Assembly: GCA_902581775.1 (NCBI GenBank)
Contig: CACHPJ010000004.1
Location: 1-64,000, forward strand
From: an uncultured Pelagibacteraceae bacterium
Lineage (GTDB): Bacteria; Pseudomonadota; Alphaproteobacteria; Pelagibacterales; Pelagibacteraceae
Direction: 5' to 3'
Length of the DNA stretch: 64,000 nt
The translations under genes and the position numbers were made by a program. Each line of letters opens with the position of its first letter. Positions within the stretch are counted from its first letter, which is position 1. Positions 1-64,000 of the stretch are shown here, in pieces. The notes beneath the pieces were generated by a model. It worked only from the letters and a program-made list of their open reading frames with translations. It did not search any database and was not told the DNA's origin.

Positions 1-2
1 TT

Positions 3-1046
3 AATTTAAAAATTGCCCCATCTTTGAAGGGGCTCGACCCTGTTGATCAATCTAAAATTGATAAAGCTTTAATAAATTTAGATAATAGCGATAATAAAAA
101 AAATCTAGGAGCTAATGCAACTTTAGCCGTATCCTTAGCTAACTCGAAATCGGCAGCTTTATCACTTAAAAAACCACTTTATAAGAGCTTAGGAAAATCA
201 TTTTCTTTACCAAATCCTTTAATGAATATTATTAACGGAGGAGCTCATGCTGATAATGACTTACGTATTCAAGAGTTTATGATTAGACCTGACTCAGCTA
301 AAAACTTTATGAGCGCTATCGAAAAATGTTTCCTTGTTATTCAAAACTTAAAAAGTTTGTTGAAATCAAAAAAAATGCTTACTAACGTAGGTGACGAAGG
401 GGGCTTTGCTCCATCTATTGATACAAATGAGCAGGCGCTTGAGCTAATTGTAGATGCTGTTCAAAAATCAAAATTAATCCCTGGAAAAGATATTGTGATT
501 TGCCTTGATGTTGCTGCTAATGAATTAATAAATAAAGAAGGCAAATATTCTATTCAATCAAATAATCATATTTTATCTAACGATGTAGTACAATATTACA
601 AAAAATTGATTTCAAACTATCCCATTAAATCAATCGAGGATCCTTTTGCTGAGGAAGATTGGGACTCTTGGCAAAAAATTAATTCAGAGATTGGGGACAA
701 AGTTCAAATTGTAGGTGATGATTTATTTGTCACAAACTCTAAGAGATTAAAAAAAGGAATTGATAACAACTCTGCTAACAGCATTTTAGTAAAACCTAAT
801 CAAATAGGAACTTTATCTGAAACTTTAGATGTTATTTCTATGTCAAAAAAAGCAAATCTGAATACAATAATTTCTCATAGATCTGGAGATTCTGAAGACA
901 CATTTATCGCTGATCTTGCAGTTGCAACAGAATCATCGCAAATAAAAACAGGATCATTAGCACGATCAGAAAGAGTGGCTAAATATAATAGGCTTTTACG
1001 CATAGAAGAAGAACTTGGAAATCAAGTTAAAATGGCTAGAATCTGA
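3..1046 (+). CDS. eno: Enolase, 5'-truncated by window start
   Basis: Open frame continues upstream of the ORF-track start (NLKIAPSLKGLDPVDQ). Motifs NPLMNIINGGAHADN, GDEGGFAPS, SIEDPFAEEDW, VGDDLFVTN, SHRSGDSEDTFIADLAVA. Confidence 0.97.
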   Translation, partial: NLKIAPSLKGLDPVDQSKIDKALINLDNSDNKKNLGANATLAVSLANSKSAALSLKKPLYKSLGKSFSLPNPLMNIINGGAHADNDLRIQEFMIRPDSAKNFMSAIEKCFLVIQNLKSLLKSKKMLTNVGDEGGFAPSIDTNEQALELIVDAVQKSKLIPGKDIVICLDVAANELINKEGKYSIQSNNHILSNDVVQYYKKLISNYPIKSIEDPFAEEDWDSWQKINSEIGDKVQIVGDDLFVTNSKRLKKGIDNNSANSILVKPNQIGTLSETLDVISMSKKANLNTIISHRSGDSEDTFIADLAVATESSQIKTGSLARSERVAKYNRLLRIEEELGNQVKMARI

Positions 1047-1048
1047 CC

Positions 1049-1345
1049 ATGAAAATAAAAAATTTCTTATATACGAGAAAACTTTTATTGCTAAACATTT
1101 TTCTTGTATTATATATTTTAACAAATTTAATAGGTGGTGAAAGAGGTTTAATCTCTTATTTTGAGAAAAAAGAAGTTTATAAAAAACTACAAGGAGATGA
1201 AAAAAAACTCTCATATATGTTTAAAGAAACTCAATTAAAGAATAAATTATTATCAGAAAACGTTGATTTAGATTATCTCGATACTTTATATAGAGACAAT
1301 TTGAAATATGGTAAAAAAGATGAAATTTTGATTAAACTTAAATAA
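1049..1345 (+). CDS. ftsB: Septum formation initiator, FtsB/DivIC family
   Basis: About 98 aa, N-terminal TM helix plus short coiled coil, directly downstream of eno (a conserved neighbourhood). Confidence 0.75.
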
Positions 1346-2283
1346 TGAAGCTTAGACACCCAGAAAAAATTAATAAACCTAATAATCCTATTAAAAAAAA
1401 ACCAGAATGGATTAGATCTAAAATTTTAGACTCAAAAACTTTTTTTAAAACTAAACAAGTGGTTAACCAAAATAGCCTTGTTACTGTATGTCAAGAAGCT
1501 AACTGTCCGAATATTACCGAATGCTGGAGCAAAAAACATGCAACCTTTATGATCATGGGAGATACCTGTACGAGAGCTTGTGCTTTTTGTGATGTTAAAA
1601 CTGGAAAACCGTCTGGCTTAGATATTTATGAACCGGCAAAAATTTCTAATGCAGTAAAAACTCTAAATCTAAAGCATGTGGTAATTACATCAGTGGATAG
1701 AGATGATTTAGAAGATGGCGGTTCAAACCATTTCTACAAAGTGGTAACAGCAACAAGAAAAAAAAATCCTAATACGTCAATTGAAGTTTTGACTCCAGAT
1801 TTTTTAAGAAAAGGTGATGCTTACAAAAAAGTGCTTGAAGCAGACCTTGATGTTTTTAATCATAATATTGAAACTGTACCAAGGCTTTATACATCAGTAA
1901 GACCTGGCGCAAGATATTTTGCTTCACTGGAACTTTTAAAAAATGCGAAAAAATTTAATAAAAAGATTTTTACAAAATCAGGGATTATGGTCGGTTTAGG
2001 TGAAACTAAAGAAGAAATTATTCAAGTTATGGACGATTTAAGATCCGCAGAAGTTGATTTTATTACAATTGGTCAATACTTACAACCTTCAGCTAAGCAT
2101 CATCCATTAAATCGATATTACCATCCGGATGAATTTAAAGAATTAGAAACCATAGCAAAGATAAAAGGTTTTTTATTAGTTTCATCTTCACCGCTTACAA
2201 GATCATCTTATCATGCTGATGAAGACTTTAAGAAATTACAAGATGCTAGAAATAAACTACTTGAATGTCAGCAGCGTCACTAA
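1345..2283 (+). CDS. lipA: Lipoyl synthase (radical SAM)
   Basis: [13 protein letters not shown] and [10 protein letters not shown] cysteine motifs; [23 protein letters not shown]. Confidence 0.97.
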
Positions 2284-2708
2284 AAAGAATTATTCCTTGT
2301 AAAAAAAATCAGCTTATTGAAATGGTTCTAGATATTGAAAAATATCCCGAATTTGTTCCATGGTGTATCGCGGGAAAAATTAATGAGAAAAGAGAAAATG
2401 AAAATACTATTGAAATGAAAGGCGATCTAAAAGTAGGAAAAAAATTTTTAAATGAAACGTATTCGAGTTTAATATTATTTAATAAATCTGAAGATAAAAT
2501 TTTTGTAACTAACATAGAGGGACCTCTTAAGCATCTTAAGAATATTTGGCAATTTAAAGAAATTAATAATTCCACTCAATTAACCTTTGAAATTGATTTT
2601 GAATTAAAGAATAATCTTTTAAATACCATTATGAAAAAATCTTTTAATTTTGGTCTAAATAAAATTGCAGATGCATTTGAGAAGAGGGCAATAAGTTTAT
2701 ACAAATAA
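2265..2708 (+). CDS. COQ10/RatA-like START-domain (polyketide cyclase) protein
   Basis: [14 protein letters not shown]...; overlaps lipA 3' end as commonly seen in alphaproteobacteria. Confidence 0.8.
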
Positions 2709-3002
2709 ATGCTAACTGTAATTCTTCTTACAATTATTTTTATAATAACTCTATATTACTTAGTTGATTATATTAAATATTTAAGAACAGGAGATCCCAA
2801 TGAAAAGAATGAAAATTATTGGAAATTTTCATATGATTTTAAACCCAATAAAAAACGTGATTTTGAGCCTGACAGTAAAGATTTTTTAAAAAAAAAAAGG
2901 TTCAGAAATAGATTGGTATTTTTATTATATATAAATATATTTATAATTTTTCTTTTATTAAACAATCTAACCTCTCATATTTTAGAGAGCATTGTAAATT
3001 AG
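2709..3002 (+). CDS. Small membrane protein of unknown function
   Basis: 97 aa, hydrophobic N- and C-terminal segments with a charged middle; starts immediately after the upstream stop. Confidence 0.6.
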   Translation: MLTVILLTIIFIITLYYLVDYIKYLRTGDPNEKNENYWKFSYDFKPNKKRDFEPDSKDFLKKKRFRNRLVFLLYINIFIIFLLLNNLTSHILESIVN

Positions 3003-3449
3003 TGATAACGTTTTTTTAACAGTTATTTTTTGAATATTAGTTCTTCCTTTATTTTTAAAATTATATTTTTTAATAGTCACGTTTCCCCCTTTTTTTAAAC
3101 CTATATAAACAAGCCCAACGGGTTTTTGTTTCGTACCTCCACCAGGTCCAGCAATTCCAGTAATAGAAATGCATATCTCACTTTTACTAATTTTGCTTAA
3201 ATTGTTAACCATATACAAACAACATTTAACACTAACAGCTCCACTTTTTTTAATAATTTTTTTAGGAACTTTTAATATATTAATTTTAGCTTGATTAGAG
3301 TAGGTGACCAAGCCCATAGTAAAGACTTTAGATGCGCCATTTATAGAGGTAATAGAATTAGAAAGCATTCCACCAGTACAAGACTCGGCTATAGCTAGTT
3401 TAAGTTTTTTTCTTTTAAGTAGTGATACAACTTTTTTGTTTAAACTCAT
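2982..3449 (-). CDS. pncC: CinA C-terminal-domain protein / nicotinamide-nucleotide amidase
   Basis: AIAESCTGGMLSNSITSINGASKVFTMGLVTYSNQAK; ITGIAGPGGGTKQKPVGLVYIG. Confidence 0.9.
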   Translation of the reverse strand: MSLNKKVVSLLKRKKLKLAIAESCTGGMLSNSITSINGASKVFTMGLVTYSNQAKINILKVPKKIIKKSGAVSVKCCLYMVNNLSKISKSEICISITGIAGPGGGTKQKPVGLVYIGLKKGGNVTIKKYNFKNKGRTNIQKITVKKTLSLIYNAL

Positions 3450-3450
3450 G

Positions 3451-3951
3451 TCAAATTTTTGATTTAATAATCATAAATATAATTAGTGTTAATACAACAT
3501 AAAACCCTGCAATTACATCATCCATTATAACTCCAAAGCTATTCTTGAATTTTTTATCTATATAATTAATAGGAAAAGGTTTTTTAATATCAAAAAACCT
3601 AAATAAAATAAAAATATATATATAAAATAAAATACTTTCTTGTAAATTCTTATCTACTCCGTGGGCAACTTCATATAAATAAATAGGTATTGATTGACCA
3701 ATTACTTCATCGATTACCACTTCTTTCGGGTCTTTATTGAACTCATCCTTGATATAATTTTCAACTGCAAAAAAAGAATAAAAAAAAGTTGTAAGAAATA
3801 TTGCTAAAATTATAATATTAGGGAAATTTAGAATATGAAAAAAACTAAATAAAAGTATTGTGGTAATTAATGAAGTAATGGTGCCTGGCGCATATCTAAT
3901 TGTTCCGATTCCAAAAAAAGTAACAAATAAAAAGTTTATGTTCTTAATCAT
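3451..3951 (-). CDS. pgpA: Phosphatidylglycerophosphatase A
   Basis: FGIGTIRYAPGTITSL; VVIDEVIGQSIP; FRFFDIKKPFPINYIDKK; GVIMDDVIAGFY. Confidence 0.9.
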   Translation of the reverse strand: MIKNINFLFVTFFGIGTIRYAPGTITSLITTILLFSFFHILNFPNIIILAIFLTTFFYSFFAVENYIKDEFNKDPKEVVIDEVIGQSIPIYLYEVAHGVDKNLQESILFYIYIFILFRFFDIKKPFPINYIDKKFKNSFGVIMDDVIAGFYVVLTLIIFMIIKSKI

Positions 3952-5089
3952 ATTTGATAACAGATGCTATTACCTCACAGGCAATTGCTTTTTCCTTTCC
4001 TATAATACCTAATTTTTCTGTAGTTTTGCCTTTTATATTAATTTGATTTTTTGATATTTCACAAAGTTTAGAAATATTTGAAATCATCTTTTTTTTATAT
4101 CTTTTAATTTTCGGTGTCTGTGTAATGATATTTATATCTAAATTATTTAAATGAAATCCTTTTTTTTTAATCTTTTCAACAACTTCTCTAAGCAAAATTG
4201 TGGATCTAATATTCTTAAATTTTTTACTTTTATCAGAAAACATCTGTCCAATATCTCCCATCTTACATGCGCCAAGAATTGCATCTGTTATTGAATGTAA
4301 GACTGGATCTCCATCTGAATGGCCCAATGTTCCTAAAGATGATTTAATCTTTAAACCCGCTAAGTAAAATTTTCTTTTTGGAACAAGCCTATGAACATCA
4401 AATCCAATTCCGACTTTTTGTTTTGATCTATAAATATTTTTTAAGTTTTGGAAATCTTCTAGATCCGTAATTTTAAAATTACTCTTTTCACCTTCAACAA
4501 ATTTTATACCATTTAAATCCATATATAATGAAAAATCATCATCTTTATATTTAGATGCATTATTTTTGTGTAATTGATAAACTTCTTTTAAAGTAAAGGC
4601 TTGAGGAGTTTGTGTAAGAAATAAATTTTCTCTATTTTTTCCTAAGATATATTCATTTAGACTTGAGTCTATTTTTTGTTTCACAGCATCATTAATATCT
4701 ATTTTGGGAATTACTGCTCTTGAATACTTAATCTTATTTAATATTGATGCAAATAATTTTAACGAAAAATTTGGTCTAGCTACATCATGAATCAAAACTT
4801 TTGAATATGCACTGTTTTTATATAGATATTTTAAACCCTTGTAAGCAGATTCTTGACGATTTTTTCCTCCTTTAATTAGCACTATGTTTTTTAATTTTAA
4901 TGATTTAAGTCTAGTTTTGTCTTTCTTATTATAAACTATAACAATTTTTTTTATTTGTTTGAATTGTCTAGCTTTATCAATATTTATTTCTATCAATGAT
5001 TTTTCACCTATTTTCTGATATGATTTACTTATAATTGATTTAAACCTATGACTTTTACCACCAGCTAATAAAATTAAAGAGTAACTCAT
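3944..5089 (-). CDS. ispDF: Bifunctional IspD/IspF (MEP pathway)
   Basis: IspD part: LLAGGKSHRF, VLIHDVARPNF. IspF part: GIGFDVHRLVP, LGHSDGDPVLHSITDAILGA, KGKTTEKLGIIGKEKAIACE. Confidence 0.96.
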   Translation of the reverse strand: MSYSLILLAGGKSHRFKSIISKSYQKIGEKSLIEINIDKARQFKQIKKIVIVYNKKDKTRLKSLKLKNIVLIKGGKNRQESAYKGLKYLYKNSAYSKVLIHDVARPNFSLKLFASILNKIKYSRAVIPKIDINDAVKQKIDSSLNEYILGKNRENLFLTQTPQAFTLKEVYQLHKNNASKYKDDDFSLYMDLNGIKFVEGEKSNFKITDLEDFQNLKNIYRSKQKVGIGFDVHRLVPKRKFYLAGLKIKSSLGTLGHSDGDPVLHSITDAILGACKMGDIGQMFSDKSKKFKNIRSTILLREVVEKIKKKGFHLNNLDINIITQTPKIKRYKKKMISNISKLCEISKNQINIKGKTTEKLGIIGKEKAIACEVIASVIKYD

Positions 5090-5135
5090 TGTAATAATAT
5101 ATATTATATATATAAATTTTTAACGCTAATATAGA

Positions 5136-6917
5136 ATGTTCAAATTAATAAAAAATTTTAATTGGATAATTATATCATCTTTTTTCTGCATTATACTTGG
5201 AATTTTTACCTTTTTAACTTTTATAAATAAAAGCTTCATAGATCTAACGTCTCAAAATTTGCAGGTTTTACTAATTATAGACATTTTACTATTATTTATT
5301 TTTTTTGCTCTTATCTTCAAGAATATCTACAGGCTTTATTATACCCGAAAAAAAAACAGGATCGGGTCACAGACAAATTTAAAGTACATATCTTTGTTTT
5401 CGTTGTTTACATTCATTCCATCATTACTAGTTGCTATTTTTTCATTATTTATTTTTAATTTTGGCGTTCAAAAATTTTTTAATAATCAAATAACAGAAGC
5501 TGTAAACAATTCATATAGTGTTGCACAAAATTATCTTGAGGAAAGTAAAAAAACAGTAGAGTCAGATGTTCTTCTAATGAGTGTAGGTTTAAATAGAGCA
5601 TCAATGCTTTTTTACTCAGATATAAATAGATTTAAAAATATAGTTAGATCTGAGAAAATTTTAAGAAGAGTTGATGATATTTATTTAATAGATAGCTCAG
5701 GCAATATAATTTTTTCTGATACAAATAATTCTGAAAATACATTTGTTTTGCCTTCTGAAGAAAATTTTACTAAAGCTTTAGATGCTGTTCCAGTAGATAT
5801 TTCAAATAATATTCAAGAAAAAACATCTGTTATGATAAAATTAACGAATTTAATTGACACTTATCTTTATATTTCAAGAGATATAGAGCCTAAAATTTTA
5901 GAATATCTGGAGGAAACACAAGAGGCTGTAGATTTTTATTACTCTGTCGAAAGCAGCCAAACTGGAATTAAAATAACATTTGCGGTTATATATATAATTG
6001 TAGTTACACTACTCTTATTTCTTTCCACAATACTTGCAATCACTTTTGCAACAAGATTAACAAAACCAATTGTAAATTTAATTAGTGCCTCTGACAGCAT
6101 AAGTAAAGGAAAACTAAGTGTTAAAGTTCCTGTCTTGGAGTCTGATGAAGAATTTAAAACTTTAAATCAAAATTTCAACAACATGATAGATAGATTAAAA
6201 AGACAACAGGATAAGCTATTAACGGCTGAAAGATATTCGGCTTGGGAGAGTGTTGCTAGAAAATTAGCACATGAGATAAAAAATCCTCTTACACCAATAC
6301 AGTTATCTATAGACAGATTAAGAGAGAAATATTCAAAATTAATAAAAGATGGAAATAAGGAATTTAATGACTATCTTGAGACTATTAATAGGCAAATTGC
6401 AGATATAGAAAAGCTAGTAAATGAATTCTCAAATTTTGCAAGAATGCCTTCACCAGTTTTTAAAGAAATTAATTTGATTTCAATATTAGAAAGAGCAGTA
6501 AATTTTATTAAAATGAATTCAAATAACGAAATTCATATATACAACAAATCTAAAGATAAATTTTCAATGATTAGTGGAGACGAAGAACAGTTGTATAGAG
6601 CTTTTATAAATTTAATAAAGAATTCTGAGGAAGCAATTCTTGAAATTAAGAAAAAAGATGCGGATTTACAAGGAAAAATTCATATAGAATTTGACACTAA
6701 TAATGACTATATAGAGGTTAAATTTAAAGATAATGGAATTGGCATCAAAGACACGAAACAAATAATGAATCCATATTTTACTACCAAAAAAGATGGAACA
6801 GGCTTAGGTCTCCCAATAGTGAGCAAAATTATCAATGAGCACTCTGGAGAATTTTCTATTTTAAATAATGTTAAAAAAGGTGCTGAAATACTTATTAGTA
6901 TACCCATAAAAAAATGA
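5136..6917 (+). CDS. ntrY: Sensor histidine kinase NtrY
   Basis: N-terminal TM helices, HAMP, H-box ARKLAHEIKNPLTPIQLSIDRL, ATPase motifs DNGIGIKD, GTGLGLPIV. Confidence 0.92.
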   Translation: MFKLIKNFNWIIISSFFCIILGIFTFLTFINKSFIDLTSQNLQVLLIIDILLLFIFFALIFKNIYRLYYTRKKNRIGSQTNLKYISLFSLFTFIPSLLVAIFSLFIFNFGVQKFFNNQITEAVNNSYSVAQNYLEESKKTVESDVLLMSVGLNRASMLFYSDINRFKNIVRSEKILRRVDDIYLIDSSGNIIFSDTNNSENTFVLPSEENFTKALDAVPVDISNNIQEKTSVMIKLTNLIDTYLYISRDIEPKILEYLEETQEAVDFYYSVESSQTGIKITFAVIYIIVVTLLLFLSTILAITFATRLTKPIVNLISASDSISKGKLSVKVPVLESDEEFKTLNQNFNNMIDRLKRQQDKLLTAERYSAWESVARKLAHEIKNPLTPIQLSIDRLREKYSKLIKDGNKEFNDYLETINRQIADIEKLVNEFSNFARMPSPVFKEINLISILERAVNFIKMNSNNEIHIYNKSKDKFSMISGDEEQLYRAFINLIKNSEEAILEIKKKDADLQGKIHIEFDTNNDYIEVKFKDNGIGIKDTKQIMNPYFTTKKDGTGLGLPIVSKIINEHSGEFSILNNVKKGAEILISIPIKK

Positions 6918-8281
6918 AAAACGAAATTTTAGTTATAGACGACAACTCAGATATAAGATTTTTAATTTGTAATATTTTAAAAGAAAAAGATTATTTAGTA
7001 AGATCTGCTGCAAATTTTAATCAAGCTGAAATTGAAATAGATAAAAAATTACCGGATCTAGCTATTATTGATATTAAATTAGATAAAGGAGATAAAGATG
7101 GAATTGAATTATTAAAAAAAATTACAAAAAAAGATAAGTCAATTCCAATAATAATGATATCTGGACATGCAAACGTCCAACTAGCTGTTGAAGCAATTAG
7201 ATTGGGTGCTTATGAGTTTATTGAAAAACCTTTTTCAACAGAAAAGATAGTAAACTATGTAAAAAGAGCTCTAGAGAGCTTTAAATTAAAAAAAGAGAAA
7301 GACACTATAGAAAGTAAACTTTTTTACTCTTTCGAATTAATAGGTAAAAGTCCAGAAATTTCAAAAATTAGAAAATTAATAGATAAACTTTCTATAACAG
7401 ATAGTAGAGTTTTAATTACCGGACCTACTGGGAGTGGTAAAGAATTAGTAGCTAGAAAAATTCATAAAAATTCTTCAAGGTCAAATTCTCCTTTCATAGT
7501 TTTAAATTCATCTTTATTGCAGGAAAAAAAATATGAAAAACAACTCTTTGGAGAAGAATTTAGTGATGGTACTATATCTTACGGATTTTTAGAGATGGCT
7601 AATAAAGGCACATTGTTACTCGACGAAGTATCTGAAATTCCTTTAGAGACTCAAGCAAATATTTTAAGAGTTTTAATTGATCAGAAATTTAAAAGGATAA
7701 ATGGGATGTCAAATATTAATGTTAATATTAGAATTATTTCTTCTTCTTCAAAAAATTTAAATGCATTAGTTTCTAGTGGAAAATTTAGGGAAGATCTATA
7801 TCATAGGCTTAACGTAGTACCTATAAATTTGCCTTCTTTAAGCTCACGAACTGAAGATTTGCCACTACTGATAAACTATTTTAAATCTAAGTTATCAGAA
7901 ATTAATGGAGTAACAGAGGTGGAAATTGATACTTCCAATGATAATTTATACACTTATGATTGGCCAGGTAATATTAGAGAATTAAGAAATTTGATTGAAA
8001 GAATTTCTATTTTAGCAGTAAATGAGAATTTTTTAGATACAAATAAATTAATAAATGATATTTTGTCAGAAAAAAATACTGAAGACTACAAGGAAGATAT
8101 CATAAAGAAAGCAATGTCTTTTCCATTAAAAGAAGCAAGAGAAGAATTCGAAAAAAGATATTTATTGAATCAAATTAAAAAAAATCATGGTAATATTTCA
8201 AAAACTGCTGACCATATTGGCATGGAAAGATCTGCTTTACATCGAAAATTAAAATCTCTTGGAATAAAGGACCTTAATTAA
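6914..8281 (+). CDS. ntrX: Response regulator NtrX (receiver, AAA+, Fis-type HTH)
   Basis: Receiver DLAIIDIKL; Walker A GPTGSGKELVARKIH; Walker B GTLLLDEVSE; C-terminal HTH KTADHIGMERSALHRKLKSLG. Confidence 0.92.
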   Translation: MKNEILVIDDNSDIRFLICNILKEKDYLVRSAANFNQAEIEIDKKLPDLAIIDIKLDKGDKDGIELLKKITKKDKSIPIIMISGHANVQLAVEAIRLGAYEFIEKPFSTEKIVNYVKRALESFKLKKEKDTIESKLFYSFELIGKSPEISKIRKLIDKLSITDSRVLITGPTGSGKELVARKIHKNSSRSNSPFIVLNSSLLQEKKYEKQLFGEEFSDGTISYGFLEMANKGTLLLDEVSEIPLETQANILRVLIDQKFKRINGMSNINVNIRIISSSSKNLNALVSSGKFREDLYHRLNVVPINLPSLSSRTEDLPLLINYFKSKLSEINGVTEVEIDTSNDNLYTYDWPGNIRELRNLIERISILAVNENFLDTNKLINDILSEKNTEDYKEDIIKKAMSFPLKEAREEFEKRYLLNQIKKNHGNISKTADHIGMERSALHRKLKSLGIKDLN

Positions 8282-8283
8282 AA

Positions 8284-9666
8284 ATGAATATAATAATTTG
8301 TGGTGCCGGAAAGGTCGGGTTTTCTATTAGCAAGCAACTTGCTGCTCAGGGTCACTCTATAAGTGTGATAGATCAATCTAAAGAAGATATTAAAAAAATA
8401 AATGAAACCCAGGAGGTTAAGGGCATAGTTGGAAGAGCAACTTTGCCATCAGTCTTAGAAAATGCAGGAGCAGAAGAAGCTGACATGATAATAGCTGTCA
8501 CCAAAAGTGATGAAACAAATATGATTGTATGTCAGTTAGCGAGCTCTTTATTTAATATATCGAAAAAAATTGCTAGGATACGTACAAAAGATTTCTTAGA
8601 AGGAAAGTGGACTAAACTTTATAACAAATCAAATATACCAATAGATGTAATAATATCCCCAGAAATTGAGGTCGCTAAATCTTTATTTAGAAGACTAGAA
8701 GCTCCTGGTGCTTCCGACAACGTTCCGTTTGCTGATGATAAAGTAAAAATGCTAGAAATTCATATAGAGAAAAATTGTCCATTATTAAACGTACCTCTAA
8801 AACAATTAACTGATAAATTCCCAGATTTTAAGGCAAATATTCTTGGCGCATTAAGAGATAATAAATTTATCTTTCTTAAAAAAAACGACATGATGAAAGA
8901 AGGCGATGAAGTTTATTTAGTGGTTAGTAGCAATCAATTAAAACAAATCTTAAAAGCTTTTGGACACGAAGAAAAAGTCGCTAAAAAAATTTTAATTATT
9001 GGAGGAGGAAATATTGGATTAAATCTTGCTAAATTATTAGAAGCTAACTTCGAAGGAGTAAGAATTAAGATTATAGAAAAAAACAAACAAAGAGCTGAAG
9101 AAATAGCTTCTGAACTTTCATCTTCTATTGTTATTAATGGAGATGCTCTTGATGAGGAAATTTTAAAAGAAGCAAACATAGAAGAGTCTGAAACTGTATT
9201 AGCTTTAACCAACGATGACGAAAACAATATTATGTCATGCGTTCTTGCCGAAAAAAGTAATGGAAAAAAAATCAACAAGAGAACAATTGCTATAGTTAAT
9301 AAATCTAACTACAGTCTTCTTCAAAACTCATTAAATATTGATGACCTTGTTGATCCAAGAATGACAACAGTCTCTAGAATTTTAGAGCATGTCCACAGAG
9401 GAACTATTGGAACTGTTTACTCTTTACTAGATGGAGAATTTGAGTTTATAGAAGCAAAAATATTGGGAAAATCTGAACTACTAAATAAAAGTATAAAAGA
9501 AGCTAATCTACCAGAACACATAAGAATTGGAGCTGTTGTAAGGAAAGATGCTGTGCTTATACCAAGATCAGGTTTTATTTTCGACAAAGATGACCTAGTA
9601 GTATTGTTAGCGAAGAGAGAACATTTGCAAGAGGTTGAAAATATCTTTGCAGTTAGTTCAATCTAA
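8284..9666 (+). CDS. trkA: Trk system K+ uptake NAD-binding protein TrkA
   Basis: Two Rossmann motifs (IICGAGKVGFSISKQLA; IIGGGNIGLNLAKLL), two RCK/TrkA-C domains. Confidence 0.95.
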   Translation: MNIIICGAGKVGFSISKQLAAQGHSISVIDQSKEDIKKINETQEVKGIVGRATLPSVLENAGAEEADMIIAVTKSDETNMIVCQLASSLFNISKKIARIRTKDFLEGKWTKLYNKSNIPIDVIISPEIEVAKSLFRRLEAPGASDNVPFADDKVKMLEIHIEKNCPLLNVPLKQLTDKFPDFKANILGALRDNKFIFLKKNDMMKEGDEVYLVVSSNQLKQILKAFGHEEKVAKKILIIGGGNIGLNLAKLLEANFEGVRIKIIEKNKQRAEEIASELSSSIVINGDALDEEILKEANIEESETVLALTNDDENNIMSCVLAEKSNGKKINKRTIAIVNKSNYSLLQNSLNIDDLVDPRMTTVSRILEHVHRGTIGTVYSLLDGEFEFIEAKILGKSELLNKSIKEANLPEHIRIGAVVRKDAVLIPRSGFIFDKDDLVVLLAKREHLQEVENIFAVSSI

Positions 9667-9672
9667 ATAATA

Positions 9673-11091
9673 ATGAATTATAAAGGTATATTATATTATT
9701 TAGGTCTTTTTACTTTTCCTTTGGGATTTTTATCTTTTTTGAACATAATCTATTCCTCATATTTTGACTACTTTCTAAACACAGATTCTTATATATTAAC
9801 TTTAGGGATATCGTTTTTCTTTGGTTTTCTCTGTCTTTTTATATCTAAAAATAGTTCCAAAGAAATTAATTTTTATGAGCAATTAACTTTAGTTATTTTA
9901 GTATACATCTTCTCCGCAATAATAATCTCTATTCCATTCTATTTTAGTAATTACCAAATTACATTTATAAACTCTTTATTCGAAGCATTTTCAGGACTAA
10001 CTACAACAGGTTTTACCATTTTTAACAATATAAAATATCTAGATCCAACATTGATCATTTGGAGGTCATCTTCTCAATGGATAGGTGGTTTATATTTTAT
10101 TATTTTTTTAATTTTATTTTTTACTAATAGTAAATTCAATTTTAAACTATCAGGTTTAATTTACTCTGAAGACAAATCATTAAATCCAGAAAAAAATATC
10201 AAAAAAGTATCGTTAAAAATTTTTTTAATATATCTTTCTTTAACCTTGTTAACTTTTCTCTTTTTTGAAATTTCTGGTTTAAGATTATTTAACAGTTTAA
10301 ATTTAAGTATGACCACAGTATCATCAGGCGGTTTTTTACCAACAGACTCTTTAAATCTTATTATAAAAAATAACTTTCAAAAGATAATTTTAATTTTTTC
10401 ATTATTGATTCCAATTTTAAGTATTTATTTTCTTTATAATATCTTTAATACGAGAACATTTTTTAAAAAACATTTTGAAGATTTTTCTATTTTAACATTA
10501 ATAATAATAATATTTTTAATATTTTATTTAACAAATAATCATTTAGGATTCTTCAACACTATGATAAATGTTGTAAGCAGTATTAGTAATTCAGGAATTT
10601 CTTTAAATAAAATTACTGGAAATCTTTCTCTATTATTTATTTTTTTAACTCTTATAGGCGGTTCTATAAATTCTAATACATCAGGACTAAAATTCTTAAG
10701 AATCTTTATTCTTTTAAAATCTGCATTTTCCGAAATTTTTAGGATTGTTAAGCCAAATTATGTTATTGAAAAAAATATTCCTTTTTCAAATACTAAAATT
10801 AATAATGATATAATTAAAATATCTTTTTTTATCTTTATCTCTTTTTTTATAAGTCTTTTTATTTTATCTACATTATTACTTTTTGATAATATAACCTTTG
10901 AGAATGCTTTTAAATTATCAATTTTGACTCTAACTAATACAACGACTTCAGGTCTTTTTGATTTAGAAAGTCTTTTTTTTAGTAATTTATTAACAATCTC
11001 AAAAGTTTCAATTATAATATTTATGATAATAGGAAAAATTGAGTTATTATCTATATTATTATTGTTCAAAAAAATTTTAACAAAAAATTAA
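9673..11091 (+). CDS. trkH: Trk/Ktr-type K+ uptake protein TrkH
   Basis: Polytopic; four filter-like loops (TTTGFT, VSSGGF, ISNSGI, TTTSGLF); follows trkA. Confidence 0.93.
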   Translation: MNYKGILYYLGLFTFPLGFLSFLNIIYSSYFDYFLNTDSYILTLGISFFFGFLCLFISKNSSKEINFYEQLTLVILVYIFSAIIISIPFYFSNYQITFINSLFEAFSGLTTTGFTIFNNIKYLDPTLIIWRSSSQWIGGLYFIIFLILFFTNSKFNFKLSGLIYSEDKSLNPEKNIKKVSLKIFLIYLSLTLLTFLFFEISGLRLFNSLNLSMTTVSSGGFLPTDSLNLIIKNNFQKIILIFSLLIPILSIYFLYNIFNTRTFFKKHFEDFSILTLIIIIFLIFYLTNNHLGFFNTMINVVSSISNSGISLNKITGNLSLLFIFLTLIGGSINSNTSGLKFLRIFILLKSAFSEIFRIVKPNYVIEKNIPFSNTKINNDIIKISFFIFISFFISLFILSTLLLFDNITFENAFKLSILTLTNTTTSGLFDLESLFFSNLLTISKVSIIIFMIIGKIELLSILLLFKKILTKN

Positions 11092-11092
11092 A

Positions 11093-12139
11093 ATGTCTAA
11101 AATAATTATCATAGGTGCAGGGGCAATGGGTTCAGCTTTCGCTTTCCCTTGTTTAGATAATACTCATGACACCACTATTATCGGTACTCATTTAGAAAAT
11201 GAATTTATAGACAACTTAAAGAAAAACAAAAACTTACATCCAGTTCTTGGAGTTAATTTACCTAAAGATATTAAAATACATAAATTTGATAAATTTAATG
11301 AACTATTTAAGTCAGATGTCGATTTAATCGTTTTAGGAATTAGCTCTAAAGGAATTGAATGGGCTTCAGAACAGCTGTTATTGGTAGCAAAAGAAAAAAA
11401 ATTACCAAATATTCTTATGTTAACAAAAGGACTTAGCGTTTATGAAGATAAATATGAATTATTAGTCGATAAACTTAAAAGATTATTGAAATCACAAGGA
11501 GTAACGAACCTAAATATCTCTGCTGTTGGAGGACCTTGTCTTGCTGCCGGACTTGCAAATAAAGTTCATAGTAGTGTTGTAATTGCAAATGAAGAAATTC
11601 AAACTGCAAAAAAAATTGCTGATATGCTTAATACTAGTTATTATCACACTTCTTATTCAGACGATTTAAATGGAGTAGAAGTTTCAGCAGCAATAAAAAA
11701 TATTTTTTCTATGGCAGTAGGTGCAGCCAGAGGTTTATCCAGCAATACAGTTTCAGATGAAGTGAGAGAAAAAAATTATTTAAATACTGCTTCTGCTTTA
11801 ATTAAACAATCAATATATGAAATGGAAATATTTGTGGAACATTTAAAAGGAAGAAAAGAGACAGTAAAAGGATTAGCTGGGCTGGGAGATTTATATGTTA
11901 GTTCTGGTGGCGGCAGAAATGCAAAAATGGGAGCATATATAGGCGAAGGTTTTACTTTTTCTGAAGCAAAAAAAACAAAAATGAAAAATATAACTATCGA
12001 GGGAGCTGATCTTGCAAAAGAAATAGCTAAAAAAGTTAATAAAGACTTTAATCAAAAAAAATTACCTTTAATGCTCGGTATGATTAATGCAATTATTGAA
12101 GATAAAAAACTTGAACTTAACTGGGAGCTATTTAGGTGA
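11093..12139 (+). CDS. gpsA: NAD(P)-dependent glycerol-3-phosphate dehydrogenase, GpsA family
   Basis: IIIGAGAMGSAFAFP; GGPCLAAGLA; EVSAAIKNIFSMAVGAARGL; LAGLGDLYVSSGGGRNAKMG. Confidence 0.88.
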   Translation: MSKIIIIGAGAMGSAFAFPCLDNTHDTTIIGTHLENEFIDNLKKNKNLHPVLGVNLPKDIKIHKFDKFNELFKSDVDLIVLGISSKGIEWASEQLLLVAKEKKLPNILMLTKGLSVYEDKYELLVDKLKRLLKSQGVTNLNISAVGGPCLAAGLANKVHSSVVIANEEIQTAKKIADMLNTSYYHTSYSDDLNGVEVSAAIKNIFSMAVGAARGLSSNTVSDEVREKNYLNTASALIKQSIYEMEIFVEHLKGRKETVKGLAGLGDLYVSSGGGRNAKMGAYIGEGFTFSEAKKTKMKNITIEGADLAKEIAKKVNKDFNQKKLPLMLGMINAIIEDKKLELNWELFR

Positions 12140-13071
12140 GAAAGATTTTTACAATTTTAATTTTAAATATTTTAATATCAACTTTTTCTTATGCTAAAGA
12201 TAAAATACTCATTAGTGGTTTTATTAATAAACAGTCACAAGTAAAAAGTGATATTGAGGTTATAAATCCTAAAAATAAAATTATAATTATTTATAATCAT
12301 GGACAAAATACTAATGATACAGCTAAAAAGAGCGAATGTATTTGGGTAAACCAAATAAATAATCAAGCCTCATTAGTGGATGAGGTAGTTAATGGTAAAA
12401 AAATTATGGTTTATAATTTATGTTCAAATGATTTTGCTGGAGATATGTCACTGAAAAAAAATTGGTGGAAATCAAAAACTCCTTATGTAGGTAAACATAA
12501 ATTAGATAAAAGAGTTGAAAAAAATTTAGAATTAGTTGAAAAATTTGTATCTATGGGTGTACCAAGGAAACAAATCATTATATCAGGTCATTCTTGTGGG
12601 GGTCTGTTAACTTTAATGCTATTATCTGCTCACCCTGAAAAAGTAGGCGGAGGGATATCATATATGCAAGCATGTTTTGGCAAACTTTCTTCTAAATATA
12701 AAGTAAAAAAAGTTGGTCCTGAAGCAGCCCTGGCTAAATTTGCTAAGAAAAATCCAGGTCCTGCTGAACTTAGAAATAGACAAATTAATAATATTAAAAA
12801 TTCAAATAATGTATCTGTTCTAGCTTTTACACATCCTAAAGATAAGTGGGAGGGATTGTTGTCTGATTGGTTGGAAGAAGTCCCAGGAGTTAAAAGAATT
12901 GTTATTTCTGAAGATTATAAAATTAATGGAAAGTCTTGTGTTGTAAAAGGAGATAATTGGCAAGAAAACATTTCAGTTAGAAAAAATCCAGGCCATGAAA
13001 TGAACCAGGGTTTATGTTTTCAATATTATAATTCTGAAATATTAAAATATATAAAAGGTAGGATTTCATGA
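12136..13071 (+). CDS. Secreted alpha/beta-hydrolase-like protein
   Basis: GTG start, signal peptide, nucleophile elbow SGHSCGG; C-terminal GHEMNQG possible catalytic His. Confidence 0.65.
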   Translation: MRKIFTILILNILISTFSYAKDKILISGFINKQSQVKSDIEVINPKNKIIIIYNHGQNTNDTAKKSECIWVNQINNQASLVDEVVNGKKIMVYNLCSNDFAGDMSLKKNWWKSKTPYVGKHKLDKRVEKNLELVEKFVSMGVPRKQIIISGHSCGGLLTLMLLSAHPEKVGGGISYMQACFGKLSSKYKVKKVGPEAALAKFAKKNPGPAELRNRQINNIKNSNNVSVLAFTHPKDKWEGLLSDWLEEVPGVKRIVISEDYKINGKSCVVKGDNWQENISVRKNPGHEMNQGLCFQYYNSEILKYIKGRIS

Positions 13072-13256
13072 AAAAAATTTTAATAATATTTTTAATATTA
13101 TTTAGTAATCCTCAATTATTAGCTAATGACAATCAAGACTTAAAAGCTACTACTAGTATTTCTGATCAACTCAAAACTTTACAAAATCTATATAAGTCTG
13201 GTGAATTAAGTGGATATGAATATGAAAAAGAAAAAAAAAGAATTTTAAATAAGTAA
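13068..13256 (+). CDS. Small secreted protein with SHOCT-like C-terminus
   Basis: Signal peptide plus QLKTLQNLYKSGELSGYEYEKEKKRILNK. Confidence 0.6.
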   Translation: MKKILIIFLILFSNPQLLANDNQDLKATTSISDQLKTLQNLYKSGELSGYEYEKEKKRILNK

Positions 13257-13257
13257 T

Positions 13258-14739
13258 ATGAAAAAATTTATAATATCTATTGATGCAGGCACTACATCAA
13301 ATAGATCGATTTTATTCGATCTAAGAGGAAAACCTATTTATTCAGCACAAAAAGAATTTACCCAATATTTCCCTAAAAGTGGTTGGGTAGAGCATGATCC
13401 AGATGAAATTTGGAAAACAACTATTAAAACATTAAAAGATGTAATTGCTAAAGCTAAAAAATTAAGAGGAAAAATTTTAAGTATAGGGATCACAAATCAA
13501 AGAGAAACAACAGTCCTATGGGATAAAAAAACTGGAAAGACTGTTTATAAAGCAATTGTTTGGCAAGACAGAAGACAAGAAGAGTTTTGTAAGAAATTAA
13601 GAAAACAAAATAAAGATACAATGATTTTTAATAAGACTGGTTTATTAATTGACTCATATTTTTCTGGAACAAAAATCAAATGGATCTTAGACAATATTCC
13701 AAGAGCTAAACATTTAATGAATAAAAAACAATTGTTATTTGGAACAATTGATAGTTATTTGATTTGGAAACTTACTAAAGGTAAAGTACATGCAACAGAC
13801 GCAACTAACGCTAGCAGAACTATGATTTTTAACATTTCATCTAACAAATGGGACGATACAATCTTAAAACTTTTAAAAATTAAGAAACATATTCTTCCCG
13901 AAGTAAAAGATTGTGCGGACGACTACGGCGAAACCCATTCAACAATAACTGGTATATCAATACCAATAAATGGTGTTGTTGGTGATCAACAATCAGCTAC
14001 GATAGGTCAATGCTGTTTTGAGCCAGGCTCTTTAAAAAGTACCTACGGGACAGGCGCGTTTGTTTTGCTAAATACTGGTAGTAAGAAGATTTATTCAAAA
14101 AATAGATTGTTAACTACAATTGCCTATAGAATTAATGGGAAAACAACTTATGCTATGGAAGGATCAATCTTTATTGCAGGCGCAGGAGTTCAATGGCTTA
14201 GAGATAGAATGAAATTTTTAAAGAAAGCAGCTGAAACAGAAAAAATCCTAAAGTCTTTACAAACTAATAATGGAATTTATTTAGTTCCTGCATTTACTGG
14301 CTTAGGAGCACCTCATTGGAATGCTAACTCAAGAGGTGTTTTAAGTGGAATAACTAGAGATACAAGTCCAAAAGAAATTATCAGAGCTACAATAGAGGCT
14401 GTTGCTTATCAAACTCATGATTTATTTGAGGCAATGAAACATGACGGTCTAAGACCAAAAATAGTAAAAGTTGATGGTGGAATGGTGATGAATAACTGGT
14501 TTTCACAATTTTTATCAGATGTAGTTAATGTAAAAGTTTTAAGACCGAAAGTTCAAGAAACGACTGCAGCTGGTGCGGCATTTATGGCGGGACTTAAAAT
14601 AGGTGTTTATAAATCCCTTCAAGATATTTCTAAAAATTGGCATTTAGATAGAAATTTTTCTCCAAAAATGAAAAATAAACAAAGAATTAAATTAATCAGG
14701 GGCTGGTCTATTGCTATAAAGAGAACTTTAATTAACTAA
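13258..14739 (+). CDS. glpK: Glycerol kinase
   Basis: SIDAGTTSNRSILFD; TNQRETTVLWDKKTGKTVYKAIVWQDRR; GDQQSATIGQCCFEPGSLKSTYGTGAF; VDGGMVMNNWFSQFLSD. Confidence 0.97.
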   Translation: MKKFIISIDAGTTSNRSILFDLRGKPIYSAQKEFTQYFPKSGWVEHDPDEIWKTTIKTLKDVIAKAKKLRGKILSIGITNQRETTVLWDKKTGKTVYKAIVWQDRRQEEFCKKLRKQNKDTMIFNKTGLLIDSYFSGTKIKWILDNIPRAKHLMNKKQLLFGTIDSYLIWKLTKGKVHATDATNASRTMIFNISSNKWDDTILKLLKIKKHILPEVKDCADDYGETHSTITGISIPINGVVGDQQSATIGQCCFEPGSLKSTYGTGAFVLLNTGSKKIYSKNRLLTTIAYRINGKTTYAMEGSIFIAGAGVQWLRDRMKFLKKAAETEKILKSLQTNNGIYLVPAFTGLGAPHWNANSRGVLSGITRDTSPKEIIRATIEAVAYQTHDLFEAMKHDGLRPKIVKVDGGMVMNNWFSQFLSDVVNVKVLRPKVQETTAAGAAFMAGLKIGVYKSLQDISKNWHLDRNFSPKMKNKQRIKLIRGWSIAIKRTLIN

Positions 14740-14828
14740 TTCAATCTTTAGTTGTAAAAGAAATATCTGTACAATTTTCCTGTATTTTGTTTCAATTAAG
14801 AAAATAATAAACAACAACGGGGGAATTA

Positions 14829-16544
14829 ATGTTTAAAACATTGAAAACAATATTAGCTGTTGCTGTTACATCTTCTCTTCTTTCAACTTCTATTTATGCA
14901 GATGCTATAAATAAATGGGCAAGTGGAGAATTTAGTCTTTCTACTCTATCCAAAAAAGAGAGAGTTGCAGAGCTAAAATGGTTCCAGGATGCTGCGAAGC
15001 CGTTCAAAGGAATGTCTATCAAAGTGTTATCTGAAACTATTCCAACACACGAGTATGAGTCAAAAACTTTAACAAAAGCTTTTGAGGAAATTACTGGGAT
15101 TAAAGTTAATCACCAGTTACTTGGTGAAGGGGATGTAGTAATGGCTGTTCAAACACAAATGCAAACTAACGTTAGTATCTACGACGCGTATATCAATGAC
15201 TCTGATTTAATTGGTACTCATGCTAGAATGCAACAAGCTGTTAACCTTACAAAATGGATGGCTGGAGAAGGTAAAGATGTAACTTTACCAACTTTAGATT
15301 TAGACGATTTTATTGGTAAGCAGTTTACTACAGGACCGGATGGCGATTTATACCAAATGCCTGACCAACAATTTGCTAACCTTTACTGGTTTAGAAAAGA
15401 TTGGTTTGACAGACCTGAAATCAAAAAAGGTTTTAAAGCCAAATACGGTTATGATTTAGGAGTACCTCTTAATTGGTCTGCTTATGAAGACATCGCTAAA
15501 TATTTCTCAGAAGATGTGAAAAATATTGATGGTGTTAGAATATATGGTCACATGGACTACGGTAAAAGAGCTCCCGACCTAGGTTGGAGAATGACTGATG
15601 CGTGGTTATCAATGGCTGGAGCAGGTGATGTAGGTAAACCTAATGGAATACCAGTAGACGAATGGGGAATAAGAATGGAAAAAGGTTCTTGTAACCCTGT
15701 AGGAGCTTCAGTAACAAGAGGTGGAGCTGCTAACGGCCCTGCTGCTGTATACGCAATCAGAAAATGGGATGAGTGGTTAAGAAACTACGCCCCTCCAGGT
15801 GCTGCGGCTATGGATTTCTATCAGTCTCTACCGTCACTATCTTCTGGAAACGTTGCTCAGCAAATTTTCTGGTACACAGCTTTCACAGCTTCTTTAGTAG
15901 GAAAAAACCCTAATAATAAAGTTGTTGATGCTAATGGTAAACCGTTATGGAGAATGGGTCCGTCACCAAAAGGACCTTATTGGGAAGAAGGCATGAAGCT
16001 TGGATATCAAGATGCTGGATCATGGACATTATTTAAGTCTACACCAGTTAAAAATAGAAAAGCTGCATGGTTGTATGCTCAATTCGTTGTATCAAAAACA
16101 GTAGATCTTAAGAAAAGTCACGTTGGTTTAACTATTATAAGAGATAGTTCAATCGATCATAAATCATTTACTGACAGAGCAGGTGATTTAGGTGGACTTG
16201 TAGAGTTCTATAGATCAAACAACAGAAATATTTGGTCACCAACAGGTGTAAACGTTCCGGATTATCCGAAACTTGCACAAATCTGGTGGCAACAAATTGG
16301 AGATGTAAACTCAGGTGCGTTTACTCCACAACAAGCTATGGATCGTCTTGCAGAGGAGATGGACTTAGTTATGTCACGTATGGAAGCTGCTGACAAAGGT
16401 AGCAATGCATACGGTGGATGTGGACCAAGACTTAATAAACCAAGAGAAGCTTCTTATTGGTTAAATAAGAAAGGTTCACCAAAAGCTAAACGTAACGAGA
16501 AACCTCAAGGAAAAACTGTTCCATACGCGAAAGCTTGGAAGTAG
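14829..16544 (+). CDS. glpV: ABC transporter substrate-binding protein, glycerol type (GlpV-like)
   Basis: Signal peptide; large (571 aa) extracellular SBP; first gene of an SBP-ATPase-ATPase-permease-permease-small-membrane-protein series next to glpK, matching the rhizobial glpSTPQUV gene set. Confidence 0.82.
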   Translation: MFKTLKTILAVAVTSSLLSTSIYADAINKWASGEFSLSTLSKKERVAELKWFQDAAKPFKGMSIKVLSETIPTHEYESKTLTKAFEEITGIKVNHQLLGEGDVVMAVQTQMQTNVSIYDAYINDSDLIGTHARMQQAVNLTKWMAGEGKDVTLPTLDLDDFIGKQFTTGPDGDLYQMPDQQFANLYWFRKDWFDRPEIKKGFKAKYGYDLGVPLNWSAYEDIAKYFSEDVKNIDGVRIYGHMDYGKRAPDLGWRMTDAWLSMAGAGDVGKPNGIPVDEWGIRMEKGSCNPVGASVTRGGAANGPAAVYAIRKWDEWLRNYAPPGAAAMDFYQSLPSLSSGNVAQQIFWYTAFTASLVGKNPNNKVVDANGKPLWRMGPSPKGPYWEEGMKLGYQDAGSWTLFKSTPVKNRKAAWLYAQFVVSKTVDLKKSHVGLTIIRDSSIDHKSFTDRAGDLGGLVEFYRSNNRNIWSPTGVNVPDYPKLAQIWWQQIGDVNSGAFTPQQAMDRLAEEMDLVMSRMEAADKGSNAYGGCGPRLNKPREASYWLNKKGSPKAKRNEKPQGKTVPYAKAWK

Positions 16545-16564
16545 TAAGAGGTTAATCTAAATTT

Positions 16565-16594
16565 AAAAGGGGGCACGATCTGCCCCCTTTTTTT
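16565..16594 (+). terminator. Intercistronic hairpin with T-tract between SBP gene and downstream transporter genes
   Basis: AAAAGGGGGC-acgatct-GCCCCCTTTT followed by TTT. Confidence 0.85.
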
Positions 16595-16612
16595 AAAATA
16601 AAATTTTGTATT

Positions 16613-17677
16613 ATGAGTCTAGAATTAAAAAACGTAGAAAAAAAAGTTGGAATAGCCACTCATATTTATCCTACAAGCCTTAAATTAGAAAAAAATACTA
16701 TAAATGTACTTCTTGGTTCGACATTGGCTGGAAAGACAACATTAATGCAAATAATGGCAGGATTAGATAAACCCTCTTCGGGCGAAATATGGTTTAACGG
16801 AGAAAATGTTACTGGCATGAAGGTTCAAAAAAGAAATTGTTCGATGGTTTATCAGCAATTTATTAATTACCCAAATTATACGGTGTATGAAAATATTGCA
16901 TCTCCATTAACAATAACGGGTGTTAAAACAGATGAAATTAAACAAAGAGTTGGAAAGGTAGCTGAGCTTTTAAAATTATCAGCAATGCTTGATAAAAAAC
17001 CTGATGAATTGTCAGGTGGTCAACAACAAAGAACAGCTTTAGCAAGGGCTTTAGTCAAGGACTCAGATTTAATTTTACTGGATGAACCTCTGGCAAACTT
17101 AGACTTTAAGTTAAGAGAGGAATTGCGGGAAGAACTACCAAAATTGTTTGAAAATAGAGATTGTATAGTAGTTTATGCAACAACAGAGCCATCAGATGCT
17201 TTGATGATAGGTGGTAATACAGCAACTATACTAGAAGGCAAAGTTATTCAGTATGGAAAAACTTTAGAAGTTTATAATAAACCTGAAAATTTAATTTCAG
17301 CTAAAGTTTTTAGTGATCCACCAATGAATATAGCTGAAATCACAAAAATTGGAGATAATTGTAAATTTGTTAACAATAATGTTCAGTGGAAATCGTTTAA
17401 GAAAATTAAAGATGGAACTTATAAAATTGGCATAAGACCACACAATATCACTACATACAAAGAGGGAAATAATTCAGTCGAAATTAATGGAAAAGTGCAG
17501 ATTTCAGAACTTAGTGGTTCAGAAAGTTTAATACATTTTACTAATGGTAACTTAAGTTGGGTTTCATTATCTAACGGTACACAACAAAAAAACGTTGGAG
17601 AAGATACTAAACTTTACATGAATACAGATGAGTTTTTATATTTTGATCAAAATAACAGATTGGTAAACAATGGCTAA
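16613..17677 (+). CDS. glpS: ABC transporter ATP-binding protein (GlpS-like)
   Basis: Walker A LLGSTLAGKTTL, signature LSGGQQQR, Walker B LILLDEP; H-loop position reads YATTEPSDAL. Confidence 0.85.
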   Translation: MSLELKNVEKKVGIATHIYPTSLKLEKNTINVLLGSTLAGKTTLMQIMAGLDKPSSGEIWFNGENVTGMKVQKRNCSMVYQQFINYPNYTVYENIASPLTITGVKTDEIKQRVGKVAELLKLSAMLDKKPDELSGGQQQRTALARALVKDSDLILLDEPLANLDFKLREELREELPKLFENRDCIVVYATTEPSDALMIGGNTATILEGKVIQYGKTLEVYNKPENLISAKVFSDPPMNIAEITKIGDNCKFVNNNVQWKSFKKIKDGTYKIGIRPHNITTYKEGNNSVEINGKVQISELSGSESLIHFTNGNLSWVSLSNGTQQKNVGEDTKLYMNTDEFLYFDQNNRLVNNG

Positions 17678-18734
17678 AATTACTTTAAAGGATTTAAGTC
17701 ACAGTTATTTAGAAAAACAAAATAACAATTCTGATTGGGCTTTAAGAGATGTTAATATTGATTGGAAAGATGGTGGCGCTTATGCACTATTAGGCCCATC
17801 AGGTTGTGGCAAGACAACTTTATTAAATATTGTTTCAGGTTTATTAAAACCAACGAAGGGTAGAGTTTTATTTGATGATAAAGATATGACATCATTTAGC
17901 CCTGTTGAAAGAGATATTGCCCAAATATTTCAGTTTCCAGTTATTTATGACACTATGTCTGTCTATGATAATTTAGCTTTTCCGTTAAAAAATAGAGGTC
18001 TTTCAGACTCTGAGGTTGCATCTAAAGTTAGGGAAATTGCCGGAATGCTCGAATTGACATCCACGCTAAACAATAGAGCATCTGGATTAACAGCTGATGG
18101 TAAACAAAAAATTTCCTTAGGTAGAGGACTTGTCAGATCAGATGTAAATGTAATTATGTTTGATGAACCATTAACTGTTATAGACCCGCATTTAAAATGG
18201 GTTCTGAGATCTAAATTAAAAGAGCTGCATCAAAAAATTAATCGAACTATGATATATGTAACACACGATCAAACGGAAGCCTTAACTTTTGCAGATCAAG
18301 TTGTAGTTATGCATGAAGGTCAAATCGTTCAAACCGGAACACCTGTTGAACTATTTGAGAAACCTAAACATACTTTTGTTGGACATTTTATTGGTTCACC
18401 TGGAATGAATATACTTCCTTGTGAGATTAAAAATGGCGAAATAAGTTTTAGTGGTCAAAAAATCCAAAGTCATAAAGCTGTAAAAAAATCAAATTTTAGT
18501 AAAACACAAATAGGCATTAGACCAGAATTTATAAATTTTTCAAAAGATGGGATTCCAGTTAAAATTAAAAGAGTAAGTAATACAGGAAGACATAAAATTG
18601 TTGATACAGTATGCGATGAGGGAAATATTAAAATATTATCCAACGCTTCTACTGAAATTCCAAGTGGAAGCGCTCATATAACTTTTAATCAAAAATATAC
18701 TTATGTTTATGGAGATAGCTGGATTATAGAATAA
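17670..18734 (+). CDS. glpT: ABC transporter ATP-binding protein (GlpT-like)
   Basis: Walker A LLGPSGCGKTTLL, Walker B VIMFDEP, H-loop VTHDQTEAL; signature replaced by LTADGKQKISLGRGL. Confidence 0.85.
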   Translation: MAKITLKDLSHSYLEKQNNNSDWALRDVNIDWKDGGAYALLGPSGCGKTTLLNIVSGLLKPTKGRVLFDDKDMTSFSPVERDIAQIFQFPVIYDTMSVYDNLAFPLKNRGLSDSEVASKVREIAGMLELTSTLNNRASGLTADGKQKISLGRGLVRSDVNVIMFDEPLTVIDPHLKWVLRSKLKELHQKINRTMIYVTHDQTEALTFADQVVVMHEGQIVQTGTPVELFEKPKHTFVGHFIGSPGMNILPCEIKNGEISFSGQKIQSHKAVKKSNFSKTQIGIRPEFINFSKDGIPVKIKRVSNTGRHKIVDTVCDEGNIKILSNASTEIPSGSAHITFNQKYTYVYGDSWIIE

Positions 18735-19600
18735 TGAATAAAACTATAAATCAAAAAGCTTGGTATTTTGTAATTCCTGTATTTATTCTAGTGGCATTTA
18801 ATGCAGCTATTCCATTAATGACTGTAGTAAATTATTCATTTCAAGAAACTTTTGGAAATAACGTTTTTGCATGGGAAGGAACAAGATGGTTTAAACAAAT
18901 TTTACTGTCAGAAAGATTTCATGCAGCATTAGGAAGACAAATAGCATTTACTTTCATTATTCTCTTAATTCAAATACCTCTTGGAATTGCAATTGCTTTA
19001 ACAATGCCAAAAAAAGGTTGGGGTGTTCCTGTTTGTTTAATTCTAATGTCCATGCCTCTTCTAATACCCTGGAATGTTGTTGGAGCAATGTGGAATATAT
19101 TTGCTTTACCTGATATTGGTTTTTTAGGTCATTCTTTAAATGCATTGGGTTTTGATTATAATTTTACACAACAACCTGGTGATGCATGGTTTACAACAAT
19201 TTTAATGGATGTTTGGCATTGGACGTCATTAGTAGTTCTTTTATCTTACGCAGGTCTAAATTCAATTCAGCCTGCGTATTATCAAGCTGCAGAAATCGAT
19301 GGTGCTAGCAGGTGGGCAACTTTCAGATATATAGAATTACCGAAAATGAAAAAGGTTTTAACTTTAGCAATTTTATTAAGATTTATGGATAGTTTCATGA
19401 TTTATACCGAACCATTTGTTTTAACAGGCGGTGGGCCAGGAAACACTACTGCATTCTTATCAATTGATTTAGTAAAAATGGCTTTAGGTCAATTTGATTT
19501 AGGACCTGCAGCTGCAATGTCATTAATCTATTTCTTTATTGTTCTTTTGGTGTGTTGGGTTTTTTATAATTTAATGATGAAAAATGAGGCGCAATCATGA
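18734..19600 (+). CDS. glpP: ABC transporter permease (GlpP-like)
   Basis: Polytopic; EAA-type motif YYQAAEIDGASRWATFRYIELPKM. Confidence 0.88.
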   Translation: MNKTINQKAWYFVIPVFILVAFNAAIPLMTVVNYSFQETFGNNVFAWEGTRWFKQILLSERFHAALGRQIAFTFIILLIQIPLGIAIALTMPKKGWGVPVCLILMSMPLLIPWNVVGAMWNIFALPDIGFLGHSLNALGFDYNFTQQPGDAWFTTILMDVWHWTSLVVLLSYAGLNSIQPAYYQAAEIDGASRWATFRYIELPKMKKVLTLAILLRFMDSFMIYTEPFVLTGGGPGNTTAFLSIDLVKMALGQFDLGPAAAMSLIYFFIVLLVCWVFYNLMMKNEAQS

Positions 19601-20397
19601 AAAAATATAAATGGTTAGTACCTACATTATATATAATTTTTTTAATGTTACCGATCTATTGGTTAATAAATATGTCATTTAAAACAACCACTGAAATTAT
19701 AAATACTTATTCTTTATGGCCTCAGAAATTTACAACAGAAAATTATGTAAAAATCTTTACAGATAGCACCTGGTATATGGGTTACGTTAACTCAATTACT
19801 TATACTGTATTCAATACCTTTATTTCTGTTGCTGCAGCCTTACCAGCAGCGTACGCATTTTCTAGGTATAAATTTTTAGGTGACAAGCATTTGTTCTTTT
19901 GGTTGTTAACCAATAGAATGGCTCCGCCAGCTGTATTTGCTTTACCCTTTTTTCAGTTTTATTCTTCTGTGAACTTATTTGATACCCATATAGCTGTTGC
20001 CTTATCTCACTGCCTATTTAATATCCCTTTAGCAGTTTGGATATTAGAAGGTTTTATGTCTGCAGTTCCAAAAGAGTTGGATGAAACAGCTTACGTAGAT
20101 GGATATTCATTTGGAAGATTTTTCTTTAAAATTTTTGTTCCAACGATAGCTGCTGGAATAGGTATTACAATGTTTTTCTGCTTCATGTTTTCTTGGGTTG
20201 AACTTTTATTGGCTAAAACATTAACAGCAACAGCAGCTAAACCAATTGCGGCTACAATGACCAGAACCGCAAGTACTTCTGGTTATGAACTCGGCTTATT
20301 AGCAGCGGCAGGAACTTTAACAATAATACCAGGAGCAATCGTGATATACTTTGTGAAAAATTATATTGCAAAAGGATTTGCGATGGGAAGGGTTTAA
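19597..20397 (+). CDS. glpQ: ABC transporter permease (GlpQ-like)
   Basis: MalG-like permease; EAA motif ELDETAYVDGYSFGRFFFKIFVPTIAAG. Confidence 0.88.
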   Translation: MKKYKWLVPTLYIIFLMLPIYWLINMSFKTTTEIINTYSLWPQKFTTENYVKIFTDSTWYMGYVNSITYTVFNTFISVAAALPAAYAFSRYKFLGDKHLFFWLLTNRMAPPAVFALPFFQFYSSVNLFDTHIAVALSHCLFNIPLAVWILEGFMSAVPKELDETAYVDGYSFGRFFFKIFVPTIAAGIGITMFFCFMFSWVELLLAKTLTATAAKPIAATMTRTASTSGYELGLLAAAGTLTIIPGAIVIYFVKNYIAKGFAMGRV

Positions 20398-20750
20398 TGT
20401 TTACTAAATTATATGCAGCTACTTGGGGAGATGTTGGAAAAGCAAAAGAAAAAGGTTTTTTTGATTTTGATTTATTTTCTTGGATGGCATGGACTTGGCA
20501 AACTGCTTCTTTTTTTATTTTCATAGCTTTATGTATAACAGTAATGCTTATTTGGGAAAAAAAGGTTCCTGGAGGTTCTCCTAGAAAAGGTATTTTAGGT
20601 TTAGACACCACTAGAGGAGATAGGCTTTTTATTTCTTTACTTGGAAGTGCATTTATTCATCTAGGTTGGCTTGCTTTAGTAGGAAGTTTATTGTGGGTTG
20701 GAACAATTCTTTGCATTGGATATGCAATAATAGTTTTTAGATATGTTTAA
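20397..20750 (+). CDS. glpU: Small membrane protein of glycerol ABC operon (DUF2160/GlpU-like)
   Basis: 117 aa, three or more TM segments, WMAWTWQTASFF...RGDRLFISLLG; position after both permeases. Confidence 0.75.
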   Translation: MFTKLYAATWGDVGKAKEKGFFDFDLFSWMAWTWQTASFFIFIALCITVMLIWEKKVPGGSPRKGILGLDTTRGDRLFISLLGSAFIHLGWLALVGSLLWVGTILCIGYAIIVFRYV

Positions 20751-21937
20751 TTAGAAATCTTAATTAAATTTTCAATAGGTTTTTTATAAATAAACTTAAA
20801 ATTATTGTTACAACAGTGAGGTATTGTCCAAGTAAAACAATATAAAAATATTACAACAATCATAATTTTATTTATTTTTGCATCATTTAATTTTATTTTT
20901 ATGGTTCTATTTTGGACAAAATAGAAGAATATAATAATTGAAGATAAATAACTCCAAAACATATATCTCCCAAAATCTGCACCGATGTAATAAACGGGTA
21001 AAGTAAAAAATATTAAAAGAGAAAAAATTAAGAGTGGTGAAAAGTTTTTAATCTTATTTTCCTTAAATTCTGAAGATTTTAATAAATATCCTAAAGGCCC
21101 AAAAGCCAAAATAAATGATATCAAATAAAATAACTGATAACCATCTCTAGTCCATATTGTATTTACTAAACTTTTTTCATATGAAAGTGACCATGTTAAT
21201 GACTCTAAGTAATCAAGCTTTCCACAATTTGGTAAAAATTCTTTAATAGACAGACATATCATTTCCACCGAATTTGAATTAATTGAGGAATAATTTAAAA
21301 TGATGAGAGTAATTAATATTAAGGAAGATCCAATCCAGAAAAGCTCTAAAGTTAATTCTTTAATATTCCGTTTTATATTGGTTAAAATAAATATTGTAAC
21401 AAGGTAGGGTGTATAGAAAATAAAACCAGAATGAGTAAATGTTGTAATTAAAAAAACAAAAAATAAAAAAAACTTTTGATTTTTAAAATTTAAGTTATTT
21501 AAAAAGTGAATAACTATCAATATAAAAGCTAAAAATAAAATATCTTTTCTTCCAGAAATTTTTTGTTCCATAACTGGATAAAGAAAAGATAACGGAGATA
21601 GTATAGTAAGCAAAGTAATAAAGTTAAATTTAATCTTTTTAATTATTTTAAATAATAGAAAATAAAATATAGAGTATAAAAAAATAATTAGAGTGAGAAC
21701 AAGTGAGTCTAAAGGAATTTTAAATAAATTATAAAACTGAAATAAGACTTCACCCGCTAAACCTCTTCTGACAAAGCCTCCCTGGTAATTAATAAGCCAA
21801 TCACTATATTGATTAGGAGATCTTTCTTGGATAAAATTATAAGAATTAAAAATTATTACAACAAAAGATATTCCAAGCAGTATATAAATAAACTTTTGTA
21901 TGTTAAATTGATTAACAGATTTAGGATTTTTATTCAT
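20747..21937 (-). CDS. Polytopic membrane protein of unknown function
   Basis: About 10 TM segments; SDWLINYQGGFVRRGLAGE near the N-terminus; convergent with the glp operon. Confidence 0.65.
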   Translation of the reverse strand: MNKNPKSVNQFNIQKFIYILLGISFVVIIFNSYNFIQERSPNQYSDWLINYQGGFVRRGLAGEVLFQFYNLFKIPLDSLVLTLIIFLYSIFYFLLFKIIKKIKFNFITLLTILSPLSFLYPVMEQKISGRKDILFLAFILIVIHFLNNLNFKNQKFFLFFVFLITTFTHSGFIFYTPYLVTIFILTNIKRNIKELTLELFWIGSSLILITLIILNYSSINSNSVEMICLSIKEFLPNCGKLDYLESLTWSLSYEKSLVNTIWTRDGYQLFYLISFILAFGPLGYLLKSSEFKENKIKNFSPLLIFSLLIFFTLPVYYIGADFGRYMFWSYLSSIIIFFYFVQNRTIKIKLNDAKINKIMIVVIFLYCFTWTIPHCCNNNFKFIYKKPIENLIKISN

Positions 21938-22003
21938 TTTGTTATATGAATTTTTATTAATTATGTTATTAACACACTATACAATAAAATAATTTAAATT
22001 TTT

Positions 22004-23994
<1,991 letters not shown>

Positions 23995-23998
<4 letters not shown>

Positions 23999-24162
23999 CT
24001 TAACTTAAGATTTTTTTCTGCGTCTTCAATCAATTTTAAAGTACTTGGTGGTATATCGCTATTATCGACTCTTTTTTTTGCTTTTATTTGGGTATTGACC
24101 TTAACTTCATTTATTTTATTAACAGCATTTAAAATTTCATTAATAGAATATTTTTCTTCCAT
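23995..24162 (-). CDS. Small uncharacterised protein (about 55 aa) coupled to pyk
   Basis: MEEKYSINEILNAVNKINEVKVNTQIKAKKRVDNSDIPPSTLKLIEDAEKNLKLS; start overlaps the pyk stop as TAATG. Not in the supplied ORF track. Confidence 0.6.
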
Positions 24163-25574
24163 TATGAGCCAACTTTATAGAGTCTTATCATATTAGTCAT
24201 AGTCGCATTGCCAAAAGGCAAACCCGCTGTGATAATAACAAAATCATTCTTTTTAATAGATTTATCTTTTTTAATTATTTGCCGGGATATATTTATCATA
24301 TCTTTCCATCCACTAGCATCTTTACTTTTTATAGATTGAACGCCCCACAATAAAGACATTTGTCTACTTACTGTTATATTTGGAGATATAGTTATAATCT
24401 TAACTCTAGGTCTTACTGCTGATACTAATTTTGCAGTAGTACCTGAATTAGAAAAAGCAATTATTGCTTTTACAGATGGGTTGTAAGCAAGATCTTTTAC
24501 AGATAATACAATTGATTTTATAGGATCTCTCTTAACTTCAATAGAACTCTTAAAATCTTCAATGTGCTCTTTTTTATATTTTTCTGTTGAAACAATAGTT
24601 TTAAACATTGTTTTTACTGCTTGTACTGGATATTTCCCTACCGCTGTTTCAGCAGATAGCATTACAGTATCAGCACCCTGAAATATTGCAGTAGCAATAT
24701 CATTTATTTCCGCTCTGGTTGCTGTAAAATTATTTATCATACTTTCAAGCATCTGTGTAGCTACTATGACTGCTTTAGAATTGCTATTACATTTTTTTAT
24801 TATTCCCAATTGTATTTTTGGAACTTCGCTATGGCCTACATCTAAGGCCAAATCTCCCCTTGCTATCATAATTGCATCCGAAGCTTTAATAATTTCATCA
24901 ATATTTTTAACTGCTAACTTATTTTCAATTTTTGAAATTATACCAATTTTTTTTCCCAATAATTTTTTCGCCTTATAAATTAATTTTGCATTTTCAACAT
25001 AAGATAAAGCAACCCATTCACAACCCAGTTTTTTTGCAAGTTTAATATCTAGTTTATCCTTTTTAGTAAAATTATTAAAAGGTATCGATAGATTTTTAAT
25101 ATGAACACTTTTCATATCGTTTATTGTAAAGTCTTGACTTAAATTTTTCGTTATAATTGATAAGGAATTACTTTTAATCACCTTAAAAGCATATTTTCCA
25201 TCATCAACTAGGATAATATGGTTTTTTTTTATCTTTTTTAGTAGCTTTGGATAGGGTAATGTTACTCTACTTTTATCACCAAGTTTATTTTTTAAATCAA
25301 AAGTAAAAAATTGATTTTTTTTAATAACTTGATTTTTTTTCTTAAATCTTCCAATACGGATTTTTACTCCTTGCAAATCACCTATAATAGATACTTTTTT
25401 TGATGTTTTCTTTTCTAAGCTTCTTATTTGCTGAATAATTTTTTTAATATTTGTTAAATCGTGACTAAAATTAATTCTAAAAGCATCTACACCCAAATTA
25501 ATGATCTTTCTTAAGATACTTAATGAGCTTATAGATGGTCCTATAGTAGCTATAATTTTTGCTTTTTTTTCCAT
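24162..25574 (-). CDS. pyk: Pyruvate kinase
   Basis: KIIATIGPSISS; ISKIENKLAVKNIDEII; IMIARGDLALDVG; ATQMLESMINNFTATRAEINDIATAIFQGADTVMLSAETAVGKYP. Confidence 0.97.
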   Translation of the reverse strand: MEKKAKIIATIGPSISSLSILRKIINLGVDAFRINFSHDLTNIKKIIQQIRSLEKKTSKKVSIIGDLQGVKIRIGRFKKKNQVIKKNQFFTFDLKNKLGDKSRVTLPYPKLLKKIKKNHIILVDDGKYAFKVIKSNSLSIITKNLSQDFTINDMKSVHIKNLSIPFNNFTKKDKLDIKLAKKLGCEWVALSYVENAKLIYKAKKLLGKKIGIISKIENKLAVKNIDEIIKASDAIMIARGDLALDVGHSEVPKIQLGIIKKCNSNSKAVIVATQMLESMINNFTATRAEINDIATAIFQGADTVMLSAETAVGKYPVQAVKTMFKTIVSTEKYKKEHIEDFKSSIEVKRDPIKSIVLSVKDLAYNPSVKAIIAFSNSGTTAKLVSAVRPRVKIITISPNITVSRQMSLLWGVQSIKSKDASGWKDMINISRQIIKKDKSIKKNDFVIITAGLPFGNATMTNMIRLYKVGS

Positions 25575-25613
25575 TGTTTTAAGAATTATTTACATTATCA
25601 TCAATTTTTTTAA

Positions 25614-26030
25614 ATGAAACAAGTCTTTCATGAAATAGAAATTAATACTAATGGACAGAAACTTTACGATTTTACATCTGAAGTAAAAAAATGGATTAAA
25701 AAAAATGAATTTTTCAATGGTATTATTAATTTGAGCATTTTACATACTAGCGCTTCATTAATTATACAAGAAAATGCTGATCCTGATGTTCAAAAAGATA
25801 TTTTAAGTTTTTTTAATAAATTGGTTCCTATGGATAGAAGCTATATTCATGACACTGAGGGAAAAGATGATATGCCTGCACATTTAAAAACTATTCTTAC
25901 CTCTACTCAACTTTCTTTATCAATTAAAAATAATAATTTAATTTTAGGAACATGGCAGGGATTATACTTATTTGAACATAGAATTGAAAAGCATGTGAGG
26001 AAAATAAATTTTCATTTTCTAGGAAATTAA
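25614..26030 (+). CDS. YjbQ/UPF0047 family protein
   Basis: LSILHTSASLIIQENADPDVQKD; LGTWQGLYLFEHR. Confidence 0.9.
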   Translation: MKQVFHEIEINTNGQKLYDFTSEVKKWIKKNEFFNGIINLSILHTSASLIIQENADPDVQKDILSFFNKLVPMDRSYIHDTEGKDDMPAHLKTILTSTQLSLSIKNNNLILGTWQGLYLFEHRIEKHVRKINFHFLGN

Positions 26031-26041
26031 TAAATATAAAA

Positions 26042-26767
26042 TTATTTTTCCCAGTCAAATTTAGGGAAAGTACCAAAAACTTGTAAAACTTTATCTGACC
26101 ATTGGTTACAAACTTTTGCGTAATCATTATCACTAGTGTTCAGACATTTTAAATAAGAAATTTTTTTTTCATCTTTTTTATAAACAGCAATATCAATAGG
26201 TGGTCCAACTGTAAGATCACTTTTAAGAGTTGAGTCCATAGAAATTAATGCACACCTTGATGCATCTCCAATAGAAACATTTGGAGTTATTACTCTATCT
26301 AAAATAGGTTTACCGTACTTAACTTCACCTATTACTAAGTAAGGCTTACTATCAGCAGGTCTAATATAGTTGCCTTGAGGATAAACCATGTACAGTTCTA
26401 GTTGTTGTCCTTTTATCTGTCCTCCAATAATAAAAGTGGATCCCAATACTAGACTATCCGTATTTACTCCATCAGGGGATGAGTGTTTAACATTTAGTTT
26501 TCCAATATATGATGCAATCTGTTCAAAATCTTTACAAGTATTCAAACTTAATGAGTTATCTTTTTCTTTGATGTCATTTTCTAATGATTTAAAAACTGCT
26601 TGAGAGGTAGCTAAATTTCCGGATGTTACAATAATTACTGTTCTATCTCCTACGTCATAAGTTAACATCTTTGAATATATATTGACGTTATCTAGACCAG
26701 CATTAGTTCTTGAGTCCGATGCCAAAACCACCCCTTCATTTGTTTTTATACCCACACAATAAGTCAT
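26042..26767 (-). CDS. Proteasome-type (Ntn-hydrolase) peptidase, Anbu family
   Basis: MTYCVGIKTNEGVVLASDSRTNAG with Thr2 as candidate nucleophile; DGVNTDSLVLGSTFIIGGQI; overall size and motifs of the Anbu family. Confidence 0.88.
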   Translation of the reverse strand: MTYCVGIKTNEGVVLASDSRTNAGLDNVNIYSKMLTYDVGDRTVIIVTSGNLATSQAVFKSLENDIKEKDNSLSLNTCKDFEQIASYIGKLNVKHSSPDGVNTDSLVLGSTFIIGGQIKGQQLELYMVYPQGNYIRPADSKPYLVIGEVKYGKPILDRVITPNVSIGDASRCALISMDSTLKSDLTVGPPIDIAVYKKDEKKISYLKCLNTSDNDYAKVCNQWSDKVLQVFGTFPKFDWEK

Positions 26768-26873
26768 ATCAATTTTTAAAATATTTAACCTATTTTAAAT
26801 AATCCAAATTTCACATGCCAGTCATCTATTTCTTGCATTTGATTTATTACCTAAATAATTAATAAATTTCCTT

Positions 26874-28316
26874 ATGGTTGATATATGGAAAAAATATAAC
26901 TCTAGCAAGTCTTATGATGAGTATTTTAACTTAGATAATAAGCTTAGAAAACAAGCAAAAACCATGTCAGGTATCTTAGAGAGATATGGAATAAAAAAAT
27001 TAAATGAAATTGAGAAAAATTGTCAGAGCACTATTAACGCGAGAGGTATTAATTTTAAAGTTTATTCTGCTGACAAAAGACAAGACAAAAAAAAATGGCC
27101 TTTAGATATCATCCCAAGAATAATAGAAAAAAAAGAATGGAATAAAGTTTCAAAGGGATTACTACAAAGAGTAAAGGCGCTCAATCTTTTTATAAATGAT
27201 GTGTATAATGAAAAAAAAATCTTTAAGGAAAAATTAATTCCTGATGAATTGGTTTTCAAATCTCCTTATTATTTAAAACAATGTGAAGGATTTTCACCTA
27301 AGCACAAAGCTTGGTCTAATATATCAGGCGTTGACTTAATTAAAAATAAAGACGGAGAATTTTTAGTCTTAGAGGATAATTTAAGAGTTCCATCAGGTGT
27401 ATCTTACATGCTTGAAAATCGTATGGTGATGAGAGATGTTTTTCCAGAATTATTTACAAGATACAAGGTATCCTCCATTCATCAATATCCAAATAAACTT
27501 TATAATTGTATGCAAGAATGTGTACCGAATAAAACTAAAAATCCTCATATGGTTTTACTTACACCAGGTGTATATAACTCTGCTTATTTTGAACATGAAT
27601 TTTTAGCTGATCAAATGGGTATAGCTTTAGTCGAAGGAAAAGATTTATTTGTAGAAAAAGATTACGTTTACATGAAAACAGTTAGAGGTCCATTAAAGGT
27701 AGATTGTATTTATAGAAGAATAGATGATAATTTTCTTGATCCAAAAACTTTTTATAAGAAATCACTTTTAGGTGTTGCTGGTCTCTTTAAATCTTGGATC
27801 AAAGGTAATGTAGGAATAGTCAACGCACCTGGAACAGGAATCGCAGACGATAAAGCTATTTATTCATATGTTGGTGAGATGATAAAATTTTACTTAAATG
27901 AGGAACCGAAAATTAATCAAGTTGAAACTTTTTTATGTAGAAATAAAATAGAAAGAGAGCATGTCTTAGAGAATATTTCAGAACTAGTTGTAAAACCAAC
28001 GAACGGATCTGGAGGAAACGGTATTATGATAGGACCTAAAGCTTCAATAAAAGAAAAAAACGATTTTATAAATAAAATTAATAAAGATCCAAAAGGTTAT
28101 ATTGCTCAACCACTTGAAGTTTTGTCAACAACTCCTACAATTTCAGAAAACTCAATTGAACCAAGACATCTTGATTTAAGACCGTTCGTTCTTAGTGGCA
28201 AAACTTCATGGGTTACAACTGGTGGCCTTACTAGAGTAGCTCTTCGAAAAGGAAGCACTATAGTTAATAGTTCACAAGGCGGTGGTTCAAAAGATACTTT
28301 GGTTATAGAAGTATAA
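26874..28316 (+). CDS. Circularly permuted type 2 ATP-grasp protein (COG2308/DUF404-407 type)
   Basis: ARGINFKVY; VLEDNLRVPSGVSYMLENR; VVKPTNGSGGNGIMIGP; SSQGGGSKDTLVIE. Confidence 0.88.
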   Translation: MVDIWKKYNSSKSYDEYFNLDNKLRKQAKTMSGILERYGIKKLNEIEKNCQSTINARGINFKVYSADKRQDKKKWPLDIIPRIIEKKEWNKVSKGLLQRVKALNLFINDVYNEKKIFKEKLIPDELVFKSPYYLKQCEGFSPKHKAWSNISGVDLIKNKDGEFLVLEDNLRVPSGVSYMLENRMVMRDVFPELFTRYKVSSIHQYPNKLYNCMQECVPNKTKNPHMVLLTPGVYNSAYFEHEFLADQMGIALVEGKDLFVEKDYVYMKTVRGPLKVDCIYRRIDDNFLDPKTFYKKSLLGVAGLFKSWIKGNVGIVNAPGTGIADDKAIYSYVGEMIKFYLNEEPKINQVETFLCRNKIEREHVLENISELVVKPTNGSGGNGIMIGPKASIKEKNDFINKINKDPKGYIAQPLEVLSTTPTISENSIEPRHLDLRPFVLSGKTSWVTTGGLTRVALRKGSTIVNSSQGGGSKDTLVIEV

Positions 28317-28344
28317 TCTTACTATTTTTGTGTTAAAAGTTTAA

Positions 28345-29145
28345 ATGTATTCAAATTCTTCTATTTTAATATTTACTGATTTAGATGGAACACTTTTAAA
28401 CAGAGATACTTTTAAGTTCGACAGTATTAAAATTTTCCTAAACGAGTTAAAAAACAAAAATATTATAATTATACCAAATTCTAGTAAAACCGAGGATGAA
28501 ATAATAGAATTTAATAATGAAGCCAACTTTAAATTTCCATTTATCAGTGAAAATGGATCAATTATCCATAACCTAAATTTTTTAAGTAGCGAATTCCCAA
28601 ACAAAATTATGCTAGCTAAAAATGTTTATGAAATTCAAAATATTTTTGATAAAAATATAAATCAAGATTTAAAATCTAAATGTAAAGTTATTTCAAATCT
28701 ATCAACGCCAGAACAAATTCAAATATTTGGTTTACCAAAAAATAAGCTTAAGCAGGTATTTAAGAGAACATGTACAATACCGATAAAATTTGAGGGAAAT
28801 AACAAGGAAAAATTACGTTTAAAAAATATTTTATTAGAAATCGGTTTAGATTTTAAAGATGGGGGGAGGGTTTTAAATTTAGGTGATAGAGTTAATAAAG
28901 CTGATGCCATGAAGAAAATAATTTTTATGCTTGAAAATAAATTTAAATCCAAACCTAAAACTATAGCAGTAGGCGATAATCATAATGACTTAGAGATGCT
29001 TAAAATTTCTGATATACCTTGTTTGGTAAAAAATGATAAGTTTATAAATAAAGATCTACAAATTAAAAATTTGATAATATCAAAACAAACTGCACCAGAG
29101 GGGTGGGTAGAGATTGTCAAATTGGCACTAGAAAAAATAAAATAA
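28345..29145 (+). CDS. Mannosyl-/glucosyl-3-phosphoglycerate phosphatase (HAD superfamily)
   Basis: FTDLDGTLLN; PNSSKTEDEI; ISENGSII; VGDNHNDLEML. Confidence 0.82.
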   Translation: MYSNSSILIFTDLDGTLLNRDTFKFDSIKIFLNELKNKNIIIIPNSSKTEDEIIEFNNEANFKFPFISENGSIIHNLNFLSSEFPNKIMLAKNVYEIQNIFDKNINQDLKSKCKVISNLSTPEQIQIFGLPKNKLKQVFKRTCTIPIKFEGNNKEKLRLKNILLEIGLDFKDGGRVLNLGDRVNKADAMKKIIFMLENKFKSKPKTIAVGDNHNDLEMLKISDIPCLVKNDKFINKDLQIKNLIISKQTAPEGWVEIVKLALEKIK

Positions 29146-29162
29146 AAGGAATAAGTTTTGTT

Positions 29163-30383
29163 ATGGGTGATTTTTCTCAAAATGGAATAATTTCAAATCT
29201 CCACGATTTTGGGACTAAAACTACAGCTGATATAGAAAAAGAATTATTAAAATTTTCCGAAGAAAGAAAAATGGAATTAATTTTACCAAGTCTATATTCT
29301 GAGCTAAAAGGAGATGCATTACCTAATATTGTAAAACAAATTGGAGAAACAAAATATCTTAACCACATCATTATTGGTTTAGATAAGGCTTCAAAATCAG
29401 AGGCTATCAAGGCTTGGAAATTTTTCAAAAGTTTAAATACACCTTTTACAATCTTATGGAATGATGGACCTAAATTAAAAAAATTACATGAAGAACTTAA
29501 AGAGAAAGGTTTAGCACCGAGCGATTCGGGAAAGGGAAGAAATGTTTGGTATTGTCTTGGTATGTGTATTGCAAGAGATGAAGCTAGATCTGTTGCTCTT
29601 CACGATTGTGATATTAAAACTTATGATAGAAGAATGCTAGCAAAGTTATTTTATCCTGTTGTAAATCCTTTTTTTAACTTTGAGTTTTGTAAGGGATATT
29701 ACCCAAGAATAGCTAATGGGAAAATGAACGGTCGAGTTGCAAGATTACTTGTGTTTCCTTTATTAACTGCTTTAGAAAAAACTATTGGAAGAAGTGATTA
29801 TTTAGAATTTATGAAATCATTCAAATATCCTCTCGCAGGTGAGTTTTCATTTAGAAGAAATGTTTTACCAGAGCTTAGAATATCATCAGACTGGGGTATT
29901 GAAGTTGGTATTTTGTCAGAAATGCAAAGAAATTTTTCTCCCCAAAATATTTGCCAAGTTGATTTAGCTGACAAATATGATCACAAACATCAGGACTTAT
30001 CAGCAAATAATGAAAACAAAGGTCTATCAAGAATGTCTTTAGATATTGTTAAAACTTTAATTAGAAAACTAGCAACACAAGGAAATACTTTTAGCCCTGA
30101 GACTTTTAGATCATTAAAAGCTACATATTATCGATATGCATTAGATTTAATTGACATCTATAGGAGCGATGCTGAAATGAATGGTTTTAAATTCGATTCT
30201 CATACTGAGGAAAAAACAGTAGAGTTATTCGCTTTAAATATAATGAAGGCCGGCGATTCTTTTTTAAAAAGTCCTATGGATACGCCGTTCATACCTACAT
30301 GGAGCAGAGTTAAAAGTGCTATACCCGATTATTTGAAAAGACTTAAAGAAGCAATTAATGAAGATAACAAAAATTTTAGCTAA
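29163..30383 (+). CDS. gpgS: Glucosyl-3-phosphoglycerate synthase-like glycosyltransferase (GpgS type)
   Basis: GKGRNVWYCLGMCIARDEARSVALHDCDIKTYDRRML; FKYPLAGEFSFRRNVLPELRISSDWGIEVGILSEM. ATG at 29163 preferred over the ORF-track start. Adjacent to cognate phosphatase. Confidence 0.82.
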   Translation: MGDFSQNGIISNLHDFGTKTTADIEKELLKFSEERKMELILPSLYSELKGDALPNIVKQIGETKYLNHIIIGLDKASKSEAIKAWKFFKSLNTPFTILWNDGPKLKKLHEELKEKGLAPSDSGKGRNVWYCLGMCIARDEARSVALHDCDIKTYDRRMLAKLFYPVVNPFFNFEFCKGYYPRIANGKMNGRVARLLVFPLLTALEKTIGRSDYLEFMKSFKYPLAGEFSFRRNVLPELRISSDWGIEVGILSEMQRNFSPQNICQVDLADKYDHKHQDLSANNENKGLSRMSLDIVKTLIRKLATQGNTFSPETFRSLKATYYRYALDLIDIYRSDAEMNGFKFDSHTEEKTVELFALNIMKAGDSFLKSPMDTPFIPTWSRVKSAIPDYLKRLKEAINEDNKNFS

Positions 30384-30400
30384 TCTTAAAATTATTAATC

Positions 30401-31654
30401 TTAACAACCTTTAAAAGATTTAGACATGTTTCCGATTAAATCAAAATACAAAGTTTTTCCTGGATTTAGAGTAGCTCCCAATGGATCTATAACCCCAGTC
30501 TTAATGTTGGTATCTTTTGCTACTGCTTTGATTATATCAGGGTTGAATTGAGGTTCAGAAAATACACAATTTACTTTTTCATGCTCAATTACTTCTCTAA
30601 TCTCAGATAATTGTTCTGCACCAGGTAATACGTCCGTATTTACTGTAAAAGCTCCTAAGATGTTAACGCCAAATCTTTTTTCAAAATACTGGTAAGCGTC
30701 ATGAAAAACAATTGATTTAAAGTCTTTATTTAAATCAGATTTTACTTTTTTTGTAAGTTTGTCTAGATCTTTGTGTGCTTTTTTTAAATTAGCTTTATAC
30801 TTTGATGCATTTTCTTGATCGTTTTCAATTAGATGTTCTGCCATTTCACTTAAAATTACTTTTGCATTCATTGGGTCAAGCCAGATATGCGGATCGTGTT
30901 CTCCATGAGCATGCTCGTGATGATCATCGTGTTTATCTTCTTTATGGCCGTGTTCTTTATGATCATCGTGTTTATCTTCTTTATGGCCGTGTTCTTTATG
31001 ATCATCGTGTTTATCTTCTTTATGGCCGTGTTCTTTATGATCATCGTGTTTATCTTCTTTATGGCCGTGTTCTTTATGATCATCGTGTTTATCTTCTTTA
31101 TGGCCGTGTTCTTTATGATCATCGTGTTTATCTTCTTTATGGCCGTCTTCTTTATGATCATCGTGTTTATCTTCTTTATGGCCGTGTTCTTTATGATCAT
31201 CGTGTTTATCTTCTTTATGGCCGTGTTCTTTATGATCATCGTGTTTATCTTCTTTATGTTCATCATGCCCATGATCATCATGGCCTTCAAATATATTTCT
31301 TTCTCTAAATTCTAATTTCGTTAACCCTTTAATTTCCATTAATTCTATTTTTTCAGCTTTTTTTGCTATTGATTTTAATGGTTTCTCTAAAAAATTTTCT
31401 AAGTCTTCACCAACCCAAAATACTAAATCAGCATTTTGCAACATTTTAGCGTGCGATGGTTTTAATGCAAATCCATGTGGAGAATTATAGCCATCTACGA
31501 TTAAATCTGGTTTACCCACTCCATCCATCAAATAACTTGCTAATGAATGTATAGGTTTAATAGAAGCCACAACTTTAATATCTGCATTAGCAGAAAAACT
31601 AAGTGTAAATGCAAAAAATAAAGTAATTGTAAGCTTTAAAAATTTGTTTATCAT
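30401..31654 (-). CDS. znuA: Zinc ABC transporter substrate-binding protein with expanded His-rich loop
   Basis: VVASIKPIHSLASYLMDGVG; EHDPHIWLDPMNAK; VFHDAYQYFEKRFG; divergent from znuCB-zur. Confidence 0.95.
   Translation of the reverse strand: MINKFLKLTITLFFAFTLSFSANADIKVVASIKPIHSLASYLMDGVGKPDLIVDGYNSPHGFALKPSHAKMLQNADLVFWVGEDLENFLEKPLKSIAKKAEKIELMEIKGLTKLEFRERNIFEGHDDHGHDEHKEDKHDDHKEHGHKEDKHDDHKEHGHKEDKHDDHKEDGHKEDKHDDHKEHGHKEDKHDDHKEHGHKEDKHDDHKEHGHKEDKHDDHKEHGHKEDKHDDHKEHGHKEDKHDDHHEHAHGEHDPHIWLDPMNAKVILSEMAEHLIENDQENASKYKANLKKAHKDLDKLTKKVKSDLNKDFKSIVFHDAYQYFEKRFGVNILGAFTVNTDVLPGAEQLSEIREVIEHEKVNCVFSEPQFNPDIIKAVAKDTNIKTGVIDPLGATLNPGKTLYFDLIGNMSKSFKGC
30920..31257. repeat. In-frame tandem repeat, 39-bp unit, within znuA
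   Basis: Unit tcttctttatggccgtgttctttatgatcatcgtgttta encodes KEDKHDDHKEHGH on the minus strand; 8 near-identical units plus a degenerate ninth (KEDKHDDHHEHAH). Confidence 0.97.
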
Positions 31655-31656
31655 AG

Positions 31657-31671
31657 TGTTATAATATAACG
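31657..31671. promoter_or_regulatory. Candidate Zur operator (copy 1)
   Basis: TGTTATAATATAACG: one mismatch from a 7-1-7 palindrome; in the znuA/znuC divergent promoter region. Confidence 0.75.
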
Positions 31672-31673
31672 TT

Positions 31674-31688
31674 TGTTATAATATAACA
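31674..31688. promoter_or_regulatory. Candidate Zur operator (copy 2)
   Basis: TGTTATAATATAACA: perfect 7-1-7 palindrome, 17 bp centre-to-centre from copy 1. Confidence 0.78.
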
Positions 31689-31712
31689 TATTTGAGGTCA
31701 AGGATTTTTATT

Positions 31713-32459
31713 ATGGAAAATAAAAAAAAGGTACTACTAAAGGTTGAAAATGTCGGCGTTTCTATAAATGACAAATCTTTAGTTAAAGGAGTTTCATTTG
31801 AAGTTAAACAAGGTGAAATAGTAACATTGATAGGTCCAAATGGTTCTGGAAAATCAACAACAGCAAAAATTGCACTGGGAATATATAAAAAAATAGATGG
31901 CAAAGTTAAAACATACACTGACAAAATTGGATACGTGCCTCAAAAAATTTCAATAGATTGGACCTTGCCAATTAGAGTTTCGGATTTTATGACTTTGACA
32001 GAAGAATTAAATCAAGATCAAATTAATACTGCTTTAAATTTAACAGGCGTTGAACATTTAAAAAATAAAAGTTTAAGTAAATTATCCGGAGGAGAGTTTC
32101 AAAGAGTTTTGATAGCAAGAGCTATTTCTAAACAACCAGAATTATTAGTGCTTGATGAACCTGTACAGGGTGTCGATTTTAAAGGTGAACTTGCCTTATA
32201 TGAATTAATCAAAAAAATTTCTGACAAAATGAAATGTGGAATACTTTTAATTTCGCATGATTTGCATGTAGTAATGTCTGCTACTGATTATGTATTATGC
32301 TTAAATGGACATGTCTGTTGTTCTGGAACACCACATAATGTCGTTAAAGATAGCAAATATAGGGAATTATTCGGTGATAGAGCTTCAAACATCTTATCTT
32401 TATACGAACATAAGCATGACCATACTCATTCTCAAGATGGAGCAATAGATCAAAAATAA
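31713..32459 (+). CDS. znuC: Zinc ABC transporter ATP-binding protein
   Basis: LIGPNGSGKSTTAKIALG; LSGGEFQRVLIARA; LVLDEPVQGVD; C-terminal HKHDHTHS. ATG at 31713 preferred. Confidence 0.93.
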   Translation: MENKKKVLLKVENVGVSINDKSLVKGVSFEVKQGEIVTLIGPNGSGKSTTAKIALGIYKKIDGKVKTYTDKIGYVPQKISIDWTLPIRVSDFMTLTEELNQDQINTALNLTGVEHLKNKSLSKLSGGEFQRVLIARAISKQPELLVLDEPVQGVDFKGELALYELIKKISDKMKCGILLISHDLHVVMSATDYVLCLNGHVCCSGTPHNVVKDSKYRELFGDRASNILSLYEHKHDHTHSQDGAIDQK

Positions 32460-32460
32460 T

Positions 32461-33264
32461 ATGCTTGAAGATTTTTTTATAAGAGCTTTACTCGCTGGGA
32501 TTGGAATAGCTTTAATTACAGGTCCAATCGGATGCTTTGTAATTTGGAGAAGATTGTCTTTTTTTGCAGGTACACTTGCACATTCAGCTTTATTAGGTGT
32601 CACAATGGCTTTAGTATTTGAACTCAATATTGCTTTTTCAGTTTTTTTAATATCAGCAGTTTTAGCAATTTTCCTTCTTCAACTACAAACTAAAACAAAC
32701 CTTCCTAACGATGCTTTACTAGGTTTATTAGCCCATTCATCACTAGCAATAGGACTTGTAATCATTGGATTTTTAACAACTATTAGATTTGATGTGATGG
32801 GATTGCTATTTGGCGACATATTAGCTGTAAGTCAAAGCGATTTATTATTAATTTGGGTTGGCGGCGTATTTATCTTAATAATTTTAAAAATTATTTGGAA
32901 ACCTTTATTTGCTTCCACAATAAATTATGATTTAGCTAAAGCAGAAGGAATGAACCCTGACAGATATAATGCGATATTTACAATTTTGATGGCAGCAATA
33001 ATTGCTATTTCAATAAAAATAGTGGGTCTTCTCTTAATAACTGGAATGCTAATTATTCCAGCTGCGTTAGCAAGAAATATCTCAAACAATCCTATACAAA
33101 TGGCTCTTCTATCTACGATTGGAGGATTATTATCAATTTTAATAGGATTGTTTTCTTCTTTAGAATTTAATACAGCATCTGGTCCTTCAATAATAACTGC
33201 AGCTTTACTACTATTTTTAATTACACTTATTAAAACTAAAAAATTTTCTGAATTGAAAAAATGA
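32461..33264 (+). CDS. znuB: Zinc ABC transporter permease
   Basis: ABC-3 family: FFIRALLAGIGIALITGPIGCFVIWRRLSFFAGTLAHSALLG. Confidence 0.94.
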   Translation: MLEDFFIRALLAGIGIALITGPIGCFVIWRRLSFFAGTLAHSALLGVTMALVFELNIAFSVFLISAVLAIFLLQLQTKTNLPNDALLGLLAHSSLAIGLVIIGFLTTIRFDVMGLLFGDILAVSQSDLLLIWVGGVFILIILKIIWKPLFASTINYDLAKAEGMNPDRYNAIFTILMAAIIAISIKIVGLLLITGMLIIPAALARNISNNPIQMALLSTIGGLLSILIGLFSSLEFNTASGPSIITAALLLFLITLIKTKKFSELKK

Positions 33265-33286
33265 GAGTTAATTGGTAAAATATAAT

Positions 33287-33685
33287 ATGGTTCAAATACA
33301 AACTCTTTCTAAAAATCAAAAAATAATTTTAGATATTATTGAAAAAGCCAATGAACCTTTAAAAGCTTATTCAATTTTATTTAATGTCCAAAAAAAAGGT
33401 ATTAAAGCTCCTTTACAAGTTTATAGAGCCTTAGAAAAATTAATCAAATTAGGAAAAATTCATAAAGTAGAAAGCAGAAATGCTTTTGTAGCTTGTAAAA
33501 ATTCCAATTGTGAGATATCGAAAGCTACGGTCTTTTCAATTTGTGAAACATGTGAAAAAGTAACAGAAATTAGCAATCAAAAACTTTCTAAATATCTAAA
33601 AAATTTTCATGACAAAACGGGCATGACCTATAAAAAATATAATTTAGAATTTTATGGTTTATGTACAACCTGTAAAAGAAGTTAA
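33287..33685 (+). CDS. zur: Fur-family regulator, probable Zur
   Basis: KPLKAYSIL-type wing-HTH; CEISKATVFSICETCEKV and C-terminal CTTCKRS Zn site; in the znu cluster. Confidence 0.88.
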   Translation: MVQIQTLSKNQKIILDIIEKANEPLKAYSILFNVQKKGIKAPLQVYRALEKLIKLGKIHKVESRNAFVACKNSNCEISKATVFSICETCEKVTEISNQKLSKYLKNFHDKTGMTYKKYNLEFYGLCTTCKRS

Positions 33686-33745
33686 TTTAATACTGCGACA
33701 AATCTCAATTTTTAATATCTGTTAAATTATCTTAATCTCAAAAAA

Positions 33746-34678
33746 ATGAAATTTATTATATCTATTATAACTGCGCTATTTTTCTTAACCTCATTAAATG
33801 CTAAAGAAATTAAAATGGGGAAAGCTGACTGGGATACAGGCTTTTTTCAAGCTGAAATATATAAAAAAGCTCTAGAAAAAATGGGTTACAAAGTATCAGG
33901 GCCGACAGTAATGAAGCCTCAAGTTTTCTATGTTGCAGCTGCTGCAGGCGATATGGATTTATGGGTAAACGGATGGTTTGAAAATCATAATACATATGTG
34001 AAAGAAGCAATGGGAAAAGTTAAACCTGTAGGATATGTTGTAGAAAAAGGTGGATTACAAGGTTACCTTATAGATAAAAAAACTGCTGATAAATTTAATA
34101 TAAAATCAATAATGGATATCAAAAAACACGCTAAGGAATTTGATATCAATGACGATGGAAAAGCAGACATGGTAGCTTGCCCTCCAGGGTGGGGATGTGA
34201 AAAGATAATTACTAAGCACTTTACAGAACTTGGTCTTGGTGAGTTCATTAATCCATTAAAAGCGGATTACTCTGCATCTATGGCTGATTTAATTTCAAGA
34301 TACAAAAATGGAAAATCAATTTTATTTTATACTTGGACACCAAACTGGTCAGTTGGAACCTTAAAATTAGGAGAAGATGTTGTTTGGATAGAAGCTCCAT
34401 TTAGCGATACAAAGGAAGTAAAAGTACCAAATGCTACGAAATCTAAATTAAACATGGGTTTTGCTGTAAATGATATTAGAGCTGCTGCAAATGTTGATTT
34501 TTTAAAAGCCAATCCAAAAGTTGAAAAAATGCTAAAAAAAGCCTCCATACCACTAGCAGATATTGCTGATCAAAATCTTAAAATGAATGCTGGTGAAAAA
34601 AGTGAAAAAGCTATTAAGAAACACGCTGAAGACTGGATAAAAGCAAATCAGAGCACTTTTGATAGTTGGATTAATTAA
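33746..34678 (+). CDS. proX: Glycine betaine/proline-type ABC substrate-binding protein (copy 1)
   Basis: Signal peptide; KMGKADWDTGFFQAEIYKKALEKMGYKV; CPPGWGCEKIITKHF. Confidence 0.9.
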   Translation: MKFIISIITALFFLTSLNAKEIKMGKADWDTGFFQAEIYKKALEKMGYKVSGPTVMKPQVFYVAAAAGDMDLWVNGWFENHNTYVKEAMGKVKPVGYVVEKGGLQGYLIDKKTADKFNIKSIMDIKKHAKEFDINDDGKADMVACPPGWGCEKIITKHFTELGLGEFINPLKADYSASMADLISRYKNGKSILFYTWTPNWSVGTLKLGEDVVWIEAPFSDTKEVKVPNATKSKLNMGFAVNDIRAAANVDFLKANPKVEKMLKKASIPLADIADQNLKMNAGEKSEKAIKKHAEDWIKANQSTFDSWIN

Positions 34679-34812
34679 TTTAAATTTAAAAATTACTGAA
34701 ATAATACCTATTTTACTTAGATTTTTGAAATAAGACTCACCTTTTAGTTGTATTACGGTTACATTTCTCAATTATACATGCTAGTTTTTTAAAAAAAATA
34801 AGGGGGATTATA

Positions 34813-35754
34813 ATGAAACACTTTAAACATCTAGTAACATTAATTGCCGCTTTGTTTATTACAAACGCAGTTAATGCAAACGAAGTTAAAATGGCTAAAG
34901 CAAACTGGGATACTGGTTATTTCCAAGCTGAAATATACAAACAAGCTTTGGAAAAAATGGGTTACAAAGTAACTGAACCTAAAGCAATCAAGCCTTCAGT
35001 ATTTTACGTTGCGGCAGCAGCAGGAGATCTAGACCTATGGGTAAATGGATGGTTTGGAACTCATGACGGTTATATGAAAGAAGCTAAAGGTAAAGTAAAA
35101 ACAGTTGGTTATGTAATGAAAAAAGGTGGCTTACAAGGTTACCTAGTAGATAAAAAATCAGCTGACAAATACGGTATCAAAAGCGTAATGGATATTAAAG
35201 CTAATGCTAAAGCATGGGACTCTAACGGTGATGGCAAAGCGGATATGGTTGCTTGCCCTCCGGGTTGGGGTTGTGAGAAGCAAATTACAAAACATTTTGC
35301 TGAACTTGGTTTAGGTGACTTTATAAATCCAGTTAAAGCTGACTATTCAGCTTCAATGGCCGATGCAGTAGCAAAATATAAAAACGGAAAACCTGTATTA
35401 TTTTATACATGGACTCCGAATTGGACTGTTGGTGCTTTAAAACTTGGACAGGACGTTGTATGGATAGAAGTTCCTTACAGCCAAACTAAAAAAGTTAGCG
35501 TTCCAAATGCAACAAAATCTAAAATTAATATGGGTTTTGGTGCTGATGATATTCGTCCAGCGGCAAACTCTGATTTCTTAAAAGCCAATCCAAAAGTGAA
35601 AAAAATGCTTTCAAAAGCGTCTATTCCACTAGCGGATATTGCTGCGCAAAACATGAAAATGAATGCGGGTGAAAAGAGTGAAAGAGCTATCAAAAAACAT
35701 GCTGCGGAGTGGATAAAAGCGAACCAAAGTACGTTCGATAGTTGGATCAAATAA
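34813..35754 (+). CDS. proX: Glycine betaine/proline-type ABC substrate-binding protein (copy 2)
   Basis: Close paralogue of the upstream CDS; own RBS AAGGGGGATT. Confidence 0.92.
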   Translation: MKHFKHLVTLIAALFITNAVNANEVKMAKANWDTGYFQAEIYKQALEKMGYKVTEPKAIKPSVFYVAAAAGDLDLWVNGWFGTHDGYMKEAKGKVKTVGYVMKKGGLQGYLVDKKSADKYGIKSVMDIKANAKAWDSNGDGKADMVACPPGWGCEKQITKHFAELGLGDFINPVKADYSASMADAVAKYKNGKPVLFYTWTPNWTVGALKLGQDVVWIEVPYSQTKKVSVPNATKSKINMGFGADDIRPAANSDFLKANPKVKKMLSKASIPLADIAAQNMKMNAGEKSERAIKKHAAEWIKANQSTFDSWIK

Positions 35755-35780
35755 GTTTTAAGTTAAGTGAGCTTAAAACT
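35754..35780 (+). promoter_or_regulatory. Hairpin spanning the proX2 stop / proW start
   Basis: AGTTTTAAG-ttaagtgag-CTTAAAACT, 9-bp perfect stem with the GTG start codon of the permease in the loop; no T-tract. Confidence 0.6.
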
Positions 35781-36633
35781 TTCACCATCTGACTACGAGG
35801 TTTACATTCCAATAGCAGAATGGATTGAAAAACATATTAAGGAGTGGTTGTTTATGCAACGACCACTCTTTAAAAAGTTATCTGCTCCAATTGACACAGT
35901 TCTTAACGGTTTAGACACACTTTTTAATTTCATACCATTTCCAATAGTAGTTTTAATTTTCGTATTTTTTGGATTCAAGACTAATGGAATTAAATTTGCT
36001 TTAATTTCTGCAGTTAGTTTAATTGCTATAGATTTAGTTGATTTATGGCAGGAAACAATGACGACTTTAGCAATGATTTTTACTGCCGTTATCTTTTGTA
36101 TGATTATAGGTATACCTTTAGGCATTGTTGCTTCAAGAAGCAGGTTATTTGAAACGATTTTAAGACCAATACTTGATATAATGCAAACAATCCCAAGCTT
36201 TGTATACTTAATTCCAGTTGTGATGTTATTTGGTGTCGGCTTAACACCAGGCGTAATTGCAACTATTATATTCGCATTACCACCAATTGTAAGATTAACT
36301 AATTTAGGTATTCGACAAGTTGGTAAGGGCTTTAAAGAAGCTGGGGCGAGCTTAGGTTTAACAAGGTTTTTAATTTTAAGAAAAATAGAAATTCCACTAG
36401 CTATGAAAACTATTATGGCAGGAGTTAATCAAACTTTAATGTTGGCATTATCAATGGTTGTTATAGCCGCTTTAATCGGAGCGGGGGGGTTAGGATTAAC
36501 AGTATATGTTGCCTTAGGTAGGTTAGATATAGGAGGAGCAGTTGTTGGTGGAACTGGTATAGTTATATTAGCTATTATACTAGATAGAATAACTCAAAAA
36601 GTTATTCCTCAGGACGACATCAAATCAAGATAA
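35767..36633 (+). CDS. proW: Glycine betaine/proline-type ABC permease
   Basis: MQTIPSFVYLIPVVMLFGVGLTPGVIATIIFALPPIVRLTNLGIRQV. GTG start. Confidence 0.92.
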   Translation: MSLKLSPSDYEVYIPIAEWIEKHIKEWLFMQRPLFKKLSAPIDTVLNGLDTLFNFIPFPIVVLIFVFFGFKTNGIKFALISAVSLIAIDLVDLWQETMTTLAMIFTAVIFCMIIGIPLGIVASRSRLFETILRPILDIMQTIPSFVYLIPVVMLFGVGLTPGVIATIIFALPPIVRLTNLGIRQVGKGFKEAGASLGLTRFLILRKIEIPLAMKTIMAGVNQTLMLALSMVVIAALIGAGGLGLTVYVALGRLDIGGAVVGGTGIVILAIILDRITQKVIPQDDIKSR

Positions 36634-36641
36634 TAAAAACA

Positions 36642-37628
36642 TTAATTATGCTTATTGTGTGAAGTATATATTTGTTTAATATTTTTAGTTAGACCTAAAA
36701 ACTTAAAAAGAGAACCTGCACCAAAGACAATAAAACCTAGATAAATTATAATAAATATTCTCAATATTTTAATGGGGTTAATAGTTAATCTAATAATTTC
36801 ATATAAAATTAAAAGATTAAATATTACTAAAGAAAAATTATAGTAACTTTTAATTTCACCAAGGAACTGAATAAAAGGAAACAAAAAAAGATATATAGTA
36901 ATCAGCATTGGAACCAGATATTGGATATTATTTAAAAAAACCCCTCTAGAAAATATATGATCTATACATGTTCCGTAGGCATATCTTTGCTTAATATATG
37001 GAATTAAATCTCTAGATCTGTGATATATTTGAACTAAAGGTGAATAAAGTATCTTTCCTGTTTTGTTAATTTTATCACACAAGTCTATATCTTCTCCGAT
37101 ATATATATTTTTATCCATACCGCCAGCGTTTATAAAATCATTTTTTTTTAATATCATATTACAAGATGAGGCTTGGCTTATAAACTTTGATTTATTAATA
37201 TTTTTTCTAAAAACTTTAGATCCTGATAAAAGAAAACTTTTATGTGCTAATCCGATGTCATATGACCAACCCTTTTGATTAGGGAAAGGAAAATCAGGCC
37301 CTGTCACCATATGAATTTTTGGATTTTTTTTTAATATTTTAATAGCATTAATTAACCAATCGTTTTTTGGATACGCATCTGAGTCTATAAAAGCAATAAA
37401 CTTATCTTTTGTATATTGAACTGCTTTATTTCTTTTTTCGCTCATAAATATCTTACCGAAATGAAGATATTTTATTTTTTTGGAAATAATTCTATTTTTT
37501 AATTTATAGTCGCTGACAATTAAAATTTTTATTTTGATATTTTTTTGCCTCAGACATTCATTGATACATTTTTTTAATTCAGAATTAAATTTTACGCAGG
37601 GTACAATTATAGAACAATTAGTTGGCAA
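36642..37628 (-). CDS. Glycosyltransferase family 2
   Basis: SIIVPC...; FIAFIDSDAYPKNDWL; GEDIDLCDKI; C-terminal TM segments. Confidence 0.82.
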   Translation of the reverse strand: MPTNCSIIVPCVKFNSELKKCINECLRQKNIKIKILIVSDYKLKNRIISKKIKYLHFGKIFMSEKRNKAVQYTKDKFIAFIDSDAYPKNDWLINAIKILKKNPKIHMVTGPDFPFPNQKGWSYDIGLAHKSFLLSGSKVFRKNINKSKFISQASSCNMILKKNDFINAGGMDKNIYIGEDIDLCDKINKTGKILYSPLVQIYHRSRDLIPYIKQRYAYGTCIDHIFSRGVFLNNIQYLVPMLITIYLFLFPFIQFLGEIKSYYNFSLVIFNLLILYEIIRLTINPIKILRIFIIIYLGFIVFGAGSLFKFLGLTKNIKQIYTSHNKHN

Positions 37629-37629
37629 T

Positions 37630-38727
37630 TTAATCTTTCTTACCTAATGCAGCCATAAATAAATCTTTTTGATATTTCATATTACCTAAAATATTAAATG
37701 ACCACGCACATTCGTAAGTACAATTACAATTAGTATCTTTAATCCACTTTTTAGTTTTTTTGGCTTTTTGGTCTGACCAAAGCTTCATGAAATTCATATC
37801 ATAATCTCTAAGTGACCCTATAGAGTCTTTTAAAATCTCACACGGATAAACTTTACCATCAGCTGCAATGACTCCAAATAATGAACCAGCATAACATTGA
37901 GATATAAATTGAGGGTTTAAATATGTTGAAATAATATTTTTATACATAATTCTATTTTTTTTATTTTGGAGCCTTCCTTGAAGTGATTTAGAATTATATC
38001 CTTGTAAAATATTTTTATCTTCATCGTTTTTAATTTTTTCTGTAAGCCATTTGTATGATTTTAAAAGTTTTTCTTTATCATCATTTGCTGTTTTGTAAAC
38101 CCCTTCATCTCTAACTATGACCGCAGTAAGTGCTTTAACATTATATTTATTAATGAGTTTCTCGTATATATGTTCCATTTCATGATAGTTTTCTAATGAT
38201 ACAGTTATGGAAATATTACCATAAACATTGTTGCCATATTTTTGAACGATTTTATAAGACTCCATACATGATTGAAAAAGCTTATCAATTTTTCTGATTT
38301 TATCATGTTTGCTTTCAATATTATCTATAGAGAATGAAAAGACGAATTTAGTATCTGGAAACTTTGGAACCAGATAATTTAGATAGTCCTCAATTCGATC
38401 TGGTAAACTTCCATTTGAGGTTATAAATAAAGATCCTACTTTAGCATTTTTGATATAAATTTCTGAAATTTCTTTAATTTCTTTTCTTGCAAAAGGTTCA
38501 CCTCCTGTAAGATTAATATTTTGTATACTTTTACCTAAGTTTCTTGACATTTTTTCAATCTCATCAACAGATAATTCGCCTTTAAAAGTATCAGGATTAT
38601 CAAAGTCTATAAAACAAAAGGAGCACCTTGCGTTACATCTATTCGTAACAAAATGAACAAGACTAATAGGATACTTTTTTAAAAGATAGTTATTAGTCGC
38701 AAGGTTTGTATATCTAATAATACTCAT
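37630..38727 (-). CDS. Radical SAM protein with SPASM-like C-terminus
   Basis: VTNRCNARCSFCFID; NLTGGEPFARKEI; C-terminal Cys cluster CYAGSLFGVIAADGKVYPCEIL...CNCTYECAW. Confidence 0.85.
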   Translation of the reverse strand: MSIIRYTNLATNNYLLKKYPISLVHFVTNRCNARCSFCFIDFDNPDTFKGELSVDEIEKMSRNLGKSIQNINLTGGEPFARKEIKEISEIYIKNAKVGSLFITSNGSLPDRIEDYLNYLVPKFPDTKFVFSFSIDNIESKHDKIRKIDKLFQSCMESYKIVQKYGNNVYGNISITVSLENYHEMEHIYEKLINKYNVKALTAVIVRDEGVYKTANDDKEKLLKSYKWLTEKIKNDEDKNILQGYNSKSLQGRLQNKKNRIMYKNIISTYLNPQFISQCYAGSLFGVIAADGKVYPCEILKDSIGSLRDYDMNFMKLWSDQKAKKTKKWIKDTNCNCTYECAWSFNILGNMKYQKDLFMAALGKKD

Positions 38728-38770
38728 ATCTAAATTATAAAGTATAAAGATCGAAAATGGTATCTTTGTG

Positions 38771-39559
38771 TCATATTTTTTCTATAACCTCGTATTGTTC
38801 TTTGAAATCCTTCTCTTTAACCAGTCTATATACGAAAACTTTAACAATAAATTTTGCACAAAACAAAAAAATTGATGAAAATCTAATTGGTAGTATAGGT
38901 ATAATTAAAACCATGTTAGACCATAATAATAAAAGTTTTTTGAAACTGTAATTAGTATTGCCTGAATGTCTTTTGTAATGTTCGACATTTATAGTAGAAA
39001 TATTTTTTGTCTCATTAAGAATTAGCCAATCTATGAATACTTGAGGTTTTTTATATTTTATAATTTTATCCTTTAGAGCTAAATTTATTCCTTTAAATGA
39101 AGAGGTGTACACATTAATTGATTTTTGTATTAAAATGCTAGAAATTATATTGTTTAGCCAACTAACAAAAATTTTCCATTTTACGTGTTTTCTATTTACA
39201 TATTTAACATAACAAATGTCGAAACCTTTATTCAACTCATTATAAATATCGATAATTTTTTCTGGTGGATGTTGAAGATCGTCATCCATCATAATAATAA
39301 AATTCCCTTTTACATTATTTAAACCTGCCATCAATGCATTATGTTGTCCATAGTTTTGTTTAAGGTTTATACCTCTTAGATTTAAATAATCTTTTTGCAG
39401 TTTTTTAATTACATCCCAACTTTTATCAGAACTGAAATCATTAATTAGAACTATTTCGAAAGAAGAAATTTTAGATAAAGAATTATTTATTCTCTTTATT
39501 AATTCAGGCAAAATGTTACTGCTATTATACACAGGAATTATAATCGAAATATCAATCAT
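38771..39559 (-). CDS. Glycosyltransferase family 2 (DPM1/undecaprenyl-phosphate sugar transferase-like)
   Basis: SIIIPVYNSSNILPELI; LINDFSSDKSWDVI; GNFIIMMDDDLQHPPEKI; C-terminal hydrophobic helices. Confidence 0.82.
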   Translation of the reverse strand: MIDISIIIPVYNSSNILPELIKRINNSLSKISSFEIVLINDFSSDKSWDVIKKLQKDYLNLRGINLKQNYGQHNALMAGLNNVKGNFIIMMDDDLQHPPEKIIDIYNELNKGFDICYVKYVNRKHVKWKIFVSWLNNIISSILIQKSINVYTSSFKGINLALKDKIIKYKKPQVFIDWLILNETKNISTINVEHYKRHSGNTNYSFKKLLLLWSNMVLIIPILPIRFSSIFLFCAKFIVKVFVYRLVKEKDFKEQYEVIEKI

Positions 39560-40260
39560 ATATTTTTTCTAAGAACTTTATTTAAATAATTATCATTTAA
39601 ATTTAACTTAGCTTTTTTAATAATCTTTTTTGTTATATTTAGATTTAATCTCCATTTTTCTTGCTTTTTTTTATTAATATCAAAAAAAGCTTTTTTTTTG
39701 AATATTTTTTCATAAATTAAAATTATATCAATTGGTTTGTAAAATTTAGTATTTGCAATGTTAATAATCTTATTTTTTATTTTAAAACTTAATGTAGTTT
39801 TTATTAACTTCCTTACATCGTTAATATCCAATATATTTCTTTTTACATTAACCCATAAAACAAATTTTTTTTTGTTTTTAATTTTGTCTTTTAAAAAATT
39901 TGTAATTGTTTTTTTATTCGAATTTTTTCCAGCTACCTCTGGCAACCTTATTATTAGATAATTTTTTAAATTATTTTTAATTAATTTCTCAATCTTGATT
40001 TTATTTCTTACGTATGGCGTTTTATTTCTATTGTTATCAGTTATGCTACAAGTGCTTATGTATATAAAAATGTTATTATTTTTTTTCTTTCCAATATATT
40101 TTAATATTTCGTTGATTTCTCTTCTTAAATCCTTAGAATTTTTGGTTTTTGAGTTAGAAATTCCAGAAGCATAAATAACTGCTTTTTTCCTTTGCAAATG
40201 ACTGCTGATAGATCTTAGGTTTTTAGCTATAAATCCGCTACCAACAATTGTTTGAGGCAT
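39556..40260 (-). CDS. NAD(P)-binding epimerase/dehydratase-like protein
   Basis: Starting at internal Met: MPQTIVGSGFIAKNLRS (Rossmann motif at expected position); the 17-aa ORF-track extension looks spurious. Confidence 0.65.
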   Translation of the reverse strand: MPQTIVGSGFIAKNLRSISSHLQRKKAVIYASGISNSKTKNSKDLRREINEILKYIGKKKNNNIFIYISTCSITDNNRNKTPYVRNKIKIEKLIKNNLKNYLIIRLPEVAGKNSNKKTITNFLKDKIKNKKKFVLWVNVKRNILDINDVRKLIKTTLSFKIKNKIINIANTKFYKPIDIILIYEKIFKKKAFFDINKKKQEKWRLNLNITKKIIKKAKLNLNDNYLNKVLRKNI

Positions 40261-40314
40261 ACTCAAGTTATACACTTTATTCGCGAATAACACATTGATA
40301 GGGTGCGTCATTTA

Positions 40315-40329
40315 TGATAATGATTATCA
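40315..40329. promoter_or_regulatory. Candidate Fur operator (copy 1)
   Basis: TGATAATGATTATCA, perfect 7-1-7 inverted repeat resembling the classical Fur box. Confidence 0.82.
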
Positions 40330-40347
40330 TTATTAAAATAGTGTTAA

Positions 40348-40362
40348 TGATAATCATTATCA
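40348..40362. promoter_or_regulatory. Candidate Fur operator (copy 2)
   Basis: TGATAATCATTATCA, perfect 7-1-7 inverted repeat, 33 bp centre-to-centre from copy 1. Confidence 0.85.
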
Positions 40363-40376
40363 AAAAAAAAGGGAAA

Positions 40377-41396
40377 ATGAAAAAAACAATAATAAATACA
40401 ATTGCATTAATAATGTTTTTCACTGGCTGGTTGAATGCTAATGAAGTTAATATTTTTAGTGCAAGACATTATGATTCTGATGTTCAACTTTACGAAAAAT
40501 TTACTTCTAAAACTGGAATTAAAGTAAATGTGATATCAGGAAAATCTAGCGCCTTAGAAAAAAGGATTGCTGAAGAGGGATCAGAAAGTAAAGCAGATCT
40601 TTATATTACTGCTGACGCTGGAAGACTTGGGGCATTCGAGTCCAGCCTTCAAGGTGGATTAACTAATGCGGCTATCAAAAAAGCGGTTCCAAGTAATTTT
40701 AGAACATCTAAATGGGTTGGAATAGCTAAAAGAGCAAGAATAGTCTATTTTTCTCCAGAGAGAGTTAGTGGAGCAGAATTAGCTGGTTTGACTTATGAAA
40801 GTTTAGCAGATCCTAAATGGAAAGGTAGATTAGTAATAAGAGCATCAAACAACATCTACAATCAATCACTTGTTGCATCGTTAATAAAAAATAACGGTAA
40901 AGGAAAAATCGCAGAGTGGTCGAAAGGGATGGTTTCAAACATGGCGAGATCTCCAAAAGGAAACGATAGAGCTCAAATACTAGCTGTTGCAGCAGGAGAA
41001 GCTGATATAGCTGTAGCTAACACTTATTACCTAGCACTTATGCTGTCAGGTAAAAAAGGTGCTGAACAACAAGAAGCAGCTAAACTAGTAAAACCTTTCT
41101 TTCCTAATCAAGATGGAAGAGGAACTCATATGAATATTAGTGGTGCAGGTCTTGTTAAAGGTGCACCCAATAAAGCTAATGCAATAAAATTAGTTGAGTT
41201 TTTATTAAGTGAGGAAGCTCAAAATCATATTGTAAATAATACTTTTGAGTATCCAATGATAAAAAGTGTTTCTCCACATCCACTTGTTGTGAATATGGGA
41301 TTAGATTTTAAACAAGATCTAAAAACAAAAGTTGTTAATTACGGAAAAAGACAAGCAGATGCTTTAGAAGTAATGACAGCAGCAGGTTGGAAGTAG
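40377..41396 (+). CDS. Iron(III) ABC transporter substrate-binding protein (FutA/FbpA-like)
   Basis: EVNIFSARHYDSDVQLYEKFTSKTGIKVNVISGKS; start reset to ATG 40377 because the upstream 'coding' is the Fur-box repeat. Confidence 0.9.
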   Translation: MKKTIINTIALIMFFTGWLNANEVNIFSARHYDSDVQLYEKFTSKTGIKVNVISGKSSALEKRIAEEGSESKADLYITADAGRLGAFESSLQGGLTNAAIKKAVPSNFRTSKWVGIAKRARIVYFSPERVSGAELAGLTYESLADPKWKGRLVIRASNNIYNQSLVASLIKNNGKGKIAEWSKGMVSNMARSPKGNDRAQILAVAAGEADIAVANTYYLALMLSGKKGAEQQEAAKLVKPFFPNQDGRGTHMNISGAGLVKGAPNKANAIKLVEFLLSEEAQNHIVNNTFEYPMIKSVSPHPLVVNMGLDFKQDLKTKVVNYGKRQADALEVMTAAGWK

Positions 41397-41407
41397 TTGT
41401 TAATTAT

Positions 41408-41578
41408 ATGAGGCGAACAACAAAAAAAGAAATTAACTTGAATAAGTTAAAAACAGGTTGTTCACCTTGTATGAAAGAGGCAAAAATTATGGAACAAAAA
41501 ATATCAAATAGAAAAATTTCTGATATCAAAATTAATGAAATCAAGGAAATTGTTTCATCAATGTTCAAAAATAATTAA
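41408..41578 (+). CDS. Small CxxC protein of unknown function
   Basis: MRRTTKKEINLNKLKTGCSPCMKEAKIMEQKISNRKISDIKINEIKEIVSSMFKNN; between iron SBP and permease genes. Confidence 0.55.
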   Translation: MRRTTKKEINLNKLKTGCSPCMKEAKIMEQKISNRKISDIKINEIKEIVSSMFKNN

Positions 41579-41660
41579 TGGTTTGACGTCAATATAGCCT
41601 CTGGTTTAAAATGCATGTTTAATCTTTAATTAAGCCGCTTTGACCAGGGGTCATTTAAAT

Positions 41661-43274
41661 ATGAAAAAAATAAATTATTGGTTTCTTTCTTCTTTAATAA
41701 TTTCATTAGTGATAATTTTTCCAATATTAACAGTTTTTATAAGTTTTTTTTCACAAACTAGCTCTTATTTAGAATTATTAAGTAATACTTTCTTATCATT
41801 ATATATCACTCATTCACTTATTATCCTTTTAGGAGTTTTGTCATTAACTTTTATTTTTGGGGTTTTTTCTGCTTATTTTGTATCATTTTATGATTTTCCG
41901 GGTGTGAATTTTTTAAAATGGTCATTAATACTTTCCTTTGCCGTGCCACCATATATTTATGCATATTCACTAACAGCTTTTTTTGAAAATTATGGAACAT
42001 TATTTACAATACTAAGCTTTATATTTGGAGAAGGAGAATACAATAAATACATACCTAAATTTGATGGTATCGTTGGATGCATTTTATCAATGTCTTTCTC
42101 TCTTTTTGGATATGTATATGTTTTGACTAGAGCTACTTTCTTTTACCAGTCTAACAATCTTATAGAAGTAAGTAAAAATCTAGGTTTGTCGGTTCAAGAA
42201 AGTTTTTTTAAAGTTATATTACCATCAGCAAGACCAGCTATTGTAGCTGGATTAGCACTTGTTGCCATGGAATGTTTAGCTGACTTTGGAACTGTATCAT
42301 TTTTTAGTGTACAAACATTAACTACAGCAATCTATAATTCTTGGCTAGCCTTTGATGATTTACATACCGCCAACCAATTATCTTTTATTTTATTACTTAT
42401 TATTTTGGCAGTCTTCTTTATTGAAAATTACTCAAGAGGTGCAGCTAGATATCATTTGAACTCTCAAGGATTTAGAAAAATACCTAAAATCAAATTAAAT
42501 TACAAATTAGGATTAATAATTTGTTTTTTATGTTTTGCCTTATTTTTTCTAAGCTTTATTTTTCCAACAGCACAAATGATTTATTGGACTATTAAATTTC
42601 CAAAATATTTTTATGATATAGATATTCTAAGTCTAAATTTTAATACTTTATTACTTGTCATCATATCGAGTATGTTTTTAATTTTTTTTGCATTATTAAC
42701 AAATATAGGAAATAGAATTTCTAAAAATAAAATATTAGATTATATGAGTTTTTTTTCTATAAGTGGTTATGCATTACCGGGTATAATATTAGGTGTTGCT
42801 TTTATTACTTTTTTTGCATGGATTGGAGATACTTTAAATTATCTTTTTGGTTTAACAAATATTAAAGGAATATTTATAGGTTCAATTTTTGGATTAGTTC
42901 TGGCTTATTTTATTAGATTTTATTCATTGGCTTTTAATGGAATTAAATCAAATTACATTAAGATAAACCAATCTATTGACGAAACATCCTTATTATTAGG
43001 GTTTTCCAAAACAAAAATATTTACTAAAATTCATATGCCCTATCTTAGAAATAGTTTTTTCTTAATTACTATTTTAATATCTCTAGAAATAATTAAAGAA
43101 TTACCCATGACATTAATTTTAAGACCATTTAATTTTGAAACCTTTGCCACACAGGCATATATTTATGCTTCGCAAGATCTTCTTGAAGCGGCATCTTTAC
43201 CCTCATTATTTTTAATCTTCTGGTCTGTGGTAATGATATTTTTTACTTCTAAATATATACTTTTAGAAAAATAA
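41661..43274 (+). CDS. Iron(III) ABC transporter permease (FbpB-like, fused two-domain)
   Basis: Two permease EAA regions (LGLSVQESFFKVILPSARPAIVAG; LLGFSKTKIFTKIHMPYLRNS); ATG at 41661 preferred. Confidence 0.9.
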   Translation: MKKINYWFLSSLIISLVIIFPILTVFISFFSQTSSYLELLSNTFLSLYITHSLIILLGVLSLTFIFGVFSAYFVSFYDFPGVNFLKWSLILSFAVPPYIYAYSLTAFFENYGTLFTILSFIFGEGEYNKYIPKFDGIVGCILSMSFSLFGYVYVLTRATFFYQSNNLIEVSKNLGLSVQESFFKVILPSARPAIVAGLALVAMECLADFGTVSFFSVQTLTTAIYNSWLAFDDLHTANQLSFILLLIILAVFFIENYSRGAARYHLNSQGFRKIPKIKLNYKLGLIICFLCFALFFLSFIFPTAQMIYWTIKFPKYFYDIDILSLNFNTLLLVIISSMFLIFFALLTNIGNRISKNKILDYMSFFSISGYALPGIILGVAFITFFAWIGDTLNYLFGLTNIKGIFIGSIFGLVLAYFIRFYSLAFNGIKSNYIKINQSIDETSLLLGFSKTKIFTKIHMPYLRNSFFLITILISLEIIKELPMTLILRPFNFETFATQAYIYASQDLLEAASLPSLFLIFWSVVMIFFTSKYILLEK

Positions 43275-43289
43275 GATTATATTACTTCT

Positions 43290-44348
43290 ATGTATAGTCC
43301 ATTTTTTGAAATTAAGAATTCAACTTTTTTTGCAAGCGATAGAAATAAAGTTATTAACTTTAATTTGAAGATTGATAGACCAGGTGAAATAATCTGTTTA
43401 CTTGGACCTTCTGGTGTAGGCAAAACAACTATTCTAAGATCAATAGCTGGATTACAGAAAATTGAGAAAGGTGAAATTTCTTTAAAAGGGAAGATCATCT
43501 CCTCAAAAAATATTCATGTTGAACCTGAATTAAGAAATATTGCCTTATCCTTTCAAGACAATAGTTTATTTCCTCATTATAATGTAATTGACAATATAAA
43601 TTTTGGTTCAAACCGTAATTCTAGTTCAAAATTTAAACTTTCTACTAAAGAATTAATAGATATTTTACACCTTAATAAACTAGAAAAAAAATTTCCACAT
43701 CAGATAAGTGCCGGCGAAGCTCAAAGAGTCTCTTTAGCGAGATCGCTTATTTCTAAGCCCAATTTACTTTTAATTGATGAGCCATTTTCTAATATTGATC
43801 AAAGTTTAAAAGGTGAACTTCAATCTAATATAAAGAAACTCCTTAAAAAATTTGAAATTACAACAATTATGGTTACTCACGATTCTTACGAAGCTTTTTA
43901 TATGGGTGATAAATGTGGAATTATCCTTGATCAAAAGTTGGAGCAATACAACACGCCCTATAATATTTATCATTACCCTAATTCAATTAAAATAATTAAA
44001 TTTTTAAACAGAGGTGTTCTAGTTAACGCAAAAGTAATTGACGATGAAACTTTAGAAAATAAAGACTTAGGTAAAATTAAAGGGGTTTTGATAAATAAAT
44101 TTTCAAAAGGATCTAATGTACAATTACTACTTCAACCTGACGATTTAAAACACGATGATAAAAGTGATTTAAAATTGGAGGTAATAGATAGAAAATTTAG
44201 GGGCACGGAATTTATTTATCTAGTCAAAACCAAAAATAACGATTTAATACCAATTTCAGTTGATTCACATCATGGTCATTATCATGAGATAAAAGAAAAG
44301 TTCGGTATAAAAAAACCAATTTATATTGATCATTTAGTATGTTTTTGA
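43290..44348 (+). CDS. Iron(III) ABC transporter ATP-binding protein (FbpC-like)
   Basis: LLGPSGVGKTTILRSIAGLQ; ISAGEAQRVSLARSL; LLIDEPFSNID; VTHDSYEAF. Confidence 0.9.
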   Translation: MYSPFFEIKNSTFFASDRNKVINFNLKIDRPGEIICLLGPSGVGKTTILRSIAGLQKIEKGEISLKGKIISSKNIHVEPELRNIALSFQDNSLFPHYNVIDNINFGSNRNSSSKFKLSTKELIDILHLNKLEKKFPHQISAGEAQRVSLARSLISKPNLLLIDEPFSNIDQSLKGELQSNIKKLLKKFEITTIMVTHDSYEAFYMGDKCGIILDQKLEQYNTPYNIYHYPNSIKIIKFLNRGVLVNAKVIDDETLENKDLGKIKGVLINKFSKGSNVQLLLQPDDLKHDDKSDLKLEVIDRKFRGTEFIYLVKTKNNDLIPISVDSHHGHYHEIKEKFGIKKPIYIDHLVCF

Positions 44349-44377
44349 TTTTGTTTAAATGATATAAACATTTTGAA

Positions 44378-45115
44378 ATGAAATTTTCTCTAGAAATAAC
44401 ATCTAAAACAGATCTCTCTGGTCTACCAAATTTAAAAGACGTTTATGTGACCATGCTACCTGGAACAGATTATAAAGAAGTAGCCAAAAAAGCAGATGAG
44501 CTTGTTCGTTCTGGGCATAACCCGATTCCTCATTTTCCTGCTAGGTCTATTACAAGTTTGAATGAACTAAAGGACTATGTAAAAATGTGTAAAGATTTTG
44601 GCGTAAAACAAGCTTTAATAATAGGTGGCGGCAGGGAACCAATAGGCAAATACCACTGCTCGTTGCAACTGTTAGAAACAGGTTTATTCGAAGGTATGAG
44701 GATAGGAATTGCTGGACACCCCGAGGGTTCCCCTGATATATCCGATTCAGAGTTAGAAAAAGCGATGAAACAAAAAACACCTCTTGCAGATTATATCGTG
44801 ACACAATGGCTGTTAGATCCTAAAGTTATAGAGGATTTTGTTTCAAAACAAACACTCCCAGTTCATGTAGGAATTACTGGTCCTTTAAAAATAAGCAGCT
44901 TGTTAAAGTTTGCTAGTATTGTTGGGGCAAAAAATTCTTTAAATTTTCTTAAATCTAATACAAGTAAAGCTTTAGATTTATTGAAACCTAAAGACCCTAA
45001 CGATTTAATTAATAGTCTAAAAAAAGTAACCGAACACTTTCATATTTATACTTTTGGTGGTCTAAAGGAAACAAATAAATGGTTGGTTGAAAATAATTAT
45101 GCCAAAGAAAAATAA
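44378..45115 (+). CDS. Methylenetetrahydrofolate reductase-like protein (MetF family, short)
   Basis: VYVTMLPGTDYKEVAKKADELVRSGHNPIPHFPARSI; IIGGGREPIG; GIAGHPEGSPD; VHVGITGPLKISSLLKFA. Confidence 0.82.
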   Translation: MKFSLEITSKTDLSGLPNLKDVYVTMLPGTDYKEVAKKADELVRSGHNPIPHFPARSITSLNELKDYVKMCKDFGVKQALIIGGGREPIGKYHCSLQLLETGLFEGMRIGIAGHPEGSPDISDSELEKAMKQKTPLADYIVTQWLLDPKVIEDFVSKQTLPVHVGITGPLKISSLLKFASIVGAKNSLNFLKSNTSKALDLLKPKDPNDLINSLKKVTEHFHIYTFGGLKETNKWLVENNYAKEK

Positions 45116-46508
45116 GAAAAATAAGAAATTAAAATCGAAAAAAAAATTTAAATTAATATCCCTTAAAACTGAAAAAATTAATTATGATAAAGTAAAACAT
45201 GAAACATCTGTTGATCAATCAGATAGACACGTTCCATATAATTTAAGACAAAGTGGTCCTACAAAAGTTGAAATGCTTATATCGACAAGAGTCAGAAAAT
45301 CCCCATATTGGCATTTATCAATGAAAGCAGGTTGTTGGAGAGCTACAGTTTATAACAGGATATATCATCCAAGGGGTTATGTTAGACCAGAAAAGGGTGG
45401 TGCAATGGTTGAGTATCATGCAATAAAAAATCATGTAACCATGTGGAATGTTGCAGTGGAAAGACAAATTCGAGTTAAAGGGCCAGATGCTGAAAAATTT
45501 GTTGACTATGTAATTACTAGAGATGCTACAAAGATTTCAACAATGAGAGGTCGATATGTAATTTTATGCAATTACAAAGGTGGAGTTTTAAACGATCCAG
45601 TTTTATTAAGAGTCGCAGATGATGAATTTTGGTTTAGCTTATCAGACTCTGATATTGGACTTTATTTACAAGGCGTAAACGCGGATAAAAGGTTTAAAGT
45701 AGAAATAGATGAAATTGATGCATGTCCAGTTCAAATACAAGGACCGAAATCTAAAGCATTAATGAATGATTTGGCAGGAGATCAAGTTAATTTTGATAAT
45801 ATGGCTTTTTACGGACTAGCCGAAGCAAAAATCGGTGGACGCAGCTGCATTATTTCGCAATCAGGTTTTTCTGGAGAGGCTGGATATGAAATTTATTTAA
45901 AAAATGCAACTTTATATGCTGAGGACATGTGGAATGCAGTTCTTAAAGCTGGTAAAAAACATAAACTTATGGTTATTGCTCCAGCTCACCATAGAAGAAT
46001 ACAAGCTGGAATTCTTTCATGGGGACAGGATCTAGACCAAGAAACCAATCCATTTCAATGTAATTTAGGATACCAAGTTTCATTATCTGGAAAAGGTGTA
46101 TGGGATAAACAAACTGACTATATAGGCAAAGAAACTCTAGAAAAAATGAGAGCACAAATAAGAAATGGTGAAAAACCTTACAAGCTGCAACTAGTCGGTC
46201 TAGAACTTGGTGGAAAACCAATAGAAGACTATGCAAATGATTTTTATTTAATCTCAAACATTGATGGCGGCAAACCTGTTGGATACATAACTTCTCCATG
46301 GTATCATCCAGAAAAGGGAACAAATATTGCCATGGGATATGTGCCTTATGAAGGTCATTTAAGTGAAACAGGATTTCCAATTGGCAATATAGGAAAAAAG
46401 TATAAGGTGCATTTACCAAAGAAGTACGCTAGTAAAGCTGTTGACGCTGTAGTAGTTAAAGTTCCATTTACTCAGTCGTTTAATGCTAATACTAGAGAAG
46501 TTTCTTAG
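45099..46508 (+). CDS. GcvT/DmdA-superfamily tetrahydrofolate-dependent (amino)methyltransferase
   Basis: AMVEYHAIKNHVTMWNVAVERQIRVKGPDAEKFVDYVITRD; VQIQGPKSKALMNDL; SQSGFSGEAGYEIYL; MGYVP. ATG at 45099 preferred. Confidence 0.82.
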   Translation: MPKKNKKNKKLKSKKKFKLISLKTEKINYDKVKHETSVDQSDRHVPYNLRQSGPTKVEMLISTRVRKSPYWHLSMKAGCWRATVYNRIYHPRGYVRPEKGGAMVEYHAIKNHVTMWNVAVERQIRVKGPDAEKFVDYVITRDATKISTMRGRYVILCNYKGGVLNDPVLLRVADDEFWFSLSDSDIGLYLQGVNADKRFKVEIDEIDACPVQIQGPKSKALMNDLAGDQVNFDNMAFYGLAEAKIGGRSCIISQSGFSGEAGYEIYLKNATLYAEDMWNAVLKAGKKHKLMVIAPAHHRRIQAGILSWGQDLDQETNPFQCNLGYQVSLSGKGVWDKQTDYIGKETLEKMRAQIRNGEKPYKLQLVGLELGGKPIEDYANDFYLISNIDGGKPVGYITSPWYHPEKGTNIAMGYVPYEGHLSETGFPIGNIGKKYKVHLPKKYASKAVDAVVVKVPFTQSFNANTREVS

Positions 46509-46509
46509 A

Positions 46510-46586
46510 GCGCCCTTAGCTCAGTTGGATAGAGCATCGGTTTTCTAAACCGAGGGTCGTAGGTTCGAATCCTTCAGGGCGCGCCA
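46510..46586 (+). tRNA. tRNA-Arg(TCT)
   Basis: GCGCCCT/AGGGCGC acceptor, GCTC/GAGC D-stem, TCGGT-TTTCTAA-ACCGA anticodon arm, TTCGAAT T-loop, encoded CCA. Confidence 0.95.
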
Positions 46587-46590
46587 CTAT

Positions 46591-47925
46591 TTAACTAAGA
46601 AATTTTTTGGAATTACTTTTTTTTGAAATTTTTATAAAAGTTTCTTTATTTCTTTTTGAATAGAAGAAAATGTTTTCATTAAGTCTTGAAACATTAACTC
46701 CAGGCCAAAATTTATTAGAATAAGTGTCAAAAGTTGGTTCTAAGCTAATTTGATAGCATTTCAATCCAAGTTCAATACACAAGGAAAGTACGGTAGAATT
46801 ACCTATAAAAATTGATATATCTTTATCAATATTCTTTTTTAAATTAATTCTAAAAGTAGATTTTTGTAAATCAATAATTTGCTCCTTTAGATTTAAGTGT
46901 TTTTTTGAATTAGTTTGATCTGGATGATTCCTAATATCAAATTTTGTAATATCGTTAATTTTGTTTCTATTTATCAAGTCGTTTATTGAATTTTTGACTA
47001 AACTATAGTCTTTAAGCATATATGGGAGAAAAATTTTATTTGAAAAATTTTTTTTGTTTAAATTAAAAAATCTAATAGATGGAATTATTTTCATCTTTTT
47101 CTTTGGCCAATTAAGAACTTTATGATTGAAATTAAATTTATTTTTTGAACAAACTAACAATTTGTCAGGTGAAAACCTATCATAATAATAATTGATTGGT
47201 AATGGCTGTGGTGCTGTATGATCATATCCGATAATATCTATTTTTTTGTTAGTTTGTCTCAAGTATTTTATCAAGTTTTTTTGATATGGTTGTGCTTCGT
47301 ACGCTATATAAACTTTATCAACTTCTCTTGTTTTGATATTCTTTCTAAAACTTTCTAAAAAAACTTTACTAAAAAAAGATAAATAAGACATTTCTCTGTA
47401 AACTTTACAAACATTGAAGTTTGATTTCAGCAAAGTTGTCATTAAATAATTTAAAAAATTTAATATTGAGAGTGCAATATTTGAATTTTCTTGCTTTAAA
47501 AGAATTATATTAGCTTTTATTTTTTTAGGTAATTCTTTGTCCATATAGACTGAAAACCAAATGTAGCCCTTGTTATTAGATGTAATATTAAAATATTTAT
47601 CTTTATATTGACCATTTTTTTTAAAATCACTTTTATAACTCCATGATACGATTATCTTTTTGTTTTTATTTTTTTGATTGGGTTGTAAATGGTTATAAAC
47701 TTTTATATTTGATCTTGAAAAAATAACTACAAAAAATCTTAAATAATTTATTAAAAATTCTTTAAAATATTTAAAACCGTAAATTTTAAATTTAATATAA
47801 TTTATTCCAGGTACATCAACTCCTAGTGTAAAATAATTTAAAGCGGTTGGTTCAATATTAATTTTTTTAATTAATTTTTTAAATTTATCCAAAAAACTTT
47901 TCTGATAGCTATTTATTTTTTGCAT
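46591..47925 (-). CDS. Uncharacterised protein, possibly GT-B-like/surface-polysaccharide related
   Basis: 444-aa intact ORF; DKVYIAYEAQPYQKNLIKYLR and late IFIGNSTVLSLCIELGLK resemble nucleotide-sugar-transferase-like folds only weakly. Confidence 0.5.
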   Translation of the reverse strand: MQKINSYQKSFLDKFKKLIKKINIEPTALNYFTLGVDVPGINYIKFKIYGFKYFKEFLINYLRFFVVIFSRSNIKVYNHLQPNQKNKNKKIIVSWSYKSDFKKNGQYKDKYFNITSNNKGYIWFSVYMDKELPKKIKANIILLKQENSNIALSILNFLNYLMTTLLKSNFNVCKVYREMSYLSFFSKVFLESFRKNIKTREVDKVYIAYEAQPYQKNLIKYLRQTNKKIDIIGYDHTAPQPLPINYYYDRFSPDKLLVCSKNKFNFNHKVLNWPKKKMKIIPSIRFFNLNKKNFSNKIFLPYMLKDYSLVKNSINDLINRNKINDITKFDIRNHPDQTNSKKHLNLKEQIIDLQKSTFRINLKKNIDKDISIFIGNSTVLSLCIELGLKCYQISLEPTFDTYSNKFWPGVNVSRLNENIFFYSKRNKETFIKISKKSNSKKFLS

Positions 47926-48089
47926 TTCTTAAAAAGTGTATTTTCATATATTTTGTAAACATTTATTTTATATAACAATAAGTAGTGCTATATCTAGTCT
48001 CATTTCCTTGCTTCATCAATTAATTTATAGATAATACATAAACTTTGAAAGTTCAAAGTATTGTTAACAATAAAAGGGGAATCATTAAT

Positions 48090-49136
48090 ATGATTAAATC
48101 AATCAAAACTTGGATTTTAGTTGGATTTGCATCACTTCTTCTTGTCGCTTGCGGTCAAGGTGGCGGTGGAGCTGGTTCAAAAAAATCTAAAACTTTGGAA
48201 AATACAAAAAAAGCTGGTTTTGTTAAATGTGGAGTCTCGCAAGGACTTCCAGGATTTTCAAATGCTGATGCATCTGGAAATTGGACCGGTATAGATGTGG
48301 ACGTATGTAGAGCTGTTGCAGCAGCTGTTTTAGGAGATGCTGATAAAGTTAAATATACTCCATTAAGTGCTAAAGAGAGATTTACTGCATTAACATCAGG
48401 AGAAATCGATGTATTAGCACGAAACACTACTTGGACATTATCAAGAGATGCTGACATAGGACTTACATTTGTTGGTGTAAACTTTTATGATGGACAAGGT
48501 TTCATGGTTAGAAAAAATTCTGGAATCAATTCAGTAAATGATTTCAAAAACGGTATATCTGCATGTACAAACACAGGTACTACTACAGAGCTAAACATGA
48601 GAGACTTCTTTAATTCTAAAAACATAAGCTACGAACCAATTGCGTTTGAAAAAGCAGACGAAGTTGTTCAAGCTTATGACGCGGGAAGATGTGATACTTA
48701 CACAACTGATAAATCTGGATTAGCTGCTCAAAGAACTAAATTGAGTGCTCCAGATGATCATAAAGTATTACCAGAAACAATTTCTAAAGAACCATTAGGG
48801 CCTGTTGTAAGACAAGGCGATTCTGTTTGGGAAGATATTGTTAGATGGTCTCTAAATACTATGATCGAAGCAGAAGAATATGGTGTTAACTCATCAAATG
48901 CTTCTAGCCTAAAAGAGTCAGATAACCCAGCTATCAAGAGATTAGTTGGAGCTGAAGGAGAGTTAGGCGCTGCATTCGGTTTAGATAATGAATGGAGCTT
49001 AAGAATTATCGAGCAAGTTGGTAATTACGGTGAAAGCTATAAAAAACATATAGCTGACACAAATATTTTGCCAAATAGAGGTCCAAATGAATTATGGACT
49101 AAAGGCGGTATTCTTTACGTACCACCAGCAAGATAA
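48090..49136 (+). CDS. aapJ: General L-amino-acid ABC transporter substrate-binding protein
   Basis: Lipoprotein-like signal LLLVACGQ; VKCGVSQGLPGFSNADASGNWTGIDVDVCRAVAAAVLGD; ATG at 48090. Confidence 0.94.
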   Translation: MIKSIKTWILVGFASLLLVACGQGGGGAGSKKSKTLENTKKAGFVKCGVSQGLPGFSNADASGNWTGIDVDVCRAVAAAVLGDADKVKYTPLSAKERFTALTSGEIDVLARNTTWTLSRDADIGLTFVGVNFYDGQGFMVRKNSGINSVNDFKNGISACTNTGTTTELNMRDFFNSKNISYEPIAFEKADEVVQAYDAGRCDTYTTDKSGLAAQRTKLSAPDDHKVLPETISKEPLGPVVRQGDSVWEDIVRWSLNTMIEAEEYGVNSSNASSLKESDNPAIKRLVGAEGELGAAFGLDNEWSLRIIEQVGNYGESYKKHIADTNILPNRGPNELWTKGGILYVPPAR

Positions 49137-49150
49137 TTGCTAATAAAATT

Positions 49151-49183
49151 AAAAAGGGCTGGATTTATCTGGCCCTTTTTTTT
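49151..49183 (+). terminator. Intercistronic hairpin with T-tract after aapJ
   Basis: AAAAAGGGCT-ggatttatct-GGCCCTTTTT followed by TTT. Confidence 0.85.
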
Positions 49184-49207
49184 ATTCTCATTTATATTCT
49201 TCACTAA

Positions 49208-50386
49208 ATGAACTTTAAAAATTTTAAATTTGATTTAAGCAACAAAAATAAGGATTTAATTCCTCAAGTTTTAACTGTTTTACTTTTAGTATTAGTCGTT
49301 ATTTATTTTACAATAAATGCGCAAAATAACATGGGAAATAGAGGAATTTCTTTTGGTTTTGGTTTCCTTTCACAAGAATCTTCATTTGATATTACATTCT
49401 CATTAATTGATTATGATGGTTCTCACTCGTATGCTAAGGCATTTTTAGTAGGATTATTAAATACAATCTTAGTTTCATCTATAGGAATATTTTTTGCTAC
49501 AATACTAGGTGTAACAGTCGGCATAGGAAGATTGTCCCAAAACTATCTAGTTGCTAAAGCCGCCGAATGGTATGTTGAGATTTTTAGAAATATTCCTTTA
49601 ATATTACAAATATTTTTTTGGTATTTTGCAGCTCTAAGAGCGTTACCGTTACCAGTAGACTCAATAAATTTTTACGATATAAGTTTCTTGAATGTAAAAG
49701 GGTGGTATGTACCAAAGTTTATTTGGACTAATTTTTCAGTATTCTTTTATTCAATTATTTTAGCAATTATTTCAATAATATTTTTCTATAAATATGCTAA
49801 AAAACAAAGAGATGAATATGGAAAGCAATTACCAACTTTTTATATTTCATTAGGAATAATAATTGGTCTACCTTTATTAACATTTTTAATTGGTGGAGTC
49901 AGTTTATCATTTCAAATTCCAGAGTTAGAACAATTGTCTACAACAGTTTATGTTTATAAAGGAGGTGTTAGTATAATACCTGAATTAATTTCTTTAGCTT
50001 TAGCACTCTCAATGTATACGGCGACTTTTATAGCAGAAAATGTTAGAGCAGGTATACTTGGAGTTAGCAAAGGACAAAAAGAGGCGGCAGCATCTATAGG
50101 TTTAACTAAAGGTCAAATATTAAAATTAGTTGTTATGCCTCAGGCATTAAGGATAATAATACCTCCAACGACCAATCAATATTTAAACTTGACAAAAAAT
50201 TCATCATTAGCAGCCGCTATAGCTTATCCAGATATAGTTTTAGTTTTTGCAGGTACTGCCTTAATGCAAACAGGTAGGGCAATTGAAATCATATCTATTA
50301 CAATGCTTACATATCTATCACTAAGCTTATCTATTTCAGTTTTTATGAATTGGTATAATAAAAAAATAGCTATAAAGGAAAAATAA
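49208..50386 (+). CDS. aapQ: Amino-acid ABC transporter permease
   Basis: VEIFRNIPLILQIFFWYFAALRALP; RAGILGVSKGQKEAAASIGLTKGQ. Confidence 0.93.
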   Translation: MNFKNFKFDLSNKNKDLIPQVLTVLLLVLVVIYFTINAQNNMGNRGISFGFGFLSQESSFDITFSLIDYDGSHSYAKAFLVGLLNTILVSSIGIFFATILGVTVGIGRLSQNYLVAKAAEWYVEIFRNIPLILQIFFWYFAALRALPLPVDSINFYDISFLNVKGWYVPKFIWTNFSVFFYSIILAIISIIFFYKYAKKQRDEYGKQLPTFYISLGIIIGLPLLTFLIGGVSLSFQIPELEQLSTTVYVYKGGVSIIPELISLALALSMYTATFIAENVRAGILGVSKGQKEAAASIGLTKGQILKLVVMPQALRIIIPPTTNQYLNLTKNSSLAAAIAYPDIVLVFAGTALMQTGRAIEIISITMLTYLSLSLSISVFMNWYNKKIAIKEK

Positions 50387-51642
50387 TGAAAAATTTATTA
50401 ATCAAACCTTCAAAAGAAAATTTAACTAGTTTTGTGACTTTGGGTGGTTTACTTATTTTTATTGGTTTTTTTGACGTTTTAGCTAACAAATTTTTAAACT
50501 TAAATGTTACTGGATTTTTGCCAAATAAAGTAAGTTATTTTGCACCACTAATTATTGGAACTATTGGATTATATCTTATTAGAATAGAATTTAGCGGAAA
50601 TAAATTACTAGATAAAATTAATACAAATTTTAACTCAAATAACTTAAATGCTATTTTAACTTTAATTGTAATTTTTGCCTTAATAAAATATATACCACCG
50701 GTACTAAATTGGCTCTTCTTCGACGCTAATTTTATTGGTAATACAAAAGAAGACTGCACTGGTAATGGAGCTTGCTGGGTCTTCGTAAAAGTCTGGTTTA
50801 ATAGATTTGTTTACGGAATGTACCCTGATGCAGAGCAATGGCGTATAAATTCAGCTTTTATAATGTTATTTTCCTTAGTAGGAGCGTCTTTTTTTGTTCC
50901 TGCAAAATTTAAAAAATATATATTAATTTTTTTACTTTTTGTTTATCCAGTTATTGGATTAAAAGTTATTTCTGGTGGTGATTTTGGTCTTAAATACGTG
51001 GAAACTGGAGCTTGGGGAGGCTTATCTCTAACATTCATAGTATCAGCTTTTGCTTTAATATTGTGTTTTCCAATTGGAATGTTTTTAGCGCTAGGTAGAA
51101 GATCACAATTACCAGCTATTAGATATACTTCCATAGGTTTTATAGAATTATGGAGAGGAGTTCCGCTAATTACTGTTTTATTTATGTCTGCAGTAATGTT
51201 TCCAATGTTTTTACCTGACGGTACATATGTAGACAAACTAATTAGAGTGCTAATAGCAATAACGCTTTTCGAGGCTGCCTATATGGCTGAAGTTATTAGA
51301 GGTGGCTTGCAGGCTCTTCCTAAAGGACAGTATGAAGCTGCAAAATCTTTAGGTATGGGTTATTGGAGAATGCATTTTCTTATAATACTCCCTCAAGCTT
51401 TAAAATTGGTTATACCAGGTATAGCTAATACTTTTTTGGCTTTAGTTAAAGATACACCTTTAATTTTTGTAGTTGGCTTGTTAGAATTAGCAGGAATGGT
51501 AAATTTGGCTAAAACAAACCCTAAATGGCTTGGAATGGCCATGGAAGGTTATGTATTTGCTGGTTTAGTTTTCTGGATAATTTGTTATGCTATGAGTAGA
51601 TATAGTCAAAACTTAGAGAAAAAATTAAGTACTGAAAGATAA
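50386..51642 (+). CDS. aapM: Amino-acid ABC transporter permease
   Basis: IELWRGVPLITVLFMSAVMFPMFLP; RGGLQALPKGQYEAAKSLGMGYWRMHFLIILPQALK. Confidence 0.93.
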   Translation: MKNLLIKPSKENLTSFVTLGGLLIFIGFFDVLANKFLNLNVTGFLPNKVSYFAPLIIGTIGLYLIRIEFSGNKLLDKINTNFNSNNLNAILTLIVIFALIKYIPPVLNWLFFDANFIGNTKEDCTGNGACWVFVKVWFNRFVYGMYPDAEQWRINSAFIMLFSLVGASFFVPAKFKKYILIFLLFVYPVIGLKVISGGDFGLKYVETGAWGGLSLTFIVSAFALILCFPIGMFLALGRRSQLPAIRYTSIGFIELWRGVPLITVLFMSAVMFPMFLPDGTYVDKLIRVLIAITLFEAAYMAEVIRGGLQALPKGQYEAAKSLGMGYWRMHFLIILPQALKLVIPGIANTFLALVKDTPLIFVVGLLELAGMVNLAKTNPKWLGMAMEGYVFAGLVFWIICYAMSRYSQNLEKKLSTER

Positions 51643-51645
51643 ATT

Positions 51646-52377
51646 ATGAGCAAGATTATAGAACTAAAAAACGTCAACAAATGGTTTGATAAATTTCAAG
51701 CCTTAAAGGATGTAAATCTAGAAGTTAACCAACAAGAAAAAATTGTAATTTGTGGTCCTTCTGGTTCTGGAAAATCTACGTTAATAAGGTGTATTAATCG
51801 ATTAGAAGAGCATCAAAAAGGTGAAATCATAGTTGATGGAAAAGAAATATCAGCAAACACAAAAGATATTGAAAAAATTAGAGCAGAGGTTGGAATGGTT
51901 TTTCAACAGTTTAATTTATTTCCTCATTTATCAATATTAGACAATTGTACACTAGCCCCAATATGGGTAAAAAAAATGCCAAAAAAACAAGCAGAAGAAC
52001 TTGCTATGCAAAATTTAGAAAGGGTTCAAATAGCCGATCAAGCAAAAAAATTTCCTGGACAACTTTCTGGAGGTCAACAACAAAGATCTGCACTAGCTAG
52101 AGCTTTATGTATGGAGCCAAAAATTATGCTTTTTGATGAGCCTACTTCTGCACTCGATCCTGAAATGATTAAAGAAGTTTTAGACTCAATGGTAGATCTC
52201 GCTAAAGCTGGTATGACTATGATCGTTGTAACTCATGAAATGGGTTTTGCTAAAGAAGTTGCCGATAATATGATTTTTATGGATGAAGGAAAAATAGTAG
52301 AAAAAGCAAAAACCAAAGATTTTTTTGATAATCCTAAATCTGATAGAACAAAACTTTTCTTAAGCCAAATTTTATAA
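51646..52377 (+). CDS. aapP: Amino-acid ABC transporter ATP-binding protein
   Basis: [59 protein letters not shown]. Confidence 0.96.
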
Positions 52378-53367
52378 CCATTTTGGTACCGGTAAACTTT
52401 TCTCTTTTAAGAAATTTTTATTATAAATTTTACTCGCATACCTTAACCCACTATCACATAAAATAGTTACAATATTTTTACCAGGACCAATTTTCTTAGC
52501 TAATTTTATTGCTCCAGCAATATTAACTCCTGAAGATCCTCCTAAAATTATCTTTTGATTTTCCACTAAATCAAAAATTAAATTTAAAGCCTCTTTATCT
52601 TCGATTTGAAAAGCTTCATCAATAAGTGACTTTTCAAAATTTTTTGTAATTCTACCTGTTCCAATTCCTTCTGTAATTGAGTTTCCTTTGCTCTCTAGTT
52701 TTTTATATTTAATGTAAGAATATAAAGATGAACCCATTGGGTCAGATAAACCTATTAAGATTTTTTTATTTTTGTTCTTTAATCCAATAGACACACCTGC
52801 AAGAGTTCCTCCTGTGCCAACTGAACATATAAAGGCATCTACTTTTCCAGCTGTTTGAGTCCAAATTTCTTCTGCTGTTGTTATTATGTGTGCTTCTGTA
52901 TTCACCATATTATCGAATTGATTAGCCCAAACTACACCCTTATTATTTTTTTTTCTTAAATCGTCAGCTATGTTTTTAGACTGTTTAATGTAGTTATTTG
53001 GATTAGAATATGGAACCGCTTCTACCTCTATAAGTTCAGCTCCAAGTTTTCTTAATGTATCTTTTTTTTCTTTAGACTGGGTTTTAGGAATAACTATCTT
53101 TAAATTAAAACCATATTCTTTACAAACAACCGCAAGACCTATCCCGGTGTTACCTGCCGTTCCCTCTACAATTGTGCCACCGCTTTCTATTTCTTTATTC
53201 TTTATTGCGTTATTCACTATAAATAGTGCAGCACGATCTTTTACAGACCCACCAGGATTAAAATATTCTGCCTTTCCATATATATTACAATTGGTTAATT
53301 CTGAGGCTTGTTTTAATCTTATTAATGGTGTATTTCCAATGGACTTTAATACTAAGTTTTTACTCAT
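52372..53367 (-). CDS. cysK: Cysteine synthase A-like PLP enzyme
   Basis: [51 protein letters not shown]. Confidence 0.92.
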
Positions 53368-53379
53368 AACTAAAAATAT

Positions 53380-54063
53380 ATGAAAAAATTTTTTCTTTCA
53401 ATTACATTTTTCTTATTATTGTATACCAATGTTTACCCTCATGTAGATCATTATAAAAAATTGAGCTACATAGAATATGAATTATTTAGAAATAACGCCT
53501 CAATAGGTTATCATAAGTATAATTTTCTAAGAGAAAAAAACAATTTAACAGTTGATAGTACAGTTGAGTTCAGTATCAGTAAACTTGGCATTCAATTGTA
53601 TAAATACTTTGCCAAAAGCACAGAAGTTTACAAAAATGATAAATTTTTCTCATTTTCCTCAAGAACTCTTCAAAATAAAAAAGATAAATACGTAAATATA
53701 AGTGTAAATACTAATGAAAATAATCTAAAAATAGACGGTTCATCCTATAAAGGACCGACATCAATAGATCATATAGTTGGAACATGGTGGAATCATGAAA
53801 TTGTTTCTTCTAAGGCTCAAATTAGTGCTATATCCGGAAGAGTTATTGAACAAAATGTTATTTTTTTGGGAAAAGAGGAGGTAAAAATTGGTGAAAAAGT
53901 TTACAAAACTTTAAAATTTAATTTTAAATCTTCAGATGAAACACTCCCAGCAAACAAAAAACTAAATACTTATATCTGGTATGAAGAAAACACATATCTA
54001 TGGGTAAAAGCAGAATTTAAAAAGCAAGGAAACTGGCAATATAGATTAAAAAATTATAAATAG
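53380..54063 (+). CDS. Secreted protein of unknown function (DUF6134-like)
   Basis: Signal peptide; YELFRNNASIGYHKYNF...DHIVGTWWNHEIV. Confidence 0.65.
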   Translation: MKKFFLSITFFLLLYTNVYPHVDHYKKLSYIEYELFRNNASIGYHKYNFLREKNNLTVDSTVEFSISKLGIQLYKYFAKSTEVYKNDKFFSFSSRTLQNKKDKYVNISVNTNENNLKIDGSSYKGPTSIDHIVGTWWNHEIVSSKAQISAISGRVIEQNVIFLGKEEVKIGEKVYKTLKFNFKSSDETLPANKKLNTYIWYEENTYLWVKAEFKKQGNWQYRLKNYK

Positions 54064-54206
54064 TTAAAAAATTGACCCAGATTTTTAAATTAAGTCAATG
54101 ATAATTATCTATTTTTTTCAATAAAATATACCTAAAAAACTAGGTAAAAAATTTTCATTTTTTTTATTATTAATGTTGCCAAAGGTATAATTTTAGGGTT
54201 GAATGC

Positions 54207-54590
54207 TTGACTGAGGGAGATCATATGGAAGAAAATTTCAATATTCACTTGGGTAAAAAACTAAGAATGAGAAGACTATCTTTAGGTTTAACTCAAACAA
54301 AAGTAGCTGAAGCAATAAACGTAACATTCCAACAAATCCAAAAATACGAAAAAGGCACCAACGGAGTTAGTTCAAGTAGGCTGATGCAACTTTCTCAATT
54401 TTTAAAAGTGCCAATAACCTATTTTTATGAAGATTATAAAGATTATAAGCCTTTAGGTGAAAATACAAGCGATGGTGATGATCTAAATTATTCGTTTTTA
54501 AGTAAAACTTTTTCAAATCTTTCAAAAACTCAAAAAGACAAGATACTTCAAGTTCTTAAAAATGTAGTAGATTTCGAAAAGACTGGTTAA
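54207..54590 (+). CDS. XRE-family helix-turn-helix regulator
   Basis: LGKKLRMRRLSLGLTQTKVAEAINVTFQQIQKYEKGTNGVSSSRLMQLSQFLKVPITYFYE. Confidence 0.92.
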   Translation: MTEGDHMEENFNIHLGKKLRMRRLSLGLTQTKVAEAINVTFQQIQKYEKGTNGVSSSRLMQLSQFLKVPITYFYEDYKDYKPLGENTSDGDDLNYSFLSKTFSNLSKTQKDKILQVLKNVVDFEKTG

Positions 54591-54597
54591 TCTATTT

Positions 54598-54673
54598 TGG
54601 CTCCTCGGGCAGGACTCGAACCTGCGACCAATTGATTAACAGTCAACTGCTCTACCAACTGAGCTACCGAGGA
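54598..54673 (-). tRNA. tRNA-Asn(GTT)
   Basis: Reverse complement TCCTCGG...CTGTTAA anticodon loop...TTCGAGT...CCGAGGA-G-CCA. Confidence 0.96.
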
Positions 54674-54718
54674 ATAAAATCAACATACTTTCTTTAAAAA
54701 AAAAAACAACCAATTTTT

Positions 54719-54792
54719 TGGAGGCCACGTCCAGAATCGAACTGGAATAAAAGGATTTGCAATCCTCTGCGTAACCATTCCGCCACGTGGCC
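54719..54792 (-). tRNA. tRNA-Cys(GCA)
   Basis: Reverse complement GGCCACG...TTGCAAA loop...TTCGATT...CGTGGCC-T-CCA (U73, typical of tRNA-Cys). Confidence 0.95.
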
Positions 54793-54904
54793 TTTCTTAT
54801 CAATTAGTTCTATTTAAATCATTTAAGAGCACCAATAAAGCAAAATCTACTACTTTAAGGTTCCAAAACTTTTGATATAAACATACTTACTATAAATTTA
54901 ATAA

Positions 54905-57553
54905 ATGAAATTTAAAAAATACGATCATATTAAAGAGGAAAAGCTTATATCGGCCTTTTGGGAAAAAAAAGGTTGTTTTAAGCCTAAAGCTAGTTTTTTA
55001 AAAAAAACATTTTCAATAGTTATTCCACCGCCAAACATAACAGGTCGTTTACATATGGGTCATGCATTAAACAATAGTCTTCAAGATGTTCTAGTAAGAT
55101 ATTATAGAATGCAAGGATACGAAACATTATGGCAGCCAGGAACAGATCATGCCGGTATAGCTACACAAGCAGTCGTTGAAAAAAAATTAAAAGATCAAGG
55201 AATTGATAAAAATTTATTAGGTAGAGAAAAGTTTGTCAAAAAAGTTTGGAATTGGAAAGAGGAATCTGGCAACACTATTATTGAACAACTCAAAAAACTT
55301 GGATGTTCGTGCGATTGGTCAAGGCTAAGATTTACAATGGATAAAGATCTTTCTAGAGCAGTAACCAAAGTTTTTGTAGATCTCTATAATCACGATCTTA
55401 TTTACAAAGATGAAAAGTTAGTTAATTGGGATACTGGTTTAAAAACTGCTATTTCGGACTTAGAAGTTGTCCAAAAAGACGTACAATCAAAATTATATTA
55501 TATAAATTATAAAATAGAAAATACTTCAGAAAATATAACAATCGCAACAACGAGACCCGAAACAATAATGGGAGATACAGCTATTGCTGTAAATCCTAAA
55601 GACCAAAGATATATTAATCTAGTCGGTAAAAATGTCGAGGTTCCTTTAGTTGGAAGAAAAATCAAAATAATACAAGATAATTATGCCGATCCAGAGCAAG
55701 GTTCAGGTGCTGTAAAAATTACACCCGCACACGACTTTAATGATTATGAAGTTGGTAAAAGACATAAACTTAAAATTATTAATATATTAGAAAAAGACGG
55801 AAAAATTAATAAATCTGGGATTAAAGAATTCATAGGACTAGATCGATTTGAAGCTAGAAAACTTATGGTTGAAAAATTAAAGAGCTTAGGATCTTTAGTT
55901 AAAATTGAAAGCATAAATAATAAAGTTCCCTACGGCGACAGGTCCAATACAATAATAGAACCATTATTAACTGAACAGTGGTTTGTAAATGCTAAGTCAC
56001 TTTCAAAAAAACCAATTAAAGATGTTAAAAATAATATCACTACTTTTTTTCCTAAAAATTGGAGTAAGACTTTTTTTCAATGGATGGAAAATATTGAACC
56101 TTGGTGTATTTCAAGGCAAATTTGGTGGGGACATAGAATCCCAGCCTGGTATTGTGAAAATAATAAAATATTTGTAGCCGAAAATGAAAAAGATGCAAAT
56201 AAACTAGCACAAAAAAAATATAAAAATAAAAAATTCAATCTAACAAGAGATAAAGATGTTCTAGATACGTGGTTTTCATCTGCATTGTGGCCATTTGCAA
56301 CTATGGGATGGCCCGATAATACTAAAGAATTAAAAAAGTTTTACCCAACTTCAGTTTTAGTAACTGGTTTTGATATTATATTTTTTTGGGTAGCTCGAAT
56401 GTCAATGATGGGTAACTATTTTATGAAAAAAACACCATTTAGAAAAGTTTATGTTCACGCTCTTGTTAGAGATGAAAAAGGTCAGAAAATGTCAAAATCA
56501 AAAGGGAATGTTATTGATCCATTAGAATTAATAAAAAAATATGGTGCAGATAGTTTAAGATTTACGTTAATCTCTATGGCTTCGCCTGGACGGGATGTCA
56601 AGTTATCGGAAAATAGAGTAATTGGTTATAGAAACTTTATTACTAAAATCTGGAGCGCTAATAACTTTCTTAAGATTAACAAATGTTACATAAAAAAAAA
56701 AATTGATTTAAAAAAAATAAAACATCCTGTAAATCATTGGATTTATGAAGAATTTCAAAAAACTAAAAAAGAAACATCTAATTATATTGAGGCATTTAGA
56801 TTCGACGAAGCTTCAAGAGTTATTTATAAATTTGTCTGGGGTAGTTATTGTGATTGGTATTTGGAGTTTTTAAAGGCTATTTTTGCATCCAAAAACAAAA
56901 AAAACATAGACGAGTGCAGAAATTTCTCTTCATTTATGATGTCAAATATTTTGCAGATACTTCATCCATTTATTCCTTTTTTCACAGAAAAAGTTTGGAT
57001 ATCCAATAATTATGATAAAATTAATAAGTCTTCTTTGGTTCTAAGCCACTGGACAAAAAAAGATGTATCTTTAAAGAAATTTAAGAGCTCATCAAAGAAT
57101 ATAGAAGATATAATTGAAATTATCTCCTCGATTAGATCTGCTAAAGCCGAGCTTAATATAAAACCTAAGTTATCTTGTGATATTATTTTTAAAGACAAGT
57201 CAAAAATTGTAAGAAACCTTATTCTCAAAAATACTGAAATCATAAAACAAATGGGTAGAATAAATGAGGTATCCGAAGGGTCAAAACTTGATAAGTCTTT
57301 CGAAATTCTTGTTTTAAAAGAAAAATTATCTTTAAAATTTGATGAGAATGTTGATATTTTATCTCAAAAGTCTAAACTTGAAAATAAAATCAATATTTTG
57401 ATTAATAAAATTGAAAATTTGGAAAAAAAATTAAAAAATAAAGCATATATTAAGAATGCACCAAAGGAAATAGTTCTTGCTGATAAGACATCTTTTAAAG
57501 ATTTAAATATTGAAGTAAATAAGTTAAGAAGTATTGTAGAAAGCATAAATTAA
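54905..57553 (+). CDS. valS: Valyl-tRNA synthetase
   Basis: [58 protein letters not shown]. Confidence 0.98.
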
Positions 57554-57554
57554 A

Positions 57555-59273
57555 ATGAATAAATTTAATAAAAAAAAATTACCCAGCAGGCATACATCTG
57601 TAGGACCTGATAGAGCACCTCACAGGTCTTTTTATTATGCTATGGGAGAAACTGAAGACGATGTAGCAAAACCTTTCGTAGGAGTAGTTTCAACCTGGAA
57701 TGAAGCAGCGCCTTGTAATACTGCCTTAATGAGACAAGCACAATCTGTTAAAAAAGGTGTAAAAAATAAAGGGGGAACTCCAAGAGAATTTTGCACTATA
57801 ACAGTAACTGACGGAATAGCCATGGGTCACGAAGGTATGAAATCTTCTTTAATTTCTAGAGAAGTTATCGCAGATTCGGCTGAATTAACCGTGCGAGGAC
57901 ATTGCTATGATGCATTAGTAGGAATTGCTGGATGTGACAAATCTTTACCAGGATTAATGATGTCTATGCTAAGATTAAACGTTCCAAGTGTATTCATCTA
58001 TGGTGGTTCAATTTTACCAGGGAAATTTAAAGGTAAAGACGTAACAGTTGTTGATGTATTTGAAGCTGTTGGAAAACATTCATCAGGATCAATGTCATCT
58101 AAAGAACTAAAAGAATTAGAATTAGTTGCCTGCCCAAGTGCGGGAGCTTGTGGTGGACAATTCACGGCTAATACAATGGCTTGTGTGTCAGAAGCTATAG
58201 GTTTAGCACTACCTTACTCTGCTGGAACACCTGCTCCATACGAGGAAAGAGATAAGTACGCTTTTGATAGTGGAGAAACTGTAATGAATTTATTAAAGAG
58301 AAATATAAAGCCAAGAGATATTGTAACTAAAAAATCATTAGAAAATGCAGCTACAATTGTTGCAGCTACAGGCGGTTCTACTAATGCAGCATTACACTTG
58401 CCCGCTTTAGCAAACGAGATAGGAATTAAATTTGATTTGATGGATGTTGCAAAAATTTTTAAAAAAACTCCCTACCTTGCTGATTTAAAACCGGGAGGGA
58501 AGTATGTTGCGAAAGATATGTGGGAGGCAGGTGGTGTTCCTATGTTATTAAAAACTTTATATGAAGGTGGTTTTATTCACGGGAACTGTTTGACTGTTAC
58601 TGGAAAAACTATGAAGGAAAATTTAAAAGATATAAAATTCAATATTAATCAAAAAGTTTTAAGAAAGTTTGATAATCCTTTGTCGCCTGATGGTGGGGTA
58701 GTCGGTTTAAAAGGAAATTTAGCACCTGATGGGGCTATTGTTAAGGTAGCAGGCCTAAAAAAATTACAATTTACAGGAAAAGCGAGATGCTTCGATAATG
58801 AAGAAGATGCAATGAAAGCTGTACAAACAAAAAAATATAAAGATGGCGATGTAATAATTATTAGATACGAAGGTCCAAGAGGAGGACCTGGAATGAGAGA
58901 AATGCTTTCCACAACAGGTGCAATCTATGGTCAGGGAAAAGGAGAAAAAGTTGCATTAATAACAGACGGGAGATTTTCAGGTGCTACGAGAGGTTTTTGT
59001 GTGGGTCATGTTGGACCAGAAGCAGCACTAGGTGGACCCATAGCATTACTTCGTAATGGGGATATAATAGACATAGATGCCAAGAAAGGAACCATTAAAG
59101 TTCGTTTAACTAAAGCTCAATTAAAATCAAGAAGAAAAAAATGGAAAGAGAAAAAATCTAGTTTTGGATCTGGGACGCTATGGAAATATGCTCAAACCGT
59201 AGGTCCCGCTTATTTAGGAGCCCCAACTCATCCTGGTAAAAAAAAAGAGGTTAAAGAATATTCAAAAATTTAA
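57555..59273 (+). CDS. ilvD: Dihydroxy-acid dehydratase
   Basis: [67 protein letters not shown]. Confidence 0.98.
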
Positions 59274-60478
59274 TGAAAATTAGACCAGTTATTTTATGCG
59301 GGGGATCTGGAACAAGATTATGGCCCAACTCGAGAAACCATCAAGCAAAACAATTTATAGATTTTGGTAGTTGGACATTGTTTGGAAAAACTCTGGAGAG
59401 AATTAAAAACCCTTTATTTGATGATCCTATAATAAGCACAAATTTAAGATATATTAAGGAAATAAAAAAACACCTTAAAAGATATAAAATTAAAAAGTAT
59501 AAGATAATCTTAGAACCAGACAAAAGAAATACAGGACCAGCCATACTTTCTGCCGCCCTAATAAACGACATTCATTTAAGTCAACCATTAATGTTATTCA
59601 CAGCAGACCATTTAATTGGAAAAATTAAAACTTTAAATAATACACTAAAAAAAAATAGGAAAAATTTATCAGTAAATAATATCTTTATTTTTGGTATAAA
59701 ACCAAATGAACCATCAAATCAATATGGTTATATTCTAACAAAAAAAACAAAAAAGAAATTAAATAAGGTATTAAAATTTATTGAAAAACCAAACCAATTC
59801 AATGCAAGAAAAATTATTAAAAAAGGGGGCTGTTGGAATTCAGGAATGTTCTACTTAACAAAAGAGTCAATTATAAATAATTTTAAAAGATACCAAAATA
59901 ATATTTACAGAAATTGTTTATTAGCAATTAAAAATGCCAAGTATAGAAATAATATTTATCATTTAAATAAGCATTATTTTAAAAAAAATTTATCTAAATC
60001 TTTTGACTACGCTATACTTGAAAAAATGAAAAATATAAATGCTATAAAACTAGATATTCCATGGTCAGATTTAGGCAGCTGGAAAGAAATTTGTTTAATG
60101 TACCATAGAAATAAAAAAAAATATTTCAATAAAAAAAATACTTTTTATAGACCTTGGGGAAAATATACAAACCTATTCAATGGTGATAATTTTCTTATAA
60201 AAGAAATTTATGTTAAACCAAAAGGTATTTTGAGTTTACAAAAGCATTTTCATAGATCAGAACACTGGGTGATAATTAAAGGCAAACCCATAATCACACT
60301 TAATAAAAAATTACTTAAAAAAAGTGAAAATGAAACCATGTTTATTCCAAAAGGAGCAATACATAGAATACACAACCCAACCAAGAAACCAGTTAAAATT
60401 ATAGAGGCTCAATTAGGTTCAGTTCTCAAAGAAACCGATATTGTAAGGTATGAGGATGTTTATGGACGAGCTAATTAA
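59273..60478 (+). CDS. manC: Mannose-1-phosphate guanylyltransferase / mannose-6-phosphate isomerase
   Basis: VILCGGSGTRLWPNSR; FIEKPNQFNARKI; C-terminal cupin RPWGKY...SLQKHFHRSEHWVIIKG. Confidence 0.9.
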   Translation: MKIRPVILCGGSGTRLWPNSRNHQAKQFIDFGSWTLFGKTLERIKNPLFDDPIISTNLRYIKEIKKHLKRYKIKKYKIILEPDKRNTGPAILSAALINDIHLSQPLMLFTADHLIGKIKTLNNTLKKNRKNLSVNNIFIFGIKPNEPSNQYGYILTKKTKKKLNKVLKFIEKPNQFNARKIIKKGGCWNSGMFYLTKESIINNFKRYQNNIYRNCLLAIKNAKYRNNIYHLNKHYFKKNLSKSFDYAILEKMKNINAIKLDIPWSDLGSWKEICLMYHRNKKKYFNKKNTFYRPWGKYTNLFNGDNFLIKEIYVKPKGILSLQKHFHRSEHWVIIKGKPIITLNKKLLKKSENETMFIPKGAIHRIHNPTKKPVKIIEAQLGSVLKETDIVRYEDVYGRAN

Positions 60479-61247
60479 TTATTAATTCTATTGGGGTATG
60501 ATCAGATGGCTTCTGTTTTGACCTGGGAATTTTATTGATATTTATATTTTTTAAATTTTCTAATAAATTGTTCGATACTAAAAAGTGATCAATTCTTAAT
60601 CCATTATTTTTTTGCCACGATCCAGCAAAATAGTCCCAGTAAGTATATTCAATTTTTGTTTTATTAAAGTATCTAAATACATCATTAAAACCCAAATTCA
60701 TTATTTCTCTAAACTTTTTTCTTATTTCAATTTTAAATAAAGCATCATTATCAAATTTTTTCGCGTCATATACATCAATTTCATCAGGTATAATATTAAA
60801 ATCTCCCGATATTATAATATTGTTATTTTTTCTAATTTCTTTTTTAATATTATTTATAAAAAGATTGAGCCATTTTTTTTTATAATCATACTTTTCACTA
60901 TCTATAGGATTTCCATTAGGAACATAAATATTTATTAATTTTACTTTTTTTTTGTTTAGATTTATTTCTCCAGAAATAATTCTAGACTGCTTTTTTGGAT
61001 CATTAATAAAATTTAGATTAATGTTGTTAATTTCAATTTTTGATAGAAAAGCAACACCGTTATAGCTTTTTTGGCCAAATATTTTTGAGTCATATCCAAG
61101 TTTTTTGAAAATATCTTTTGGAAAATTCTTTTCTTCAGTTTTTATTTCTTGTAGCATTAAAATATCTGGATTTGTTTTACCTATATAGTCAGAAATATTA
61201 TCTAATCTTGCTCTTACTGAGTTAACATTCCAGGAGGTAATTTTCAT
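60471..61247 (-). CDS. xthA: Exodeoxyribonuclease III / AP endonuclease
   Basis: MKITSWNVNSVRARLDNI; LMLQEIKTEEKNFP; SGDFNIIPDEIDVYD; RIDHFLVS; KPSDHTPI. ATG at 61247 preferred. Confidence 0.93.
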   Translation of the reverse strand: MKITSWNVNSVRARLDNISDYIGKTNPDILMLQEIKTEEKNFPKDIFKKLGYDSKIFGQKSYNGVAFLSKIEINNINLNFINDPKKQSRIISGEINLNKKKVKLINIYVPNGNPIDSEKYDYKKKWLNLFINNIKKEIRKNNNIIISGDFNIIPDEIDVYDAKKFDNDALFKIEIRKKFREIMNLGFNDVFRYFNKTKIEYTYWDYFAGSWQKNNGLRIDHFLVSNNLLENLKNININKIPRSKQKPSDHTPIELIIN

Positions 61248-61248
61248 T

Positions 61249-61590
61249 TTATAGTGAAAAAGATAGACCACATCCACATGAAGAAGAAGCTTTAGGGTTA
61301 TTTATAACAAATGAATTACCAATCATCTCACTTTTATAATCTATAGTTGAACCATTGATTACTTCCAATGAACTTGCGTCAATTAGAACATTCTCAAAAA
61401 TTAAATCATTTTTATCCCTTTTGTCATCAAAAGAAAATTTATATTTAAAACCAGAACAGCCACCGCCTTGAACCGTTATTCTAAAGTATTTTTTATTTTT
61501 CCCATCTTTAGTAATTTTTTCAATTTGTTTTAGAGCTAAAGAAGTAAAATTAATTTTTTTTGTCATATTTAAATCAAATATAGTATACAT
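61249..61590 (-). CDS. erpA: HesB/IscA-family iron-sulfur assembly protein
   Basis: RITVQGGGCSGFKYKFSFD; ASSSCGCGLSFSL; start may be 61566 (MTKKINF). Confidence 0.88.
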   Translation of the reverse strand: MYTIFDLNMTKKINFTSLALKQIEKITKDGKNKKYFRITVQGGGCSGFKYKFSFDDKRDKNDLIFENVLIDASSLEVINGSTIDYKSEMIGNSFVINNPKASSSCGCGLSFSL

Positions 61591-61604
61591 TTTAAGCCTT
61601 AATT

Positions 61605-62741
61605 ATGCAAAAAAATTTAAATGCAAAATATTCTAAATTAGCTGTTTCAATCAATTCTAAAGGCAGACTTTTTTCTGAGAAACAAAGTTATTTAAGATCA
61701 CCCTTCCAAAGAGATAGAGATAGAATTGTTCATTCAACTGCTTTTCGAAGACTAAAGCATAAAACACAAGTTTTTGTTAACACCACAGATGATCATTATC
61801 GGACTAGAATTACTCATTCACTTGAAGTTTCCCAAATAGCCAGAACTTTAGCAAAATTTTTTAATCTGAATGAAGATTTATGCGAGTCACTTAGTCTTGC
61901 ACATGATCTTGGTCATACACCATTTGGTCACGCAGGAGAGGAGATGTTAAATGATTGTATGATAAAACATGGAGGATTTGATCACAATATTCAAACACTA
62001 AGAGTCGTTACTCAATTAGAAAAAAAATATTATGATTTTGATGGACTCAATCTATCGATTGAAACTTTAGATGGATTGATTAAACACAATGGTCCAATTT
62101 TTAATACGTATAAAATAGATAAAATTTTAGGAAAAAACTTTTTTAGAGAAAAAATTAATTTTAAGCAAAGTCCATCACTAGAAGCTCAAATAGCATCAAT
62201 TTCAGACGATATAGCTTATAATAGTCACGATATAGAAGATGGTTTAAATGCAAAATTATTTTATATCGATGACTTGAAAGGCGTAGAAGTGATTTCTGAA
62301 ATAATAAAAAAAAATAAAAAAAATTACAACAAATTCGATAAAGAGTTATTCACAAGACAATTAATAAGAAATTTAATTAATGAAATGGTAAAAGACTTAA
62401 TTCAAAATACATCAGCTAATATTAAAAAAAAGAAGATTAGGAATATACGAGATGTTTATAATTCAACAGACGTAATAGTCACTTTTTCGAATAAAATGAA
62501 AAAATTTGACAGAAAAATAAAATATTTTTTAAGGGAAAAAATGTACTATAGCCCAAGTGTTAAACTTAAAACTAATCAAGGAAAACAAATTATTAAATTT
62601 TTATTTAATAAAATTTCATCAAATCCATATAAATTTATTACCAAAAAGAAAAATGATAAAGACTTATCAAGAAGTATATGTGATTTTGTTGCCGGAATGA
62701 CTGACAGATATGCAATAAATCTTTATAATAAGTTAAAATGA
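61605..62741 (+). CDS. dgt: Deoxyguanosinetriphosphate triphosphohydrolase-like protein
   Basis: RSPFQRDRDRIVHSTAFRRLKHKTQVFV; RTRITHSLEVSQIARTLA; LAHDLGHTPFGHAGEE. Confidence 0.94.
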   Translation: MQKNLNAKYSKLAVSINSKGRLFSEKQSYLRSPFQRDRDRIVHSTAFRRLKHKTQVFVNTTDDHYRTRITHSLEVSQIARTLAKFFNLNEDLCESLSLAHDLGHTPFGHAGEEMLNDCMIKHGGFDHNIQTLRVVTQLEKKYYDFDGLNLSIETLDGLIKHNGPIFNTYKIDKILGKNFFREKINFKQSPSLEAQIASISDDIAYNSHDIEDGLNAKLFYIDDLKGVEVISEIIKKNKKNYNKFDKELFTRQLIRNLINEMVKDLIQNTSANIKKKKIRNIRDVYNSTDVIVTFSNKMKKFDRKIKYFLREKMYYSPSVKLKTNQGKQIIKFLFNKISSNPYKFITKKKNDKDLSRSICDFVAGMTDRYAINLYNKLK

Positions 62742-64000
62742 ATATATTCAATTTTTACCTAAATAAAATTAAAAAAGCTGTTTTAAAAAATATAAAGATT
62801 CTGGAAATAGAAAAATTTGATAACTCAATAAATATTCAAGTAGAAAATCCTCCCTTAGAATTTAATTCAGATTTATCAACTAATGTAGCAATGGTTTTAG
62901 CAAAAAAATATAAAAAAAATCCAAAGATTTTTGCCGATTTATTAAAAAAAATTTTAGAAAAAGAGATTAATGATTTTAAATCAGTAGAAATTGCAGGAGC
63001 TGGTTTCTTAAATATTACATTAACTGACTCTATATTAATTGAATTAATTAAAGATATATTTAAAGACCCTAATAAATATGGCTCAAACAAACTTAAAAAT
63101 AAGTATAATATAGAATTTGTTTCAGCTAACCCTACAGGACCGCTTCATGTAGGCCATTGTAGAGGAGCTATATATGGCGATGTACTTTCAAATCTTTTAA
63201 AATTTAATGGAGGGAGTGTAGTTAAAGAATATTATATTAACGATTATGGAAAACAGATCTACAATTTTACTAAATCGGTATATCTAAGAATACGAGAAAT
63301 CAAATATAAAGAAAAATTTATAAATAATGATGATTTATACCCAGGTGAATATGTAAAAGATATTGCGATTGTCATTTTAGAGAACAATCCAAAAATGGAT
63401 TTTAATAACTTTGATCAATTATTTGACAAATTAAAAAAACTTTCTTTAGACGAATCTATGAAATTAATTAAGACTGATCTTAAAAAACTTGGGATTATTC
63501 ACGATAATTTTATTTCAGAAAGCGATTTAGTAAATAAAGATTTAATAAAAAAAACTGTAAAAAAACTTGAAGATAAAGAATTTGTAAAAAAAGGTTTTTT
63601 AGAACGCCCTAAAGGTGAAGAAGATAAAAATTGGAAAAAAACCGAAAGACTTATCTTTAAATCAACCATGTTTGGAGATGATAGTGATAGGGCTCTTCAG
63701 AAAAATGATGGCTCCTGGACATACTTTGCAAACGATGTTGCATATCATTCTAATAAAATAGACAGAAATTTTGATATATTGATAAATATTTTGGGCGCCG
63801 ATCATATCGGATACATAAAAAGAATTACTTCTGCCGTTGATGCACTTTCCAATAAAAGAACTAAACTGTATTGTAAAGTTTGTCAGTTGGTAAAATTATT
63901 TAAAGGTGGACAGCCATACAAAATGTCTAAAAGGGCAGGTGACTTTATAAGTGTTAATGATTTATTGAAAGAAGTTAACAAAGACTCAATAAGATTTATG
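62738..64000 (+). CDS. argS: Arginyl-tRNA synthetase, 3'-truncated by window end
   Basis: Frame open to window end (absent from ORF track): NIEFVSANPTGPLHVGHCRGAIYGDVLSNLL; NILGADHIGYIKR; KMSKRAGDF. Confidence 0.95.
   Translation, partial: MNIFNFYLNKIKKAVLKNIKILEIEKFDNSINIQVENPPLEFNSDLSTNVAMVLAKKYKKNPKIFADLLKKILEKEINDFKSVEIAGAGFLNITLTDSILIELIKDIFKDPNKYGSNKLKNKYNIEFVSANPTGPLHVGHCRGAIYGDVLSNLLKFNGGSVVKEYYINDYGKQIYNFTKSVYLRIREIKYKEKFINNDDLYPGEYVKDIAIVILENNPKMDFNNFDQLFDKLKKLSLDESMKLIKTDLKKLGIIHDNFISESDLVNKDLIKKTVKKLEDKEFVKKGFLERPKGEEDKNWKKTERLIFKSTMFGDDSDRALQKNDGSWTYFANDVAYHSNKIDRNFDILINILGADHIGYIKRITSAVDALSNKRTKLYCKVCQLVKLFKGGQPYKMSKRAGDFISVNDLLKEVNKDSIRFM

Follow-up and report, generated by a model that had tools for sequence, protein, structure and literature searches.

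A SAR11 glycerol ABC importer with a predicted asymmetric pair of MalK-type ATPases

How does an ABC importer power transport if each of its two ATPases has lost a motif that the other has kept? The question is raised by two adjacent genes in a stretch of 64 000 nucleotides from a single-cell or metagenome assembly of an uncultured Pelagibacteraceae bacterium (the window, taken here at its full length). Both lie on the forward strand and encode proteins of 354 residues composed of a MalK-type nucleotide-binding domain (NBD) and a C-terminal OB-type domain: a GlpS-like ATPase (ATPase 1; positions 16613–17677) and a GlpT-like ATPase (ATPase 2; 17670–18734), the ends of the two genes overlapping. 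An earlier note on this DNA had placed the pair at 16613–18734, which is exact, and had proposed that their motif losses are complementary, leaving one consensus and one degenerate ATP site in a heterodimer.

The two genes are part of one tight operon, with all of its genes on the forward strand. It begins with a glycerol kinase, GlpK (13258–14739; TIGR01311, 677 bits, above the equivalog cut-off), followed by a GlpV-like substrate-binding protein (SBP; 14829–16544; match to the SBP_bac_1 family profile), the two ATPases, a GlpP-like permease (18734–19600) and a GlpQ-like permease (19597–20397), which are 71 and 76% identical, respectively, to permeases of Rhizobium beringeri, and a GlpU-like small membrane protein of the DUF2160 family (PF09928; 20397–20750; E = 5e-33). 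The ABC_tran profile is also matched in the operon. The closest loci to the window SBP are Pelagibacteraceae records (94–95% identity); it is 60–66% identical to SBPs on Azospirillum, Thalassospira and Sulfitobacter plasmids and 61% identical to that of the R. beringeri glp operon. An SBP, two ATPases, two permeases, a DUF2160 protein and linkage to a glycerol gene are all found together. Judged by its sequences, the operon encodes a SAR11 version of the glycerol ABC importer GlpVSTPQU, with glycerol predicted as its cargo from orthology and from the linkage to glpK.

The importer as such is known. The GlpSTPQUV glycerol importer of Rhizobium leguminosarum VF39 was reported by Ding et al. (2012), as summarised in PMC7912956, where the function of a homologous glycerol transporter is also given, and in Ruegeria pomeroyi both growth on glycerol and its drawdown fall by about 80% when the SBP gene of glpVSTPQ (SPO0608) is mutated (PMC10130141). 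In R. leguminosarum bv. viciae the same six transporter genes lie beside glpD, glpK and a GlpR-type regulator. The Rhizobium and R. pomeroyi systems consist of genes orthologous to those described here, with the same gene set and the same linkage to glpK, whereas the gene order is V-S-T-P-Q-U in the window and S-T-P-Q-U-V in Rhizobium.

The peculiarity lies in the motifs of the two ATPases, which we followed through 154 GlpS and 150 GlpT sequences extracted from 168 loci. The signature of GlpS, LSGGQQQR (17009–17032), is canonical and invariant (154/154), and its LLDEPLANLD segment (17075–17104) holds a Walker B motif (LLDEP) with the catalytic Glu and an ANLD D-loop, DE and NLD being invariant. 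The Walker A motif is GSTLAGKT (16715–16738), with K41 and T42 retained and the fourth-position Gly replaced by Leu, and the Q-loop reads YQQ. The H-loop region, YATTEPSDAL (17174–17203), has Thr191 (codon 17183–17185) in the position of the His. GlpT is altered elsewhere. Its Walker A motif, GPSGCGKT (17793–17816), is canonical, with G, S, G, G and K invariant, as is its H-loop region, YVTHDQTEAL (18255–18284), with an invariant His199, but its signature region is the degenerate LTADGKQKISLGRGL (18087–18131), which carries LTADGKQK at the LSGGQ position. Its Q-loop reads FQF, and its Walker B motif MFDEP is followed by an altered D-loop, TVID (18156–18191), both being fixed across orthologues. 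The motifs quoted in the earlier note, LSGGQQQR and VVYATTEPSDAL for ATPase 1 and LTADGKQKISLGRGL and VYVTHDQTEAL for ATPase 2, are thus present as written. Both proteins align without gaps with solved MalK-type ATPases through the motif regions, so the losses are substitutions and not the result of misalignment.

Both losses are without exception among the orthologues. At GlpS position 191 we found Thr in 113 sequences, Ser in 41 and His in none; LSGGQ is absent from all 150 GlpT sequences, and among the 154 GlpS and 150 GlpT we saw no orthologous pair in which both subunits had kept their motifs. The R. leguminosarum bv. viciae pair has the same two motif sets (LSGGQQQR with YATTEP, and LTADQKQK with YVTHDQ). 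The orthologous pairs span Alpha-, Beta- and Gammaproteobacteria and one SAR324 genome, and the SBP is present in 88 of 399 sampled Pseudomonadota genomes. The two ATPase genes are adjacent in each of the 153 loci that have both (as overlapping ORFs in two), while nine loci with GlpS alone all run into the end of a contig or locus. Nearly all loci are arranged as V-S-T-P-Q-U or S-T-P-Q-U-V, with a single permease pair and a single SBP per operon. As a comparison, 70 related UgpC/MalK-type ATPases were handled in the same way: the His is present in all of them and [LIM]SGG in 59, the other 11 being first subunits of other tandem pairs.

What has replaced the canonical residues is itself constrained. 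In GlpS, the Walker A Lys and Thr, the Q-loop Gln and the Walker B Glu (E158) are retained in 154/154 sequences; G40, K41, T42, D157, E158 and Q81 vary little or not at all, and E192-P193 follows the lost His in 151/154. The Walker A motif is partly relaxed, with variation at positions 36, 38 and 39. In GlpT, D143, which occupies the place of the second Gly of the signature, is found in 149/150 sequences, K145 and Q146 in 150/150, and G151 and R152 are invariant or nearly so, as opposed to position 144 (the Gln of LSGGQ), which is unconstrained with an entropy of 2.5 bits. The TVID D-loop (versus SxLD) and THDQ are both found in 150/150. Within SAR11, dN/dS is about 0.08 for the whole of GlpS and 0.10 for the whole of GlpT, whereas the degenerate GlpT signature and the GlpS H-loop segment give about 0.03 and 0.04, respectively, all of these being rough values as dS is near saturation. 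These patterns indicate that the non-canonical residues are conserved and under purifying selection.

Two seeming GlpT sequences with LSGGQ proved on inspection to be distinct ATPases of the UgpC type encoded in the same loci. Four SBP-only loci, considered as possible outgroups with intact motifs, had no ABC genes nearby: they encode GlpV-like binding proteins of 51–58% identity, and the surrounding 8 kb or so contain neither a related ABC ATPase gene nor a related permease gene.

Where do the altered elements fall in a GlpS–GlpT pair? All of them map to one composite site, as the earlier note had supposed for the His and the signature. Site 1, built from the Walker motifs and His of GlpT and the LSGGQ and ANLD of GlpS, is fully canonical. 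Site 2, built from the Walker motifs of GlpS with T191 and the LTAD and TVID of GlpT, is degenerate in four elements, namely the Walker A motif and H-loop of GlpS and the signature and D-loop of GlpT; the D-loop crosses the NBD dimer interface. The mean entropy is 0.08 bits for the consensus site and 0.55 bits for the degenerate site, compared with 1.0–1.2 bits for the NBD (p = 0.03 between the sites, for columns that are not independent). The degenerate site thus appears to be under weaker constraint than the canonical site, yet is far from free, with several of its residues fixed in a non-canonical state. A deviating signature in one NBD only is found here, as is a missing His in the partner NBD of the same composite site, a frequent but not universal trait of degenerate sites. 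Replacement of the Walker B Glu in the partner NBD, likewise frequent but not universal in such transporters (PMC7756269), is not found, E158 of GlpS being retained in 154/154.

The fold of both subunits is that of MalK. AlphaFold2 models, run on single chains with two plasmid-record rows left out of each input alignment, have the MalK architecture with pLDDT values of 93.1 for GlpS and 90.2 for GlpT. The best Foldseek matches are MalK-type ATPases in both cases (TM-scores of 0.76–0.86 for GlpS and up to 0.89 for GlpT), and the scores of the two subunits against MalK, MsmX, SugC and AlgS are mostly 0.8–0.89. In the monomer models, the LTAD of GlpT caps helix 142–154 as the LSGG of GlpS caps helix 135–148, which suggests that the fold of the GlpT signature loop is intact. 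Both subunits have the RecA-like NBD and the C-terminal OB-type regulatory domain of the MalK-type (CUT1) family, but neither has its full canonical motif set (GlpS lacks the His and GlpT the LSGGQ); by fold and sequence they are divergent, not canonical, members of this family.

The same asymmetry is found in a second system. A pair of adjacent genes, which we call S2 and T2, is carried by two Streptomyces plasmids, a Ponticoccus plasmid and an alphaproteobacterium, the Actinomycetota cases coming from plasmid records only, in a genome search centred on the phylum of the window. S2 is 34–38% identical to GlpS and T2 is 44–49% identical to GlpT. Where the motifs were read, S2 has YTTTEP or YASTDP and the T2 sequences include LSADLK together with THDQ, so that the joint loss of His and LSGGQ, which the earlier note had suggested following across Alphaproteobacteria, extends from three proteobacterial classes and SAR324 to an actinomycetotal sister system. 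The S2/T2 operon consists of a GAF or sigma-54 regulator, a Zn alcohol dehydrogenase, an SBP, two permeases, S2 and T2. It may import a small alcohol or a polyol. In Streptomyces, its SBP and permeases share no more than about 26–30% identity with their glp counterparts. In a tree of 71 ATPases, S and S2 form one clade and T and T2 another, each with 100/100 support; the two clades are not mutual closest relatives, and their internal branching orders closely match. Both losses therefore predate the separation of S from S2 and of T from T2, or else the pair was transferred as a unit.

Two adjacent MalK-type ATPases in one importer are also seen in further UgpC-like tandem pairs, in which the signature of the first subunit deviates. 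In type Y (18 loci) the first subunit has L[ST][GS]GD or LAGGD and the second LSGGE; in type X the first has LSVNELQ and the second LSGGE. Both types, however, keep the H-loop His in both subunits, and their sites are much less asymmetric than those of GlpS/GlpT. Tandem pairing alone thus does not bring about the loss of the His, which is specific to the S/T clade. The tree places the first subunit of type Y next to GlpT as its closest outgroup (98/93), and the X and Y pairs look like steps toward asymmetry.

We consider it likely that GlpVSTPQU contains an obligate GlpS–GlpT heterodimer with one consensus and one degenerate ATP site, in which hydrolysis takes place mainly or only at the former. 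An obligate heterodimer is favoured because either homodimer would lack any complete site. The consensus site would combine the Walker A and B motifs, Q-loop and His of GlpT with the LSGGQ and D-loop of GlpS, and would probably support one hydrolysis event per transport cycle, or about one ATP per glycerol. In the degenerate site, the Walker A and B motifs of GlpS, whose His is replaced by Thr or Ser, would face the LTADxKQK loop and TVID of GlpT. That GlpS retains the Walker A Lys and the Glu suggests that this site still binds Mg-nucleotide. It would hold nucleotide (or at least Mg-phosphate) without fast hydrolysis and, by analogy with TAP, TM287/288 and MRP1, may serve as a hinge that keeps the NBDs together. 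The invariant Asp143 of GlpT, near the expected position of the γ-phosphate, leaves room for a sensor role. A broader proposal, to which we give an even chance, is that only one ATP site has long been hydrolysable in a MalK-type lineage that spans two or more phyla and two or more kinds of cargo, the second having become a fixed non-hydrolytic hinge or sensor built around the new conserved motif LTADxKQK.

The same retained residues can be read differently. With the catalytic Glu and Walker A Lys of GlpS in place, the second site may still hydrolyse ATP slowly, and this counts against the main reading. A stronger version, in which both sites hydrolyse ATP through non-canonical working residues (Glu158 and Thr/Ser191 of GlpS, Lys145/Gln146 of GlpT) and the asymmetry is formal only, would accommodate the full retention of the GlpS catalytic residues and the fact that LSGGQ has been replaced by a conserved motif and not by random sequence. 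We nevertheless regard it as unlikely, since both losses, of the His and of the signature, always strike one and the same site and spare the other, and since the free position 144 and an invariant Asp in place of the second Gly fit poorly with a working γ-phosphate clamp. That Asp would in turn disfavour ATP, and together with the relaxed GlpS Walker A motif it might point to a degenerate site acting as a regulatory nucleotide sensor or as a nucleotide-free structural contact, with hydrolysis at the other site only. The near-invariance of G40, K41, T42, D157, E158 and Q81 argues that Mg-nucleotide still binds there, and we regard this reading, too, as unlikely.

Far less probable is the absence of a heterodimer, with GlpS and GlpT each forming homodimers or serving different permeases. 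Homodimers are the usual state of MalK-type ATPases (MalK, UgpC, SugC and MsmX), but here each would have two crippled sites, the two genes are adjacent in all 153 loci that have both, and each operon, with its single SBP and single pair of permeases, leaves one importer for both ATPases, against the separate permeases that the earlier note had named as a refuting case; the only other full-length MalK-type match in the genome, at 43290–44348, is very distant. Finally, SAR11 genomes are reduced, but neither decay under relaxed selection in such a streamlined genome nor an error of sequencing can account for the pair: over 20 independent SAR11 assemblies show the identical state, as do large genomes from other classes and from another phylum, and dN/dS is low.

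The preferred reading, an obligate heterodimer with a single consensus site, sets GlpS/GlpT apart from the systems that they most resemble. MalFGK2, UgpABCE and SugABC (CUT1) share with GlpVSTPQU the NBD with an OB-type domain, an SBP_bac_1 protein and two permeases, but have a homodimer with two canonical sites, compared with a predicted heterodimer with one. The earlier note had called such asymmetry unusual for an SBP-dependent importer. This holds for the MalK type: in the open-access literature we found no description of the GlpS/GlpT asymmetry or of a degenerate site in any MalK-type importer, and no structure or biochemistry of the pair. It does not hold for importers at large, as the fused double-NBD CUT2-type importers RbsA and NupO have one site that is degenerate by sequence (PMC11466899); these, however, are single polypeptides of a different importer type and lack the second Walker A Lys, whereas GlpS keeps both this Lys and the Walker B Glu. 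Among exporters, degenerate sites are textbook knowledge (PMC7756269). The heterodimeric ones that have such a site (TAP1/2, TM287/288, BmrCD, MRP1 and CFTR) lose the signature in one subunit and, in TAP and CFTR, the H-loop in the other, within a single composite site (PMC7756269), as do GlpS and GlpT. For Pdr5, restoring the degenerate site is reported to alter or abolish coupling (PMC7756269). The likeness drawn in the earlier note is therefore borne out for the complementary losses but stops at the exporter fold and at the Walker B Glu, which is usually also replaced in exporters, including TAP and CFTR, and is kept in GlpS. On this comparison GlpS/GlpT is best read as the MalK-family importer counterpart of TAP, CFTR and TM287/288. 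What would be new, as far as sequences can tell, is an asymmetric ABC engine in a predicted heterodimeric MalK-type importer that has kept its catalytic Glu.

How many ATP molecules are spent per substrate, and whether both sites are needed, is a long-standing question for importers that is usually approached with engineered mixed MalK dimers. GlpS/GlpT would offer a natural mixed dimer in tractable, already mutagenised systems (R. pomeroyi, R. leguminosarum and Cupriavidus). If only one of the two sites hydrolyses ATP, the need for two competent subunits, a rule derived from MalK, would not be general, and a TAP/CFTR-like asymmetric engine would have arisen separately in nutrient importers, here in bacteria that rank among the most abundant in the ocean.

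Two neighbours of the ATPases may be mentioned. The DUF2160 protein (20397–20750) is retained in nearly all glp operons and was not seen in the S2/T2 operons. Directly upstream of glpK, positions 12136–13071 encode a secreted-looking α/β hydrolase (weak Abhydrolase_2 match), possibly an esterase that supplies the importer with glycerol.
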